The translations under genes and the position numbers were made by a program. Positions 1 to 64,000 of a stretch of DNA of 64,000 nucleotides are shown one piece after another. Source of the stretch: Candidatus Zixiibacteriota bacterium (GTDB taxonomy: Bacteria > Zixibacteria > MSB-5A5 > GN15 > FEB-12); contig JAOUBJ010000007.1 in NCBI GenBank assembly GCA_029860345.1, positions 62,001 through 126,000 of the forward strand, in the 5' to 3' direction. Each line of letters opens with the position of its first letter. Position 1 is the first letter of the stretch. The notes under the pieces were generated by a model. The model had not been told where the DNA came from, made no database searches, and was given only the letters and a program-made list of their open reading frames with translations.

Positions 1-86
1 GTCGCGGCTCTGTCGATCAAAGGTCACTCCCGGTATGGCGGGAGTGACCGTTTCTAACAAGCTTCCAGCCGATCCACCAGTGCTGC

Positions 87-3000
87 CTACTGACCGCAGT
101 GTGGTGGCGGACCGTCGTTGAACATGTAGTCTACAATGTACACCAGGTCGGCAATGTCCGGATCACCACCCGAACCGTCGACATCCCCGGCCTGCAAAGT
201 TGGCGGTGGCGGTCCGCCGGAGAACATGAAGTCGACCAGGAAAACCAGGTCGGCAATGTCCGGTCCGGCGCCTGAGTCGTCGATGTCACCACAGACCCAT
301 GGCGGTCCACCGGCGCCCACGTTCAGGTCGACCGGAATGACAAACGGATTGTCGCCCGGGTCGGGATCGTTGGACGAGACCGTGATAGTTGCGGCGTAGC
401 TGCCGCTGTCGAGTTCGACCGCCGTGATCTGGCAGAGAATGGTGTCACTGGCGCCGGGCGCAAGGTTGCCGGATTGACTATCCAGCGACAACCACTGGGT
501 CGGCTTGGCGATAACCACGGCCAGACTGTCGTGCAAGTACTCGGTGGCAAAGGCTATCTCCAAACCGTCGGTGCCGGTAGCGTTCTCGATACCGATAGTA
601 CCGGACGCTATATCGAAGCCGGCTCCGATACTCAGGTACTGCAGCTTGATAGTGCCGTCGGCCGAGAGAATCACCTGAGTGGTAATCACGGCGCCGACTG
701 CCGCACCATACTCCGGATAGTTGGTGAACTGAATCACACACTGTCCGCCGGTGGTGTCGAAGTAAACGTGATCGTCGAGATTATCTCCGTCGGTCGGATT
801 CAAGTCGTCCCACAGCCAGCAGATCATGTTGTTGGGCGTGCCAGAGGTGGGTATCGACGTCTTGAACCGTGAGTTCATATCGGTCGATGCAAACCCGACC
901 ATGCCGTTGGATGAAATATAAATCTGCGAGTAGCTGTTTTCATAATAGGGGAAGCTGAAACCGAGGTCGATGGGTCCGATGAAATTATCGTCGACCAAGC
1001 CACCGATAAGATCCTCGCCGGTTGTCGAGATATCCTGCCAGGCAAACGCGGGTCCACCCGGTTCGTCGGAATCGATCCAGTAGTATCCATAGGTATCCGG
1101 CCCACCGGCATTACGCAACACCGGATGGCCGATGTTGGGATTGTCGACACCCTTTTCGTCGACGAAGTCAAAGAACTCTTCGGAATAGACCCGCCTTGCT
1201 GGTTCCACCATGCCTGCCTGGTACAATTGATCAAAGACGCTTGAGCGTCCCAGCAACTGCACGGCGTTTAGGCTGTAATTCAGCCCGCCGGGTCCGGCGT
1301 TGTCGATCACGATTTCTCGTGAGGTTTCAACTCCCTGGGCCACGTATTCCGTTATCGAGGGCGGGAACACGGAGATAGCAGGAGCGTAGTCGATTCGGAT
1401 GTCGTCCATATACCAGTCGTCGTTGCCCGAACTGGTGCCGGTCGAGCGCATACGCAACTGGAACCCGGCATGGACCGCTTCGGACGGCAAGGGGATGTTG
1501 ACATACTCAAACTGTGTCATGACGGCACCGCCGCCGGGATGCACCTGGAAGGTGACCCACTCGCCGAACTCGTTTTTGTAGTCGATAGACAGATCGTCGC
1601 CTGTTTCGGGCGGTTCGCCGCCGCCGCCGCACTGGAAGTAGTATGACAGGATGGCGCCGGAAGACCCGGACAGATCAATCATACGGGTGCAGACGGTATC
1701 GCTGCCGCCGTCGAGGTTGATCGAATAGGGCGCCGATGGCGGGGCCAGGCCGTTCTGAGAAACAACCGCACCGTAGTTGATAAACCAGTCAGTCGATAAG
1801 TCGCTGGCCACGAAAGACTCATACCAGGGGAACACCAACGGAAGTCCACCCGACACCGTGGCCAGCATAGCCGACCCGGATACGGAGCCCTCATTTTGGG
1901 ACTGCACGGTGATGGTAGAGGAATCTTCGGTGTGAACGTCGGCGCTTTCCGGTATGGCTACTTTGACCATGATGTTGACGGTATCACCAGCCGTTACGAT
2001 ACCGGACGAGGTGATTTGAGTGATACCGGCTTCGTCATAAAAGGCCACATCCCATACACCGCTGGAACGGGCCAGGTCGTATTGATCATCCAGACGACCC
2101 TTGTTGACGACGCCCAGCAGATAGGCGGCGGTATCACCGGCCGGGCCGTACTGCGTCTGGAAGCCGGGGGTGAGAGTCATCTCGAAGTCCGGTGGATAGC
2201 CTACATAGATGTCGTCGACAAACCAATCATCGTAATTGCCGCTGGTGGCGACGTTGTGGATCATGAGTCGGAAACCTGAGTGGTAGGCATCCGGCGGCAG
2301 AGCCAGTTCGACCTCTTCGAACTCAGACATATCGGCACCGTCGCCGGGCTGCTGATCGATCAGATGCCAGACGCCGAGCGAATCCAGATACTCGACCGAC
2401 AGATTGTCACCCGGCTCCGGGGAATCGCCGCCGCCGGTTCGTTGGTAGTAGTACTTGACTACGACGTTGTTCTCGTTGCGCAGGTTGATCTGCTCCGTCA
2501 TCAATGTGTCGGCCCCGGAGGGGCTGCCGTCCAGGTCGGCGCTGAAGGGCGCCGATGGCTCGTCGATTCCGTCGGTGCTGACATTGGCGCCGGCCGTTGT
2601 TTCCCACTTGGTCATATCGAAAGATGTGCCGGGGAAAGTTTCCGTGAACGGTATTTCCCAGGGCTGACCGGCTGAGATAGCCTTGACCGAGGCGCTGGCG
2701 GCATAGGAGCCGTCGGCATTGGAGGTGGCAGTGACCACCACCGAGTCGTATTCATCCTCGTAACTGGCCGGTATCAGCACCCGCACCTGGAAATCAAAGG
2801 TGGCATCTCCGACCAAGCTGGCCGTGTTGGATATCTCGGCCGTGCCACCGGCGTCCCAAAGCGAAACGTCCCAGTTGTTACCGGAGTAGCTGAGAGCATA
2901 GTCGTCCTCCAGTACGCCGTCGTTGGTAACAGTCAGTCCGAACCAGATAGTGTCGTATACCGGCGCGGTCGACTGGGTGTAATCGGGCCCGAGCAAAAGT

Positions 3001-5255
3001 CCGTAGTCGATAACTTTGAAACTGAAGGTCTCGGTAGTGTCGACATCACCGGCCGCGTTTCCGGCGCACAGGTAGTAATCGATGTCGGTACCAGCCGCCT
3101 GCGCCGGGATGTAACCCACATAGTCATCACCCATGCGAGCCAATTCCAGAGTGTCTGACGCCCAAACCGAGTTGACCTGATACATAAGCAGCAACTGGTC
3201 GGCCACCACCGCCGTGTCGGAGTAAACCGTGCAGGTGGCTTCATAGGGGTTCAGGGTGTCCTTGGTGTCGCCCAGCGGATCGTGCAGGATGGTCAGATCT
3301 GTTGCCGCCATGACGGTGTCGATCACGGTTGCTTTGTTGTAAGCGGTGACGGTCAACAAAATCGGTACGCCAATCGGCAGCATCTCGCCGATGGGCACGT
3401 TCACCAGTCCGCCGGCATCCGTATAAGCCGATCCAAAGAGAGTACCGTTGGCATACAGAGCGCACAGAGCGCCCTCGACACCGACTACCTCAACTTCGTA
3501 CTCCGACATATTGAAGAAGACGGCCCCGGCGTGGTTGACGGTCATGGCCGCAGGTGTGTTGGTGCGTACCTGCACCGATGGATCACCGAAAATGTGCCAG
3601 GTCTCGAACTCGTTTATGCCGGACTGGCCTACCATATCAATCATGTAGCAAGAGCCGTTGTAACTCAGAGCACCATACGAACTCAGTTCTTCAGCACACA
3701 AGAGATCGACGATTTCATCCTCGGCCCACATCGGTGGAACCCAACCCTGGTTGATCGACGACATGTAGGTGCCTATCGCACCGGTCGGCACACCGTTATG
3801 GCTGGCTCTGGTCCAGGCTTCGGCAAAACAGGTGTAGTTGCGGAATTGTCCGTTGACACAGGCGACACTGGTAATAAACGGCGGCATGTTGTCGTTGACC
3901 AGGGCGTTCACGTTGGCGTTGTTAAACCCGGAGGTCGACCAGGCGGTGGTGCTGCCGTGGCCGCAGTAGTTGATAAAACTGCGACCGTCGTTCAAAGAGG
4001 CCGAAACCGCCGACGAAGATACGCTGCCGTAAAACTGATCAACATAGGTGTAGGTATAGGCCAGAAGGTCATCCCGTATCAGATCAATGTGTTCATTGTC
4101 GTACTCACCATTCTGACCGGGTCCTTCGGTTGAGGCCAGCCCGAGGGCCTGATGGAACCAGGCGGAGTTGGGCGGATTCATTTCATAAGTCAGGGTCCGC
4201 TCGACCATGGTCTGAACATGCGTGTTGTTCTCGGCTGAAAAGCGTCCTATGAAAATGTCGGGATACGAGTCGCCACCGGCCACCAATGCAAACATCGGAT
4301 CGGCGCCGCCACCCTGACTGGTCAGCGTCGTCACTTGGGCGGCATCACCCACCAGCAACACGAAGGCCAGGTTGGTGCTGTCGTAAAAATCCTGGATATA
4401 GTTCTTCATCGTGGTGGCATTGTTACCGATGGCGCTGATATTGACCATCGTCGTCTTGATACCCTTTTGCATCTTCCAGTCAACATACGGTTGCATGTCG
4501 CCTGCAAAAGCGTCATAGGTGATCACCAGGATGTCACCGAATTCTGAGACCTGCGTGTATTTCTCACCGGCCTGCTGGTAGTTCAAGAACCGTCGCTGAT
4601 AGATCAACTCAAAATCCGGCGTCGTTATCTCAGCACGGCTACTGTTTTCAAGTACGTTGACCACGCCGGGACCTATCTTTACCACTTCGACCGTTACCGA
4701 AGTGTAGACGCGCAGTGTCTTGGTGCCGGGGTTATACTGAAAGGCGTTCAACTCAATCACAGTGCCGCGATAGTCGCGCAGGATGTGCGGGGTGCGAATC
4801 TGCGCTATCGGGCCGGGATAGAATTCATGAGTGGCATACACATCACCCAAAGTGTACGGGACACTCTCCGGAAGGATAGTACGGGGGATGACACCTTTTG
4901 ACGGCGCCACCGGCATGTTGTGGAATTCGACATACTCACTTTTGAGTACGTTGATTTCCATCTGCGCATCATCCGGAATAATTATGCTGCGGCAGAAACG
5001 TGGCAAAGCAGGTTCGCCCTCAAGGGCGCGGGTGCCTTCTTTGGTCACATTAATCAGGTTATAATTCTCCCCTGCGATTTCGATGACTTCTCGGTTGAAC
5101 TCACCGACGTCAAAACGCACGACCGTTCGGTCGCCCGATGACTGTTCGACTAAAACATTGACTCCTTCAATGTTATTGCCGAGGTCCACTTGCTCAGCCG
5201 TTATCGACCCTGCGAAACACAGTCCGATCACAACCATTAGCAGTCTTTTGCCCAT
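87..5255 (-). CDS. Secreted gingipain-like cysteine peptidase (family C25) with dockerin-like tail
   Basis: A 1722-aa secreted protein. An N-terminal signal peptide (hydrophobic core then S-I-T-A before E-Q) is followed by a C25-type propeptide (about residues 25-230) and a clan CD catalytic domain (about 240-590). The catalytic His lies in C-G-H-G-S (H433) and the Cys in S-V-A-C-V-N-G (C466); their spacing of 33 matches that of gingipain R. Downstream are two similar jelly-roll/MAM-like modules (each with a D-D-W-F/Y-V/M-D-D-I motif), a beta-rich domain, and a C-terminal pair of dockerin-like repeats ending G-P-P-P-H-C. Start: a GTG lies at 5279, but the ATG at 5255 is preceded by GAGAGAGG at good spacing. 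Unlike gingipains it lacks a T9SS-like tail; the dockerin-like pair may take the anchoring role (inference). A protease role is well supported; substrate unknown. Confidence 0.9.
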   Translation of the reverse strand: MGKRLLMVVIGLCFAGSITAEQVDLGNNIEGVNVLVEQSSGDRTVVRFDVGEFNREVIEIAGENYNLINVTKEGTRALEGEPALPRFCRSIIIPDDAQMEINVLKSEYVEFHNMPVAPSKGVIPRTILPESVPYTLGDVYATHEFYPGPIAQIRTPHILRDYRGTVIELNAFQYNPGTKTLRVYTSVTVEVVKIGPGVVNVLENSSRAEITTPDFELIYQRRFLNYQQAGEKYTQVSEFGDILVITYDAFAGDMQPYVDWKMQKGIKTTMVNISAIGNNATTMKNYIQDFYDSTNLAFVLLVGDAAQVTTLTSQGGGADPMFALVAGGDSYPDIFIGRFSAENNTHVQTMVERTLTYEMNPPNSAWFHQALGLASTEGPGQNGEYDNEHIDLIRDDLLAYTYTYVDQFYGSVSSSAVSASLNDGRSFINYCGHGSTTAWSTSGFNNANVNALVNDNMPPFITSVACVNGQFRNYTCFAEAWTRASHNGVPTGAIGTYMSSINQGWVPPMWAEDEIVDLLCAEELSSYGALSYNGSCYMIDMVGQSGINEFETWHIFGDPSVQVRTNTPAAMTVNHAGAVFFNMSEYEVEVVGVEGALCALYANGTLFGSAYTDAGGLVNVPIGEMLPIGVPILLTVTAYNKATVIDTVMAATDLTILHDPLGDTKDTLNPYEATCTVYSDTAVVADQLLLMYQVNSVWASDTLELARMGDDYVGYIPAQAAGTDIDYYLCAGNAAGDVDTTETFSFKVIDYGLLLGPDYTQSTAPVYDTIWFGLTVTNDGVLEDDYALSYSGNNWDVSLWDAGGTAEISNTASLVGDATFDFQVRVLIPASYEDEYDSVVVTATSNADGSYAASASVKAISAGQPWEIPFTETFPGTSFDMTKWETTAGANVSTDGIDEPSAPFSADLDGSPSGADTLMTEQINLRNENNVVVKYYYQRTGGGDSPEPGDNLSVEYLDSLGVWHLIDQQPGDGADMSEFEEVELALPPDAYHSGFRLMIHNVATSGNYDDWFVDDIYVGYPPDFEMTLTPGFQTQYGPAGDTAAYLLGVVNKGRLDDQYDLARSSGVWDVAFYDEAGITQITSSGIVTAGDTVNIMVKVAIPESADVHTEDSSTITVQSQNEGSVSGSAMLATVSGGLPLVFPWYESFVASDLSTDWFINYGAVVSQNGLAPPSAPYSINLDGGSDTVCTRMIDLSGSSGAILSYYFQCGGGGEPPETGDDLSIDYKNEFGEWVTFQVHPGGGAVMTQFEYVNIPLPSEAVHAGFQLRMRSTGTSSGNDDWYMDDIRIDYAPAISVFPPSITEYVAQGVETSREIVIDNAGPGGLNYSLNAVQLLGRSSVFDQLYQAGMVEPARRVYSEEFFDFVDEKGVDNPNIGHPVLRNAGGPDTYGYYWIDSDEPGGPAFAWQDISTTGEDLIGGLVDDNFIGPIDLGFSFPYYENSYSQIYISSNGMVGFASTDMNSRFKTSIPTSGTPNNMICWLWDDLNPTDGDNLDDHVYFDTTGGQCVIQFTNYPEYGAAVGAVITTQVILSADGTIKLQYLSIGAGFDIASGTIGIENATGTDGLEIAFATEYLHDSLAVVIAKPTQWLSLDSQSGNLAPGASDTILCQITAVELDSGSYAATITVSSNDPDPGDNPFVIPVDLNVGAGGPPWVCGDIDDSGAGPDIADLVFLVDFMFSGGPPPPTLQAGDVDGSGGDPDIADLVYIVDYMFNDGPPPHCGQ

Positions 5256-5358
5256 CGTATACCTCTCTCTATGATTCACAAAAACTTGTTGTCATCTTTG
5301 TCACGAAGTACGCTGCAATTTGGCGTCTAATTAGCATGTGTAATTTGTCTTAAGTCTA

Positions 5359-5387
5359 AGTATACTAAAGAATTCTGTTTTAGCCAA
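5359..5387 (-). promoter_or_regulatory. Candidate promoter of the C25 peptidase gene
   Basis: On the minus strand a -35 box TTGGCT (5387-5382) is followed after 17 nt by a -10 box TATACT (5364-5359). This would give a leader of about 100 nt before the ATG at 5255. The rest of 5256-5617 holds nothing else I recognise. Confidence 0.5.
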
Positions 5388-5617
5388 GCAAAAACATGGT
5401 TCTCTCAGACGATCCTGACAGCACCACAAAACCGATGTCAAAAGTGCATTACATAGACCGGCAAGTCTGGTGCTGGAACTCAACTGCCTGGAGTTTTTCC
5501 GCGACGGATTGTAACGCTGTAAACCAAGGGGCAGAGGCTTTCAAAAAGCCGGTCAAAAAGGCCTGACTCTTAGGTCATAAATCATTACTTTGCAACGAGA
5601 TATATAGAGTTTTTTAG

Positions 5618-5646
5618 TTGCTTTGGGAGGCCAAAACGGCTATAAT
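5618..5646 (+). promoter_or_regulatory. Candidate promoter of DUF721-gyrB
   Basis: A perfect TATAAT (5641-5646) lies 17 nt after TTGCTT (5618-5623). Transcription would begin near 5653, which argues against the upstream GTG at 5649 as translation start and for the ATG at 5682. Confidence 0.6.
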
Positions 5647-5681
5647 ATGTGCTTGATACGGAGACGATTTTGAAAGGAAGC

Positions 5682-8008
<2,327 letters not shown>

Positions 8009-8948
8009 ATTAGTAGGTCAGGAGCCCTGTGCTCCTGACATCCACGGGTGGCCCGGACGTTCGTCCGGGTTTCAAGTCTTGTAGGGCGGGTCCGTCTTCG
8101 CCTGCGCGCCGCGGCGTGAACCCGCCAAATCGTCAGGAGCACAGTCCGCCACGGCGGACTGACCTACGAAGAAAGGTCTCGTAATCACCATCGATTCTAC
8201 TAACCGAGGGGAAAAATACAACAAACGAACCCATTGGCAGACTCCGTGCGTGTTGTACGCCCTCGTGTGCCGCGTTGTCAAGGGGCAGACGAGGGCGACC
8301 ACAAGTGGCTTCCACTTGCCGTCCACGAGCCAGCACCTCAAGACCCGTCATGCTGGCGAAGGCCAGCATCCAGTCTTCGCATCCCAAACTGGATTCCGGG
8401 TCCAAGCCCGGAATGACAGAATCGGGGGGCCGCATTTACCCGGTTCACCCTTCGACACCGCACAGGGTGAGGTCATAAACCAAAATAGCGATTTATCGCC
8501 GCGAAGCGCAAGAGACCCATTTATGGGTGTCATTCCCGCGTAGGCGGGAATCCATCTTCTTCTTGTAGGTCGAAACCGTTGACCCGAAGGGGTCGCGAAG
8601 CGAGGTTTCGACAACCACAGTACCCCACCCAGAGCGCTTCGCGCCGGGTGGGATTCTTGGTGTACCGAAGCGAACCCACCTGTCGCTTCGCTATAGGTGA
8701 GGTACCGAAGAAACGCGATTGCCGCGGCGGATTGTGGTCCAGACATGGCAGGTCCGAAGACGGACCTACCCTACAAGACTATACAAAAAAACGGGAGCCT
8801 TGGGAGACTCCCGTGCGATACTTCAATGTCTGGGTCAGACGCTACGTATGCACCCTTGTGGCCGACATTGGTAACGGTAGGTCAGGACCCTTGTGGTCCT
8901 GACGACATGATGTCAGGTCCGTGAAGGACCTGACCTACTACTGCCAGT
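8009..8948. repeat. Gene-free island of dispersed palindromic repeats
   Basis: About 940 nt between gyrB and ppiD with no credible gene. It is packed with short perfect hairpins: 8017-8039 (GTCAGGAGC, 5-nt loop), 8052-8069 (CCCGGAC arms), 8350-8369 (ATGCTGGC arms), 8393-8414 (ATTCCGGG arms), 8532-8551 (ATTCCCGC arms), 8881-8903 (GTCAGGACC arms) and 8912-8934 (GTCAGGTCC arms). It also has a Y-A-T-A-A-A-T-G-G-G/GCGCTTCGCG-type element near 8484-8525 and the widespread CCTTCGAC...CAGGGTGA motif near 8447. Related units recur in other intergenic regions of the window. Some may act as transcription terminators of gyrB or ppiD, but none has a clear T-run. Confidence 0.7.
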
Positions 8949-10799
8949 CTACATGAAGTCCGACCGCCCGGCCTGCTTGTTGGTGTTGTTGACAATCTCC
9001 GATGATTCCATCAGGTTCTTAAACCAACCACTGAACAGCTCCTGCTGTTTGGCCTGCATGATCATGTTGAAAAGTGAGTCATGCATGGTTGTATACTCGG
9101 TCAAGTCGGGCGTAATCCGCTCGATCAACCGAAACATGACCACCCCTTGAGCGTGTTCGGTCGGTGGCGAGTATTGTCCAGGTTCGGTCAACGAAAAAGC
9201 AGCACCGATGGCCTTGGGGTCGCGACCGATAGCTTTCACAAAAGCACTGCGATGGAACTGATCCGGTGTTTCAACGGTCTCACCGAATCTTTCAGCGGCA
9301 GCTATGAAATCGGCGCCGGTCCGGATGTCGGCATAGATTGCAGCGGCGGTATCAAGGCAGAGGCTGCTGACCTTGTGTTTCACGATATCCAGATTGATCT
9401 TCTGTTCAACGTCTTCATAAGCAGCGGAGCCTTCCGGGACTCGATCCGACACTTGCAGCACGAAAATGGCCGAGTTGTTTTCCATGACACCGGAAATTTC
9501 TCCAACTTCATTTTCGAAAGCAAAATCAGAAGCTGCAATATCGCGCCCGATGAATTGGATATTACGGTTGCGGAAGATCAACCCCGACTCTTTGAGCGGA
9601 ATAACAGCATCGGCGGCTGCCTTGTGAAATCCGGATGAGAGAGCGGCGGTTCTGAAATCTTCAAGCCGACGGTACAGTCCATCAAGTGTCTCGGCAGAGG
9701 CCTCGGCCTTTATGAGAACGTGTGAGCAGTGCGCCTGCAAAACCGGTTCATCCCCCTTGCTTCCGCGCCCGGTGACTTTTTCCTCTTTGTAGCCGTGGTG
9801 CTTGATGATATGCCAGCCGAACTGAGACCGGAACGGCTCTGACATCTCACCCTCTTTCATGGTGAAGGCCAAGCGATCGAATTCGTCGACCATGACGCCG
9901 CGTGGGAACCAGTCCAGGTCACCTCCCTTGACCGCCGAGCCCTGATCCTCGGAGAACTCTTTGGCTATTTCGGCAAAGTCGGCGCCGGCCTTGATGGAAT
10001 CATACAGTTGGGTGGCTCGGTTGAAGCTTACCTCCCAGTCGTAGGGGGCGGCTTTCCGCTCCAACATGACAATGCTCAAACCGGCGCGTTCTTCAATCGA
10101 GTAGTCATCTCTTCGTTCTTCGAAGAATGCTCTCTTCTCTTCATCAGTTGATTGGGGGGGGGGACGTGAGAACCGATCAAAGCTGACGTCGATCATCTCC
10201 ACTTTTACTTTCTCGGCTCCATTGGTGAAAAACTCTTTGACCTCTTCTTCCGAGACGTGAGCGTTCTGGATCACCATTTCCTGCATTTTCATTTTGGTCA
10301 GATCGGAGCGGATCAAGGGTTCCAACGAGGCCCAATAATTGCTCATCTGGTTATCGGCGAGGGCGTTTAGGTATTTTTGATAATCAAACTTCCCTTCGGT
10401 TTGAAAGTAAGGGAGCGCTTGTATGTCGGCCGGCGGCGAGTATTTCAAGTATGCATAGACTTCTTCATTGGTGACTACGATACTGAACTTGGCCACTTGC
10501 TGAGTCATAAGCCGATCACTGAGAATCTGGTTCCAGGCTTTCGTCTGCAGTTCTTTGACCTTGTCGGCCGGTAGCTCATCCTCTGTCTGCTGGGCTTCGG
10601 CCCGCACCAGGTTGTTGTAGACACTGTTATAAGCCTTCCACGTCACTTCTTCTCCGTTAACAATTCCGGCAACGGCGGATTGCTCATAACCGGCGCGGCT
10701 GGACATACCCATTCCCCACTGTAAAACAATCATGCCTACGAAGGTAAGCAGGACGATAACTATGATCGGGAAGATCATTCTGCGCAAGGCATCAAACAT
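8949..10799 (-). CDS. PpiD/SurA-like periplasmic peptidyl-prolyl isomerase
   Basis: A 616-aa membrane-anchored foldase. An N-terminal transmembrane helix (residues 11-28) is followed by a SurA_N-like chaperone domain, a parvulin-type rotamase domain (about 225-345, with G-G-D-L-D-W-F-P-R-G and Q-F-G-W-H-I-I-K), a second degenerate parvulin-like unit (from about 365, H-C-S-H-V-L-I-K) and a helical tail. This is the PpiD layout: inner-membrane chaperone assisting outer-membrane or secreted protein folding, in keeping with the many secreted proteins here. A run of ten C (coding strand; 10163-10154) encodes P-P-P before the first rotamase domain and could be prone to slippage. It is divergent from the M23 peptidase gene. 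Assignment to the exact PpiD orthologue group is inference. Confidence 0.85.
   Translation of the reverse strand: MFDALRRMIFPIIVIVLLTFVGMIVLQWGMGMSSRAGYEQSAVAGIVNGEEVTWKAYNSVYNNLVRAEAQQTEDELPADKVKELQTKAWNQILSDRLMTQQVAKFSIVVTNEEVYAYLKYSPPADIQALPYFQTEGKFDYQKYLNALADNQMSNYWASLEPLIRSDLTKMKMQEMVIQNAHVSEEEVKEFFTNGAEKVKVEMIDVSFDRFSRPPPQSTDEEKRAFFEERRDDYSIEERAGLSIVMLERKAAPYDWEVSFNRATQLYDSIKAGADFAEIAKEFSEDQGSAVKGGDLDWFPRGVMVDEFDRLAFTMKEGEMSEPFRSQFGWHIIKHHGYKEEKVTGRGSKGDEPVLQAHCSHVLIKAEASAETLDGLYRRLEDFRTAALSSGFHKAAADAVIPLKESGLIFRNRNIQFIGRDIAASDFAFENEVGEISGVMENNSAIFVLQVSDRVPEGSAAYEDVEQKINLDIVKHKVSSLCLDTAAAIYADIRTGADFIAAAERFGETVETPDQFHRSAFVKAIGRDPKAIGAAFSLTEPGQYSPPTEHAQGVVMFRLIERITPDLTEYTTMHDSLFNMIMQAKQQELFSGWFKNLMESSEIVNNTNKQAGRSDFM
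10154..10163. repeat. Homopolymer of ten G (C on coding strand) inside ppiD-like gene
   Basis: Ten consecutive G on the plus strand, reading C on the ppiD coding strand at about codons 213-216. A length change by one would truncate the protein ahead of its rotamase domains. Confidence 0.9.
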
Positions 10800-10922
10800 T
10801 CGTATTTACTCCTTCAGAGGTTTCGATAACACAATCGGCTCACCCGAATCTTTAGACGGTCGCCGCCAAGCCCGACAATATAATGCCGGGCGGCAATTTT
10901 TCAACAGAAACCGTCAAGATAT

Positions 10923-10951
10923 TTTACAAAGGCCGTCCTTTTTTGTATCAT
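10923..10951 (+). promoter_or_regulatory. Candidate promoter of the M23 peptidase-rhomboid operon
   Basis: TTTACA (10923-10928), 17 nt spacer, TATCAT (10946-10951); transcription would start about 30 nt before the ATG at 10990. Confidence 0.5.
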
Positions 10952-10989
10952 AATAAAATGAACCATTTTGAGAGATTATCGGCACCCTT

Positions 10990-13296
10990 ATGCTAAAACT
11001 ATCGTCTATCACCACATCTTTGTTATTGATTGCAGGGCTTTCAGTTATCCCTGGTCTAACGGCCGCAGAAGATTGGCCGCTAAAACGAGAAACCGACCTC
11101 TCCTCGGGTTTTGGGGATTTCCGCGACGGCCATTTTCACGGCGGAGTCGATCTGCGCACCGGCGGCAAGATTGGCGCCGAAGTGTATTCTCCGGTCGATG
11201 GCTATGTCTGGCGTGTCTACATGTCTTACTCGGGTTACGGCAAGGGGCTGTATATAATGGGAGACAACGGCTACCTCTATGTTTACGGGCATTTGTCGCA
11301 GATGACCGGCAAGATTGACCGGCCGGTCAAAGAAGCCCAAATGGCCGTGCAGCGTTACCGCCAGGATATTTATTTTCCCAAGGATTCCATCCGGGTCAAG
11401 CAGGGTGAGTTTTTGGCCTACACGGGTCAAGCCGGCAAGGGCGGACCTCATCTGCATTTTGAGAAACGCACCGGCGACAACATCCCCATCAATCCGCTGA
11501 CCAACGGGTTTGAACTCGACGACAAGACCAAACCGAGTTTCAGTCGCCTGGGAATTCAGATGACGGACGATCACTCGCTACTGCCCAACGGTCGGCGCAA
11601 GCTGTTCGTGGATGTCAAGCCATCGAAGGGGCCCGGGCAGTTCGGGCTCGATACGCTTATCTATCTCCATCGACCTTTTGGGCTGCTGGTGGACGGTTAT
11701 GATCAAATGCGTTCGGGGGGGATGCGGCAAGCGATCTATCGGCTGAGGCTGTTCATCGATGATCGTCTCATGTACGACACCCGTTTTGATTCGGCCAGTT
11801 ATGAAACCACCGACGCGGTACGGCTGGAGTATGATTACACCGAGGCGGCCAACGGACGCAAACGGGTCAGGCGGCTGTTTAAGATCAGCGGCAACAGTTT
11901 CTCAGGCAGCAGCGGCCAGCTTGGATCGGGTATTTTTGGCGCCGATGGAGGTGAGCGGGTGGGACGGCACCGCGCTCGGATAGTGGGTGATGACAGTTTT
12001 GGTAATCGTTCGGAAGTCAAATTCGATTTTCTGTGGGGACCTCGGGACTATATATACCAGATGGACTCGGTTATCATGCCCCAGAAACTGAGAACCGAAT
12101 ACTATTTTACTCCGGTTGACGGCTTCGACGAGTTCGGCATCGACTCGGTGGTAGCTTTGCGCAACATACCCGGGTGGTGGGGTCAGTCGAAAGAAGTCCA
12201 GGTCATACCGCTTGAGAATGGTCGCATCATCTGCCGGATTGAATCGGATCGCACGCCGACCGCTCTGTTGGCCTTGCATCTGTACTGTGCCAACACGATC
12301 ATACGTGACAACATTTTCAACGGCTTGCACGAACAGCAAGCAGATCGGGTCAAGCCCTCTTGGGAAGTTGTCGATGACGGTCTGTTGGTTACCCTTGATA
12401 TCAAGAACAAAAAGGCATCCGAGTCGCGCATAGAACTGTATTACGGCGACTCACTTTTGGGCGTGGAATACCCGCAGTATTTCGACCTGTCTCGTCATAT
12501 ATGTTTTGTGCCGCCGCGTCCTGAGTATGAGCGCATCGATCGCATAGGCGCCGCAATGACACGCGATTCGAGCCACCGTATGCGCGCGTTTTCGGACTCG
12601 GCCAATATCCACCGGGTCGGTGGTCGTGACCTGCAGATTGTGTCTGTCGATGATCTCCTTGAACTGACCTTCAACCGGGCCAATCTGTACGAACCACGCT
12701 TTATCGAGTTGAAGCGCAATTATTCCCGACACAAATCGGCTTTGCATCTCAACTCGGCCCACTATCAGGTTTTGCCCGAGGCGTTTGTGACGCGAGAGGA
12801 TTTCCTGATGAAGTTGAGAATCCCCGGTCGAAAGCTGAATGACAACCCCAGCGGTATCTGTTGGCTGGACAAGGAGGAAGACCGCTGGGTTTGGCTGGAC
12901 AACGAGTTGGCGGGGGATTCTCTGATGGCCACCTCGCTGGGCGGTGGGTCTTTCGCCGCCGTCTTTGATTATGATCCACCCAAGATCCTGCATCTCTCGG
13001 TCAATGAAGGTCGTACTTACAATACTCTAAAACCACGTATCGCCTTCCTGGCCGTGGACTCGCTATCGGGAATCGGAGACGATGAGGACATATCGGTCAA
13101 GATTGACACCAAGTGGCAGATTGTCGATTTTGATCCGGAGACCGCACGGTGCGAAACGCAACTGGTCGAACCACTCGCACCGGGGCCACACCATTTGGCC
13201 ATAATTATTTATGATCGCGCCGGTAACATGACAGAACAATATCTCAATTTCACCGTTAAGAGCAAACAGAAGCGCCGCAAACAAACCGGGAGATAA
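10990..13296 (+). CDS. Secreted M23-family (LytM-like) metallopeptidase with Ig-like tail
   Basis: A 768-aa exported protein. A signal peptide (residues 1-26, ending T-A-A) leads straight into an M23 peptidase domain (about 30-180). The zinc-binding pattern is present: H-x3-D in H-G-G-V-D (after F-H), H-L-S at the centre, and H-L-H-F at the end. Such enzymes cut peptide crosslinks in peptidoglycan or act as activators of amidases; the intact metal ligands suggest an active enzyme. The remaining 580 residues are beta-rich and contain a C-terminal Ig-like segment (D-S-L-S-G-I-G-D-D near residue 695), with no recognised fold in between. The rhomboid gene follows two bases after the stop, so they are probably one transcript. 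Confidence 0.8.
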   Translation: MLKLSSITTSLLLIAGLSVIPGLTAAEDWPLKRETDLSSGFGDFRDGHFHGGVDLRTGGKIGAEVYSPVDGYVWRVYMSYSGYGKGLYIMGDNGYLYVYGHLSQMTGKIDRPVKEAQMAVQRYRQDIYFPKDSIRVKQGEFLAYTGQAGKGGPHLHFEKRTGDNIPINPLTNGFELDDKTKPSFSRLGIQMTDDHSLLPNGRRKLFVDVKPSKGPGQFGLDTLIYLHRPFGLLVDGYDQMRSGGMRQAIYRLRLFIDDRLMYDTRFDSASYETTDAVRLEYDYTEAANGRKRVRRLFKISGNSFSGSSGQLGSGIFGADGGERVGRHRARIVGDDSFGNRSEVKFDFLWGPRDYIYQMDSVIMPQKLRTEYYFTPVDGFDEFGIDSVVALRNIPGWWGQSKEVQVIPLENGRIICRIESDRTPTALLALHLYCANTIIRDNIFNGLHEQQADRVKPSWEVVDDGLLVTLDIKNKKASESRIELYYGDSLLGVEYPQYFDLSRHICFVPPRPEYERIDRIGAAMTRDSSHRMRAFSDSANIHRVGGRDLQIVSVDDLLELTFNRANLYEPRFIELKRNYSRHKSALHLNSAHYQVLPEAFVTREDFLMKLRIPGRKLNDNPSGICWLDKEEDRWVWLDNELAGDSLMATSLGGGSFAAVFDYDPPKILHLSVNEGRTYNTLKPRIAFLAVDSLSGIGDDEDISVKIDTKWQIVDFDPETARCETQLVEPLAPGPHHLAIIIYDRAGNMTEQYLNFTVKSKQKRRKQTGR

Positions 13297-13298
13297 AG

Positions 13299-14015
13299 TT
13301 GTTCTTTCCGATCCGTGACGATGCTCCGACATTTCGCAAACCGTACTTCACGGTTGGGCTGATTGCAGCAAACAGCCTTATCTTCCTGCTGAGCATTATG
13401 CAGGGGGCGCGCGAATTTCAAATGATAACCATCCAGTACGGGTTCATCCCATACGAACTGATCTCATCGGTGGAGTTGACGCCGCAGATACCGGCATCGG
13501 TCTGGCTGACGCCGTTTACATCGATGTTCATGCACGGCGGCTGGATGCATCTTATCGGCAACATGCTCTTCTTATGGATCTACGGCAACAACATCGAAGA
13601 CTATTTCGGACCGGTAAAATTCTTGCTCTTCTACTTTGTGGCCGGGCTGGCAGCGATAGCCTTGTATACATTGTTCAGTCCGTCGTCGGATATACCGCTG
13701 GTCGGCGCCTCGGGTGCGATTGCAGGTGTGATGGGTGCTTATATGGTACTGCACCCACGAGCGAAAATCACGGTGTTGGTCGTATTCTTTTTCATCCAGT
13801 TCATCCAGCTTCCGGCCAAAGTGGTGCTTGGGATTTGGTTCATCTATCAGATTCTGATGTCGGTCATGGGTTCAGCCAGTGGCGGCGGGGTGGCCTGGAT
13901 GGCCCACGTGGGTGGATTTGTTTTTGGATATTTGGTGATGCGTCTGATGGTCAAACTGTTCGGCCGCGGCACCACGCCCACCGGCGGCCAGCGGGTGTAT
14001 CGGATGAATTGGTGA
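13299..14015 (+). CDS. Rhomboid-family intramembrane serine protease
   Basis: A 238-aa polytopic membrane protein with the rhomboid signature: H-G-G-W-M-H-L-I-G-N-M in helix 2 (oxyanion His/Asn), G-A-S-G-A-I-A-G in helix 4 (nucleophile Ser) and H-V-G-G-F-V-F-G in helix 6 (catalytic His). About six transmembrane helices can be drawn. It cuts transmembrane substrates within the bilayer; the substrate here is unknown. The start is a TTG at 13299, supported by GGGAG (13288-13292) six bases upstream that lies in the end of the M23 gene. Tight spacing suggests cotranslation with that peptidase. Confidence 0.9.
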   Translation: MFFPIRDDAPTFRKPYFTVGLIAANSLIFLLSIMQGAREFQMITIQYGFIPYELISSVELTPQIPASVWLTPFTSMFMHGGWMHLIGNMLFLWIYGNNIEDYFGPVKFLLFYFVAGLAAIALYTLFSPSSDIPLVGASGAIAGVMGAYMVLHPRAKITVLVVFFFIQFIQLPAKVVLGIWFIYQILMSVMGSASGGGVAWMAHVGGFVFGYLVMRLMVKLFGRGTTPTGGQRVYRMNW

Positions 14016-14520
14016 CCCATAAATGGGTTTCTCGCGCTACGCGGTGATAAATCACTTTTTCGCGCTACGCCCGCATTCGTTTAATACCAGACGTTGTCAA
14101 GTTGTCTTCGTCGGGCGGAGTATCCAGGTGCTGGCAGGCGACTCGGCTGACACCGGGCAGGATCGTCCAGTGTCACTTTGGTTGTTCCGCTGTGCGCGAA
14201 GCGTAAGAGGCCCATTTATGGACGTCGGGTGGCCGCCTCGGACCTTCACTCTGTGTCATAATAGGGTTTCGCAGGGTCCTGACCACGCCCTAGGCGTGGT
14301 CAGGACCCTGCGATTCTCGGCATCGTGTTGTGAGAGAGCAATCTCAAGAACCACCGGTTCACACGTTCGCCTTCGGCGAACGCAGGAACCGGTGGAACAC
14401 ACGATTGCGACACAGCCAGCTTGTTTGGGGCGGAGATAAGAATTGTCACCCCCAAACCGGGTTTGAGGGTACCACCCAGTCGCTTCGATAGTAAAGTGGC
14501 GTGTCGGAGTTCCCTACCGT
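14016..14520. repeat. Intergenic cluster of palindromic repeats
   Basis: No gene. It contains two copies of the CCATAAATGGG/GCGCTACGCG-type element (14016-14072 and 14190-14222, opposite orientation), a hairpin with perfect 19-bp arms and a 3-nt loop at 14271-14311, a nested double stem at 14351-14395 (CCACCGGTTC outer, GTTCGCC inner arms), and an element with CCCCCAAACC...GGTTTGAGGG...CCACCCAGTCGC at about 14447-14488. Versions of these recur at 21.6, 36.95 and 44.6 kb. The large hairpins may also end transcription of the two convergent genes. Confidence 0.7.
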
Positions 14521-16854
14521 TCACTCGCACACCGGTGGGGGGCCGAAAGTGAACATGTAGTCGACAAGGTAGACCAAATCGGCAATGTCAACCTGGTCGA
14601 TGCCGTCGATATTGGCCGCAACCATGACGGTCGGCGTCGCTCCCTCGTTGAACATCCAATCGACCAAGTAAACCAAATCGGCAATGTCGGCCGGTGTTCC
14701 GTTGACGTCGATGTCGGCGCACATAAAGTCGATAGTCATGGCCAGATGCTGCACGTCGTACAGCAATGGGTCGACGCCGTCAATCGCGCGCACGGTGAAC
14801 AAAAACTCGCCCGGCGAAGTCGGTGTACCACCAATCTGACCGGACGATGGTTCAATGGTCATACCAGCAGGCAGACTGCCCGCAGTCAGGTCCCATGTGT
14901 ACGGCGGCGCTCCACCTTCGCAATCAATAGTCGCGCTGTAAGCGCTGCCGGCTTGACCGTCTTCAATCGTGCGCGTAGTGATCTCGATAGTTGGCCCTTC
15001 TTCGGTTTTGACCAGCGCGCGAATCAGGAAATTGTAGTCCCAACCCCAGATATCATAGTGGGAACGCCACAGTTCTCCTTCGAGAACGCTACTGCGATGT
15101 TCATCCGGCTCGACCCCGGCATCCATGTATATCCACAAAGTATCTTCCGGGTTTGGGTCGACAATGGTGATACCGATATGAAAAGTCTGACCCGGCATGA
15201 AAACCAGATTCTTATCCGACAGATCGACAATCAATGAGCCGACGCCTGGGAAGCCACCGGCTGGGATATCGACCGAGTCGATCACGGTCGTGGGAAAGGC
15301 GCCGTCGGAATTCCAGATGTACAGCCGACCGGCCGGTGAACCGGGAAAGTATCCTTCGATGGTAGCTGTAGTCAGCGTGCAAAGAGTGGTCGGGCTGAAA
15401 CGGACGTTGTGACAATCCCAGCCACTGCCTGCAGCGATGGCGCTCATGTACGAAGCGCTGCCGAGATCGTACTGAATGGTCGAGCCGGTCGCTTTCTTTT
15501 GTGCGGTCAGAGTTGGATCAGACTGAAGGGTCATTCCGTAGTACCAGCAAACTTCCCAGTCTGCAAAACCGTCGGAGCCGCAATCGGTAAACCACGACTT
15601 GAATGCTTCGCCAATTGACAGGCCGTCGCCGAAGGGCTGATAGAAGGCGCCGAAGTTGAGCATCGAGCCGGTCTTGGTGCTGCCGATGGAGCCCAGTCCG
15701 TAGGAGTCACCGAAAGTATAACACCCGCCCATATTGTCCATTTCGACATAGCGCGAGTTGGAGCAGGCGAACAGGTTGTAAAAGACGGCGGTCGGGTCCA
15801 AAGCCAGGATGGTGCCGTTGTAGGTGTAGCTCCATTGTTCGGACGGGTTCTTGAAACCATGCACGAAGGGTGACGAATGCACGCAGACCTGTATGAACTC
15901 GTAGTTGGCCGGTAGGTATCCCTGGTAATCATCAGCCCAGGTGATCCAGTTGTCATTCTCGAAAGTGCGGTCGTTGTAGGCCGTACCGACATCGAGATTC
16001 CAACTGACGCCGCCGTCGGCCCAGTCATCATCGATGTATACCAGGGCGCGGTTGTTCACGCCCATCAGCCCGCAGCGGTAGAGATGGTTTTTGTAAAAGT
16101 AGTTTAGCATCAATGACACTTCGTCGCGCCCGCCCATGCGGATAACCGAGGCCGTCAAACGACCCATCCAAATCTCGGGCGTGACATCGCCTGAGTGAGA
16201 CTCGTACAAACCGTTGGCATCGGAATCGACAAAACTACCATCGAGGTCCATATAGAAGAGGTCGATTGGGAATTGTTCGTAATCGGGTCCGTCGCCGCAC
16301 CATGTTTCGTACCAGGGAATCGGCAGGTCACCAATCAGCACGCAACCCTCCATCCCGGCCTGGTATTGTTGCTGCAAGAAGGTGCGCAGTTCTTCCGGTG
16401 TGCCGCCGAGACTGGTGAAGAGTTCAACCGCGTACAACTCCCCGGTCAGGTCCAGAAGGTACTGATCCAGCGCGGTCTGGATTGACGGGTAGAGATCACT
16501 GTTGACAATCACGCACATCTTTGTGGAACGCCCGGCCCGATTGTTTGGCTGAACTGTTTGGGATAGCTGAATGCTAAACGGCTCCAGCGGACTTTGAGTG
16601 GCTTGCCATTCATTAAAGCCGCTCGGCAATCTGCCCTCAGGGTCCACCCAGCGCGTGATCTCGACAGTGTTGCCGATGGGTCCTGAATCGCCGCTGATCG
16701 AGATGGGCGTCTGCTTGTCCGGTCCCGTCCCGGAGGAGGAATCGTTGCCGCTGACGACCGATGTCGTGCCCAGAACGAGAACCGTTATGAGAGCGGACAA
16801 AAATGAACGCTTTGCCAAACTCGTGGGTGTTTTCTTCACTTGGATGCAATCCAT
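14521..16854 (-). CDS. Secreted clan CD-like peptidase with Ig-like domain and dockerin-like tail
   Basis: A 777-aa secreted protein. After a basic N-terminus and hydrophobic signal segment (residues 16-37), the body (about 105-480) resembles C25/clan CD folds: V-L-I-G-D-L-P-I-P-W-Y is the counterpart of the gingipain V-L-L-V-G-D strand, followed by a strand ending V-C-V-H-S-S (candidate His) and N-L-F-A-C-S-N-S (candidate Cys). The usual His-Gly pair is not exact: either V-H-S-S or the V-H-G-F six residues later could hold the catalytic His, so activity is uncertain. Then come a jelly-roll-like region, a putative Ig (He_PIG-type) domain (P-A-G-M-T-I...I-G-G-T-P) and two dockerin-like repeats ending F-G-P-P-P-V-C-E. 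The ATG at 16854 has AGGAAT upstream. It is a paralogue in style, not in close sequence, of the C25 gene at 0.1-5.3 kb. Confidence 0.7.
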   Translation of the reverse strand: MDCIQVKKTPTSLAKRSFLSALITVLVLGTTSVVSGNDSSSGTGPDKQTPISISGDSGPIGNTVEITRWVDPEGRLPSGFNEWQATQSPLEPFSIQLSQTVQPNNRAGRSTKMCVIVNSDLYPSIQTALDQYLLDLTGELYAVELFTSLGGTPEELRTFLQQQYQAGMEGCVLIGDLPIPWYETWCGDGPDYEQFPIDLFYMDLDGSFVDSDANGLYESHSGDVTPEIWMGRLTASVIRMGGRDEVSLMLNYFYKNHLYRCGLMGVNNRALVYIDDDWADGGVSWNLDVGTAYNDRTFENDNWITWADDYQGYLPANYEFIQVCVHSSPFVHGFKNPSEQWSYTYNGTILALDPTAVFYNLFACSNSRYVEMDNMGGCYTFGDSYGLGSIGSTKTGSMLNFGAFYQPFGDGLSIGEAFKSWFTDCGSDGFADWEVCWYYGMTLQSDPTLTAQKKATGSTIQYDLGSASYMSAIAAGSGWDCHNVRFSPTTLCTLTTATIEGYFPGSPAGRLYIWNSDGAFPTTVIDSVDIPAGGFPGVGSLIVDLSDKNLVFMPGQTFHIGITIVDPNPEDTLWIYMDAGVEPDEHRSSVLEGELWRSHYDIWGWDYNFLIRALVKTEEGPTIEITTRTIEDGQAGSAYSATIDCEGGAPPYTWDLTAGSLPAGMTIEPSSGQIGGTPTSPGEFLFTVRAIDGVDPLLYDVQHLAMTIDFMCADIDVNGTPADIADLVYLVDWMFNEGATPTVMVAANIDGIDQVDIADLVYLVDYMFTFGPPPVCE

Positions 16855-17095
16855 GTTCTATTCCTGATTGAGGGACCTGCTATGTGTTGGGCCTGTCATT
16901 GTCTTCTGAGTCAATATAGCTGGTTGGCAGGCTTTGTCAATGCTTCTGGCGGTGTGGCGGTGGGCTTTAGAGGTGCTGTGTAACTGCCGATACAGGAAGA
17001 GATAAGTCCGAAGACTATGGTGTCGACAAACGGTCTTGGATATCGAACTACGATCATCCTTCCAAACGGAATGGTGGTTTTGAAAGACAGCTTGG

Positions 17096-19561
17096 ATGAA
17101 GACTAAAGTATCAAATTCAGCCACCACCGATGGTATGGGCTCCAACTCGACGGCTATAGGCGAGGAGTTACTGAGGGGAATTCTCGAATCCACCGCCGAT
17201 GGTATTCTGGCTGTGAACAGTGAGGGCAAGGCGACCCATCGGAACCGGCGCTTTGCCGAACTGTGGCGAATTCCCAAGGAGATACTGGAAACCGATGATG
17301 ACAACAAGCTGATTGGCTTTGTGCTGGATCAGCTGGCCGATCCGGACGCCTTCGTGTCCAAAGTGAAAGAACTCTACGGCAGTTCGGCCGAGTCCTTTGA
17401 TATTCTGGAATTCAAGGACGGACGTGTTTTCGAGCGTTTTTCCTGCCCGCTGTTCAACGCTGGTGAAGTCTCCGGTCGCGTTTGGAGTTTTCGCGATGTT
17501 ACCGAACACAAGCGGGTGATCGAAGAGCTGCGCACTCAGGAAGCCCATCTGGCCGAGGCCCAGCAGGTTGCCCACATGGGGAGCTGGGAATATCTGATCC
17601 AATCCGACGAGCTAAAATGGTCACAGGAACTGGGTCGGGTATTCGGGCTGGACCCGAGCAATCTTATCGGCAATATCCGAACTTATATCAGTTCTGTTCA
17701 TCCCGAGGACCGCTCGCGCGTGCTCAGAGAAGGTGTCGCGGAGCTTAAAGCGGCTCGTCCGATAGACCTCGTTTTCAGAATTCAGAAAGCCAACGGACAA
17801 ATCCGGTTTGTTCACCAAAACGGCGTGGTGTCACAAGACAAAGATGGCAAAGTCAGCCGTGTCTATGGTACTATCCATGATATCACCGAACGGCACCGGA
17901 TGGACGAAGCGAGAAGGTTGGTGTCTTTGATCTCGGAGGAAGCGGCCGAAGGTGATCTGGAAACACTGTTGGGCAAAATCTGTACGCGCCTGGGTGACAT
18001 AATCGACACGACCAATTTTTATGTCGCTCTTTATGATTCTGAGACAGACACATATTCGTTCCCATTCAGCAAGGACTTGTACGACGGCACCGATTTCGCG
18101 CCGGCCCAACTACGCAAGAGCCTGACCGACTACGTGCGCAGGACGGGTCATCCGATGTTGGTCGATGAAGAAGTTCACAATCGACTCAAGGAGGCGGGCG
18201 AGGTAGACCTGGTAGGCCATCCCTCACCGATCTGGTTGGGCGTGCCGGTTAAAGCTTCGGGGGAGACCAAGGGTGTGATGGTGGTCCAGCACTATACGGA
18301 GTCCAGTCGCTATGGCCGGGAAGACCTGGAACTGTTGGCCTACATTTCCGAATCGGTCGGTCGGGTAATCGAGCGCAACTTCGCCGCCGTGCAAAACCAG
18401 GACCTGCGGCGAAAGCTGGAGCGGGCCAAACGTATGGAGTCGTTGGGCATATTGGCCGGTGGTGTGGCCCATGATCTCAACAATATGTTGGGACCTATGG
18501 TCGGCTATCCGGAATTGGTGCTCAAAAAACTACCCGACGACTCGCCGGTAAGAAAACAGGTCGAGCGAATCGGTCGGGCCGCCAAGGATGCCGCCGATGT
18601 TATTCAGGACCTGCTCACGATGGCTCGACGCGGGCGCTTTGAGACAACCGGCACTCAGATTAACGAGGTTATCGCAGAGTACCTCGATTCGCCCAGCTAT
18701 CGAAAACTGGCTGCCGCCCGAACGGATGTGAAAGTTCAACTGAGTCTTAGTGAAGATACCGAGTCTATCCAGGGTTCGGCTCCACACCTCTCAAAAGTCT
18801 TCATGAATCTAATAGTAAACGCTTTCGATGCCATGCCGAACGGTGGCACGCTGAGCATCGAGACCTCGCAGGAATATTTGAGCAAGCTGCACGGCGGTCA
18901 TGACCGGCTTCCGCCGCAGTATTATGTCATCATGCGTGTCCGCGACACCGGAACCGGCATCGGTGAAGAAGACCTGGGACGCATCTTCGAGCCGTACTAT
19001 TCAAAGAAAGAAATGGGCAGTTCCGGGAGTGGTTTGGGATTGTCGATCGTGTACGGCATCGTGAAAGACCACAAAGGATACTACGACGTCTTCTCAAAAC
19101 TGGGTAAAGGTACTGAGTTTGTGTTGTACTTCCCGGTGGCTTCAGGCGAGCGGCAGAATCCGGTGGCTGGTGACAAGTCGACTTCGACCGGTGATGAGTC
19201 CATTCTCGTCGTTGATGATTCGGCGGAGCAGCGTGACCTGGCCAAGGTCCTGCTTTCGCATCTCGGTTACACCGTTACCACGGTTGTGCACGGTCATGCC
19301 GCTGTTGAGTATTTGAGTAGGCACCGGGCGCATTTGGTGGTTATGGATATGATCATGGAACCCGGCTTCGACGGGCTTGACACCTATCGCGAGATCATCA
19401 AATCAAACCCGGGGCAGAAAGCGATAATTGTGTCCGGTTATTCGGCTACCGAGCGGGTCAGCGCCATGCAGGCCCTCGGCGCCGGAAAGTACGTGCGCAA
19501 ACCGTACACACAGACCGATCTCGGCCTGGCCGTCCGTGACGAACTGGATCGCGCGGGTTGA
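17096..19561 (+). CDS. Hybrid sensor histidine kinase (PAS-PAS-GAF-HisKA-HATPase-receiver)
   Basis: An 821-aa cytoplasmic signalling protein with no transmembrane segment. Domains in order: PAS (about 25-145, D-G-I-L-A-V-N), PAS with PAC (about 155-270, ending I-H-D-I-T-E-R), GAF (about 280-435), HisKA with H459 in G-G-V-A-H-D-L-N-N, HATPase (N-A-F-D-A-M-P-N-G-G; D-T-G-T-G-I-G; G-S-G-L-G-L-S), and a C-terminal receiver with D751 in V-V-M-D-M. Autophosphorylation at His and transfer to its own receiver are expected; no output domain is present, so a separate phosphotransfer partner is likely and is not in the window. Its upstream region (16855-17095) is shared with the divergent protease gene and shows nothing clear. 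Confidence 0.9.
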   Translation: MKTKVSNSATTDGMGSNSTAIGEELLRGILESTADGILAVNSEGKATHRNRRFAELWRIPKEILETDDDNKLIGFVLDQLADPDAFVSKVKELYGSSAESFDILEFKDGRVFERFSCPLFNAGEVSGRVWSFRDVTEHKRVIEELRTQEAHLAEAQQVAHMGSWEYLIQSDELKWSQELGRVFGLDPSNLIGNIRTYISSVHPEDRSRVLREGVAELKAARPIDLVFRIQKANGQIRFVHQNGVVSQDKDGKVSRVYGTIHDITERHRMDEARRLVSLISEEAAEGDLETLLGKICTRLGDIIDTTNFYVALYDSETDTYSFPFSKDLYDGTDFAPAQLRKSLTDYVRRTGHPMLVDEEVHNRLKEAGEVDLVGHPSPIWLGVPVKASGETKGVMVVQHYTESSRYGREDLELLAYISESVGRVIERNFAAVQNQDLRRKLERAKRMESLGILAGGVAHDLNNMLGPMVGYPELVLKKLPDDSPVRKQVERIGRAAKDAADVIQDLLTMARRGRFETTGTQINEVIAEYLDSPSYRKLAAARTDVKVQLSLSEDTESIQGSAPHLSKVFMNLIVNAFDAMPNGGTLSIETSQEYLSKLHGGHDRLPPQYYVIMRVRDTGTGIGEEDLGRIFEPYYSKKEMGSSGSGLGLSIVYGIVKDHKGYYDVFSKLGKGTEFVLYFPVASGERQNPVAGDKSTSTGDESILVVDDSAEQRDLAKVLLSHLGYTVTTVVHGHAAVEYLSRHRAHLVVMDMIMEPGFDGLDTYREIIKSNPGQKAIIVSGYSATERVSAMQALGAGKYVRKPYTQTDLGLAVRDELDRAG

Positions 19562-19666
19562 TATGACGGTGTGATTGCAGGCCGACTGTATCGCCTCTGC
19601 TACTCGTCCACACAGTTTTCAATCTTCCCTCCTGGGTTTGCCGAAGCGTCCACCTGCTCATGGTGA

Positions 19667-19694
19667 TTGACAATAGGCTCCGAATCTGTATTAT
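19667..19694 (+). promoter_or_regulatory. Strong candidate promoter of the PRTase-DprA-like operon
   Basis: A perfect TTGACA (19667-19672), 16-nt spacer and TATTAT (19689-19694). The predicted transcription start is about a dozen bases before the ATG at 19715, so the leader would be very short. This separates the pair from the upstream kinase gene. Confidence 0.6.
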
Positions 19695-19714
19695 GCTAGG
19701 GTCAACTTTTCAAG

Positions 19715-20629
19715 ATGGGCGAGGTTACACGTTCGAAGTATGGAAAGCCAGTGACACGAAATCTACCGACCAATCGCTACCGGCTTTCGGAATATCGTTT
19801 CACCCAGCGCGAGGACCGGGCGTGGGCGTTGGAACTCCCAACGTTGTACGCAGAGTTGTTTGAACGGCAGGAACCAGCCCTTTTCATGAAGGCTCAAAAC
19901 GGATGGCAGGTGGCCAATGAGACGGACGGCCTGAGAGTTTGCTTGTGCAAGTTCTCAGACGAAGAGGTTCTCCAGGTGCGGAATTTCCTGGCCGATTTCG
20001 GTCAGTGGGTCGTCCTTGGTCGCGGCCGCCGCTTACAGCCGTTCTTTACAGATGAATTGGACCTGTGTGTGGCGCTTGATCTCAATGCCGACTCGCCCGA
20101 TGACATGTCACGTTTTGAACGCACACCGATCGGCCAGTTGGAATACCGGGCCAAGTATGAAGAGTCCGAGCGGGCGATGGCTATCATCGCCGAACACATG
20201 CACCGTCTGCTAAAGCGGATATATCGTGGGCTGCCCAGGGCGCGATCCTTGTTGACGTACATTCCTTCAAGCGCCCGTAAACGGTATGACCTGCCCAAAG
20301 AGCTGGTCGGGCTGCTTGCAGAAAAACTCAAAGTGGCGCCGCTTTCCGACAGGCCGACAGAGGTTGTGCATCCCCTTCTCACCACCGACAAACCAAATCT
20401 CAAAAACCTACCGCTTTCCGACAAGATAGCTATTTGGGAAGAGCTTCTAAAGTCGCAGGCTATCGAGTTCGCAACGGAGGTACAAGGTCGGACCGTGGTA
20501 GTGATCGATGATCTGTATCAGTCGGGTGTCACGATCTGGTCGTTCGCCGGGTATCTCAAGGCGATAGGGGCAGCTCAGGTGATCGGACTGGTTTGTGTGA
20601 AATCCTGTCGCGACACGGACAATTTATGA
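19715..20629 (+). CDS. Phosphoribosyltransferase-fold protein paired with DprA-like gene
   Basis: A 304-aa protein whose C-terminal third shows a type I phosphoribosyltransferase (PRTase) core: the PRPP loop-like strand V-V-V-I-D-D-L-Y-Q-S-G-V-T, followed by a helix and the strand A-A-Q-V-I-G-L-V-C-V-K, as in ComF/pyrE-like folds. The N-terminal 180 residues have no fold I recognise; they include several Trp/Phe/Arg-rich strands and two Cys (V-C-L-C). The acidic pair D-D and the T are present, so PRPP binding is plausible. It overlaps the DprA-like gene by four bases (ATGA), which implies joint function. ComF-like PRTases and DprA both belong to natural competence in other bacteria, but this long N-terminal extension is not ComF-like (no zinc-ribbon Cys cluster). 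Substrate unknown. The ribosome-binding site at 19715 is weak. Confidence 0.7.
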   Translation: MGEVTRSKYGKPVTRNLPTNRYRLSEYRFTQREDRAWALELPTLYAELFERQEPALFMKAQNGWQVANETDGLRVCLCKFSDEEVLQVRNFLADFGQWVVLGRGRRLQPFFTDELDLCVALDLNADSPDDMSRFERTPIGQLEYRAKYEESERAMAIIAEHMHRLLKRIYRGLPRARSLLTYIPSSARKRYDLPKELVGLLAEKLKVAPLSDRPTEVVHPLLTTDKPNLKNLPLSDKIAIWEELLKSQAIEFATEVQGRTVVVIDDLYQSGVTIWSFAGYLKAIGAAQVIGLVCVKSCRDTDNL

Positions 20630-21534
20630 ACGCAGGCACTATCGTTCTTAAGCTAATGCAAACCGAGGGGATCGGAGCTCGGACTATTCTGCGCATCCTG
20701 CGGGCGGCTGTGGAGGTCCGGTGTGATCTGGAGGACTTGCTGAAAAGCGAAGAGTCCGACCTGTTTGAACGTTTCCGTATTCCCGATGATCTGGTAAAGA
20801 GATTGGGGCCGGACACTGCGGAGGCTACCAATCTGCTTGAAGAACTGTGCGAACATGATGTCCGACTGGTAATGTATGCAACCGATGATTATCCCATGCA
20901 GTTGGCACAGACTCTCGAGGACGCAGCTCCGCCGGCCTTGTTTGTCTATGGCAACATGGAGTTGTTGAAGCAGCCGACCCTGGCCGTTTGTGGATCTCGC
21001 GATGTATCCTCAGAAGGTCACGAGAAGACCAGCCAACTGGTAGGTTATGTGGCGGGACTCGACATCAATGTCATCAGTGGCGCCGCGGCCGGTGTCGACC
21101 AGGTGGCACACAACGCAGCTTTCATGGCCGGGGGTGTAACCACGATAGTACTGCCGGCGGGAATTCTCAGCCTAAACATGACCGATCTGCTTGACGACGC
21201 TGTCCAGCATGACAAGCTCCTGGTAGTCTCAGAGTTTTATCCGCGGGCCAAATGGACGACATGGGGAGCCATGCAACGCAACAGTACTATTATCGCACTA
21301 TCACAAGCCGTGCTGGCCGTGGAGCCGGGCCTGTCGGGAGGAACTTTCGAAGCAGCCAGGACAGCACTGAAACTTGGACGCCCATTGTACTTGTTGAAGA
21401 GTGGACGTGATGAGCGGGTGACCGATGGACATCGGTATTTTTTAAGAAAAGGTGCGACGGAAATCAGAATGCAAGACAAAGGTCTGGTCGATGCAGAACA
21501 GTTGATCGAGACCATCAGGCGCCGCCACCGATAA
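20626..21534 (+). CDS. DprA/Smf-superfamily protein
   Basis: A 302-aa protein. A short helix-hairpin-helix-like N-terminus (G-I-G-A-R-T-I-L) is followed by a Rossmann-like DprA domain (about residues 90-275): V-C-G-S-R-D-V-S, V-I-S-G-A-A-A-G-V-D-Q-V-A-H, I-V-L-P-A-G-I, Q-R-N-S-T-I-I-A-L-S, and G-G-T-F-E-A-A. Canonical DprA binds single-stranded DNA and loads RecA during transformation. Here the usual G-L-A-x-G-I-D is G-A-A-A-G-V-D and F-P-x-R-N is M-Q-R-N, so it is a divergent branch. The C-terminal winged helix of many DprA proteins is not evident. I prefer ATG 20626, which overlaps the upstream stop as ATGA; an upstream in-frame start at 20593 lies inside the PRTase gene. A role in DNA uptake, or in nucleotide sensing with the PRTase, is inference. 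Confidence 0.8.
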   Translation: MNAGTIVLKLMQTEGIGARTILRILRAAVEVRCDLEDLLKSEESDLFERFRIPDDLVKRLGPDTAEATNLLEELCEHDVRLVMYATDDYPMQLAQTLEDAAPPALFVYGNMELLKQPTLAVCGSRDVSSEGHEKTSQLVGYVAGLDINVISGAAAGVDQVAHNAAFMAGGVTTIVLPAGILSLNMTDLLDDAVQHDKLLVVSEFYPRAKWTTWGAMQRNSTIIALSQAVLAVEPGLSGGTFEAARTALKLGRPLYLLKSGRDERVTDGHRYFLRKGATEIRMQDKGLVDAEQLIETIRRRHR

Positions 21535-21903
21535 ATCGCCCATAAATGGGTCCCTGGCGCTTCGCGGCCATAAATGGCTTTTTGCGCTCTGCTCATCCAC
21601 CTCATGGTGAGCGGAGTCGAACCATGAATTTTCGGTGGATGTGGATAATTACCAAGCCCGTCGGGTGGCCGCCTCAAACCCTGTTTGGGGCGGGTAACAA
21701 GGACACCCCCAAACCGAGTTTGAGGGTGCCACCCAGTCGCACGGCGGTGGCTACGCGGCGGTCGGTCACATCCCGCCGGGGCATGACAGGGCCCACCGCA
21801 GCAGCCCGGACGGACGTATCAACGAGCCCGATGAATTGTCCGGGACTTTCATGGACCAGTTCAAACTTGCGAACCAAAGCCGTCTTGGCGGTTATAACAG
21901 CCA
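21535..21903. repeat. Intergenic palindromic repeat cluster
   Basis: No gene. It begins with two CCATAAATGG/GCGCTTCGCGG-type elements (21538-21590), then holds a paired element at about 21660-21745 in which GGTGGCCGCCTCAAACC and its near-reverse complement GGGTGCCACC flank two CAAACC/GTTTGGGG stretches. A similar pair lies at 44.6 kb. A possible -10 TATAAC at 21893 precedes the next gene. Confidence 0.6.
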
Positions 21904-22722
21904 ATGCCGTTCACCGTATCTCATCCAGCGATAGTTCTGCCGTTCAAACAACTCTGCCCACGATGGTTTTCGTTAAGTGGTTTAATAGCCGGTGCTATGT
22001 CGCCAGACCTGCTCTATTTCCTGATGTTGCAGACGCAGTATCGTGGCTTTAGTCATTCCTGGCTGGGGTTGCTTCTCTTTTGTCTACCGGCCGGGATGCT
22101 GTTTGCATATTGCTTTCATCGTTTCTTTAAGTATCAGGCCATTTACAATCTCCCCAGACCGTTCGATATCCGCTTGTCCGGTTTGGCCGAACAGAGTTTT
22201 CAGATCGGCAGCTTCGGCGGTTGGATGAAGCTCGCCTTGTCGGTTCTGCTGGGTACCTTGACACATTTCTTTTGGGATTCGTTTACACACCCGTGGGGAG
22301 AAATGGCGCAGATGTTTGAAGTTTTCTCAGAGGTGTTTACTTTGTGGGGAATCCAACGCCCTCTGTGCCGATGGCTTCAACACGTCAGCACGATCGCCGG
22401 TGCTGTCGTTATGCTGAGGTATGTCCTCAAAGGGTGTCTATTACCACCTCCGGCGGCGATGCGACCTACACGTTCTTCAGGCAGCAAGCTCCTGTTCTGG
22501 CTGGTCGGTGGTGTGGTGGCTACTCTCTTTGCCTGCCTGGTGGTTTACTGTTTCGATATCGTGTACGACCTGCAATTGAGGCAGGGTCACAATACAATCT
22601 CGGCCATGTCCAGCTTTGGGTTGGCCGGCTGGGCCGGGTTCTTCTACTATGTTTGCATCTATGGTATCCTGTCAAAACGACGAGCCGGTGGCATGGGCGA
22701 AACCATGTCGGACGAGTCGTGA
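21904..22722 (+). CDS. DUF4184 family integral membrane protein
   Basis: A 272-aa membrane protein starting M-P-F-T-V-S-H-P-A, the hallmark N-terminus of DUF4184, with further conserved M-S-P-D-L-L-Y-F and T-H-F-F-W-D-S-F-T-H-P-W segments. The conserved His and Asp residues lie at membrane edges and resemble metal-dependent hydrolases such as the LexA-binding YdjM/PA-phosphatase-like group, but no activity is established for the family. Six or so transmembrane helices can be drawn, with a basic loop near residue 190. It stands alone between a repeat cluster and the convergent DUF3179 gene. Confidence 0.85.
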   Translation: MPFTVSHPAIVLPFKQLCPRWFSLSGLIAGAMSPDLLYFLMLQTQYRGFSHSWLGLLLFCLPAGMLFAYCFHRFFKYQAIYNLPRPFDIRLSGLAEQSFQIGSFGGWMKLALSVLLGTLTHFFWDSFTHPWGEMAQMFEVFSEVFTLWGIQRPLCRWLQHVSTIAGAVVMLRYVLKGCLLPPPAAMRPTRSSGSKLLFWLVGGVVATLFACLVVYCFDIVYDLQLRQGHNTISAMSSFGLAGWAGFFYYVCIYGILSKRRAGGMGETMSDES

Positions 22723-22747
22723 GTCCGCCCTGACCACAATCTGAGAA

Positions 22748-24085
22748 CTATCGGGTGTAGGGATTGTAGAAATCGTCGTTGGACAGAGGGATATCCTCGA
22801 TGTAGACCTTGGTGGTCGGATGACCAGCATACCAAATATCCCAGGCGGCACGGGTGTAGGGCGGGCCGGTTAGCATACGACCGGCATACTCTCCGGCGAT
22901 GCACCAAAGCACACATCCGCAGCCGGGCACAGCTGCGCCGACAGTGGCCGGATACCACATGCTTTCGGTTTCGTAGTCGAACAAGACAAACGTGTAATTG
23001 TACGTCCAACCGCTGGAGGCCAAAGTGAGAACCTGTCCGTCTATTTCTCGGTGGTACACGACCGCCAGGTTTTGCAGCGGTCAGTAAGTGGCGGCAATAT
23101 GCACCGAGTCGATCTGGTCATCCACCACCTCGTTGGAGATAATGGCCAACAGTGAATAGGCGCGGGTCTCACCGTTCAGTACCAGACCCAGAACCGGAAA
23201 GGTACTGCCGGGCGACGGATAGCCGTCATCGCCCGGCGAGAGAAACTCCGGGTTGATAACGGGCGGGAAATGATACGGTCCCAAACCAAAATTGAAACTG
23301 TCGGGGTCCATGCCATAGTAATGAACGCCGTATGAAATATCCCACGGCTTGAGCGTCTGATCGACGATTATCACGGTGTCGATGATGCCGGGCTCGGCCT
23401 GCGGACAGTCAGGCGGTGTCGGCCCCGAGGTGAACATGAATTCGACCAGGAAAACCAGATCACCGATGTCGATAGAGCCGTCACCGGTCAGATCGGTCTC
23501 GCTCAGACAACTGGGCGCCGGTCCGCCCGAGAACATGTAGTCGACGAGGTAGATAAGGTCGGCGATATCGACACCGCCGCTCGGATCATGATCCACGTTG
23601 CCTGCATAGGGACCCAGGCAGCAGAGCCATTCAATCACGAAGGCGTCGGCGTAGTCATCGGCCGAGACCCACCGGCCGTCCATATCACCACGGATTTGCA
23701 AATAATCGGTACCATCCAACGGCACCGGATGTCCACTCAACCAGTTGCTGTACGACCAGGGCTCACCATTTACCCAGACCCAGGTTCCTTCGATGACGAC
23801 ATCGGTTCCCCCGATCCAGGCTGAATCGGTTTGACTGAGGAGCGCATTCATGGCCAGTTGCTCGGAGTGATCGGTGATAACGGCCAGCCGGGCTCCCATG
23901 TTGAGGGCTGAGTCGCGCGCTTGTATCCAGGTCAACGGTTCATCGAGGCGGATCAATTCGAACGTGGTGTCGGCGTTGGACCGAACGGTCGGAGCCAGGA
24001 CAAGGAGCAAACAGCACCCGGCCACAACGGCGAGAAGTCTTTTAGGTGTCGACGGCTTTTGTAAACGGAGAATCCAGTTGGTCAT
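22748..24085 (-). CDS. C-type lectin/dockerin-like/DUF3179 protein with an in-frame UGA at the conserved Cys
   Basis: Read through one UGA (23083-23081, codon 335) this is a 445-aa secreted protein; the parts before (24085-23081) and after (to 22748) are in the same frame. Order: signal peptide (to about residue 37), C-type lectin-like domain (about 42-155, W-I-G-G-T-D and W-V-N-G-E-P-W), two dockerin-like repeats (about 160-230), DUF3179 (about 240-440). DUF3179 proteins carry a conserved T-Y-C-P-L-C motif; here it reads T-Y-(UGA)-P-L-Q, so the stop replaces the first Cys. Downstream conservation continues (Y-H-R-E-I-D-G, S-S-G-W-T-Y, E-T-E-S-M-W, G-H-P-T-T-K-V). It may be selenocysteine, or a recent nonsense mutation of a Cys codon; if terminated, it would be a pseudogene. 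Function of DUF3179 is unknown; extracytoplasmic location is clear. Confidence 0.75.
23081..23083 (-). other. In-frame UGA at conserved Cys position (possible selenocysteine codon)
   Basis: The only stop between the two halves of the DUF3179 gene. In the mRNA, a hairpin with arms GGCGGU and ACCACC (one C-A mismatch) and a CGUGU loop can form with the loop about 20 nt after the UGA. This distance, and a G within the first two loop bases, are in the range described for bacterial SECIS elements. A competing hairpin GACCGC/GCGGUC starts on the UGA itself. Recoding is not proven. Confidence 0.45.
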
Positions 24086-24210
24086 GCGAATGTTGCTCTA
24101 TTATCTCGGCGGCACTTCCGTGTTTGATGCCTGCTGTAACAAGTAGTACGACCACCACCCGGTAATGACTGAAACGCCCTGCCACTGCAAAATGTTCCCC
24201 CACCTCGCGC

Positions 24211-24246
24211 TTGTCAACTTGACAAATAACACCATGTTTCTATCTT
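24211..24246 (+). promoter_or_regulatory. Promoter with overlapping palindrome upstream of the tail-fibre-like gene
   Basis: TTGACA (24219-24224), 16-nt spacer, TATCTT (24241-24246). The -35 box lies within a perfect palindrome of 7-bp arms around one base (24211-24225, TTGTCAA C TTGACAA), a possible operator. An alternative -10 TATGAT sits at 24251-24256. Confidence 0.5.
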
Positions 24247-24314
24247 ATGGTATGATGTCATTCTGATACTACTGCACCTCGCAGTTCGATTGTGTCTCGC
24301 ATTAGGAGGAACTC

Positions 24315-25502
24315 ATGAATCTCAATAGATTGCAAACCGTCGGTCTTTGGCTTGCCCCATGCGTTGTTATATGTCTGTTGATGGGTGTAAGCGCCAGTGG
24401 CCAGATACCCCAACTTTTGAACTACCAGGGCCGTCTTACCACCGCCGGGACAGCGATTGACACGGTCGTTCCGATACTGTTCACTATCTATAACGACAGC
24501 TTGGGCGCCAATCCACTCTGGAGTGAAACGCACCCTGCCGTCAATGTCGAAAAGGGGCTCTTTGCAGTCATGTTGGGTTCGGTGACCAGCCTTCCGGACG
24601 GGCTTTTCGGCGACAGCACTCGCTATCTGGGCATAAGGATCGGCGATGACCCGGAGAGTGTGCCGCTCTCCAGGTTTGCATCGGTAGCCTATGCTTTCAA
24701 AGCGGTCCATACCGACACAGCTTCCTACGCCCATGCCACCGAAGGCAGCGGCTGGACGGATGACGGCGCTGTGGTCAGGCTGACCGCCAGTGGCGACAAA
24801 GTAGGCATCGGTACTTCCAGCCCGTTTTACCGCGTACATATCACCGGGTCGGAATCGTCACCGCTTTTGAATGTTGAGAAGACCGGTTCCGGACGTGGTA
24901 TGCGTGTTTACACCACCAGTGCGTGCGCTATCTGGGTGGCCAACGGCGGCAACCATGGCCTGCGCGTCACTCATGCCAACGGTGACGGCGTGCATGTGAC
25001 ATCGGCTGGGGGTTACGCCGGCTGGTTTAACGGCAAAGGGTATTTCAGCGGCAATCTGGGTGTCGGCACTTTGACGCCAGGGGAGAAACTGGATGTCGTC
25101 GGCGGATCGATCCGCACCGACGGCCGGTTAATTTCTACGGTGGCTACCGGTACGCCGCCTTTGGATGTCCATAGTGAAACACAGGTAGCCAACCTGAACG
25201 CTGATATGCTGGATGGACACCACGCAGCCGATTTGGCCACCGCCGCTACGGAAACGGCAACAGTGGATAATTCAAGCGCGGTCAGTATTTCTTTTTCATC
25301 GGCAACTTTCACGACACCGCCGGATTTGTCTGCCACCGTCCTGGTGCTGTCCGGAACCTGCATCGGGTCGACAGCAAAAATCGTCAACCAGAGCGCTACC
25401 AGTGATGGTGCAACTTTGACCCTGCAGGGATTCAACGGCAGTGCATTCGTTGATTTGGCTGAATTCGACGAAGTTCAGGTTAGCTACACGGCCGTGCAGT
25501 AG
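24315..25502 (+). CDS. Secreted protein with phage tail-fibre-like repeats
   Basis: A 395-aa exported protein with a signal peptide (residues 1-30, ending A-S-G before Q-I-P). The N-terminal domain starts with L-L-N-Y-Q-G-R-L-T, typical of secreted beta-sandwich proteins of environmental bacteria. The middle carries tail-fibre-like motifs, V-G-I-G-T-S-S-P-F-Y-R-V-H-I and G-V-G-T-L-T-P-G-E-K-L-D-V, and a motif L-N-A-D-M-L-D-G-H-H-A, all usual in trimeric fibre stalks. No S74 chaperone domain follows; the C-terminus is a small beta domain. Strong AGGAGGA sits before the ATG. A trimeric cell-surface fibre is inference. It has its own promoter and no close operon partner. Confidence 0.7.
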   Translation: MNLNRLQTVGLWLAPCVVICLLMGVSASGQIPQLLNYQGRLTTAGTAIDTVVPILFTIYNDSLGANPLWSETHPAVNVEKGLFAVMLGSVTSLPDGLFGDSTRYLGIRIGDDPESVPLSRFASVAYAFKAVHTDTASYAHATEGSGWTDDGAVVRLTASGDKVGIGTSSPFYRVHITGSESSPLLNVEKTGSGRGMRVYTTSACAIWVANGGNHGLRVTHANGDGVHVTSAGGYAGWFNGKGYFSGNLGVGTLTPGEKLDVVGGSIRTDGRLISTVATGTPPLDVHSETQVANLNADMLDGHHAADLATAATETATVDNSSAVSISFSSATFTTPPDLSATVLVLSGTCIGSTAKIVNQSATSDGATLTLQGFNGSAFVDLAEFDEVQVSYTAVQ

Positions 25503-25553
25503 GCTATGGATTGGCGCTGATTGGCAAACAGAAATCGACGTAATGCCAGACCT

Positions 25554-27053
25554 TTAGGTTTGCTTCAAAGGCGAGGGACAGCAAAAGGACTCCAGCAGAT
25601 TGATCACAGCGCTCATATCCTGAGGGCGTTGGTCCGGACTCTTGGCGAGCATCCCGAGAACCGCGTCTTCGACGCTCTGCGTTATCCCGGGAATGATCTC
25701 AGCAAGACGGGTGGGCTGCTCGACAATGTGGCGTGCCAGTACGCTTGAGGTGTCGCCGCTAAACGGGACTTGTCCGGTGAGTAGTTGGTACAGCGTAATG
25801 CCCAATGCATAGACATCGGTTCGTGCATCGACCGAACCGCCGCTGCATTGCTCCGGGCTCATATAAGGAGGTGAGCCCAGCACGGAGCCTATCTGCGTGA
25901 TATGGCTAGACTGGGTTAACTTGGCGATTCCGAAGTCTGATATCTTCGGCACCAAGTCGCCGGTCAGCAGGATATTGGCCGGTTTAAGATCTCTGTGAAT
26001 AACCCCCTGGCTGTGGGCGTAGGCGAGTCCGCGAGCTGCTGGTATTATGATCGTCGCCGCCTCCGTAGCGGACAAGCGACCGCTGATTTGAAGGTGAGTC
26101 GCGAGATCACCGCCGTCCACGAATTCCAACACCATCCACAACCGACTACCAGTTTCAATGAAATCATGCACCTGTACGATATTGGGATGGGTAAGTCTTG
26201 CCAGCGCTTTGGCCTCTTGGCGGAATCGAGATGCATACTCATCGTCACCGGTCAATCGCACCGAGAGCTGTTTCATCGCTACCGTACGATCAAGAACACT
26301 ATCGCGGCCACGATACACAACCCCCATCGCTCCCGCGCCCAGTTCCTTCCCCAGGCTGTAACGTCCCTCATGTCCTACACGAGATAGACTGTTTGTGTTG
26401 GTTGGAGTCGAGGTGGCAAGAGGGCCGGGTGGACTGTTTTCGCACAAGGTCCCACGCACGGAATCCACAGCCGTTTCCCCGACGGATAGATGGGGCGCCG
26501 ACGCAGCTTCGAGTTTGTGCACTGTGGTTTTCAACGCAAGTTCCTGCTCCGGGTCTGTGGTACGAGCCAACGCCTGTCTGTAAAGTGCGAGGCTTCTCGT
26601 AGGATCACTTTCCAAGACGGCTGCTGCCTCACCAACCAGCCTTTTTGAGCGAGCTGTTGTTCTCAACACAGCGCCTGGAATGGACAGCCAGAAAAAGACA
26701 GCGACGGCGCCTACTGACGTTATCCAGAGAGCTGTTGTAAGCACCGAATCAGCGAACTGCCGAGCCGGGTCTTGTTTCTGTCTCTTGATCAGACCGAAGA
26801 ACTTCTTGGATGTCTGCGGTGGAAAGACCATGCCGGTAGTGAAATCCACGATCTGTGGTGCGATAAACAGCAGGAACAGAATTGAGACTGCCAGGGCGAT
26901 GTGCGCCCGATATGCCCTCAGCAAGACTTCGAGTATTACCGCCGGTTTGCGGACTACCTTACGAGCATCCGGAGCCACTTCACCAATCGCTCGATACAGT
27001 GCTCGCCAGAGTCGGGTTATTGGGTTGGTCAGATTAGGGGTCATCATAGCCAT
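25554..27053 (-). CDS. Membrane-anchored Ser/Thr protein kinase (Hanks type)
   Basis: A 499-aa kinase with an unusual order: two transmembrane segments in the N-terminal region (about 50-70 and 105-130), a short TPR-like helical stretch, a linker, and the kinase domain at the C-terminal side (about 230-490). Catalytic motifs are complete: glycine loop G-A-G-A-M-G-V-V-Y, Lys in V-A-M-K-Q, H-R-D-L-K-P-A-N-I-L-L, D-F-G-I-A-K, S-P-E-Q and D-V-Y-A-L-G. Most bacterial kinases of this type have the kinase first and the membrane segment last; here it is reversed, with no extracellular sensor. It is divergent from the LuxR-type regulator 170 nt away, a possible partner (inference). Confidence 0.9.
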   Translation of the reverse strand: MAMMTPNLTNPITRLWRALYRAIGEVAPDARKVVRKPAVILEVLLRAYRAHIALAVSILFLLFIAPQIVDFTTGMVFPPQTSKKFFGLIKRQKQDPARQFADSVLTTALWITSVGAVAVFFWLSIPGAVLRTTARSKRLVGEAAAVLESDPTRSLALYRQALARTTDPEQELALKTTVHKLEAASAPHLSVGETAVDSVRGTLCENSPPGPLATSTPTNTNSLSRVGHEGRYSLGKELGAGAMGVVYRGRDSVLDRTVAMKQLSVRLTGDDEYASRFRQEAKALARLTHPNIVQVHDFIETGSRLWMVLEFVDGGDLATHLQISGRLSATEAATIIIPAARGLAYAHSQGVIHRDLKPANILLTGDLVPKISDFGIAKLTQSSHITQIGSVLGSPPYMSPEQCSGGSVDARTDVYALGITLYQLLTGQVPFSGDTSSVLARHIVEQPTRLAEIIPGITQSVEDAVLGMLAKSPDQRPQDMSAVINLLESFCCPSPLKQT

Positions 27054-27223
27054 ATACCCCCCTTTTCGGCAGAAAGCCGTCAGTGTTTATGATTGATCTA
27101 ATACCGCTATCTTTAGGGATCTGTCTTCTGTCCGAAAGCGGCTTTGGTCAGGGCTGTTCAGATTTGGCTGAGTCTTCCGACAATACCTCTAAAGGGTGGC
27201 CGAGAACGTTTCGCGGAGAACCT

Positions 27224-27823
27224 ATGAAACAGCCGGAAAACCGAGATTCCACAACCGTTGCCAACGAGCCTGAGCACAACCAACTTTCTCTGGAGGGAGA
27301 TACCGATCTGGCCGAATCCAATCGCCGTCTCCAGGAAGAAATAGCCGACCGATGTCAGGCTGAAGCCGACCTGGCCATAGCCAATCAAATACTGGAGGCA
27401 AAACACCAGGAACTTCACGAGCGCAATGTTGCCCTGCAACAGGTACTGAGTCGTATCGAAGAAGAGAAAACAATGCTCGCCTTCCAGGTTCGGACCAATA
27501 TAGACCGTCTGATCAAGCCAATCGTCAGGGCTCTTGAGGATAAGGCCGATCCGGTTGAAAAGCGTCAACTGCAATTGCTTGCCACCAGTCTGGAGCAGGC
27601 CACCAAGCCACTGGGTGACAAACTACAATCGATCTACGCCAGTCTGACGCCCCGTGAGGTGGAGATCAGCAACATGGTCAAGAACGGCCTGACTTCAAAA
27701 CAAGCGGGTACACTGCTGGGTCTTTCTGAAGCCACTATCCGCAAGCACCGCCGAAATATCCGCAAAAAACTGGGTATAGCCAACCAACAGCAAAACCTCT
27801 CATCGTATCTGAAGACGCTCTGA
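27224..27823 (+). CDS. LuxR/FixJ-type DNA-binding regulator with coiled coil
   Basis: A 199-aa transcription factor. A long coiled coil (about residues 25-110, rich in E, Q, L and K) precedes a C-terminal LuxR-type helix-turn-helix (about 140-195: L-T-P-R-E-V-E-I, G-L-T-S-K-Q-A, L-S-E-A-T-I-R-K-H-R). There is no receiver or PAS domain, so it may sense through the coiled coil or be a phosphorylation target of the adjacent kinase (inference). The frame opens at 27083, but ATG 27224 has GCGGAG just upstream and starts where the sequence becomes protein-like. A perfect palindrome follows the gene at 27845. Confidence 0.8.
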   Translation: MKQPENRDSTTVANEPEHNQLSLEGDTDLAESNRRLQEEIADRCQAEADLAIANQILEAKHQELHERNVALQQVLSRIEEEKTMLAFQVRTNIDRLIKPIVRALEDKADPVEKRQLQLLATSLEQATKPLGDKLQSIYASLTPREVEISNMVKNGLTSKQAGTLLGLSEATIRKHRRNIRKKLGIANQQQNLSSYLKTL

Positions 27824-27844
27824 TTCGTCGCTCGAACAGACTAC

Positions 27845-27882
27845 TTTGGCGTAGATCGGCTACGCCAAATGGGGGCTATAAT
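27845..27882 (+). promoter_or_regulatory. Perfect inverted repeat overlapping the porin promoter region
   Basis: Ten-base arms TTTGGCGTAG and CTACGCCAAA around a 5-nt centre (27845-27869), followed eight bases later by TATAAT (27877-27882). The repeat covers the place where a -35 box would lie, and no -35 consensus is seen. It may be an operator for an activator such as the preceding LuxR-type protein, or the stem of a terminator without a T-run. Confidence 0.45.
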
Positions 27883-27973
27883 AGACCCTCCTGCATAGGT
27901 TGATTTGGGCGATAATCCCAACAAAGGGAATTAGAGGCTAACCGTCCGTTTTTCGACACGAGGGAGGAAACGC

Positions 27974-29344
27974 ATGTTGAAAAGACTCAAGGGGTACTTT
28001 CTCACCGCAGGCATTCTGATCCTGATGGCGGGATTGGTGGGACCGGCTTTCGCCGGCAACAAGTCCGGCTCTGATGCCGACCAGCTTATGAAGGAGCTGG
28101 ACAAGCTGGAAGCCAGCCTGAAAGCCAAGGCCAACCAAAAGGCCGAGGCCAGGCAGGAACAACAGAACCAACTGGCCGAGAAACAGGCCGAATTGAAGAA
28201 GAAACTCAAACAAATCGCCAAACTTTCGCAGGACGACAGTATTGGCGAACAACAACTGGTCGATTTGATAACCGAAGTAAACGTGCTTCGCGAAGAGATC
28301 AAGCTGCTCTCGGCGCCGGCGGATGCTCAGCCGGACGAGCAGTTGGTATCCGCAGGTGAGCAGGATTTACTGCTGGCTTTCGATGGACCGACCGATCCGG
28401 AGCATGAAGCGGTCGGTGTCGAGGGTTTGGAAATCTCCGGATTCTTCGATGTCGTAAACACAGTTCAGACCTCAGCCGAAGACAAGAACCAGTTCGGCCT
28501 CGGTCAAGCCGAAATAGGACTGGCCAGTCCCTTGAGCGATCGGGCTGTAGCGGAATTGGCCGTTGCCTATAATGCCCATGACGGACTCTTTGAACTGGGC
28601 GTGGCTGTTTTGGACATTAACATGTATGAAGGTGAGCAGTTTGTTTCCTCGGTAAATATCGTTGCCGGACAGTTCGACGTCCCGTTTGGCATCGACCTGA
28701 ACTACTATCCTTCGCCTGATCGCAAACTGGTCAGTGGTCCCATGGCTGTGGCCATGACACACGACGGCTGGAACGATCTTGGGTTCATCTTCAACGTAGA
28801 AGCTGCGGCGGGTAACTTGGTAGTTTACGCGGTCAACGGTTTTGAATCATCGGCTGAGGTGCTCGACGAAGTGGCCACTCTGGCCGCCGGTGAAGATGTA
28901 TTCGAAGAGATCGACACCAGTCCGGCCAATGCCGTCGGTACCCGGATCGGGATCACGCCGGTCGAGGGTCTGGAAATCGGTGGCTCATTCGCCAACGGTT
29001 GGAACCTGTCGGGTCGTCCGGAGATGAGTTTGATGGGCGCCGACGTTCAATACTCGGTGGCCAGTCTCGATTTCAAAGGTGAGTACATCTCTCACACGGT
29101 TAACCGTTCAATCGCCAAGGAAACCAACAGTGGCTGGTATCTCCAGTCGACTTACAACTTCCCGCGCGCCTTCCTGACCGGACGGTATGGGTCTTTCCAG
29201 CCAGATGAAGGAGATGCCGTCGGACAGTATACGTTCGGCGCCGGGTATGCAGTGGTGGACGCCGTCGAACTGAGGTTTGAGACAATCGTGCACGACCACA
29301 GCGATGAGAACAGAAACACGTTGCAAATGGTGGCGAGTTTCTGA
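27974..29344 (+). CDS. Porin-like outer-membrane protein with N-terminal coiled coil
   Basis: A 456-aa exported protein. Signal peptide (residues 1-27, ending A-F-A), then a charged coiled coil (about 30-115, K/E/Q-rich) and an extended beta-barrel region with alternating hydrophobic strands, ending in Q-M-V-A-S-F; a terminal Phe is the usual signal for outer-membrane barrel insertion. This order, coiled coil then barrel, is like other peptidoglycan-attached or trimeric porins of the FCB group. Not a confident match to a named porin; phosphate-selective porin-type (OprP-like) is a possibility. Strong GGGAGGAAA precedes the ATG. The chemoreceptor gene follows after 57 nt and may share the transcript. 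Confidence 0.65.
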   Translation: MLKRLKGYFLTAGILILMAGLVGPAFAGNKSGSDADQLMKELDKLEASLKAKANQKAEARQEQQNQLAEKQAELKKKLKQIAKLSQDDSIGEQQLVDLITEVNVLREEIKLLSAPADAQPDEQLVSAGEQDLLLAFDGPTDPEHEAVGVEGLEISGFFDVVNTVQTSAEDKNQFGLGQAEIGLASPLSDRAVAELAVAYNAHDGLFELGVAVLDINMYEGEQFVSSVNIVAGQFDVPFGIDLNYYPSPDRKLVSGPMAVAMTHDGWNDLGFIFNVEAAAGNLVVYAVNGFESSAEVLDEVATLAAGEDVFEEIDTSPANAVGTRIGITPVEGLEIGGSFANGWNLSGRPEMSLMGADVQYSVASLDFKGEYISHTVNRSIAKETNSGWYLQSTYNFPRAFLTGRYGSFQPDEGDAVGQYTFGAGYAVVDAVELRFETIVHDHSDENRNTLQMVASF

Positions 29345-29401
29345 GACATGCTGAAAGTACACAAATAACAGAAGCTGAAACATAAAAGTGGGAGCAGGAC
29401 A

Positions 29402-31537
29402 ATGAAAATCGGACAGAAACTAATCGGAGCTTTCCTGGTCGTGGCCGTCCTTACATTGTGCGCGGGCGGCGTCGCCTACTGGGGTATCGGCCACATGACC
29501 GATGCAACCAACGATGCCAACACACGTTTGCATGACGCTATCGATGCCAACAAAGTCGCCTTCTGGACCATCAAACAGTACCAGAACCTGGCCGACCATG
29601 TCATTAACCATGAGGACGCAGCAATTGAGGAATTTGATCATTCTGCTGAGCAGATGGATCATTACCGTGATCGATTGGGCGAAGTCATAGACAACGAGCA
29701 GGAGCATGCCTGGTTTGCAGAACTGGTCAAAGCGGACGGCGAATTCGACGGTGTCTTTCGCGAGCAGATTATGCCGGAAGTAGCCTGGATCAAGGAAGAG
29801 CACATCAAGGAACTCGACGTCGAGGCTGATAAGTGGATAGGTGTTATTGATGAGATGGGCACCAAGATAGGTGAGTCGTTCTATGAAGAGTTCAATCAAG
29901 CGGTCAAGAACAATGACTCCAAGGAAATCGCCAGAGATGCAGAACTTCTGCTGGCCGCCGTGGAGATGCGTTACTGGACGATCAAACAGTACCAGGTTGC
30001 CGCAGATCTGATTATTAATCACAACCCGGACGCCATCGTTGAGTTCGGCAACGCCGTCGAACAGATGGACAAGTACCGTGACATCGTTCGGTCGGGGCTT
30101 GATCATGACGACGAAAAGGCATGGATGGCCGATCTGATGGTGGCCGATGAAGAGTTCGATGCTGTTTTCCACGAAGGTATCGTGCCGACGGTGGCCCGTA
30201 TCATGGAAAACCGCATCATCCAGGCGGACGTCGCGGCCGATGAGAAGATGGCCATTATTGAAGAGAACACGGCCAACATTGTCGCTTCAATTGAAGAAGA
30301 AGCGGGTGAAGCGGTGGATGAATTCGTTTCTACCGCGTCAACAGTTACCATGACGGTTGTCATTGTCAGCCTGCTGTCGGTGGTGATCGGCATCAGTCTG
30401 GGCTTTTTCATCTCGCGCGGTATTTCCAAGCCGGTCGGGCAGATGGCCCGGATAGCCGACGGAATCTCCACCGGTGACATTGAGCACAACGTCGACCACA
30501 AGTCGAAGGACGAGGTGGGAGTGTTGGCTGATTCTTTCCGGAAACTGATTGACTATATGAAAGAACTCTCAGGTGCGGCCGAGACAATCGCCAAGAACGA
30601 CCTCACCGTGCAGGTCGAACCCAAGTCGGACAAAGATGTACTTGGTAACTCGTTCAAAACGATGGTTGCCAACCTGACCGGCATGGTGCGCAAGTTGGGT
30701 GAGAACGCCAACCAGTTGGTCTCCGCGGCTACCGAGATCGCCTCGACTTCCGAGCAGATGTCGCGCGGCTCCAACGATCAGGCGCAGCAAGTGGGACAGG
30801 TATCTACTGCCATCGAAGAGATGAGCGCCACTATTGTAGAATCATCTCGTAACGCCGGCGAAGCTACCGAAGCCTCCAAGGGCGCCTCGGACAACGCTAC
30901 CAGCGGTGGTCAGATTGTCAACGACACTATTCAGGGGATGCAGAAGATTGCCGACGTAGTCCGCGAGTCGGCCGACTCAATCGGCAAACTGGCCAAGTCG
31001 GCTGATCAGATTGGTGAGATCGTCGGTGTTATCGACGACATCGCCGACCAGACCAACCTGCTGGCTTTGAACGCTGCAATCGAAGCAGCCCGGGCCGGTG
31101 AGCAGGGTCGCGGCTTCGCGGTCGTGGCCGATGAAGTTCGCAAGCTGGCCGAACGAACCGGCAAAGCGACCGGCGAGATCACCGACATGATCAAAGGAAT
31201 CCAATCCGAGACCGAAGAAGCAGTGGCCTCCATGGAGACCGGTGTTCAGGAAGTTGACAAGGGTCGTGAGCTGGCCGACAAGGCGGGCAACAGCCTGACT
31301 GAGATCGTGAATATGTCACAGCGCGTCATGGACATGATTCAACAGATCGCCACGGCTGCCGACGAGCAATCATCGGCCGCCGAACAGATCTCCAAGAATG
31401 TCGAAAACGTTTCATCGGTAACCAAAGAGACAGCAACCGGCGCCGAGCAGGCCGCGGCTGCTGCCGAACAGTTGAACAAAAACGCAGAAGGTCTCCAGCA
31501 GATCGTGGCACAGTTCCAGGTCACTGAGAATGCATAG
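29402..31537 (+). CDS. Methyl-accepting chemotaxis protein with helical bimodular-like sensor
   Basis: A 711-aa receptor. TM1 (about 8-30), a long all-helical periplasmic sensor made of two similar halves (each starting with W-T-I-K-Q-Y-Q and later D-K/H-Y-R-D), TM2 (about 315-338), HAMP, and a cytoplasmic signalling domain with the conserved tip [21 protein letters not shown]. The duplicated sensor resembles the HBM class, which binds small acids, but the ligand is not predictable. No CheB/CheR docking pentapeptide is seen at the end. Its 3' end is closely similar in DNA to the relic at 51.6-51.9 kb. A clean terminator follows. Confidence 0.9.
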
Positions 31538-31574
31538 CGTCCGTTAGCAACTTTTCGATCTTTCGCTGCAAACC

Positions 31575-31608
31575 AAAGCGGGTGGACATTTCCCCACCCG
31601 CTTTTTTT
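31575..31608 (+). terminator. Intrinsic terminator after the chemoreceptor gene
   Basis: Eleven-base stem AAAGCGGGTGG (31575-31585) pairs through to 31604 around an 8-nt loop, with seven T starting at 31602. Confidence 0.85.
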
Positions 31609-31683
31609 GCGATAGGGCCGCGGGTGCTGGGTGCAGCGGTTCTTCTTTCTTGACCCCAATGCTTTGTCGCACCAATATGCGGC

Positions 31684-33426
31684 ATGTCTACGTCGGGATT
31701 TCAAAAGATCAAAGAACCAGAGTCAGACATTCCAGGATCGTTGCCGTCCTTTTGGGGAGCCTCGCGTCGTGAACGAATACTGGTGACACTGATTGTTGTC
31801 GCTGTATCTGTGCTCTTGTATTTTGGCTGGCGGATGATGTGGTTTCTGACCGATGATGCTTTCATCGCTTTTCGATACGTCAGCAACAGTCTTCTCGGCC
31901 ACGGCTATGTCTGGAACGCACCGCCGTTCAGACCGGTTGAGGGATACACCAGTTTTCTCTGGGTTGCTTTGCTTGATATTGTATGGCGGCTGTTCGATGT
32001 AGAGCCGCCGCGCTCAGCCAATATCATGTCGTTGTTGTGTGCTTTGGGTTCTCTCATGGTTGTATCGATGGCCGTGCTGCGAATGAAACTTACGGCCGGT
32101 CTTAGTCGTTTTCGGCTTTGGTTCTTGACCCTTATCCTGATTGGTATTGTCACCAACCGGACCTTTCTCACCTGGAGCAGTTCCGGACTGGAGACAGCCC
32201 TTTTTAATCTGACTCTGTTGTCGTGGGTTGTGGTAACACTTTTCGGTGCGCCCGACAGACATCATCGCTTGTTTTTCATGACCACAACGGCGGCTCTGGT
32301 ATATTTGTCCCGCCCGGACGGTATCCTGGTTGTCCTCAGCACCTGCTTGTTATTGCTCTTTTCGCTACCCAGGGTCATCAGAAAAGGCCGGTTTGATTTC
32401 AGATGGTTGCTGTCGATCACATCTCTGCTGATCGTTCCGATCCATTTGGCCTGGCGCAGATTGACATACGGAGAATGGTTGCCGAACAGTTATTTTGCCA
32501 AACATGTAGCAGCCTGGCCGGAAAGCGGTGTACGTTATCTGGCCTCGTTTGTGCTCGAACAGGGTCTCTGGGTCTATCTCCTGGTTTTGGTCACAGTGGG
32601 GTATCTGAGGCTTAAGAGACCAAGCGACCGACGCCAAGACCATGGCTCCATCTCAAGACCATCGGTTGAGGCCCGGATTGTCATCGCGACGTTGCTGTTG
32701 CACCTGGCTTACTACACTTTCATAATAGGTGGCGACCATTTCGAATATCGTGTCTACAGCTATCTGGTACCGTTGATTTTCCTGTCGCTGTTGTCGTCGG
32801 TAAATTCCGGAGGTTTCAGAAGAATGACAGCCGTCGCATGTTTCGTGCTCGTCATTTTGGTATCATTCCCCATTGCGTGGACCCATTGGTCGCTTACCAG
32901 AGAGTTTGACAGCCGCCGGCAGGCCCATATCATGACCGTGCCGGTGCACCCCAGTTTTCCTACGGGCTTACAATGGTATGCGAAACCATTCGACCATCTA
33001 CAAGCCTGGCTAATCGAGCGGCATGTTTGTATGCGTCGTCAGGAGCATAAGTTGTTCTATGAGTATCAGACACGGCGATATCCATCTCGCGATGCAGGAG
33101 AAAAGGTCCACCCGGGAGAATATCCGGTGATGGCGCTGACTATGGTCGGTGTGGCGGGCTGGGTGTTTCCGCACGTTAACATTATCGATGAGTATGGACT
33201 CAACGATTATGTCATCGCTCGGCACCCGCCGGTTGATCGCCCGCATCGCTTGATGGCCCATGATCGCCAGGCGCCGCCCGGCTACGTGGAGGCGTTTGAA
33301 CCCAACCTGATCGTGGCCGCCGATGAACAGATTGCTCGATATCCCCGCCGATCAGAGTTGACCGCGCAAAAGATCAGGGATACCGAAAGGTACTACTGGG
33401 AACTGGTGAACCGGGACCGGGAGTAG
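31684..33426 (+). CDS. Polytopic membrane glycosyltransferase, GT39/AftB-like
   Basis: A 580-aa protein with about nine to eleven transmembrane helices and a soluble C-terminal part. The first loop carries D-D-A-F-I-A-F-R-Y, then G-H-G-Y-V-W-N and P-V-E-G-Y-T-S-F-L-W, the signature of GT-C enzymes that use polyprenyl-phosphate sugars (acidic pair in the first extracytoplasmic loop). Further conserved S-R-P-D-G and W-L-P-N-S-Y-F-A-K agree. It likely adds a sugar to lipid, polymer or protein on the periplasmic face. The acceptor is unknown. Gene stands alone after a terminator; ATG 31684 has no strong Shine-Dalgarno. The gap 33427-33575 contains only short repeat fragments. Confidence 0.75.
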   Translation: MSTSGFQKIKEPESDIPGSLPSFWGASRRERILVTLIVVAVSVLLYFGWRMMWFLTDDAFIAFRYVSNSLLGHGYVWNAPPFRPVEGYTSFLWVALLDIVWRLFDVEPPRSANIMSLLCALGSLMVVSMAVLRMKLTAGLSRFRLWFLTLILIGIVTNRTFLTWSSSGLETALFNLTLLSWVVVTLFGAPDRHHRLFFMTTTAALVYLSRPDGILVVLSTCLLLLFSLPRVIRKGRFDFRWLLSITSLLIVPIHLAWRRLTYGEWLPNSYFAKHVAAWPESGVRYLASFVLEQGLWVYLLVLVTVGYLRLKRPSDRRQDHGSISRPSVEARIVIATLLLHLAYYTFIIGGDHFEYRVYSYLVPLIFLSLLSSVNSGGFRRMTAVACFVLVILVSFPIAWTHWSLTREFDSRRQAHIMTVPVHPSFPTGLQWYAKPFDHLQAWLIERHVCMRRQEHKLFYEYQTRRYPSRDAGEKVHPGEYPVMALTMVGVAGWVFPHVNIIDEYGLNDYVIARHPPVDRPHRLMAHDRQAPPGYVEAFEPNLIVAADEQIARYPRRSELTAQKIRDTERYYWELVNRDRE

Positions 33427-33575
33427 CTATGCCAGGTGATCCGGGACCTTTCGACTTATCCACTTCACTGTTGTGTTGGGTCTTGATCCACCGCCGTAGG
33501 CGGGTTCGCTTCCAATGACGGGGTATGTGGCTCTCTTCAAGACTCCCGTGGTCGGATGAGCTATCCTATTAGGTG

Positions 33576-34274
33576 CTATTCTCCCAAAGCTGAACCGGCG
33601 AACGATCTCATGTCCGGGTATTCAAAGTCCGGGATGGCTTCGGCCTCGGGAGTGGCGCCGGAGCCTGTCTGGTCGTGGCGTCGGTTGATCCAAACCGTGG
33701 TCAACCCGACTTTTTGGGCAGGAACGATGTCATGATACAAACTCTGCGCTACGTGTAGAATTCGTTCGGGCGCAAGTCCGAGTCGTTCGATGGTGTAGTG
33801 GAAGTTATTTATCGATGGTTTGTATGAACCTATCTGCTGTGCAGTGAAGACGAAATCAAACTCGATTCCCAAGCGTGCGGCCGATGCTGCAAACAGGTCA
33901 TCGTCAATATTCGACAGGACGGCCAACTTGTAGACTGACTGCAACCGGCGTAAGGCCTCTGGCGAATCCTCAAAAGGCGGCCATGAGGTCACGGATTCGG
34001 CGAACACATCCAGTTGTTGCTCGGTCGGCTTGAAATCGTATTGCTTGCCGAAACCTTCAAGTACACGGCGTAGAATCTCACGGTAGGTTTGATACGGACC
34101 GTCCTCCGCCTCTGCTTCGAGGGTGGCGTATTTTTGAAGCAGTTCGTCGCGATTGAGATTCAAGCGGTGCGATGCCAGTATTGGTACCAGAGAGGCGTTT
34201 ATGCCTTGTTCCCAATCGATCAGGGTTCCGTAGCAGTCGAAGGTCAGGATTTCAAAGTCTGAGAGTTTTCGCAT
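33576..34274 (-). CDS. HAD-superfamily hydrolase, haloacid dehalogenase type II-like
   Basis: A 232-aa cytoplasmic enzyme. Motif I F-D-C-Y-G-T-L-I-D-W-E supplies the nucleophile Asp, motif II is L-S-N-I-D-D (Ser), motif III K in Y-K-P-S, and a final acidic motif lies near A-Q-S-L-Y-H-D. Length and the F-D-x-Y-G-T-L form place it with L-2-haloacid dehalogenase-like proteins, though many such genes are phosphatases. I choose the ATG at 34274, which has AGGTGAG at good spacing; a GTG at 34286 adds four residues. It may be the tail of a minus-strand group with the flavoprotein upstream, 83 nt away. Confidence 0.85.
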   Translation of the reverse strand: MRKLSDFEILTFDCYGTLIDWEQGINASLVPILASHRLNLNRDELLQKYATLEAEAEDGPYQTYREILRRVLEGFGKQYDFKPTEQQLDVFAESVTSWPPFEDSPEALRRLQSVYKLAVLSNIDDDLFAASAARLGIEFDFVFTAQQIGSYKPSINNFHYTIERLGLAPERILHVAQSLYHDIVPAQKVGLTTVWINRRHDQTGSGATPEAEAIPDFEYPDMRSFAGSALGE

Positions 34275-34357
34275 ATAGTCTCTCACCTGCTTAATGTGAG
34301 CTTGCCGCGTCGTCTCACCTGACGGCGGAGTCTCCTCGCAATGACGGCCATTGCAGT

Positions 34358-34942
34358 TTATCCGGCACCACTGAGAGTCGTCACAGCCAACTGTCCCGCC
34401 CGCCGGGCCGCTTCGAGATAATCAGGGTGGTCGTTGACCTCTCCCTTCTTATTCACACCTTTGGCCACAATCGTGGCAACGAGTTCAGTCTTGGTATATT
34501 CGAGAGTATCCTTAAGCATACCGACAGTGTGACGTGCAGTGGCATCTTTGTTGTCCTCAAGCGGCACGACGACAATGGCCCGTTTGCTTGCAAAGTCCAC
34601 ATACTGACGCGAACCGTACCAGCGATCAATGAACGCCTTCAACCAGGCGGTCGGCCCCCAGAAGTATACCGGTGTACCGAGTACCCAGATGTCCGAGTCG
34701 TTCATTCGGTCCAACACCTGCCCCAGGTCGTCGTCAACGATACAATGTCCTTTTGTCTTGCAACCTTCGCATGCTGTGCAGGGGGCAATTGTCAGCTTGC
34801 TCAAGTGTACTTTTTCGACCGAGGCGCCTTCGTTGGCGGCGGCGTTCAGGACTTCGTCGACCAGCAGATCGGTATTGCCGCCTGGTCTGGGTGAACCAAC
34901 GATTCCCAATACACGTCGTGGCGTGGGTTTTTCTGTTGTCAT
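34358..34942 (-). CDS. Flavodoxin-fold NAD(P)H-dependent oxidoreductase, iron-sulfur flavoprotein type
   Basis: A 194-aa FMN-binding protein. The phosphate-binding loop G-S-P-R-P-G-G-N-T-D is followed by a cysteine cluster C-T-A-C-E-G-C...C typical of the iron-sulfur flavoprotein branch, then T-P-V-Y-F-W-G-P near the flavin. The three close Cys plus one after about five residues could bind a 4Fe-4S cluster. Such proteins move electrons in anaerobic or microaerobic cells. The ATG at 34942 (TGAGGA upstream) is preferred over GTG 34954. Neighbouring Fe-S protein at 34990 suggests a redox cluster of genes, though co-function is inference. Confidence 0.85.
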   Translation of the reverse strand: MTTEKPTPRRVLGIVGSPRPGGNTDLLVDEVLNAAANEGASVEKVHLSKLTIAPCTACEGCKTKGHCIVDDDLGQVLDRMNDSDIWVLGTPVYFWGPTAWLKAFIDRWYGSRQYVDFASKRAIVVVPLEDNKDATARHTVGMLKDTLEYTKTELVATIVAKGVNKKGEVNDHPDYLEAARRAGQLAVTTLSGAG

Positions 34943-34989
34943 CTTCTTCCTCACCTGTTCGGTGCCTTCTTTTGTGTTTGTAGTGCCGG

Positions 34990-35928
34990 CTAAGTCCCCG
35001 CCTCCAAAAGAGTCCTTAAGTTTCTGGCCAGTCGCGACAGATTCTTCGTAAATGGGAACTCGGCAAGAGCAACTTTCTTGGCCTGTGGCAGTCGGCTGAA
35101 GTCTTTGTTATCTACCAGCAACTGCGTCTCGCCGGCGGTAAACATGATGCGCGCGTCAACCGTTTGAGGTATCTTTCTGTTGACCGGACAAACGTCCTGA
35201 CACTTTAGGCAGCCAACCAGACAGTGATGCCATGATGGATCAATCCACCTCGGGAACTCCCGGTTGCTTTCGTTGTGATAGGTCAGACAGCGCTCGGCTG
35301 AGATCAGGAAGCGGTCTTCGGTGATGGCATCGGTAGGACAGCCCTTAAGACAGGCTTTGCAGTCGTTGCAAATGGGCATCACTTGGGCGGGTTGCCAGTT
35401 GTCCTGGGCGCATGGCAGATCACTGAAGAACGGAATCAGTCGGTGATAGCTCCCCAGGCCGTCCACATAGGATATGTTGTTTTTGCCGTACCGAGCCAAG
35501 CCGCTACGAACAGCCAGCAGCTTTTCCGGGACCCAGGCCGACTTGATCAGGTAACCATGAGGTGTCAGCACAGACCTGAGCAACTTACTTACATCGTGGT
35601 CGATTTGGTGCGAGTAAGTTGGGGGGATGGCTACCTGGTGCGATTTTCCCTTCCATTGAAAGGTCATCGCCGAGTGCGGGTGCGGCACGGCCACGATGAT
35701 AATCGACTGGGTGTCAGCCGGGCCGGATGAATGGTCGAAGTCGAACTCGGACAGTTCTTCCGCGTAGAGTCGACCGTCTATCTCCTGGCTGTCTCGTCGA
35801 TCATGCAATTCGGTTTTCAGTTCCTCCAGGCGTTGAACTCGGACAACAGTTCCGTGCCAGCCGCGCTGATGCAGTTCGTCACATATCACTCTCCAAGGAC
35901 GGGATGGCTTTGTCGGTCTATCAGCCAT
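34990..35928 (-). CDS. QueG-like 4Fe-4S reductase family protein
   Basis: A 312-aa protein with two 4Fe-4S motifs in the order C-N-D-C-K-A-C-L-K-G-C-P and C-L-V-G-C-L-K-C-Q-D-V-C-P, as in epoxyqueuosine reductase QueG and related reductive-dehalogenase-like proteins. The N-terminal half (P-H-P-H-S, Y-G-K-N-N-I-S-Y) is shorter and more divergent than true QueG, and no cobalamin-binding residues can be assigned with confidence, so a tRNA role is not claimed. ATG 35928 follows CAGGAG. Only one base separates it from the EamA transporter stop, so they are one operon in the order transporter then reductase. Confidence 0.75.
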   Translation of the reverse strand: MADRPTKPSRPWRVICDELHQRGWHGTVVRVQRLEELKTELHDRRDSQEIDGRLYAEELSEFDFDHSSGPADTQSIIIVAVPHPHSAMTFQWKGKSHQVAIPPTYSHQIDHDVSKLLRSVLTPHGYLIKSAWVPEKLLAVRSGLARYGKNNISYVDGLGSYHRLIPFFSDLPCAQDNWQPAQVMPICNDCKACLKGCPTDAITEDRFLISAERCLTYHNESNREFPRWIDPSWHHCLVGCLKCQDVCPVNRKIPQTVDARIMFTAGETQLLVDNKDFSRLPQAKKVALAEFPFTKNLSRLARNLRTLLEAGT

Positions 35929-35929
35929 T

Positions 35930-36895
35930 TCAACTCCTGAATCTGGGTATTGGCACAACCGGCGGTTCCACGAACTTAACGGCGCCGTTGGTCGGTTGCG
36001 CGGCGCGTGCTTTTGACCGGATGATCATAAACACAGCCAGGATTACGATAACCGAACAGAAGAAGGTCCAACCGCTCAGCGCCTCTCCCGCCACAAGAGC
36101 ACCCAAAACGAGTGCTATTACCGGGTTTACGAAGGCGTAGGTGGCGACTTTCGACGGTGTCGATGCGCCTATCAGCCAGATGTAAACGGCAAAGGCGCCC
36201 GATCCAACTGTGATCAGGTAAGTCAGGGCCATCCAGGACTCAAGCGTGGTGGCGCCGACGTCATAAGAATTAAACTCTCCGGTCAAGGCTGAGGCCAGCA
36301 GAAGAACGCCGCCACCGACGAGCATCTGCATCGACGCCCCCAGCAGTTTTGACGATGGCTGTTCGGCGTGTCGAGAGTACACCGACCCGATGGCCCAGGA
36401 CATGGTGGCCAGAACAATCAGCAGAGCGCCGAATTTATCGATCTCACCGACCCCTCCGATATCGGTTGGGTTGATCAGCAGGGCGACGCCAAAGAATCCC
36501 AACCCCAAGCCCGCAACCACCAAGCGGCGCGGTTTGATACCATTGGGACGTAACCAGTCGACCAGCACGATCCACATGGGAACCATGGCCACCAGCAAGG
36601 CGGTCAACCCAGATGGTACCGTTGTTTCTGCCCACGTTACCAGGCCGGTACCCCCGGCGGCCAACAGAGTACCGATAACCGATGCCGTCCACCAGTGTTT
36701 TGGACTGGGCGCCGCCACACCTCGAGCCCGCATCCATGTATACATAATCAATCCACCAACCATGAACCGAATACCGGCCATCATGAACGGCGGTATACTG
36801 CCCACGCCCAGGCGGATAGCGAGATAGGTAGACCCCCAGATTATGTATATGGCGGCAAAACCAAGGGCGATCTTGAATTTCATGTGTTCTGACAT
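35930..36895 (-). CDS. EamA-family (DMT superfamily) transporter
   Basis: A 321-aa inner-membrane protein with ten hydrophobic segments forming two EamA units (about 8-140 and 155-295), the second starting near F-G-A-L-L-I-V-L. The opening I-I-W-G-S-T-Y-L-A-I-R is typical of the YedA/RhaT-like exporters. Such proteins export amino acids or other small metabolites. The ATG at 36895 is well placed behind GGAGGT. The Lrp-type regulator at 37080 lies upstream on the same strand; amino-acid exporters are frequent Lrp-family targets, so local control is plausible (inference). Confidence 0.85.
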   Translation of the reverse strand: MSEHMKFKIALGFAAIYIIWGSTYLAIRLGVGSIPPFMMAGIRFMVGGLIMYTWMRARGVAAPSPKHWWTASVIGTLLAAGGTGLVTWAETTVPSGLTALLVAMVPMWIVLVDWLRPNGIKPRRLVVAGLGLGFFGVALLINPTDIGGVGEIDKFGALLIVLATMSWAIGSVYSRHAEQPSSKLLGASMQMLVGGGVLLLASALTGEFNSYDVGATTLESWMALTYLITVGSGAFAVYIWLIGASTPSKVATYAFVNPVIALVLGALVAGEALSGWTFFCSVIVILAVFMIIRSKARAAQPTNGAVKFVEPPVVPIPRFRS

Positions 36896-36939
36896 AGTCT
36901 ACCTCCAAAGCAGGATACGAGTATCCTCTCTGAGATTTC

Positions 36940-37075
36940 AAGCAACTGGGTGGCACCCTCAAACCGGTTTTGGGGGTGGCGATAAATAGCTCTCTTGCGC
37001 TACGCGGCTTGTGATTCCATCAAGCAGTGCATGGGGCAGTGTGCGCGTAGCGCCATGAACAGGCTTGCCTGCTTG
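36940..37075. repeat. Short intergenic repeat cluster
   Basis: Contains CTGGGTGGCACCCTCAAACC and GTTTTGGGGGTGGC, matching the paired element at 21.66 and 44.6 kb, directly followed by GATAAATAGC...TTGCGCTACGCGG of the ATAAAT family. Confidence 0.6.
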
Positions 37076-37079
37076 CCTG

Positions 37080-37547
37080 TCAGTTCGCGCTATTTACCGG
37101 CAGGGACACGCTTTCCTTGACCGTTTCCAGCACCACACTGGTGCGGCTGGAGCGGACGCTGCCTATGGTTCCGATCTTTTCACGCAGCAGTCTGCCCAGC
37201 TCTTCATTGCTGTCACACCGCAGTTTGACCAGATAGCAGTCTTCGCCGGCAATGTGATGTACTTCCAGAACTTCGGGAATGTCGGTCAAGCATTCGGCCG
37301 CACAGATTTCACCCGGACGCTCATCGGTGCGAATGAAGACAAAAGCTGTCACCCGATAGCCGACCTGGCGACCGTCGAGGTGAGCATGATATCCTTTGAT
37401 AATCTTGCGTTTTTCCAGCTTGCGGATTCTCTCGAGAATACCCGACGGGGCCAGTTCGAGTTGGCGGGCGATTTCCGCATTGGTCGTTCTGCCGTTTTCC
37501 TGTAGAATCGACAGGATTTGGCGATCTGTATCGTCGATCATATTCAT
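37080..37547 (-). CDS. Lrp/AsnC-family transcriptional regulator
   Basis: A 155-aa regulator: N-terminal winged helix (D-D-T-D-R-Q-I-L, A-E-I-A-R-Q-L, G-I-L-E-R-I-R-K-L-E-K-R-K-I-I-K-G-Y) and a C-terminal RAM effector domain (V-L-E-V-H-H-I-A-G-E-D-C-Y-L-V-K). It probably binds an amino acid as an oligomer. GGAGGT (37556-37551) lies three bases before ATG 37547 and nine before ATG 37541; either may be used, and an upstream GTG/ATG extension to 37592 is unlikely. The 533 nt on its far side (37548-38450 region) hold the peptide cassette promoter and little else. Confidence 0.9.
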   Translation of the reverse strand: MNMIDDTDRQILSILQENGRTTNAEIARQLELAPSGILERIRKLEKRKIIKGYHAHLDGRQVGYRVTAFVFIRTDERPGEICAAECLTDIPEVLEVHHIAGEDCYLVKLRCDSNEELGRLLREKIGTIGSVRSSRTSVVLETVKESVSLPVNSAN

Positions 37548-37795
37548 AATACCTCCATACGCAGAATATACTTCATTGTTCCAGAAAAACAAGGGAAAAA
37601 ATGAATATTATTCTGAGAAAACAAAGATATTGTGACTTTTCGTTAAGCAAACTGGACAATCATGTAGTAATCGTCGCATTTTCGTTGCTTTTCAGGTCGA
37701 TGCCACCTGGCCATACGACTGACTGCGGCAAGCCGTTATCCATAGAGCCGGCAAATTGGCCGATGGCCGATAGATGTGGTCTGGTTGGCTCAAAC

Positions 37796-37984
37796 CTACC
37801 TGGGTTTGATTCTCCGGGCAATCACAAGTCCGGTTACAGCCCATATAACGGCGGTCTCCAGTGACGCTAACAAGACGGTCCGGGTTATTTCCTGCGCAGT
37901 CAGAGCAGTCAGCCAATGACCACTGGTCGACAGGAACAGCCCCAACCCACCAAGGAGTCCGGACAGCAGGATTTCCTTGCTCAA
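37796..37984 (-). CDS. Possible small two-helix membrane protein
   Basis: About 62 residues from a TTG at 37984 (a longer frame opens at 38134). Two convincing hydrophobic helices (I-L-L-S-G-L-L-G-G-L-G-L-F-L and V-L-L-A-S-L-E-T-A-V-I-W-A-V) and a basic end A-R-R-I-K-P-R fit a real small membrane protein, but there is only a weak Shine-Dalgarno (GTGAG) and no family recognised. It could be chance. Confidence 0.3.
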   Translation of the reverse strand: MSKEILLSGLLGGLGLFLSTSGHWLTALTAQEITRTVLLASLETAVIWAVTGLVIARRIKPR

Positions 37985-38174
37985 AACGATCTCACTTTCC
38001 AATTGTAAACCAGTCAGTCTTTGATTTCTGTTACAGAAATGAACGCGAAACGTTGCCGTTCGAACGCTAACCGCGATGGGATCGACCTTAGAGCATCGTG
38101 AACGATTATTCGGTCGAAGCCGGAATGCGGTCATCGCATTTGCCTTATTGGCTTGCTGTGAACCAATTTTTCGC

Positions 38175-38203
38175 TTGACGCGCGATGCGATGGACCATAG
38201 ATT
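38175..38203 (+). promoter_or_regulatory. Promoter of the radical-SAM peptide cassette
   Basis: TTGACG (38175-38180), 17-nt spacer, TAGATT (38198-38203). The transcript would have a leader of about 240 nt before the peptide gene. I see no known riboswitch in that leader. Confidence 0.6.
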
Positions 38204-38392
38204 AGCCGTCTAGCAATTGTCACGTCCAGTCGATCTCAAAGCGTTCGGGCGGGAAAAGCCGGACATGTCCAAGTGCAGCAGCAGGGTCCGCATTTTATGG
38301 TGGTAGTTAGAAGCATCTGTTTCACGACGGGAGAAGGCTCGGTTGAATCCGTCTAATACACAGCTAATCAGAATTATATTGACCTAAAAAGA

Positions 38393-38410
38393 CAGGGCCT
38401 TCGGGCCTTG
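38393..38410 (+). promoter_or_regulatory. UUCG-capped hairpin in the leader of the peptide gene
   Basis: Stem 38393-38399 pairs with 38404-38410 (7 bp including one G-U) around the very stable C(UUCG)G tetraloop, about 40 nt upstream of the peptide start. No T-run follows, so it is not a standard terminator; RNA stability or processing is possible. Confidence 0.45.
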
Positions 38411-38450
38411 AGCCTCTAAACCTTTAACCCTACTCACTGGAGGTGAGACA

Positions 38451-38555
38451 ATGATCTATTTGATCGAGCCCACCCCTACAATGCAAAAGGGATGTCCCTT
38501 GAAGGGCTGCACAAACCTGTGCAAGATTAAGCCCTTGTATGGGATAATTGTCTAG
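38451..38555 (+). CDS. Candidate RiPP precursor peptide, 34 aa, C-x4-C-x3-C
   Basis: A 34-residue gene too short for usual gene finders. It has one of the best ribosome-binding sites in the window, GGAGGTGA (38439-38446), four bases before the ATG. The N-terminal third (M-I-Y-L-I-E-P-T-P-T) is hydrophobic and Cys-free and could be a short leader. The C-terminal part holds Cys at 15, 20 and 24 (C-P-L-K-G-C-T-N-L-C), four Lys, and ends in P-L-Y-G-I-I-V. Radical SAM maturases with SPASM domains install thioether or C-C links on such peptides; three of these enzymes and an exporter follow at once. No family I can name matches. Peptide modification, and which residues are changed, are inference; the gene itself is strongly suggested by position and ribosome-binding site. 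Confidence 0.75.
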   Translation: MIYLIEPTPTMQKGCPLKGCTNLCKIKPLYGIIV

Positions 38556-38577
38556 TTTAAGAGGCATTGTGGTTCGG

Positions 38578-38599
38578 TGTGGAGCCATCCGGCTCCACA
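38578..38599 (+). promoter_or_regulatory. Hairpin between precursor and first maturase gene
   Basis: A perfect 9-bp stem (TGTGGAGCC and GGCTCCACA) with an ATCC loop, 22 nt after the peptide stop. There is no T-run. Such a stem could protect or partly terminate the transcript so that the short peptide mRNA outweighs the enzyme mRNA. Confidence 0.6.
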
Positions 38600-38637
38600 T
38601 CGACCAACTATTTCGCGCAGATTACCAGGAGTCCAGT

Positions 38638-39993
38638 ATGCCAAAGCCCTCTCGATACAACCATTTTCAACGTTGGTCTGACGAGCATTACTTAGCCTTC
38701 AACGCCCGTTCGGGAGCGGTGGCATTGATGACGGAAGACAACTACTCCGACTACCTCAAGATCGTTGAACAACTCAAGTCGTCCGGCGAATCGACCTTGT
38801 CCGACGACGGCAAGGAACTGTTGGAGCAACTGAAACATGGTCAATTCATGTGTGCGGACGATTTCGATGAAATACGATCTATGCAGTTTCAGCAGAATAT
38901 GGTCCGCTACGACACTTCGGCTTTAGGATTGGTGATCGCTCCGACTTTGGCCTGCAACATGGCTTGTGAATACTGCTACGAACCTTCCAAGCAGGATCGT
39001 ATGGCGGCTTCGGTTGTCGAGAGTATCATCAAGTGCGTCGAGTCTCAGGCTGAGGGAATCAGGCATCTCGATATAACCTGGTACGGCGGCGAGCCGCTTC
39101 TGGCCATGGATGTCATTGAAGACCTTACGGAGACCTTCCTTGATCTGGCCCAGGAGCACAAGTTTGAGTATACCGCTTCGATGATCAGTAATGGGTACCT
39201 TCTCACCAAGAAGAACGTCGACCGGTTGGTGGAACTGAAGGTTCGAACGGTGCAAGTGACGATTGACGGGCCGTCCCGGTTCCACAACAAGAAGCGCCCG
39301 CTCAAGAACGGCCAGGACAGTTTTGAAACTATACTGGGAAATATCGACTATGCATCATCGCGTATAGGGATCGGCGTCCGAGTCAATGTAGACCAGAGTT
39401 TTTCGACAGAAATCGTGGCTGAACTGTTGGAAGAACTCAAGGCGCGAGACATGCAGCGGAAAGTGGGTATTTACTTTGGCCAACTCGAACCTTCCACAAG
39501 TGTCTGCGCCAATATAGCTGAGTCGTGCTACGGAGCGATCAGCTTTGCCGGTGCGGAAACCGAGTACTACCGGCTTCTGCTGGAGAACGGTTTCCGTGTT
39601 GAGAAACTGCCCTCCCCGATGGCCGTCTTCTGCATGGCCCAGGGGGTCAACGGATTCGTCGTCGATCCCAAGGGTAATATCTGTCGGTGCTGGAACTACA
39701 TCGGGGACGAACAACGGAGCATGGGTCACATATCGGATGAGATCAAGTATGACCACCCCAATTTCATTCAACTGTTCGACGTTAATCCGTTCGAGCTTGC
39801 CGAGTGTCGGGACTGTTCGGTCCTGCCGGTTTGTATGGGTGGTTGTCCGGATAGACGAACGTCGCCCGACGCAGGGAAAGACGAGATGTGTGAAAGTTGG
39901 AAATTCAATTTGGAGCCTATGTTGGAGACGATCGCGGCCTCCTGCATGCGCGCCAGGCAACAAGCCGAAACCGAGAAGGAGATGCAATCGTGA
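38638..39993 (+). CDS. Radical SAM/SPASM peptide maturase
   Basis: A 451-aa enzyme. N-terminal about 90 residues resemble the peptide-recognition-like region of SPASM maturases (Y-L-A-F-N-A-R-S-G-A-V-A-L). The radical SAM core has C106, C110 and C113 in C-N-M-A-C-E-Y-C-Y-E-P, with the G-G-E-P motif (W-Y-G-G-E-P-L) for SAM binding. The C-terminal SPASM domain, which binds extra 4Fe-4S clusters, includes C-R-C-W-N, C-R-D-C-S-V-L-P-V-C-M-G-G-C-P and a final C-E-S-W-K. This is the usual layout of thioether-forming or anaerobic sulfatase-type maturases. A longer frame opens at 38548, but ATG 38638 follows AGGAG at 6 nt. It overlaps the next gene by four bases. Substrate is most likely the 34-aa peptide upstream. 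Confidence 0.88.
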   Translation: MPKPSRYNHFQRWSDEHYLAFNARSGAVALMTEDNYSDYLKIVEQLKSSGESTLSDDGKELLEQLKHGQFMCADDFDEIRSMQFQQNMVRYDTSALGLVIAPTLACNMACEYCYEPSKQDRMAASVVESIIKCVESQAEGIRHLDITWYGGEPLLAMDVIEDLTETFLDLAQEHKFEYTASMISNGYLLTKKNVDRLVELKVRTVQVTIDGPSRFHNKKRPLKNGQDSFETILGNIDYASSRIGIGVRVNVDQSFSTEIVAELLEELKARDMQRKVGIYFGQLEPSTSVCANIAESCYGAISFAGAETEYYRLLLENGFRVEKLPSPMAVFCMAQGVNGFVVDPKGNICRCWNYIGDEQRSMGHISDEIKYDHPNFIQLFDVNPFELAECRDCSVLPVCMGGCPDRRTSPDAGKDEMCESWKFNLEPMLETIAASCMRARQQAETEKEMQS

Positions 39994-41069
39994 GCGAGTT
40001 TAAATGCTATCCCCAAGTTGTCGTATGGGAGGTAACCTGGGCGTGCAATATGCGGTGCATTCACTGCGGCACTTCGGCCGGTAAGCAAAGAGCGGATGAG
40101 CTCAGCACCGACGAAGCGCTGGCTTTGATAGATGAACTCAAGGAATTGGGCACCGATTCCATCACCATTTCCGGCGGTGAGCCGATGTTGCGCAAAGACT
40201 GGCGTGAACTGGCCAGGCACATCAAAGAGAGCGGCATCAAGCCATATATCATAACAAACGGCTTTTCCGTCACGCCTGAGGTGGTTCAGGAAATGAAGGA
40301 TATCGGCTTTACCAACATCGGTGTCAGTCTCGACGGCACCGACCCGACCCATAACTACATCCGCCAGAACCCCAAGAGCTTCGACCAGGTCATCAACACC
40401 ATGAACCTGCTGCACAAAGAGGGTCTGCGTTTTTGCGCCATCACTCAGGTGTCGAACATAAACCTGAAGGAACTGGATGCGATACGAGAGATACTTGTCG
40501 AGGCCCATTGCCCGGCCTGGCGCATCCAGATGACCACGCCCACGGGTCGGATGCCGAAGGATATGGTACTCTCTATGGAGAACTATCCCAAGCTGGTTGA
40601 TAAGATTCTCGAATTCCAGAAAATGGACGGGATTGCCATCGATGTCGGTGAGAACATCGGGTATTTCGGCTGCAAGGGAACCGAGCTGCTTGACGGCGAA
40701 GCCTACTTCGGTTGTTATGCCGGAACGCGGGTGGCCGGTATCGAATCCAACGGTGATATCAAGGGCTGTCTCTCAATGCCTGAAGAGTTCGTCGAGGGCA
40801 ACATCCGCAACGGCGGGTTTGCCAAAGTCTGGAATAAAATGGACGGCTTCAAATACAATCGATGTTTCACTCGCGAGTCGGCCGATGGCGCCTGTCGCGA
40901 ATGCGACTACCTGCCTTTATGCCGAGGCGGTTGTACCACGACCTCGTGGTCGGCGTCCGGCAAACGGGCCGATAATCCGTTTTGCATGTTGCAGGTAGAG
41001 GCCAAACAAGGTATCGTGCCGCCTAAGCATGAAGGCATCGACCAGTTGCTGGAGCAATTTCGGGAGTAG
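39990..41069 (+). CDS. Second radical SAM/SPASM enzyme, PqqE/NirJ-like
   Basis: A 359-aa enzyme without the N-terminal extension of the preceding one. The radical SAM Cys triad is C19, C23 and C26 (T-W-A-C-N-M-R-C-I-H-C), followed by I-S-G-G-E-P. The C-terminal SPASM-type cluster includes C-Y-A-G, G-C-L-S-M-P, C-R-E-C-D-Y-L-P-L-C-R-G-G-C and a last F-C-M-L. The overall form is PqqE/NirJ/AhbD-like, a group that acts on peptides or tetrapyrroles; here a peptide is more likely because of the genes next to it. GTG 39990 overlaps the upstream stop (GTGA) with AAGGAG before it; a longer frame from 39897 is not needed. Confidence 0.87.
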   Translation: MSEFKCYPQVVVWEVTWACNMRCIHCGTSAGKQRADELSTDEALALIDELKELGTDSITISGGEPMLRKDWRELARHIKESGIKPYIITNGFSVTPEVVQEMKDIGFTNIGVSLDGTDPTHNYIRQNPKSFDQVINTMNLLHKEGLRFCAITQVSNINLKELDAIREILVEAHCPAWRIQMTTPTGRMPKDMVLSMENYPKLVDKILEFQKMDGIAIDVGENIGYFGCKGTELLDGEAYFGCYAGTRVAGIESNGDIKGCLSMPEEFVEGNIRNGGFAKVWNKMDGFKYNRCFTRESADGACRECDYLPLCRGGCTTTSWSASGKRADNPFCMLQVEAKQGIVPPKHEGIDQLLEQFRE

Positions 41070-41088
41070 GCGGGAGATCGGCAACGGA

Positions 41089-42516
41089 GTGAGCAATGAA
41101 TCCAAAATACTCTTGGCCTATCCCTCCTGTTTTCGGTATTCGGAGCAGGTAGACAGTCTCGACATCAAGACATCTCTGTTGTGGCTGGCGTCATATCTAA
41201 AACAGTTTCATCCGGTGGAGTATGTCGATTATGAGCTTAAGATCGGTCGTCCGGCCAGCCAGACGCAGATTCGCCGATTCGAACGAATAGTCCGAAATGA
41301 TCTGTCATCGCGCGACTTCGATATCCTCGGTATCTCCTGCTGGACTTCATTGTCTTACCAGTCTTCGCTTGCCGTGGCACGAATCTGCCGGGAACTGTAT
41401 CCCGACAAACTGATAGTGGTCGGCGGCTACCACCCGACAGCGTTGCCCAACGAGTTTATTACCGAGGACAAGTTGTTTGACTATGTGGTCTGCGGGGAAG
41501 GGGAACACGCTCTGGTTGATATCGCGCGTCGCTTGGCCGACACCGGACGTCCCGCCAAGACGGAGATTATTCAGGGACCGCCGCTGAAACTCGAAGAGTT
41601 TGTTCCCTACAATTGGGACCTGGTGGAGCCGATTGTCAGGCAGCACGCCGTGAACGGGGTGGACTGTTTGTACATCTTTCTCGCCCGCGGTTGTCCCTTT
41701 CGGTGCAGCTTCTGTATGGAGCCTCTGAAAGATGCTAACTGGCGGGCGCTGTCGCCGGCTGAGGCGGTCGCGCAGATCATGGCGGCCGCTCGTCGCTTCG
41801 AGATTCGTTCGGTCGGGATAGCCGATGCCTGCTTTGGTGTTCGTCCCGCCTGGCGGCATGAGTTTCTGAACCGCATGGTCGAAGAGCAGCCGCCCTTTTG
41901 GGTGATCTTCGAGACACGCCCGGAGTATATCACCGAGGAGGACATAAGGCTATTGACTCATCTGAAAGCAGAGGTGCAGTTCGGCGTTGAAAGCGGGTCG
42001 CCCAGCATGCTCCGGCTGATGCACAAGAGTCGCGCACCGGAGAAGTTTCTGGGTGCTTTTGTACGGGCCAGCCGGGAACTGTCCAGTCACGGCATTGTCC
42101 ACCGGGGCAATCTGCTTTTCAACCATCCGGGCGAAACACGCGACACGCTTGATGAAACATTCGCATTCATTGACAGCTGTCTGGCACCCGAACATTCATC
42201 TCTCATGTGGGTGCCCCATACCTACATGCACTTCCCGGGATGCGAAGTTTACGACCATCGTGAATCCTTTGAAAACAAGTACGGCACCCGCTTTGATGCA
42301 GGTGACTGGTGGCTCGGTGACAGCGACCAGTATCAGGCCAGCATGGCGCTGGTACCGTCTGCAAGCCTGGACGGCGAAAACAGAGAACTCTGTTGGCGAA
42401 TGATGGAGCCGCGTATGGAGAAGATGAAACAGATCCTTACACCTCAAGCCTTCAGATTTGCCGCTAACAAATACTACCCCTATTGGCAGGATGACTACCG
42501 CTATCAAAACGTTTAA
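41089..42516 (+). CDS. B12-binding-type radical SAM enzyme
   Basis: A 475-aa enzyme. The N-terminal Rossmann-like region (about 60-150, with I-S-C-W-T-S-L and V-G-G-Y-H-P-T-A-L-P) is the B12-binding fold seen in class B radical SAM proteins; the typical D-x-H-x-x-G for base-off cobalamin is not present, as in many of the class. The radical SAM Cys are C202, C206 and C209 (R-G-C-P-F-R-C-S-F-C). Such enzymes methylate unactivated carbons or perform other modifications on peptides, lipids or sugars. GTG 41089 is the preferred start, 19 nt after the previous stop; Shine-Dalgarno weak (GGGAG at 12 nt). It overlaps the exporter gene by 26 bases. Confidence 0.85.
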   Translation: MSNESKILLAYPSCFRYSEQVDSLDIKTSLLWLASYLKQFHPVEYVDYELKIGRPASQTQIRRFERIVRNDLSSRDFDILGISCWTSLSYQSSLAVARICRELYPDKLIVVGGYHPTALPNEFITEDKLFDYVVCGEGEHALVDIARRLADTGRPAKTEIIQGPPLKLEEFVPYNWDLVEPIVRQHAVNGVDCLYIFLARGCPFRCSFCMEPLKDANWRALSPAEAVAQIMAAARRFEIRSVGIADACFGVRPAWRHEFLNRMVEEQPPFWVIFETRPEYITEEDIRLLTHLKAEVQFGVESGSPSMLRLMHKSRAPEKFLGAFVRASRELSSHGIVHRGNLLFNHPGETRDTLDETFAFIDSCLAPEHSSLMWVPHTYMHFPGCEVYDHRESFENKYGTRFDAGDWWLGDSDQYQASMALVPSASLDGENRELCWRMMEPRMEKMKQILTPQAFRFAANKYYPYWQDDYRYQNV

Positions 42517-44242
42517 GCGGCTGTGGCGTTACCTGCGCCCGTACTGGCAGTTGGAACTGTTGACGTTTATAACTATGGTTCTGATTACCGGGGTAACTCT
42601 GGCCGTCCCGTTGTCCATACAATACATGATCGATGATCTGATCCCCGCCCTCAGTGCCGCCGAACAATTCGAACTGAAGCCGATCGTGTTGTTTGGTCTC
42701 GTCCTGGTGGCCATATACTTTTTCAACGTGCTTTTCACCTGGATACGTGACTATCTCATCGGCCGAATCTCGGCAGGCATCGTGCGCGACGTTCGTTCCG
42801 ATCTGTTCTATCATCTTGAACAGGTATCTCTGCGCTTTCACCATCGGAACTCGGTGGGCGAACTGATGTCACGCGTATTGTCGGACGTCGACCGAATTCA
42901 GGAACTCATGACCTCGGTACTGTTAATGTTCCTGGCCAACGTTCTCATGCTGGCAGCCATTCTGATATACCTGCTTCAGGTCAACTGGGTGCTGACTCTT
43001 ATTGCGTTGATTCCCGTGCCGTTGACGATACTACTGTCTCACTCCTTCGGACGCCGTATGCACCGGTTGATCCACGAATATCAACAGTCTTTCGCCAGAC
43101 TGTCGGCCCGGCTCCAGGAAGCCTTGTCGTCACTCACCACCGTAATCGCTTTCGGTCAGGAGAAACGAGAGAGGGCGCGGGTCGACAAAGAGTCTAACCG
43201 ATTGGGCGGGTGGATTATCAGATCAAGCGTTACCGCCTCGCTGTCGTCCAACCTCATTCACTTCGTGAACATGCTGGGACCGATAGTCGTGCTGGCCTGG
43301 GGCACCTATCTTGTGGCCGGTGGCAGCGTCAAGCTCGGCGCTCTCATCGCTTTCTATCTGTTACTCACCTACCTGTACCAGCCCGTTCAGGATTTGGCTT
43401 CGATCAATGTCGAGATTCAGTCGGCATTGGCCTCGGTCTATCGGATATTCGAGTATCTGGACCTGGAACCGGCGGTGGTCGAAGACAGTAGCCCGATCTG
43501 TCCCAAACAGGTGCACGGCCAGGTGGAGTTCAACGAAGTACGATTCTGGTATGAGGAAGACGGATTCGTGTTGGATATCGAACGACTCAATGTCCAGCCG
43601 GGTGAGACAGTTGCCGTGGTGGGTCCGTCCGGCGCCGGTAAGACAAGCCTTATCAACCTGCTGTTAAGGTTCTTCGACCCGCAGAAAGGCAGCGTTCTCA
43701 TCGACGGCATCGATATAAAACGACTGGGCTTGCACAAGCTCCGGGGATCGATCGGGCTGGTCGAGCAATCACCGGTTTTGTTCAAGAGCACGATCTTCGA
43801 AAACATAGCCTACGCCAACTCGGGTGCCACCGCCGAGCAGGTACAGAATGCTGCGCGCGTAGCCAATATTGCAGACTTCGTCGACGCATTGGACAATGGA
43901 TACCAGACCGAGGTGGGTGAACGCGGCGTTACCATGTCGGGTGGTGAGCGCCAACGCATCTGTCTGGCCCGGGCGCTGTTGAAGGACCCACCGATTCTTA
44001 TTCTGGACGAAGCTACCTCGGCCCTTGATTCCACGTCCGAACAGTTGATCCAGCAGTCTCTGCGAAGTGTGTTGACCGACAAGACGGCGATCATTATTGC
44101 TCATCGATTGGCCACGGTACAGTTTGCCGACCGGATATTGGTGATGGAGAACGGACGGATCGCTGCTTCGGGCACGCATGATCAACTGATGACCGATTCG
44201 GATACTTATCGGGAGCTCGCCGCCAACCAGATGATCTCGTGA
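42491..44242 (+). CDS. ABC exporter, fused membrane and ATPase domains
   Basis: A 583-aa half-transporter. Six transmembrane helices (about 22-300) are followed by an ATPase domain with Walker A G-P-S-G-A-G-K-T (about residue 377), signature M-S-G-G-E-R-Q-R, Walker B I-L-I-L-D-E-A-T and H-loop A-H-R. It works as a homodimer and exports lipids, drugs or peptides. It lacks an N-terminal C39 peptidase, so leader removal from the peptide (if any) would need another protease. ATG 42491 overlaps the B12-type enzyme gene, placing it in the cassette as the probable export or immunity step. An in-frame start at 42458 would add 11 residues. Confidence 0.9.
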   Translation: MTTAIKTFKRLWRYLRPYWQLELLTFITMVLITGVTLAVPLSIQYMIDDLIPALSAAEQFELKPIVLFGLVLVAIYFFNVLFTWIRDYLIGRISAGIVRDVRSDLFYHLEQVSLRFHHRNSVGELMSRVLSDVDRIQELMTSVLLMFLANVLMLAAILIYLLQVNWVLTLIALIPVPLTILLSHSFGRRMHRLIHEYQQSFARLSARLQEALSSLTTVIAFGQEKRERARVDKESNRLGGWIIRSSVTASLSSNLIHFVNMLGPIVVLAWGTYLVAGGSVKLGALIAFYLLLTYLYQPVQDLASINVEIQSALASVYRIFEYLDLEPAVVEDSSPICPKQVHGQVEFNEVRFWYEEDGFVLDIERLNVQPGETVAVVGPSGAGKTSLINLLLRFFDPQKGSVLIDGIDIKRLGLHKLRGSIGLVEQSPVLFKSTIFENIAYANSGATAEQVQNAARVANIADFVDALDNGYQTEVGERGVTMSGGERQRICLARALLKDPPILILDEATSALDSTSEQLIQQSLRSVLTDKTAIIIAHRLATVQFADRILVMENGRIAASGTHDQLMTDSDTYRELAANQMIS

Positions 44243-44720
44243 CAGGTGTCAAGCCCGTTAGGGGCGCGACCCGTGAGAGCCGTCGCGCGGGGTCGCACGA
44301 CGGCACCATAAGGTACGCACCGTTCGACTGCGCTCAGGGTGACAGTGTATGAGATTGCCGCGTCGTCCCGCGTGGCGCGGAACTCCTCGCAATGACTGGT
44401 GATGGGCTTTTTCGATGTGGTCTTGCAGTTTTGACATGCGGCAGATGTGGACATCTGCCGAGCACAGGAGTCCACAAAGATACGCACCCTTCGACTGCGC
44501 TCAGGGTGACAGGCAAGCCTGTTTTTTCGCGCTTCGCGCGTTGTCAGGACCGCGAAGGGTACTGACCTACAAGATGAGATCGCCGCGTCGTCCTTCTGCG
44601 ATGGGTGGCCGTCTCAAACCTTGTTTGGGACGGGAGTCGATATGCGAAAAGTCACCCCCAAAGACGCTCTGAGGGTGCCACCCGACGAGAGCAGGATTGT
44701 GAGCCACGTCAATCAAATAA
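44243..44720. repeat. Repeat-rich intergenic region after the peptide cassette
   Basis: No credible gene in 44243-44908. It has two copies of the widely dispersed motif TTCGACTGCGCTCAGGGTGA (about 44323 and 44490), a GTCAGGACC...GACCTAC relative near 44545, and a paired element (about 44605-44690) with GGTGGCCGTCTCAAACC and GAGGGTGCCACC ends like the one at 21.66 kb. None of them has a T-run, but they may end the cassette transcript. Confidence 0.6.
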
Positions 44721-44908
44721 GTGGTCAAAAAAAGTACCAATCTAAACTGGATCGGCAGGGACTTCTTTGGGGACTCGCGATTGCGTCAACCGCCAATCGG
44801 GCAACGATTTAGAGCTCTTAGGTTCAAGCGAAAAGTTGACCCGGTTATTGGATGGGCTGAAGAACCTGAAGACACCCGTAATATGGCGCCGCTCAGCCCA
44901 CTTTCCCC

Positions 44909-44936
44909 TTGACAAAAAGCGGTGGGTAGGTATCTT
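44909..44936 (+). promoter_or_regulatory. Promoter of the giant repeat protein gene
   Basis: Perfect TTGACA (44909-44914), 16-nt spacer, TATCTT (44931-44936). The leader of about 180 nt before ATG 45124 shows no clear structure. Confidence 0.55.
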
Positions 44937-45123
44937 GCTGCGTGGTGAGTTAGGTAATCTGATTGCTTTACTCCATTGACTCCTTACTCACTTGAGATAG
45001 GTTAGAAACCGACCGGACATTTCGAAAAGGACGAACCGGACGGTGTCACAATGTCATCTGAGATTACACAGCTTCGATAACTCGAACCGGCCATGTGCAG
45101 CCGGAATTAATAGTGAGGACACT

Positions 45124-48100
45124 ATGTTAGGTAGATCACTCTCACCCACTCGGGGTAAGGACTCAGCAGTAATTGGACTAAGGTGGTCCATTATTTATAG
45201 CCTGGTCGGGCTGTTGGTTTTCTTCGGCGCTTCTGCTTTCGCCGCCGAGGTTGCAACCGACGCCCCCAACTACCTGATCGGCACCACGGTCGATATCGAC
45301 GGCTCCGCCTTTGGTCCCGATGAGTTTGTGACCGTTCAGGTTACCGAGTTGGACGGTACGCCGATAGCCGGCGCCAGTGGTATGCCCTGGTCGGTGTCAA
45401 GCGACGCTCTGGGAGGTTTTGTCACTACCTGGCTGGTGGATTATCAGGGAACAAGCAGCGAATTGCTGCTTACGGCGACCGGACAGGAGTCAGGCGCCAC
45501 GGCTTCTACCACCTTTGTGGCCGGCAGCACAAATCTTGACCAGTTGCAGAACGGCACCACCACTACCGCTCCCAAATGGGCCAACGGCAATATCAACTCC
45601 TCCAACTCCTGTTACAGCGAGGGGCGGGTGGTACCCTATCGGGCCTTTATTACGGCCGACACCGGTTCGCACTTTTTCACTATTGAGATGGAGTGGACCA
45701 AGGCAAACGTTCACGCCTTTGATTATCTGGGCAGTTACGATTTTAGCGAGGACTCAGCAATCACGCTAGCCGGCGGCCCATGCGGCGATTCCGGTACGAC
45801 AGCGCCCGCCGATTGTGTCGCCCCCACTGACTCACTGGTGTTTCCGGACCCGGACACAGTCTCGAATTATTCCGGCTCGATTCCGGGAGATTTCTATCCG
45901 AGCACCTATGAGTATAATGACACTCACTACCTTATGGCCTACAACGCGATTATCGACTCGGTCGGTAAGTACTACTTCGGCGGCACCGCCTCCGATCGCA
46001 CCTGGTCGGTCGAAGTATACTACACACAAGTTGATACCGGAACGGTCGGTTTCTACTGGGGTGGTAATCTGTCTCAGGGTGACACGACTCATTGGGGCGT
46101 AGGCAATGGCTCGGCTTCGGTCGCCGGGGCGCCATACCACATGCGAATGAAAGATTTTGATGGCGGCGGTGGAGCCAACCAGGATCGCAGTATCCAAAAC
46201 GGCACGATTTGTCTGCCGCCCGAAGGCGAGATTGTGATTGATGCCGATTCGCTTTGCAACGATCTCGATTCCACTTACACCGCATCTGATACCTCCGGCG
46301 GCGGTGCCTGGCTGTGGTCTGTCACCAATGGCACTATCGTGGGAGACAGTACGCTCAGTTCGGTCGACTTCACGGTCGATCCGGGAGCAACTTCGGTTAC
46401 TGTCCATCTGAATGTTTGTAATACGACCGGTGGCTGTCCGGGTGACTTTTGTTGTGCCGATTTGGAGGTGACGCTTCCGACCAAGAGTTGCTGCATTCCG
46501 CCGGTAGTCAGTTGTCCGTCGGATGATACTCTGTTCGTCTGTGACCTGTCTCCAATCTGTGTGGACGGGTTTACAAGCAGTGACGATGACGGAGACCTTG
46601 CCAATTGCACCGTATCTCTTGGGACTCTCAATGGAACAGAAGTCTGTTTCACGCCGGTTGAAGGCGCCAATACTATTACCTACATCTGCACAGATTCCTG
46701 CGACCTGGCCGATACATGCGAAACTACGATTTACGTGGTACTCAACAGTGCGCCCAACACTCCGACCTGTCCTGCGGGCGTTGACTTGGTGCTCTGTGAC
46801 CTGACCGACTCGATTTGTGTCGACGGTTTTAGCTGCAACGGTGATCCTGACGGCAATTTTGATTATAGCTATGCTACCGGCGGAGTGCTTAACGGCGGCA
46901 CCGTCTGTCTCCTGCCGGTTGAAGGTGCTAACGTCATTACCTACATCTGTGTCGACAGTTGTGGAGATTCCTCATATTGTCAGACAACTGTTAACGTGAC
47001 GCTCGACACCACCGGTCCCGAAGTAACATGCCCGGCCAACATCTCGGTAGTGCAGTGTGATCTTACCGATATCTGTATCGACGGTTTCAGCAGTGTCGGT
47101 TCGGTTAGTTGCTCGGTGGACCTTGGTACTCTGACCGGCAGCCAAGTCTGTTTCACGCCGGTTGAGGGTGACAATGTCATTACATACACCTGTGTTGACA
47201 GTTGCGGCAACGAGTCCAGTTGTCAGACGACGGTGAACGTGACGCTCGACACCACCGGTCCGGAAGTAACATGCCCGGCCAATGTCTCGGTGGTGCAGTG
47301 CGATCTTACCGATATCTGTATCGACGGTTTCAGCAGTGTTGGTTCGGTTAGTTGCTCGGTGGACCTTGGTACTCTGACCGGCAGCCAAGTTTGTTTCACG
47401 CCGGTTGAGGGTGACAATGTCATTACATACACCTGTGTTGACAGTTGCGGCAACGAGTCCAGTTGTCAGACGACGGTGAACGTGACGCTCGACACCACCG
47501 GTCCGGAAGTAACATGTCCGGCTAATGTCTCGGTGGTTCAGTGTGATCTTACCGATATCTGTATCGACGGTTTCAGCAGTGTTGGTTCGGCCAGTTGCTC
47601 GGTGGACCTGGGTACTTTGACCGGCAGCCAAGTCTGTTTCACGCCGGTCGAGGGTGACAATGTCATTACATACACCTGTGTTGACAGTTGCGGCAACGAG
47701 TCCAGTTGTCAGACGACGGTGAACGTGACGCTCGACACTACCGGTCCGGAAGTAACATGTCCGGCCAATGTCTCGGTGGTGCAGTGTGATCTTACCGATA
47801 TCTGTATCGACGGTTTCAGCAGTGTCGGTTCGGCCAGTTGCTCGGTGGACCTGGGTACTTTGACCGGCACTGAAGTCTGTTTCACGCCGGTTGAGGGTGA
47901 CAATGTTATCACATACACCTGCGTTGACAGTTGCGGCAACGAGTCCAGTTGTCAGACGACGGTGAATGTGACGCTCGACACCACCGGTCCGGAAGTAACC
48001 TGTCCGGCCAATGTCTCGGTGGTGCAGTGCGATCTTACCGATATCTGTATCGACGGTTTCAGCAGTGTCGGTTCGGCCAGTTGCTCGGTGGACCTGGGTA

Positions 48101-50913
48101 CTTTGACCGGCACTGAAGTTTGTTTCACGCCGGTCGAGGGTGACAATGTCATTACATACACCTGTGTTGACAGTTGCGGCAACGAGTCCAGTTGTCAGAC
48201 GACGGTGAACGTGACGCTTGACACTACCGGTCCGGAAGTAACCTGTCCGGCCAACGTCACGCTGGATCTATGCGACATCACAGAAGTGTGTATCGACGGT
48301 TTCAGCAGTGTCGGTTCGGCCAGTTGCTCGGTGGACATTGGTACATTGACCGGCAGCGAAGTTTGCTTTATCCCGATTGAGGGTGACAATGTTATTACTT
48401 ACACCTGCGTTGACAGTTGCGGCAACCCGTCCAGCTGTCAGACAACGGTAACAGTGAATCTAATCCCCGGCCTTGCCCCCCCAAGCTGTCCGCCCAGCCA
48501 GACCGTCCAGGTGTGTGATCTGAGCCAGTTGTGCATTGATGGCTTCATCGCCAGCAGCGGTTCGGTTAGCTGTTCGGTGGACCTTGGTACTTTGACCGGC
48601 AGCGAAGTTTGCTTTACGCCGGTCGAGGGTGACAATGTTATCACATTCACCTGCGTTGACAGTTGCGGCGTTGAAGCCAGTTGTCAGACGACGGTAACCG
48701 TAGATATAATTCCAGACCTTGAGCCTCCAAGTTGTCCCCCAGTTGATACTATCCTGGTGTGCGACCTGAGCGAATTGTGCATCGACGGCTTCTTTGGTAG
48801 CAGCGGTGCCGTTAGCTGCTGGGCGACTCCAGGCACGCTGACCGGTACCACCGTCTGCTTCACGCCGGTCGAAGGCGACAACGTTATCACCGTCGGTTGT
48901 GTCGATGTCTGCGGACGGACAGATAGTTGTCAGACGACGATCCACGTGATACTCAACAGCCCCCCGAACGAGCCGACCTGTCCCAATGAGCAAACGCTGT
49001 TTGTGTGCGATCTGAGCCAGATCTGTATTCCCGGTTTCGAGTGCTGCACCGATCCGGATGGTAACCTGGAGTCGTGTGAGGTAACAGGTGGCACGCTCAC
49101 CGGCAGCACGGTCTGTTTCGATCCGGTTGAGGGCTACAATACGATTACCGTTACCTGCACCGATTCATGCGGCGCAACTTCCAGTTGCACACGAAGGTTC
49201 AACGTTGTTCTCAACGCTCCACCGGTGGTGACCTGTCCGGGAGATACTTCCATTATTCGGTGTATTGTAGGTGACACGGTGTGTGTTGGGGCGTTCAGCG
49301 CCACCGACCCTGATGGCAACCTATCATCCACTCTTCTTAATGGCCAGCCATACACTCCAGGCGGTCAGTACTGTCTTGAGCCCGACTCCGGCGCCAACCT
49401 GCTCATATTCACGGCCATTGACTCCTGTGGCGCCAGTGCAACCTGCACCACCATAGTTGATGTCGAGGCCCTTCCGGCTGAGGATTGCGATCTGTGTCCG
49501 TCGATTACGATCGAAAAGACCCACAATGCCATCCAGGGTTCGCATGAATATGTGGCGGTCACAGTAGACTCAAGCGAGATTCCAATGGGCGGCTATGACA
49601 TCTTGATCGCCTATGATGCCTCAGCGCTGAATCTGCAAACCGTAATCCCCGGACCGCCGTTCTATGATCCGGCTCCGGACGGTTGTGGATGGGAGTATTT
49701 CGTGTACCGCTATGGTCCTTGCGGCGCTTGTGCCGGTGGCTGTCCTTCCGGTCAGGTCAGGGTATTCGGTTTGGCCGAGACCAACAACGGTCCCAATCAT
49801 CCCGACTGCTTCCTGCCCGCCTCCCTACCGGCGACTTTGTTTACGCTGGACTTCCTGGTCACCAACGACCGCACTTTTGAGTGTCAGTATATCCCGGTCA
49901 GGTTCTTCTGGTGTGACTGCGGTGACAACACGGTGTCGTCGGTGAATGGTAATATCCTGTATATGGCCGAGCATGTGTACGAGTTCGAAGGCACTGAGAT
50001 TACCGACTCCACCTTTGGCTTCCCCACCTACTTCGGTCCGCAGGAGGGGTGTCTCGATCCCGAGCCGGGTAAGCCGACTCCGCACACATGCCTGACTTTC
50101 ACCAATGGTGGTGTCGATATCGTATGCGCCGACTCCATCGATGCCCGTGGTGACATCAACCTTAACGGCAACGCCAACGAGATAGCCGACGCTGTTCTGT
50201 TGAGCAATTACTTCATTCAGGGACTCCCGGTGTTCAATGTCAATGTCGACGGCCAGATTGCCGCTTCTGATGTCAACGCCGACGGAATTACGTTGTCGGT
50301 GGCCGATCTTGTGTACTTGATCCGCATCATTGTCGGTGATGCTCTTCCATACTTCAAGCAGGCACCAATTGTCGTCGGAACAGACCTTGCCGGCGGTGTG
50401 TTGAGCGTTAACGCTTCGCTCGGTGCCGCCTGGTTGGTAGTGGAGGGTGAGCAACAGCCTCACCTGCTGGCATCCAACATGGAGATGAAGTACGGCTACG
50501 ACGCCGAGGCAGATTTGACCAGAATCCTGGTCTTCAGCCTACAGAAGGACCAGACTTTTGAAGGTGCCTTCGTAGCCGGGCTTGAAGGTGAATTGGTCAA
50601 ATTCGAAGCTGCAACCTACGAGGGTATCCCCGTAACGGCGAAACTGGTTCCGGATCAGTTTGCCCTTTACCCGAGTTACCCGAATCCGTTCAACCCGGTT
50701 GCAACTATTGCCTTCGCATTGGCCGAGGCGGCCGATTATGAACTGACCATCTACAACGCGCTGGGTCGCGAGGTGAAAACCTTCAAGGGTCACAGCAGAC
50801 CGGGTGTGGTGGAGGTTCAGTGGAACGCCAACGGTCACGCCTCAGGCATCTATTTGTACCGCCTCAAGGCAGGTACCTTCTCTGAGACCCGCAAGATGGT
50901 GCTGTTGAAGTAA
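45124..50913 (+). CDS. Giant secreted HYR-like repeat protein with cohesin-like, dockerin-like and T9SS-like sorting domains
   Basis: A 1929-aa cell-surface protein. Signal peptide (about 15-40, ending A-F-A-A); an N-terminal beta region; about eleven HYR-like beta modules of about 81 residues, each with two pairs of Cys (C-D-L-T-D-I-C-I-D-G-F, Y-T-C-V-D-S-C-G), five of them nearly identical; a cohesin-like domain (about 1455-1615, G-G-Y-D-I-L-I-A-Y-D and T-N-D-R-T-F-E-C-Q-Y); a dockerin-like segment (about 1675-1740); and a final T9SS type A-like sorting domain (Y-P-N-P-F-N-P, G-I-Y-L-Y-R-L, K-M-V-L-L-K). Cohesin and dockerin-like parts in one protein suggest surface assembly. ATG 45124 has GAGGA before it; an upstream start at 45043 would leave a poor signal peptide. 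A terminator follows. Confidence 0.85.
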   Translation: MLGRSLSPTRGKDSAVIGLRWSIIYSLVGLLVFFGASAFAAEVATDAPNYLIGTTVDIDGSAFGPDEFVTVQVTELDGTPIAGASGMPWSVSSDALGGFVTTWLVDYQGTSSELLLTATGQESGATASTTFVAGSTNLDQLQNGTTTTAPKWANGNINSSNSCYSEGRVVPYRAFITADTGSHFFTIEMEWTKANVHAFDYLGSYDFSEDSAITLAGGPCGDSGTTAPADCVAPTDSLVFPDPDTVSNYSGSIPGDFYPSTYEYNDTHYLMAYNAIIDSVGKYYFGGTASDRTWSVEVYYTQVDTGTVGFYWGGNLSQGDTTHWGVGNGSASVAGAPYHMRMKDFDGGGGANQDRSIQNGTICLPPEGEIVIDADSLCNDLDSTYTASDTSGGGAWLWSVTNGTIVGDSTLSSVDFTVDPGATSVTVHLNVCNTTGGCPGDFCCADLEVTLPTKSCCIPPVVSCPSDDTLFVCDLSPICVDGFTSSDDDGDLANCTVSLGTLNGTEVCFTPVEGANTITYICTDSCDLADTCETTIYVVLNSAPNTPTCPAGVDLVLCDLTDSICVDGFSCNGDPDGNFDYSYATGGVLNGGTVCLLPVEGANVITYICVDSCGDSSYCQTTVNVTLDTTGPEVTCPANISVVQCDLTDICIDGFSSVGSVSCSVDLGTLTGSQVCFTPVEGDNVITYTCVDSCGNESSCQTTVNVTLDTTGPEVTCPANVSVVQCDLTDICIDGFSSVGSVSCSVDLGTLTGSQVCFTPVEGDNVITYTCVDSCGNESSCQTTVNVTLDTTGPEVTCPANVSVVQCDLTDICIDGFSSVGSASCSVDLGTLTGSQVCFTPVEGDNVITYTCVDSCGNESSCQTTVNVTLDTTGPEVTCPANVSVVQCDLTDICIDGFSSVGSASCSVDLGTLTGTEVCFTPVEGDNVITYTCVDSCGNESSCQTTVNVTLDTTGPEVTCPANVSVVQCDLTDICIDGFSSVGSASCSVDLGTLTGTEVCFTPVEGDNVITYTCVDSCGNESSCQTTVNVTLDTTGPEVTCPANVTLDLCDITEVCIDGFSSVGSASCSVDIGTLTGSEVCFIPIEGDNVITYTCVDSCGNPSSCQTTVTVNLIPGLAPPSCPPSQTVQVCDLSQLCIDGFIASSGSVSCSVDLGTLTGSEVCFTPVEGDNVITFTCVDSCGVEASCQTTVTVDIIPDLEPPSCPPVDTILVCDLSELCIDGFFGSSGAVSCWATPGTLTGTTVCFTPVEGDNVITVGCVDVCGRTDSCQTTIHVILNSPPNEPTCPNEQTLFVCDLSQICIPGFECCTDPDGNLESCEVTGGTLTGSTVCFDPVEGYNTITVTCTDSCGATSSCTRRFNVVLNAPPVVTCPGDTSIIRCIVGDTVCVGAFSATDPDGNLSSTLLNGQPYTPGGQYCLEPDSGANLLIFTAIDSCGASATCTTIVDVEALPAEDCDLCPSITIEKTHNAIQGSHEYVAVTVDSSEIPMGGYDILIAYDASALNLQTVIPGPPFYDPAPDGCGWEYFVYRYGPCGACAGGCPSGQVRVFGLAETNNGPNHPDCFLPASLPATLFTLDFLVTNDRTFECQYIPVRFFWCDCGDNTVSSVNGNILYMAEHVYEFEGTEITDSTFGFPTYFGPQEGCLDPEPGKPTPHTCLTFTNGGVDIVCADSIDARGDINLNGNANEIADAVLLSNYFIQGLPVFNVNVDGQIAASDVNADGITLSVADLVYLIRIIVGDALPYFKQAPIVVGTDLAGGVLSVNASLGAAWLVVEGEQQPHLLASNMEMKYGYDAEADLTRILVFSLQKDQTFEGAFVAGLEGELVKFEAATYEGIPVTAKLVPDQFALYPSYPNPFNPVATIAFALAEAADYELTIYNALGREVKTFKGHSRPGVVEVQWNANGHASGIYLYRLKAGTFSETRKMVLLK
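46996..48453 (+). repeat. Tandem array of 243-bp coding repeats
   Basis: Units of 243 bp (81 codons) start at 46996, 47239, 47482, 47725 and 47968, nearly identical in DNA; a sixth from 48211 has diverged. The array lies in frame within the giant surface protein and encodes its central modules. Most differences between units are single bases. Confidence 0.9.
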
Positions 50914-50941
50914 CCGCGCGGAACATAATAGCTAACAAATG

Positions 50942-50974
50942 GGACAGTGCCTGTATGGCGCTGTCCTTTTTTTT
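50942..50974 (+). terminator. Intrinsic terminator after the giant protein gene
   Basis: GGACAGTGCC pairs with GGCGCTGTCC (one G-U) around a 5-nt loop, then eight T (50967-50974). The rest of 50975-51246 holds nothing I recognise. Confidence 0.85.
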
Positions 50975-51246
50975 GTGCCTACTGAACTGAACAATGTCAG
51001 GGTGAAAACTCCTTCATGGATTTGATAGTTGTCCGACGTGCTCAGCTTTGTGTTCTGATCCGAGAAAGGTATGCGTATGGTTGGAGTGCGTGAGTTTTGG
51101 TGCGGCAGGCAGGAGTCGGCGATGGGGCCGTTGGCTGGTAAGGTATCTGGCGTGTGCTGTCGACGATTTATATGTCAATGGGATCGGACAGGCTTTGGGA
51201 GTTATAACCACTCTCAGAGCCACTGGAACCTCGCGGAGTCTTTGAT

Positions 51247-51949
51247 ATGTCAAGCGACAACCTGGGTGGGGAAGAAACTAATGCGTCGACCGTAATGGAG
51301 CCGCCGCAACAAGGTGCTTCCAGACAATTGAAACTGAGCCGGACGACAGATGTCAAAGCTGATTGCGTCCGACTGGAAACCTGTCAGACATTTCTGGACA
51401 GTCTTGAACCAGTGGCCCTGCTGCTCAGGAAGGGTACTCGTGAAGTTGTAGCCTGCAACAAGGCGGCCAGGGAACAGGGTGTTTTACCGGGAAAGACGTG
51501 CTTTGAAACATGGGGACAATCAAACAAACCATGTGCGTGGTGTCAGGCGCCCAAACTGTGGAAGACGGGCCGAACGGTCCGGCAAAGCCACCGCCGAAAT
51601 CACCGACATGATCAAGGGTATCCAGTCTGAAACCGAGGAAGCGGTTCAATCGATGGAGACCGGTGTCCAGGAAGTGGACAAGGGTCGTGAGCTGGCCGAC
51701 AAGGCAGGTAACAGCCTGACTGAGATTGTCAACATGTCGCAGCGGGTGATGGATATGATTCAACAGATCGCTACGGCCGCCGATGAACAGTCGACAGCGG
51801 CCGAGCAGATATCAAAGAACGTCGAGAACGTGTCCTCAGTGACCAAGGAGACAGCGACCGGCGCCGAACAGGCGGCCGCCGCGGCCGAGGAACTGAACAA
51901 GAACGCCGAGGGCCTAAAGCAGATCGTGTCCCAGTTCCAGGTCAGCTAA
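51247..51949 (+). pseudogene. Chimeric relic: PAS-type gene 5' end joined out of frame to a chemoreceptor 3' end
   Basis: From ATG 51247, about 105 codons encode a PAS-like domain with Cys pairs (C-F-E-T-W-G...C-A-W-C). At about 51565-51575 the sequence switches, in another frame, to the last 125 residues of a chemoreceptor (from A-E-R-S-G-K-A-T through [10 protein letters not shown] to Q-F-Q-V-S at 51949). That part matches the receptor at 31.2-31.5 kb closely at DNA level. The middle of the receptor, including its membrane and HAMP parts and the hairpin tip, is missing, so no working receptor can be made. A deletion or recombination joining two genes explains it. The original full gene is not in the window. 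Confidence 0.75.
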
Positions 51950-51980
51950 CCCGGAGATTCATTTGTCATACTACACTGAG

Positions 51981-52012
51981 GTGGGAAGCTTTCGGGCTTC
52001 CCACTTTTTTTT
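51981..52012 (+). terminator. Intrinsic terminator after the chemoreceptor relic
   Basis: GTGGGAAGC (51981-51989) pairs with GCTTCCCAC (51996-52004) around a 6-nt loop, then eight T. Confidence 0.85.
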
Positions 52013-52070
52013 GTGGTAGCCGGTAGCAAGAGTGAAGCGGCCGCGGAGTGTTTCTGCGGCTTCACGACGT

Positions 52071-52112
52071 GGCACCAAAGCGCGAAGCGCAAGAAACCGA
52101 TTTATCGGTGCC
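52071..52112. repeat. ATAAAT/GCGCTTCGCG-family repeat between GGCACC arms
   Basis: GGCACC (52071-52076) and GGTGCC (52107-52112) flank a core with GCGCGAAGCGCAAGAAACC and GATTTATC. It is a copy of the family seen at 8.5, 14.0, 14.2, 21.5 and 36.98 kb. Confidence 0.6.
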
Positions 52113-52274
52113 GGATCACGACCCCGGCATCCGGCTGTGTCTCACACCTGAATAGGGTAACTCGATGACCCCAAGTGATTGGCGCAAGCAAAGTTGGGAG
52201 TTGCCCACCAGTTTTCGTCAGCACTCTTTTGGAACCCACCGGAACAAGTGTCCATCCAACGACCCGAACAAAGA

Positions 52275-52303
52275 TTGATTATCTCCTCTTTTTTGACTAT
52301 CTT
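52275..52303 (+). promoter_or_regulatory. Promoter of the haem-sensor kinase/sigma-54 regulator operon
   Basis: TTGATT (52275-52280), 17-nt spacer, TATCTT (52298-52303), about 30 nt before the ATG. Confidence 0.5.
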
Positions 52304-52331
52304 GTATTTGGAGTGAGGGTATCGCGGAAAA

Positions 52332-54209
52332 ATGAGAATTCGAGACATAATCAACATTGCGCGTCGACTGCATTTCAAAATAGCGCTCTTTGTAATCCTG
52401 ACTATCATCGTTATTTTCGGTCTGTATAGCGCCTATTACTTCTATAGTTACCAACGAAAACTGACCAGTTTGGAAGCGCAGGCTTCCGAGGAACTTGGCC
52501 GGACGCTGACCTCCAGTCTGGAGATAGCCATGCTCAACAGTGATCTTGAGTCGATCCAGTACAGTATTGAGGAGGTCTCAAAAAACGAAAACATCGTCCG
52601 CGTGTTCCTGCTTAACATGGAATCGGTGGTAAAAGCATCATCGCAGGCAGATTTGATCGGGCTGCACATGAGCACGCAGGATTTGGGCTGCAGCGGCTGC
52701 CATGTGAGTGGTACCGCCCCGCCGTCATCAAGGACGATCTCGCTGGACTCAGAAGAAGTTTTGCGGGTGGTGACGCCGATCATGAATAAGCCGGTATGCT
52801 TTTCCTGTCATGGTGATACCGATCGATTGAATGGTGTCCTGGTGTTGGACCGATCCCTTCTATCGATCAAGACCGAGATTGTATCAAATCTCAAACTGGC
52901 CGGGGGGGTTGCCGTCGCTTCGGTTCTGGTTATGATGTTCTTGTTCCGATGGTATATCAAACGGCAAGTGATAAACCGTGTTGTCTACCTTGAATCTTTG
53001 GCCCGACGGGTAGTCGGTAACGAGCTGGACCTCGATATCGAGCTCAATGGCCAGGATGAACTGGCCTCACTGGCCGGCAGTTTCAACGACATGAAGACGT
53101 CGCTGAAGCTGTCTATGCAGCGAATCGACAACCATCGCAACTACCTGACTCATCTGCTGGAGAATTTGATTGACGGCATTTTGATTGTCGATGATCTTGA
53201 ACAGGTGGCCTTTGTTAACAAGGCCTTTCGGGATATTCTGCATTTGGATCAATCGGCTGTCCAGGCCGGTGACCGCATGGATCTCAAAGAGCAGCCGCTG
53301 GACCGTATCGCACCTATCCGCAGTTTGATCGCACTATCGCAGGAGCGGAACACAGCCGTTAAAGAGGTGGTCAAGTTTCAGATTCCCGATGAACCACTGA
53401 AGCATCTGGAGGTGCATGTCGGCAACCTCATATTGCCCCCTTGGTTAAAGCCGGAGGTCATTGTTGTCATCAGGGACATAACCGCGCGCGTGACTTTTGA
53501 GAACCAGGTTTATCAGGCGGAAAAACTGGCCACTATCGGGCGACTCGCGGCCGGCATCGCTCATGAGATCAACAACCCCATGGCCTCCATCATGACCTGC
53601 GCCGAGGGGTTGCTCAAAAGCGAACCGGCGGTCGAAGATGGAAAACGCAAATATCTGGACATCATAAAGAACTCCGCCCGACGCTGTAAGATCATAACCC
53701 AAAAACTTCTCGATTACTCGGCCGCCTCCACTATGCGGATGGATATCATTGATCTGGATGAGGTTCTGCAGGAAGCGGCATCACTGCTGCAATTCGAGGC
53801 AACAAGAAAGCAGGTCCAGATGAGTACGACCAAACCGGCCACAATGCCGGTCGTCTCCGGCTGCAGAGATTCGCTGGTTCAGGTTTTCGTCAATCTGATT
53901 CTCAACGGTATCCAGGCGGTCGAGCCGGGCGGCGTGGTGCATGCCAGTGTGGAAGTGGGGGCGAAATCGGTCGATGTTACGGTGGAAGACAACGGTCCCG
54001 GAATCGATGAGGAGAATCTCAAGCGCGTGTTTGATCCCTTCTTCACTACCAAACCGATCGGTGTCGGCACCGGGCTGGGCTTGTCGGTAAGTCAAGGCAT
54101 TGTCAAGCAACACGGCGGGAGAATGGAAATCCTGCAAAGCACGAAAGGCTCGACATCTATAATGGTGACACTCCCAACGGTACAAGATGAGCGGCAGAGC
54201 CATGACTGA
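52332..54209 (+). CDS. Sensor histidine kinase with two periplasmic haem c motifs
   Basis: A 625-aa membrane kinase. TM1 (about 15-38), a periplasmic sensor with two C-x-x-C-H motifs (C120/C123/H124 and C156/C159/H160), TM2 (about 188-210), HAMP, PAS (about 275-385), then HisKA with H411 in G-I-A-H-E-I-N-N-P and an ATPase domain (N-L-I-L-N-G-I-Q-A, D-N-G-P-G-I-D, G-T-G-L-G-L-S). Haem-bearing periplasmic sensors of this type report redox state, oxygen or nitric oxide. The gene overlaps the response regulator by 23 bases, forming an obvious pair, and lies just ahead of a cytochrome-containing operon. Ligand and haem attachment are inferred from motifs. Confidence 0.9.
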   Translation: MRIRDIINIARRLHFKIALFVILTIIVIFGLYSAYYFYSYQRKLTSLEAQASEELGRTLTSSLEIAMLNSDLESIQYSIEEVSKNENIVRVFLLNMESVVKASSQADLIGLHMSTQDLGCSGCHVSGTAPPSSRTISLDSEEVLRVVTPIMNKPVCFSCHGDTDRLNGVLVLDRSLLSIKTEIVSNLKLAGGVAVASVLVMMFLFRWYIKRQVINRVVYLESLARRVVGNELDLDIELNGQDELASLAGSFNDMKTSLKLSMQRIDNHRNYLTHLLENLIDGILIVDDLEQVAFVNKAFRDILHLDQSAVQAGDRMDLKEQPLDRIAPIRSLIALSQERNTAVKEVVKFQIPDEPLKHLEVHVGNLILPPWLKPEVIVVIRDITARVTFENQVYQAEKLATIGRLAAGIAHEINNPMASIMTCAEGLLKSEPAVEDGKRKYLDIIKNSARRCKIITQKLLDYSAASTMRMDIIDLDEVLQEAASLLQFEATRKQVQMSTTKPATMPVVSGCRDSLVQVFVNLILNGIQAVEPGGVVHASVEVGAKSVDVTVEDNGPGIDEENLKRVFDPFFTTKPIGVGTGLGLSVSQGIVKQHGGRMEILQSTKGSTSIMVTLPTVQDERQSHD

Positions 54210-55557
54210 AGAGAACCTGGGCCGGATCCTGCTGGTAGATGACGACGAAGTTTTTGCCGAAGTATTCGCCAGCGAGCTGACGCGCATGGGATTCCAGGTA
54301 GAGCAGGGTTTCGGGACCGATATTGTCTCCCGCCTGGACAAGGATGAATTCGACATCATCGTTCTCGACATTCTCATGCCCAACGTGAGCGGTCTTCAGT
54401 TGCTGAAAACAATCAAGAACAGTCGACAAGACCTTGACGTCATTATGTTGACCGGAAACGCCACCGTTGCCAACGCGATTACATCGATGAAGGAAGGGGC
54501 CTACGACTTCATCACCAAGCCGGTGGAACTGGACCGCGTTGAGCATATACTCAGGCGATGTATGGAGAAACGGCGGCTTCAATCGCAAAACCGGACGCTG
54601 GTGGACCGCATGTCCGATCTCAGTGACGGCCGTTTGATTGGGGACTCATCAGCCATCAGGGAGATTCGATCTTTGATAGGTCGTATCGCAGACTCGGAAT
54701 CAACAGTCTTAATCCATGGTGAATCCGGCACCGGCAAAGAGCTGGTGGCCAACCTCATTCATAAGAACTCTCCGCGCCGAGCCAAGCCGTTCATTATTGT
54801 CGATTGCACGTCGCTTCAGGAGAACCTTCTGGAATCGGAACTTTTCGGGCATGAACGAGGCGCCTTTACCGGAGCGGTGACCAAAAAGCACGGGATTTTC
54901 GAGATCGCCGACGGCGGCACGGTGTTCCTGGATGAGATCGGTGACATTTCTCAATCGTTACAGGTCAGACTGCTACGGGTAGTCGAAACGAAAAGTTTTC
55001 GGCGGCTCGGCGGCAATGACAGAATCAACACCGACGTGCGCTTGGTGGCCGCAACCAATCGCGACTTGAAGGATATGGTGCACAAGCGGGAATTCCGGGA
55101 GGACCTGTACTACCGTATCAATGTTGTCAACATTTCGCTTCCGCCGCTTCGTGAGCATCCCGATGATATACCGCTTTTGGTAGACTTTTTTCTATCGGAG
55201 CTGTGCAAATCAGACGATAAGACTCGGTGCTTTTCCAAAGCGGCTTTGGATGCACTCAAGCAGCACGATTGGCCCGGTAATGCCCGGGAGCTTCGAAACA
55301 TCGTGGAGCGTTCGGTGCTTTTGTCTGATGAGACGACTATCGATGTCGGCGAACTGCCGTTGACCGCTTCTCCTCTGAGATCGATCCTCAAACAGTACGA
55401 CCGGCACAAATTGCCATCACTCAAAGAATTGCAGGACTCATATATCGTTTGGGTTCTTGACAAGTCGGGCGGAAACAAGCAATTGGCGGCCCGAGTCCTC
55501 AAAGTTGACCGCAAAACTATCCAACGCCATCTGAACCACGACGATGATGTCCAATAA
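54187..55557 (+). CDS. NtrC-family sigma-54-dependent response regulator
   Basis: A 456-aa activator. Receiver domain with phosphoacceptor D61 (V-L-D-I-L-M-P) and acidic pocket V-D-D-D-E; AAA+ domain with Walker A G-E-S-G-T-G-K-E, the sigma-54 contact loop G-A-F-T-G-A and F-L-D-E-I-G; and a C-terminal Fis-type helix-turn-helix (N-K-Q-L-A-A-R-V-L...T-I-Q-R-H-L). The intact G-A-F-T-G-A loop means it can drive sigma-54 promoters. It is the cognate partner of the overlapping haem-sensing kinase. ATG 54202 is an alternative start five codons in. A sigma-54 promoter 145 nt beyond its stop is the likely target. Confidence 0.93.
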
Positions 55558-55585
55558 TGTCCCGCCGGCGCGACATTCTGGGACA
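55558..55585 (+). promoter_or_regulatory. Inverted repeat, possible enhancer site for the NtrC-type regulator
   Basis: TGTCCC (55558-55563) and GGGACA (55580-55585) around 16 nt, beginning on the last bases of the regulator gene and about 120 nt upstream of the sigma-54 promoter, a usual enhancer distance. It might instead be a weak terminator stem, though no T-run follows. Confidence 0.3.
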
Positions 55586-55701
55586 CTTATCTTCACGCGC
55601 CAATTCTTCGTTCCCCACCGTTTGATCTAGACCACATTCAACGTCCTGTCAGTCAAGCCTTTTGAGGCTCTCACATTCAATCGTTCGCATGCCGCGTGAG
55701 T

Positions 55702-55717
55702 CGGCACAATTATTGCC
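55702..55717 (+). promoter_or_regulatory. Sigma-54 (-24/-12) promoter of the slipin/Qrc-like operon
   Basis: CGGCAC (55702-55707), 5 nt, TTGCC (55713-55717): GG and GC are exactly 12 bases apart, the diagnostic spacing. Transcription would start near 55728, just ahead of GGAGG (55729-55733) and the GTG at 55741. Confidence 0.7.
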
Positions 55718-55740
55718 ATGCGTTAGGTGGAGGAAGTGAG

Positions 55741-56121
55741 GTGGATGTATTAGTGGTTTCGGCGGATCTATCGCCGACGGAGAAAACTCTGATCGAATGC
55801 GTTCTGGCCGAGCACAATGTCGGGACCAAGATCGCCGACAGTTACCGCAAGGCCGTAGAGGACCTTGCCCGCCACAAGTATTCGATCGTAATCCTTTACC
55901 ACTTCAACGGGAAGGAGGACCTGAAAACCACTGCGGCCATTCGAATCATGAAACAGATAGTCCGGGACTTGCTGATTGTTGCAGTATCCGAAGAAAAGAC
56001 TCTGGACACCGAACGTGAACTGAGGGAATTCGGACTCTATTACTATCTGACCAGGCCGTTTGCAGAGAAGGAACTAAAGGAGGTGCTATCAAGCGCCCTG
56101 AGAAAAAAGTGCCATAGATAA
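55741..56121 (+). CDS. Receiver-like protein lacking the phosphoacceptor Asp
   Basis: A 126-aa stand-alone protein with the fold pattern of a response-regulator receiver: strands D-V-L-V-V-S-A-D, S-I-V-I-L-Y-H-F, L-L-I-V-A-V-S and Y-Y-L-T-R-P-F-A (the R-P in place of K-P), and a last helix. At the phosphorylation position the usual Asp is Tyr/His (I-V-I-L-Y-H), and the first acidic pair is reduced to one Asp, so it is probably not phosphorylated in the normal way. GTG 55741 fits the sigma-54 start and the GGAGGAAG before it; a GTG at 55696 would lie upstream of the promoter. First gene of the respiratory operon; role unknown. Confidence 0.65.
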   Translation: MDVLVVSADLSPTEKTLIECVLAEHNVGTKIADSYRKAVEDLARHKYSIVILYHFNGKEDLKTTAAIRIMKQIVRDLLIVAVSEEKTLDTERELREFGLYYYLTRPFAEKELKEVLSSALRKKCHR

Positions 56122-56237
56122 AGACAAGAGTAATGAAACGGACTCGCGGGAACCGTCGGCGATGACCTTTCTGCAAACACCCAAGGCGCCGTCGTCCGAC
56201 GTTCCCCTGAGCCGATAGACACAGATGAGGTGATCGT

Positions 56238-57167
56238 ATGAGTGCGATGAGTGAATCAGGAGAGTTTGGCGGCAGGTCCATAAAAACGGGTCTGAATATC
56301 ATTGGTCTGATGATGTTCGGTCTTGTGGCGGGTGCTATCTGCCTTGCCGCCTGGACATCCAGTCTTCCCGAGGCGGTGCGCTTGTTGATTTGCGGACTCG
56401 GTGTGCTCCTCGGAGTTGCTTTCGCCTGGTCGCCGCGTGTGGCCAATCAGTGGGAGAAGGCGGTCGTCCTGAGGCTTGGAAGGTATCGCGGTCTGAAGGG
56501 AGCGGGGCTGTTCTGGATTATTCCGTTTGTCGACCGGGTCGTTATGTGGATCGACGCCCGAGTTCGCACCACCGGGTTCGCGGCCGAGAAAACACTTACA
56601 GCCGATACCGTTCCTGTCAACGTTGACGCCGTGCTCTTTTGGACCGTTACCGACCCTGAGAAAGCCGCTTTGGCCGTTGAGGACTATCGTGAGGCGGTGG
56701 CTTGGGCGGCCCAGACGGCGCTTAGGGATATCATCGGAAAAACCAATCTGGCCGAGATGCTGGTGGGGCGAGAGCATATTGATGTTGAACTCCAGAAACT
56801 CATCGATGAGAGGACGCACGATTGGGGGATCATGGTGAGATCGGTTGAGATTCGCGACGTGGTTATCCCGCCGGCGCTCGAAGACGCTATGTCCAGGCAA
56901 GCCCAGGCTGAACGAGAAAAACTGGCCCGAGTAATTCTGGGTGACGCTGAGGTTGAGATCGCGCAGAAATTCGCGAAGGCTTCAAGCCATTACCATGAAG
57001 ACCCGGTGGCCATACAACTCAGAAGTCTGAATCTGCTATACGAGGGCATGAAAGAGAAGACAACCCTTATGGTGGTTCCTTCAGGGTTGGTAGAATCGAT
57101 GAACGTGGGTGCCTACGCCGGGCTGGCGGCATTGAACAAGGCCAACGGAGAAGGAGACAAGGTCTGA
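56238..57167 (+). CDS. SPFH/band 7 membrane protein, slipin type
   Basis: A 309-aa protein. Two N-terminal transmembrane segments (about 18-40 and 45-65) precede an SPFH domain (about 70-250; E-K-A-V-V-L-R-L-G-R-Y and I-P-F-V-D-R-V) and a coiled-coil tail with R-Q-A-Q-A-E-R-E-K-L-A-R. Slipins are stomatin-like scaffolds that assemble on the inner membrane and often stabilise membrane complexes. Standing directly upstream of a quinone-linked complex, it may help assemble that complex (inference). GAGGTGA precedes the ATG. The gap 56122-56237 has nothing clear. Confidence 0.9.
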   Translation: MSAMSESGEFGGRSIKTGLNIIGLMMFGLVAGAICLAAWTSSLPEAVRLLICGLGVLLGVAFAWSPRVANQWEKAVVLRLGRYRGLKGAGLFWIIPFVDRVVMWIDARVRTTGFAAEKTLTADTVPVNVDAVLFWTVTDPEKAALAVEDYREAVAWAAQTALRDIIGKTNLAEMLVGREHIDVELQKLIDERTHDWGIMVRSVEIRDVVIPPALEDAMSRQAQAEREKLARVILGDAEVEIAQKFAKASSHYHEDPVAIQLRSLNLLYEGMKEKTTLMVVPSGLVESMNVGAYAGLAALNKANGEGDKV

Positions 57168-57898
57168 GATCAGCCATCGACCAAAAAGGCATCGCTGTAG
57201 GTCCAAAGGGACTTCCTTGCCTATTTGCAATTGTCCTGGTGTGCCTTGTTGTCGGTCTGTCAGGATGTGACATGGCCGGTCCTGAAACCCAGATCGAACA
57301 GCCGATCGCCTTCGATCACGTGCGTCACGTGACCTACCTTTCCGAAGGGGAACATCGCCGCGAGAAGATCGACATGCACAAAGAAATTCTCGGTGAAGAC
57401 GAGGCTTCGGAGGAAGTTTTGCAAGGGCAGTGTCTGGAGTGTCACGATGACCTGACGGACGAAGCGCCGGACTGTGCCGGGTGTCACATCCTGTTCCAGG
57501 ATGCGGCCCTGCGCGCCCGCAAGGATGTCCGCGCCTGCGTTGCCTGTCACCGCTCCACCTGGACCGGTTACAGTGCGGGGATCCCCAGTGTAACCGTTTG
57601 TCGCTCTTGTCACGCCGACGAACCGCGAACCGACAGTGAACAGGAGGCTCATCTGCGTGAGTATATCGACCGGAGCGAGGATATCCCGTGGGTGCGGATA
57701 ACGGAGATGGACCCTCACGTTCACACCTCCCACAAGGCCCACATTCGTTACGCCGGTTATGCCTGCACCCAGTGTCACAACGGACTGGATCAGCAGGTGG
57801 ATACACCGCTGGACTTGCATGTCACGACCATGGAAGCTTGTATTGAATGTCATGAAGAAAACAACGTCTCGGACGGGTGCCTGACATGTCACAAATAG
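57164..57898 (+). CDS. Heptahaem c-type cytochrome lipoprotein (QrcA-like)
   Basis: An exported cytochrome with seven C-x-x-C-H haem sites (C-L-E-C-H, C-A-G-C-H, C-V-A-C-H, C-R-S-C-H, C-T-Q-C-H, C-I-E-C-H, C-L-T-C-H). A lipobox L-S-G-C follows a hydrophobic signal helix. A GTG at 57239 would leave a signal of only nine residues with no positive charge; reading the frame back gives a complete n-region with R and K residues to a CTG at 57164, which overlaps the slipin stop (CTGA) and has AAGGAG upstream. I therefore favour a CTG start, 244 codons. Qrc complexes have a six-haem subunit of this kind that passes electrons to periplasmic cytochromes. Confidence 0.8.
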   Translation: MRSAIDQKGIAVGPKGLPCLFAIVLVCLVVGLSGCDMAGPETQIEQPIAFDHVRHVTYLSEGEHRREKIDMHKEILGEDEASEEVLQGQCLECHDDLTDEAPDCAGCHILFQDAALRARKDVRACVACHRSTWTGYSAGIPSVTVCRSCHADEPRTDSEQEAHLREYIDRSEDIPWVRITEMDPHVHTSHKAHIRYAGYACTQCHNGLDQQVDTPLDLHVTTMEACIECHEENNVSDGCLTCHK

Positions 57899-60384
57899 AA
57901 CGCGACAATCGGAACAACAATGAAATCAGCCGGCGCACCATGCTCCAATTCATGGGTGCGGCCGGCGCCTGGTTCCTGTTCGGATGTGAGCAGCATGCCG
58001 AACCGCGACGGGTCCAATTGATTCCGGCTGGATGGAATCGCGGTGAGGAGCGCTGGGTGCCGACCACCTGTTTGCAATGTCCCGGCGGATGCGGCATAAA
58101 CGTGCGGGTGTACGAAGGTCGAGCCGTGAAGATCGAAGGCAACCCAGACCATCCGTTGAACCTCGGCGGGCTTTGCCCCAAAGGACAGGCGGGTCTGCAA
58201 GCTCTTTATGATCCCGACCGCATTCCGGGTCCAATGAAAAAGATCGGCGGTCGGTCGTCTTCGACGTGGGAGGCTATCTCGTGGGAAGAAGCGCTGGCCA
58301 CCGTGGCTGACAGACTCAGCCAATTGCGGGCAGCCGGCATGTCTGAGTCTCTCCTTCTGTTGGCTGGACATTTGCCCGGTCACATGAAGGCGATGTTTGA
58401 GCGTCTGGCGCAAACATACGGCACGCCCAACCTGGTTAGTGCCGAATCTCTCAACAACAGTGTAGGACGCCTAAGCCGGTTTCTGGCCCAGGGCGTATCG
58501 GATTTGCCCGGTTATGACCTGGATAACACTCACTATCTGATGTTTTTCGGAGCGGGCTACCTGGAAGCTTGGCAACCTCTTGGATACACGTTGCGGACCC
58601 ACGGTCGATCATTGCGTGGGCGACCGGAGAAGCGGACCAAGATAGTGGTAGTAGATCCCCATCTGGGTGTGGGGGCGTCCAAGGCCGACGAGTGGATACC
58701 TATCCGTCCGGGAACCTATGCCGCCCTGGCTCTCAGCATGGCCTATGTCATAATCGACGAAGATTTGTACAACCATGACTTCGTGGCCAATCATACCTTT
58801 GGTTTCGACGACTGGGAAGAGCCGGGCGGACAGACGGCCCAACACGAGGGATTCCGCACGATGGTGACGCGGGAGTATCGTCCGGAAGTGGCCGAGGAGA
58901 TCACCGGTGTGGCTGCGGCCGACATTCGGCGGCTGGCGCGCGAGTATGCCAAGGCGCGTCCCGGACTATCTGTGGCCGGTCGGGGTCCTGAACTCCACAC
59001 CAACGGACTCTTCACCCAGATGGCCATCCGCTCACTCAACGCCCTGGTCGGCAGTATCGACGTCCCCGGTGGAGAGATCGTACAACAGTCGGTACCATCC
59101 CGTCAATGGTCGGATGTCAACCTGGATGACAGCGCAAGGAAAGGTCTTGCGCAGCCATCCCTCGTTAGCCCGGCGCTGCGCAAAGAGGGCTGGCCGTCGG
59201 GCGATCACGGCACCCTGTTGGATGCTGTCATATCCGGCCAACCATACGCCACCGAGGCCGCTTTTGTCTACAATAGTAACCCGCTGTTCGCCGGTCCCGA
59301 TACCGCTCGCTACCGAGAGGCGCTGGACCGTATCCCCTTTGTGGTCAGCTTTTCCTCATTCATGGACGAAACGACGGCTCGGGCCGACCTGGTGCTGCCG
59401 GACAGCACTTTCCTGGAGCGGCTGGAGGATGATTTCGCCCTACCCAGCACGGGCTATCCAATACTCAATCTGCGGCAGCCGGTCATGGACAAACTCTACG
59501 ACACGCGACACACCGGAGACGTGCTGATCGAATTGGCCGGCCGTGTCGGCGGCTCTGTCGCCGGTTCATTCCCGTGGAGAAACTACGAGCAAGCACTCAA
59601 AGAGAGTCTGGCCGCCGTTGCCGCTGCTGGAACCGGTTCGTTCACCGGCCGGAGCGCCGGGGACTTCTGGACGAAGTTGAAGGCGCACGGTTTCTGGTCG
59701 GGTGGGGACTACCCCTTTGGAGACATGAAGCGGGTTCTTAAAACACCTTCGGGTAAGTTCGAGTTCGCGTCCCTTGGCTTCAAGGAACATATAGAGACAG
59801 AAGCGAAACGGACCGGAATACCGGTTGATGCTCTCCTGGACCGGCTGGGCATCCAGGCGCGCGGTGATCTGGCCCTTATGCCGCATTATGAGTCACCCCG
59901 CTTTGCGGGAGAGTCCGAGCAGTTTCCGCTTCATCTCCAGACCTACAAGACGATGATGTACGCGGAGGGACGAGGCGGCAACCAACCCTGGTTGCAGGAG
60001 TCCTTCGGTGTGATGTTCAGTGAACGCTGGCGACCGTGGGCGGAGATCAACCCGGAGACGGCCGAACACCTTGGCATTCACGATTTGGACCTGGTGTGGG
60101 TCCAGTCGGACCGGGGTCGCCTCAAGCTCCCGGCCAAGCTCCATCCGGGAATAAGACCGGACGTGGTCAATGTGCCGCTTGGATACGGGCACACCGAACA
60201 CGGGCGTTGGGCCAAAGGCATAGCCGGCAATCCGCATGACATTATATCTCTTTTGGTCGACCCGCTAACCGGAGCTCAGGCCATCCACGGTACGCGGGTC
60301 AGAGTTTATCGCGCTGTTGCCCCCGGAGAAACACCGCCAAAACTGAAAGGAAGCGCCCGTGCCTCGTTGGGGAATGGTCATTGA
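57886..60384 (+). CDS. Molybdopterin oxidoreductase-family subunit (QrcB/PsrA-like)
   Basis: An 832-aa periplasmic subunit of the complex iron-sulfur molybdoenzyme superfamily. A Tat-type signal (S-R-R-T-M-L-Q) merges with a lipobox-like F-G-C. A 4Fe-4S site C-L-Q-C-P-G-G-C-G...G-G-L-C-P-K-G follows, then the three molybdopterin-family domains to the end. I cannot place a Cys, selenocysteine or Ser molybdenum ligand at the usual point, which fits QrcB, where no metal is bound, better than a true reductase. ATG 57886 overlaps the cytochrome gene (GTG 57877 is an alternative). The next gene also overlaps, so the set is one complex. Polysulfide reductase-like activity is the alternative. Confidence 0.85.
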   Translation: MSQIERDNRNNNEISRRTMLQFMGAAGAWFLFGCEQHAEPRRVQLIPAGWNRGEERWVPTTCLQCPGGCGINVRVYEGRAVKIEGNPDHPLNLGGLCPKGQAGLQALYDPDRIPGPMKKIGGRSSSTWEAISWEEALATVADRLSQLRAAGMSESLLLLAGHLPGHMKAMFERLAQTYGTPNLVSAESLNNSVGRLSRFLAQGVSDLPGYDLDNTHYLMFFGAGYLEAWQPLGYTLRTHGRSLRGRPEKRTKIVVVDPHLGVGASKADEWIPIRPGTYAALALSMAYVIIDEDLYNHDFVANHTFGFDDWEEPGGQTAQHEGFRTMVTREYRPEVAEEITGVAAADIRRLAREYAKARPGLSVAGRGPELHTNGLFTQMAIRSLNALVGSIDVPGGEIVQQSVPSRQWSDVNLDDSARKGLAQPSLVSPALRKEGWPSGDHGTLLDAVISGQPYATEAAFVYNSNPLFAGPDTARYREALDRIPFVVSFSSFMDETTARADLVLPDSTFLERLEDDFALPSTGYPILNLRQPVMDKLYDTRHTGDVLIELAGRVGGSVAGSFPWRNYEQALKESLAAVAAAGTGSFTGRSAGDFWTKLKAHGFWSGGDYPFGDMKRVLKTPSGKFEFASLGFKEHIETEAKRTGIPVDALLDRLGIQARGDLALMPHYESPRFAGESEQFPLHLQTYKTMMYAEGRGGNQPWLQESFGVMFSERWRPWAEINPETAEHLGIHDLDLVWVQSDRGRLKLPAKLHPGIRPDVVNVPLGYGHTEHGRWAKGIAGNPHDIISLLVDPLTGAQAIHGTRVRVYRAVAPGETPPKLKGSARASLGNGH

Positions 60385-61048
60385 TTTAGATCGGTGTACA
60401 GCCTGCCAGGCATGCACCGTAGCCTGTCGAGCGGAGAACAACATACCGTTCGCCGGGCCGCGTGAAGCCGCGATGGGACGCGCCATCTTCTGGAACGAAC
60501 TCATTGTCCGTCTGGAAGGGGAGCACCCATACCCGGAGATTCGCTACCTCCCCCGGCCATGCATGCATTGCGACAACTCGCCGTGCAGCAAGGTCTGCCC
60601 CGTCAATGCCACCAGCCGCGACGACGAAGGCATTGTGGGACAGATCCCCAGTCGCTGTATCGGCTGCCGCATGTGCATGTGCACCTGTCCCTACACGGCC
60701 CGTTCGTTCAATTGGCTTGAGGCCGAATGGCCCTCGCCCATGGAAAAGCAGCATAATCCCGACGTGGCGGTCAGGGAAAAAGGTGTTGTCGAAAAGTGCC
60801 TGTTTTGCATTCACCGTATCCGCAGAGTGAAAGAGACGGCCCGCGAAGAAGGGCGTGAGATCAGAGATGAGGATGTAATCAAGCTCACCGCCTGTTGTCA
60901 GACCTGTCCGGCCGGGGCGCGTGTGTTCGGTGATTTGGATGATAGCGAAAGCACGGTCTCCAAGATGGCCAGGAACCGACGTGCCTTCAGCCTTCTGGAG
61001 GAGTTAGGAACGCACCCCAAGGTGATCTATCTACGGGAACGAACATGA
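60359..61048 (+). CDS. Four-cluster ferredoxin-like subunit (QrcC/PsrB/NrfC-like)
   Basis: A 229-aa iron-sulfur protein with four Cys clusters: C-T-A-C-Q-A-C...C, C-M-H-C-D-N-S-P-C-S-K-V-C-P, C-I-G-C-R-M-C-M-C-T-C-P and C-L-F-C...C-C-Q-T-C-P-A-G-A. This is the electron-transfer subunit of molybdoenzyme-type complexes, linking the NrfD-type membrane subunit to the catalytic or haem side. GTG 60359 lies inside the end of the upstream gene with AAAGGAAG before it. The stop overlaps the next ATG by four bases (ATGA). Confidence 0.93.
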   Translation: MPRWGMVIDLDRCTACQACTVACRAENNIPFAGPREAAMGRAIFWNELIVRLEGEHPYPEIRYLPRPCMHCDNSPCSKVCPVNATSRDDEGIVGQIPSRCIGCRMCMCTCPYTARSFNWLEAEWPSPMEKQHNPDVAVREKGVVEKCLFCIHRIRRVKETAREEGREIRDEDVIKLTACCQTCPAGARVFGDLDDSESTVSKMARNRRAFSLLEELGTHPKVIYLRERT

Positions 61049-62694
61049 ACGATACTCACACACCGTCAGAAACAGATTCAATAATCCGTCGAGCGCTGTT
61101 GCCGTTGGCCCACACTTCACGGCGATTTTACCTCTTCATTGCGGCCCTGGTGCCCCTGCTTGTGGTGTGGGGATATTTCGTGGTATACCAGACGCAATTG
61201 GGTCACGGCATCGGCGGAGGCGGAACAAAAGGTGCGATATGGGGCATTGTCGTGGCCAATATCGTTCACTTGATCGGCATCAGTCACGTTGGGATTGCCA
61301 TCTCCGCCACAGTGCGGATCATGAACCTGGAACGTTACAAGCCGTTGGCCCGGATCGCCGAGATCGTGACGTTGGTTTCGATGACGGCTGCCGTGATGAA
61401 CATCGCTCTCGATGTCGGACGTATCGACCGTTTTCTGGTGAACATCCTTTTGCACGGCAAGATTCACGGTCCGTTCGTGTGGTCTTGTACCGTCATCACC
61501 TGGTACGTGATCGGAAGTTCCATCTATCTATACTTGGCCATGCGGCGGGATCTTTGTCTGGCAGCCAATATGATCCCCAAGCGTCGATGGCTGTACCGCA
61601 TCCTGGCTATTGGATACCAGGACACGCCCAAAGTGAGAGAACGGCACGAGCGCTCGGTGTGGTGGAGCGCCGTGATAATTCTCCCCATCATGGTGTCGGT
61701 CCACTCGGTCTATGGATACGTTTTCGGTCTTCAGGCCGGTCGACCGGGCTGGTTCAATCCGATTCTGGCGCCGTACTTTGTGCTGGGCGCTATCGTGTCC
61801 GGCTTTTCGGCTATGATCATTATCGCGGCAATCGTGCGCAAAACTTTCCCCTGGAAACAGTTCCTGCCACCGCGAATGTTCAAAGGGCTGGGTGTCTTTT
61901 TGGGTTTTGTAATATGGCTGTACATGTACTTTTTGTTCTCAGAGATACTCACCGGCCAGTACTCGCCACCGGAGGCGGATAACAATGTTTGGAGCGACAT
62001 CCTGTGGGGACGATTTGCCATATTAACCTGGTGCGCACTCCTGGGTGGCCTGCTGATTCCATTTGCGGCCCTTTTCATTCAGGGCGTAACCAAGAGAATC
62101 TGCAGCGTGGCGTTAACCGTGACGGCGGCCGTTATGTGTAACATCGGGCTGTGGTGCATTAGGTATTTGATTGTCGTTCCGACCTTTTATCATCCGCACC
62201 TGCCCTACCGGATAACACCCTACGTGCCCACGCTGGAGGAGGGAATCGTAATGGGCGGCACATGGGTTTTTGCGATTTTGTTTTTCTCTGTTCTTCTCAA
62301 GATTGTGCCGGTGATCGAGTTGCCCGAAGACACGCCTATACGCACGGACTCCCGGTTTGTCCTGTTCCCATGGATTACATTACCGGGGCGTTTGAAGAAT
62401 CTGATAATCGCCGGTGTGACGCTTTTTTCGGTGGCCATGGTCGTGTATGGCATCTCAACCTGGCAAGGGGACTATGCTCCGCTTAAGTGGCTCACCGGAA
62501 TCGGGCTGATTTGTATCGTTCCATTGCTTATCAGTGTGCTGATCCCGCGCGAGGAATGCGCCCGGCCGCCTTCGTTTCCGCGAGCCCATGCCCGGCAGTA
62601 TATGACTTCGGCTACACCATGGCATGCCAGGGCGCCGAGGATGGTCCAGGATAAAATTGTGGCATCGCCTCAGGCCGGGCGTCCGCCACCATAG
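61045..62694 (+). CDS. NrfD/PsrC-type membrane subunit (QrcD-like)
   Basis: A 549-aa inner-membrane protein with about ten transmembrane helices. The NrfD-family character shows in the second-helix segment H-L-I-G-I-S-H-V-G-I-A-I-S and the later E-I-L-T-G-Q-Y after F-L-F-S. It holds the quinone site of the complex and may support charge movement. The C-terminal 60 residues are Pro- and Arg-rich and not conserved in the family. It ends the heptahaem/molybdo-like/Fe-S/NrfD series; the order matches the Qrc type (menaquinol:cytochrome c) and is close to alternative complex III. Direction of electron flow cannot be read from sequence. Confidence 0.93.
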   Translation: MNDTHTPSETDSIIRRALLPLAHTSRRFYLFIAALVPLLVVWGYFVVYQTQLGHGIGGGGTKGAIWGIVVANIVHLIGISHVGIAISATVRIMNLERYKPLARIAEIVTLVSMTAAVMNIALDVGRIDRFLVNILLHGKIHGPFVWSCTVITWYVIGSSIYLYLAMRRDLCLAANMIPKRRWLYRILAIGYQDTPKVRERHERSVWWSAVIILPIMVSVHSVYGYVFGLQAGRPGWFNPILAPYFVLGAIVSGFSAMIIIAAIVRKTFPWKQFLPPRMFKGLGVFLGFVIWLYMYFLFSEILTGQYSPPEADNNVWSDILWGRFAILTWCALLGGLLIPFAALFIQGVTKRICSVALTVTAAVMCNIGLWCIRYLIVVPTFYHPHLPYRITPYVPTLEEGIVMGGTWVFAILFFSVLLKIVPVIELPEDTPIRTDSRFVLFPWITLPGRLKNLIIAGVTLFSVAMVVYGISTWQGDYAPLKWLTGIGLICIVPLLISVLIPREECARPPSFPRAHARQYMTSATPWHARAPRMVQDKIVASPQAGRPPP

Positions 62695-62790
62695 ATTCGG
62701 AAGCTGAAATATTGAAGGTCACAGGCGTTATGCGTCTGGGACCGGCGGAGGGAAAACTCAGATGGCAGGGCAAAGCCCAAGGAGGTATCA

Positions 62791-62862
62791 ATGACCACAC
62801 CTGACTTGCTGATAAGTAGTAGGCATGACTCCGGGAAACCATACAGCCGGATTGGATGGTGA
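62791..62862 (+). CDS. Possible 23-aa leader peptide before the binding-protein gene
   Basis: A 24-codon frame (start M-T-T-P-D-L-L, end R-I-G-W) with a near-perfect AAGGAGGT (62779-62786) four bases before its ATG, stopping (TGA 62860-62862) four bases before the next gene's ATG at 62867. The strong Shine-Dalgarno suggests it is translated and couples translation to the next gene. It has no recognised family and could be a chance frame. Confidence 0.35.
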   Translation: MTTPDLLISSRHDSGKPYSRIGW

Positions 62863-62866
62863 GAAT

Positions 62867-63994
62867 ATGAGATATATACTGGTTTTTTTGGGCTTGGTGT
62901 TGATCGCTGCCTCTGTTCAGGCCGACGATGACGTTATTGACATCGGCGTCATCTTGCCTCTGAGCGGCCATACTTCAAACTACGGAACCGAAGCGCTTAA
63001 GGGTATCAATCTCGCCGTCGAAATCATCAACGACGGCGGCGGCGTCCGGGGGACCAAGCTTAAGCTGATTGTTGCCGATAACACCGATGATCCGGCCACT
63101 ACGTCTCAGGTGGTTTCCCGAATGATCCATGACCAGAATGTTATCGCGGTTATTGGTCCGATCACTTCGACCAATTCTGCGGCCGCCGCGGCTGTTGCCC
63201 AGCAGGCCGAAACACCGCTCATCCTGCCCGTGGCCACCAGCCCCCATGTAACTGAAATCGGAGAATACATCTGCCGTATCTGTTTCACCGACCCTCTACA
63301 GAGCAAGGCACTGGCCGAATTCTCACACAAGTTTTTGAAGTTGCACAAAGTAGCGGTGATCCTGGAAAAAGGCTCCGCCTACTCGGAAAAACTGGCTGAG
63401 TTTTTTGTTATGCGTCTTCGAGACACCGGCTGCGAGGTCGAATTCATGGAGAGCTTTGAAATCGACCAAGGGAATCTACTCACGGTCGTCGACCAGGCGC
63501 TGGCTGCCGCCCCCGATCTCATATTTGCGCCCGTATACTATCCCGAAGCGGCGGCCATCATAAATCGCATAGCCGAAGCGGGTAGTTCCGTGGCGTTGTT
63601 GGGTGGTGATGGCTGGGAGTCGCCGGAGTTGTTGAGATTGAGTGGCCGGAATATTAAGTCCGGCCAGGTATTCTTCAGTAGCCATTTTTCGCTACAGTAT
63701 CCCGAGAGAACCGGCTCTTCATTCGTGGAGGACTTTCGCAAGAGATTCGGCGATACACCAAATGCCGTGTCGGCGCTCGGGTTTGACGCCGTTGGAGTGC
63801 TCAGTGACGCCCTCAGCAGGGCAACCGTAATGAACCGGAAAGGTGTACAGCAGGCGCTTATTTCGACCAGCAGCTTTGCCGGAGTGACTGGAGCCATTTC
63901 GATAAATGAAAAGAGGAACGTGGTTAAAGATGTTTACATCCTGAAGGCGCTCGAAGACGAATTCGTTCTCGAGACAATAATCTCAGCCTTCTGA
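62867..63994 (+). CDS. Periplasmic Leu/Ile/Val-type substrate-binding protein
   Basis: A 375-aa exported protein with signal peptide (residues 1-19, ending V-Q-A). The mature part starts I-D-I-G-V-I-L-P-L-S-G and has the type I periplasmic-binding-protein pattern of LivJ/AmiC-like ABC transport receptors: G-I-N-L-A-V-E-I-I-N, I-G-P-I-T-S (ligand loop), and G-D-G-W-E-S-P-E-L. Ligand is not predictable; amino acids or amides are usual. GGTGAG precedes ATG 62867 (a longer frame opens at 62825). Transport genes, if any, would lie past the window. Distance of 172 nt from the Qrc-like operon leaves co-transcription open. Confidence 0.88.
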   Translation: MRYILVFLGLVLIAASVQADDDVIDIGVILPLSGHTSNYGTEALKGINLAVEIINDGGGVRGTKLKLIVADNTDDPATTSQVVSRMIHDQNVIAVIGPITSTNSAAAAAVAQQAETPLILPVATSPHVTEIGEYICRICFTDPLQSKALAEFSHKFLKLHKVAVILEKGSAYSEKLAEFFVMRLRDTGCEVEFMESFEIDQGNLLTVVDQALAAAPDLIFAPVYYPEAAAIINRIAEAGSSVALLGGDGWESPELLRLSGRNIKSGQVFFSSHFSLQYPERTGSSFVEDFRKRFGDTPNAVSALGFDAVGVLSDALSRATVMNRKGVQQALISTSSFAGVTGAISINEKRNVVKDVYILKALEDEFVLETIISAF

Positions 63995-64000
63995 CGCCAG

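What the first reader, a model, noticed from the sequence alone, without database searches (positions are those of the whole stretch)
22748..24085. UGA exactly at the conserved Cys of a DUF3179 protein: possible new selenoprotein
Seen: one in-frame UGA at codon 335 with about 110 well-conserved codons after it; the context T-Y-(stop)-P-L-Q matches the family motif T-Y-C-P-L-C at its first Cys. A hairpin with its loop about 20 nt after the UGA can be drawn. Known: selenocysteine usually replaces a Cys conserved in homologues. Against: the second Cys of the motif is Gln, and a single Cys-to-stop change would look the same. No selenocysteine genes are in the window.
Basis: partly seen in the sequence, partly recalled or inferred. 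Interest (0 to 1): 0.75.

Follow-up and report, generated by a model that had tools for sequence, protein, structure and literature searches.

The report
Secreted DUF3179 selenoprotein with shifted thiol
A gene in a Zixiibacteriota bacterium very probably reads its internal UGA as the rare amino acid selenocysteine; the protein family was already a listed selenoprotein, but this apparently exported branch has lost the usual partner cysteine beside the selenium and gained two others further along.

Summary
A minus-strand gene (24085..22748) has one in-frame UGA (23083..23081, codon 335) at the invariant Cys of DUF3179 (PF11376), followed by 110 further codons. It is very probably a real selenoprotein. 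The genome carries tRNA-Sec (anticodon UCA), selA, selB and a selD that itself contains an in-frame UGA. Four of its five DUF3179 genes have UGA at this codon. Across the phylum (Candidatus Zixiibacteriota) I collected 35 such genes. All 35 place a hairpin loop 20 nt after the UGA, with covarying pairs and an invariant GU in the loop. The hairpin exceeds what the protein sequence imposes (z = 10.6) and is absent from Cys-encoding homologues (z = 0.2). DUF3179 is already listed as a Sec family (UxxC/T), so the family is not new. What appears unreported is the branch: half-length DUF3179 behind dockerin-like repeats and usually a C-type-lectin domain, all seven members with UGA, the UxxC partner Cys replaced by Q/K/A/R, and a distal CxC gained that the other two branches lack. 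The window copy has the weakest hairpin of the seven (one C.A mismatch).

The parts
22748..24085 (-). whole selenoprotein gene, 445 residues with Sec335, TAG stop
   Evidence: PF11376 E 1.1e-27, PF00059 E 2.7e-7
23081..23083 (-). UGA read as selenocysteine, codon 335
   Evidence: same codon is UGA in 35 and Cys in 10 aligned homologues
23050..23066 (-). SECIS-like hairpin: helix columns 18-23/29-34 counted from the T of UGA; loop CGUGU at 23060..23056; C.A mismatch at columns 20/32 (23064 and 23052) in this copy
23975..24085 (-). N-terminal hydrophobic export signal (residues 1-37, read by eye)
   Evidence: sequence MTNWILRLQKPSTPKRLLAVVAGCCLLLVLAPTVRSN; no signal-peptide program was run
23621..23947 (-). 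C-type lectin-like domain (about residues 47-155)
   Evidence: PF00059 over its cut-off; phmmer to macrophage mannose receptor 1 at 2.9e-17
23405..23593 (-). two dockerin-like repeats (about residues 165-227)
   Evidence: PF00404 below cut-off here (15.3 bits) but over it in homologue L052 (25.0 bits)
22754..23269 (-). half-length DUF3179 domain (residues 273-444, profile 4-163 of 292)
22913..22921 (-). C-G-C motif, Cys389 and Cys391; candidate partner of Sec335
   Evidence: Cys389 in 7/7, Cys391 in 6/7 of this branch; 0/28 and 0/10 in the other two branches

Best explanation
The gene encodes an exported selenoprotein. SelB carrying Sec-tRNA(Sec) binds a bacterial SECIS hairpin whose loop begins 20 nt after the UGA, and selenocysteine is inserted at codon 335, the invariant Cys position of DUF3179, giving a 445-residue protein (lectin-like domain, dockerin-like repeats, half-length DUF3179). 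Shown by computation: the UGA at a conserved Cys/Sec codon, the covarying hairpin, the Sec machinery, and conservation after the UGA. Inferred: that insertion takes place, that the protein is exported, and that Sec335 works as a thiol-redox centre whose partner is not the usual UxxC cysteine but the branch-specific CxC (Cys389/Cys391). The confidence given is for the selenoprotein claim; the CxC step is about 0.4-0.5.
For: Sec machinery: tRNA-Sec 69.4 bits with anticodon UCA, selB 307 bits and selA 506 bits next to each other, and selD 378 bits with its own in-frame UGA after CAG. UGA is an ordinary stop elsewhere, ending 13 of the other 29 long window ORFs. Four of five DUF3179 genes in the genome have UGA at the same codon. 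All seven half-length members, in five genomes, have UGA at this codon. Hairpin across 35 genes: 99% of cells paired against 80% shuffled and at most 53% slid; 34 two-sided changes against 7.9; covariation 0.573 against 0.203. With synonymous codons randomised: 5.94 of 6 pairs against 4.27 +/- 0.16 for Sec genes (z 10.6); the Cys homologues 2.80 against 2.76 (z 0.2). Loop G and U invariant in 35 of 35. Spacing and loop fit the published bSECIS model. Identity before/after the UGA is 0.58/0.62 and 0.60/0.60 to the two paralogues, with third-position changes dominating after the UGA.
Against: The hairpin of this copy has a C.A mismatch and folds at only -5.4 kcal/mol in the 23-nt stretch (-9.1 over 48 nt), the weakest of the seven half-length members, and on its own does not beat the codon null (P 0.076). 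Insertion efficiency may therefore be low. The usual UxxC partner is missing. No reads, mass spectrometry or selenium data are available. Sec machinery is near-universal in the phylum (selA over cut-off in 116 of 132), so its presence is a necessary condition rather than discriminating evidence.
Confidence: 0.93

Rival explanations
1. Pseudogene or single Cys-to-stop mutation: the UGA ends a truncated 334-residue protein.
For: A one-base change would look the same; this copy has a mismatch in its hairpin.
Against: The same codon is UGA in 35 genes of many genera, third-position changes dominate after the UGA, and a hairpin covaries beyond codon constraint.
Confidence: 0.04
2. Sequencing or assembly error at the A of TGA.
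For: Raw reads were not available.
Against: Two paralogues of the same branch and one full-length paralogue in the genome, and 31 genes in other genomes, carry TGA there.
Confidence: 0.01
3. UGA is reassigned or suppressed generally (for example to Trp or Gly) in this organism.
For: UGA is apparently read through in several genes.
Against: UGA ends 13 of the other 29 long ORFs of the window, a window scan found no other convincing gene running across UGA, the other gene met is selD, a known Sec gene family, and the genome has tRNA-Sec with anticodon UCA.
Confidence: 0.01
4. Sec is inserted, but the CxC is a separate metal site or structural disulphide and not the partner of Sec335.
For: CxC lies 54 residues after Sec335 in sequence; no structure is available.
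Against: Its presence goes with the loss of the UxxC Cys: Cys389 7/7 with UxxC 0/7 here, against CxC 0/28 with UxxC 28/28 in the full-length Sec branch. With three clades this is one correlated change, so it is weak evidence.
Confidence: 0.45

Closest known systems
DUF3179 domain-containing selenoprotein (PF11376), listed in the selenoproteome reviews PMC9312934 and PMC13188914, which cite an earlier Olavius algarvensis symbiont survey
   Same: Sec at a Cys position of the PF11376 domain, UxxC/T motif region
   Different: Listed motif UxxC/T; this branch has UxxQ/K/A/R, about half of the DUF3179 profile, N-terminal lectin and dockerin-like parts, and a CxC found in neither of the other branches here
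Full-length Zixiibacteriota TWUPLC DUF3179 selenoproteins (for example L002 in the same genome)
   Same: UGA at the same codon and a hairpin at the same position with the same GU in the loop
   Different: Full 292-position domain, UxxC in 28/28, no CxC, no lectin or dockerin part in L002
Omp28-related selenoprotein (NCBIfam NF045500)
   Same: Also a selenoprotein family; its model ends in a dockerin-like tail that the window protein weakly resembles (4.5e-4)
   Different: Only the tail matches, far below the family cut-off of 200 bits; no match in the Sec domain

Membership tests
DUF3179 (PF11376) | Profile match over the curated cut-off | tested here: met
   97.7 bits against 27, residues 273-444, profile 4-163 of 292
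DUF3179 (PF11376) | Full-length domain | tested here: not met
   Only about the first half of the profile is covered, in all six half-length members scanned with Pfam
DUF3179 selenoprotein | UGA at the invariant Cys | tested here: met
   column Cys/Sec in 45 of 45
DUF3179 selenoprotein | UxxC/T motif as listed in the reviews | tested here: not met
   UxxQ in the window; Q x3, K x2, A, R in the branch
Bacterial selenoprotein | selA, selB, selC, selD in the genome | tested here: met
Bacterial selenoprotein | bSECIS: 16-37 nt from UGA to the loop, loop 3-9 nt with G in its first two positions, upper stem 4-16 bp, energy at most -7.5 kcal/mol (PMC13188914) | tested here: inconclusive
   Spacing 20, loop CGUGU with G second, 5 of 6 pairs with an internal mismatch; -5.4 kcal/mol for the hairpin alone, -9.1 for 48 nt. 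Of 35 homologous sites only the window copy breaks the pair at columns 20/32
Bacterial selenoprotein | Sec detected in the protein | not testable with these tools
   needs mass spectrometry or 75Se labelling

The most novel reading that the evidence does not exclude
A Zixiibacteriota branch of exported DUF3179 selenoproteins in which the partner thiol of selenocysteine has moved from the adjacent UxxC position to a distal CxC motif, attached to lectin-like and dockerin-like domains, i.e. a cell-surface or extracellular selenium redox protein of a new type.
Probability: 0.4. Interest if true: 0.55.

Novelty: new variant of a known kind. Interest (0 to 1): 0.42.

Why it matters
Standard annotation would cut this gene and its relatives at the UGA and lose the part of the domain that follows the active site. 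The branch gives a set of natural Sec proteins in which the UxxC partner Cys is gone and another Cys pair has appeared, which makes the question of how a Sec centre acquires a new resolving thiol open to test. It also extends selenoproteins to an apparently exported, lectin-bearing architecture in a phylum where selA is near-universal.

Tried and rejected
Sequence search of solved structures with the 45-row DUF3179 profile gave only chance-level globin hits. A scan of the window for other in-frame UGA genes gave no convincing second case. The 2007 paper cited by the reviews for DUF3179 is not in the library. The Omp28_seleno search in the genome returned only many dockerin-like tails, none over the cut-off. 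The 690-residue frame of homologue L051 runs across a masked stretch (X run) and is not evidence of a fusion. The alternative register of the window hairpin (4 pairs, 8-nt loop) is less stable, -3.8 against -5.4 kcal/mol. Co-occurrence of UGA-DUF3179 with selA was not usable as evidence because selA is nearly everywhere in the phylum.

Full report
Observation. The gene lies on the minus strand, from an ATG at 24085 to a TAG ending at 22748, with one in-frame UGA at 23083..23081, codon 335, and 110 codons after it. The read-through product matches PF11376 (DUF3179) across the UGA with E = 1.1e-27, and a C-type lectin domain with E = 2.7e-7; two dockerin-like repeats lie between them, below the Pfam cut-off here but over it in a homologue. 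The N-terminus looks like an export signal by eye.

Genome. The window belongs to a 4.76-Mb genome whose nearest named hits for this branch are Candidatus Zixiibacteriota. It holds tRNA-Sec with anticodon UCA, selB and selA next to each other and selD, which itself has an in-frame UGA after CAG near its start, the known active-site Cys/Sec position of SelD (the position is from general knowledge). UGA is otherwise a normal stop: it ends 13 of the other 29 long, non-overlapping ORFs of the window.

Homologues. Five DUF3179 genes are present; four have UGA at the same codon and one (L001) has TGC. In the family, 17 of 54 genomes have the domain; in the phylum sample, 32 of 132 match a profile of this branch. 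Seven genes belong to the half-length branch (three in this genome, one each in G008, G078, G087, G093) and each has UGA at this codon; the tool lists one TAA as well in the G087 match, at its far end. A scan of 84,980 species with short patterns, one of which reads Cys at this position, gave no close Cys version of the branch; the patterns are strict, so this is a weak negative. A tree of the 45 domain sequences puts Sec half-length, Sec full-length and Cys genes on three separate branches.

SECIS. The 35 UGA sites align without gaps. Counting from the T of UGA, columns 18-23 pair with 29-34 around a five-base loop whose second and third bases are G and U in all 35. 99% of cells are paired, with 34 changes on both sides against 7.9 in shuffles, and sliding the partner by one to three bases drops pairing to 19-53%. 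Because this stretch also encodes a conserved peptide, I randomised synonymous codons: Sec genes keep 5.94 of 6 pairs against 4.27 +/- 0.16 expected, z = 10.6; the seven half-length genes alone z = 6.0; the ten Cys genes are at expectation, z = 0.2. The synonymous pool is drawn from these same domains, so codon usage is roughly but not exactly matched genome by genome, and related sequences are not independent. The element fits the published spacing and loop rule. The window copy has one mismatch (C20.A32) next to a G-C pair at 21/31 that no other member has; its own P is 0.076 and its energy the weakest of the branch.

Constraint. Identity to the two paralogues is the same before and after the UGA, and nucleotide differences after the UGA are concentrated at third positions, for example 11, 10, 28 by codon position against L005. 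This is not a decaying tail.

What differs. In the full-length Sec branch the motif is UxxC in 28 of 28; the Cys branch has CxxT in 10 of 10; the half-length branch has neither (Q x3, K x2, A, R). Instead it has Cys389 in 7 of 7 and Cys391 in 6 of 7, absent from all 38 others. I infer that the partner of Sec has moved to this CxC. This rests on one correlated change between three clades, and a metal site or structural disulphide is not excluded. The alignment around the CxC is gapped, since the motif lies in an insertion.

Known status. DUF3179 is already in two catalogues of prokaryotic selenoproteins with the motif UxxC/T. No held paper found here joins DUF3179 with lectin or dockerin parts, or Zixibacteria with this family; most subscription papers are not held.

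Noticed in passing
L023 (G000:C24:6940-7866, outside the window): The genome's selD has an in-frame UGA directly after VSCAG, so SelD is itself probably a selenoprotein here.
   Followed up: partly
L002 (G000:C1:248443-249330, outside the window): A full-length DUF3179 gene with TWUPLC, one of 28 collected in the phylum, would also be split by standard annotation.
   Followed up: yes
G048:C64:9741-11075 (related genome): A selA match is listed with one TGA inside; not examined.
   Followed up: no
whole genome G000: 137 matches to the Omp28_seleno model, all to its dockerin-like C-terminal part, so dockerin-like repeats are very common in this genome.
   Followed up: no
window 24315-25502: A 395-residue ORF just upstream on the opposite strand has no Pfam match.
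   Followed up: no
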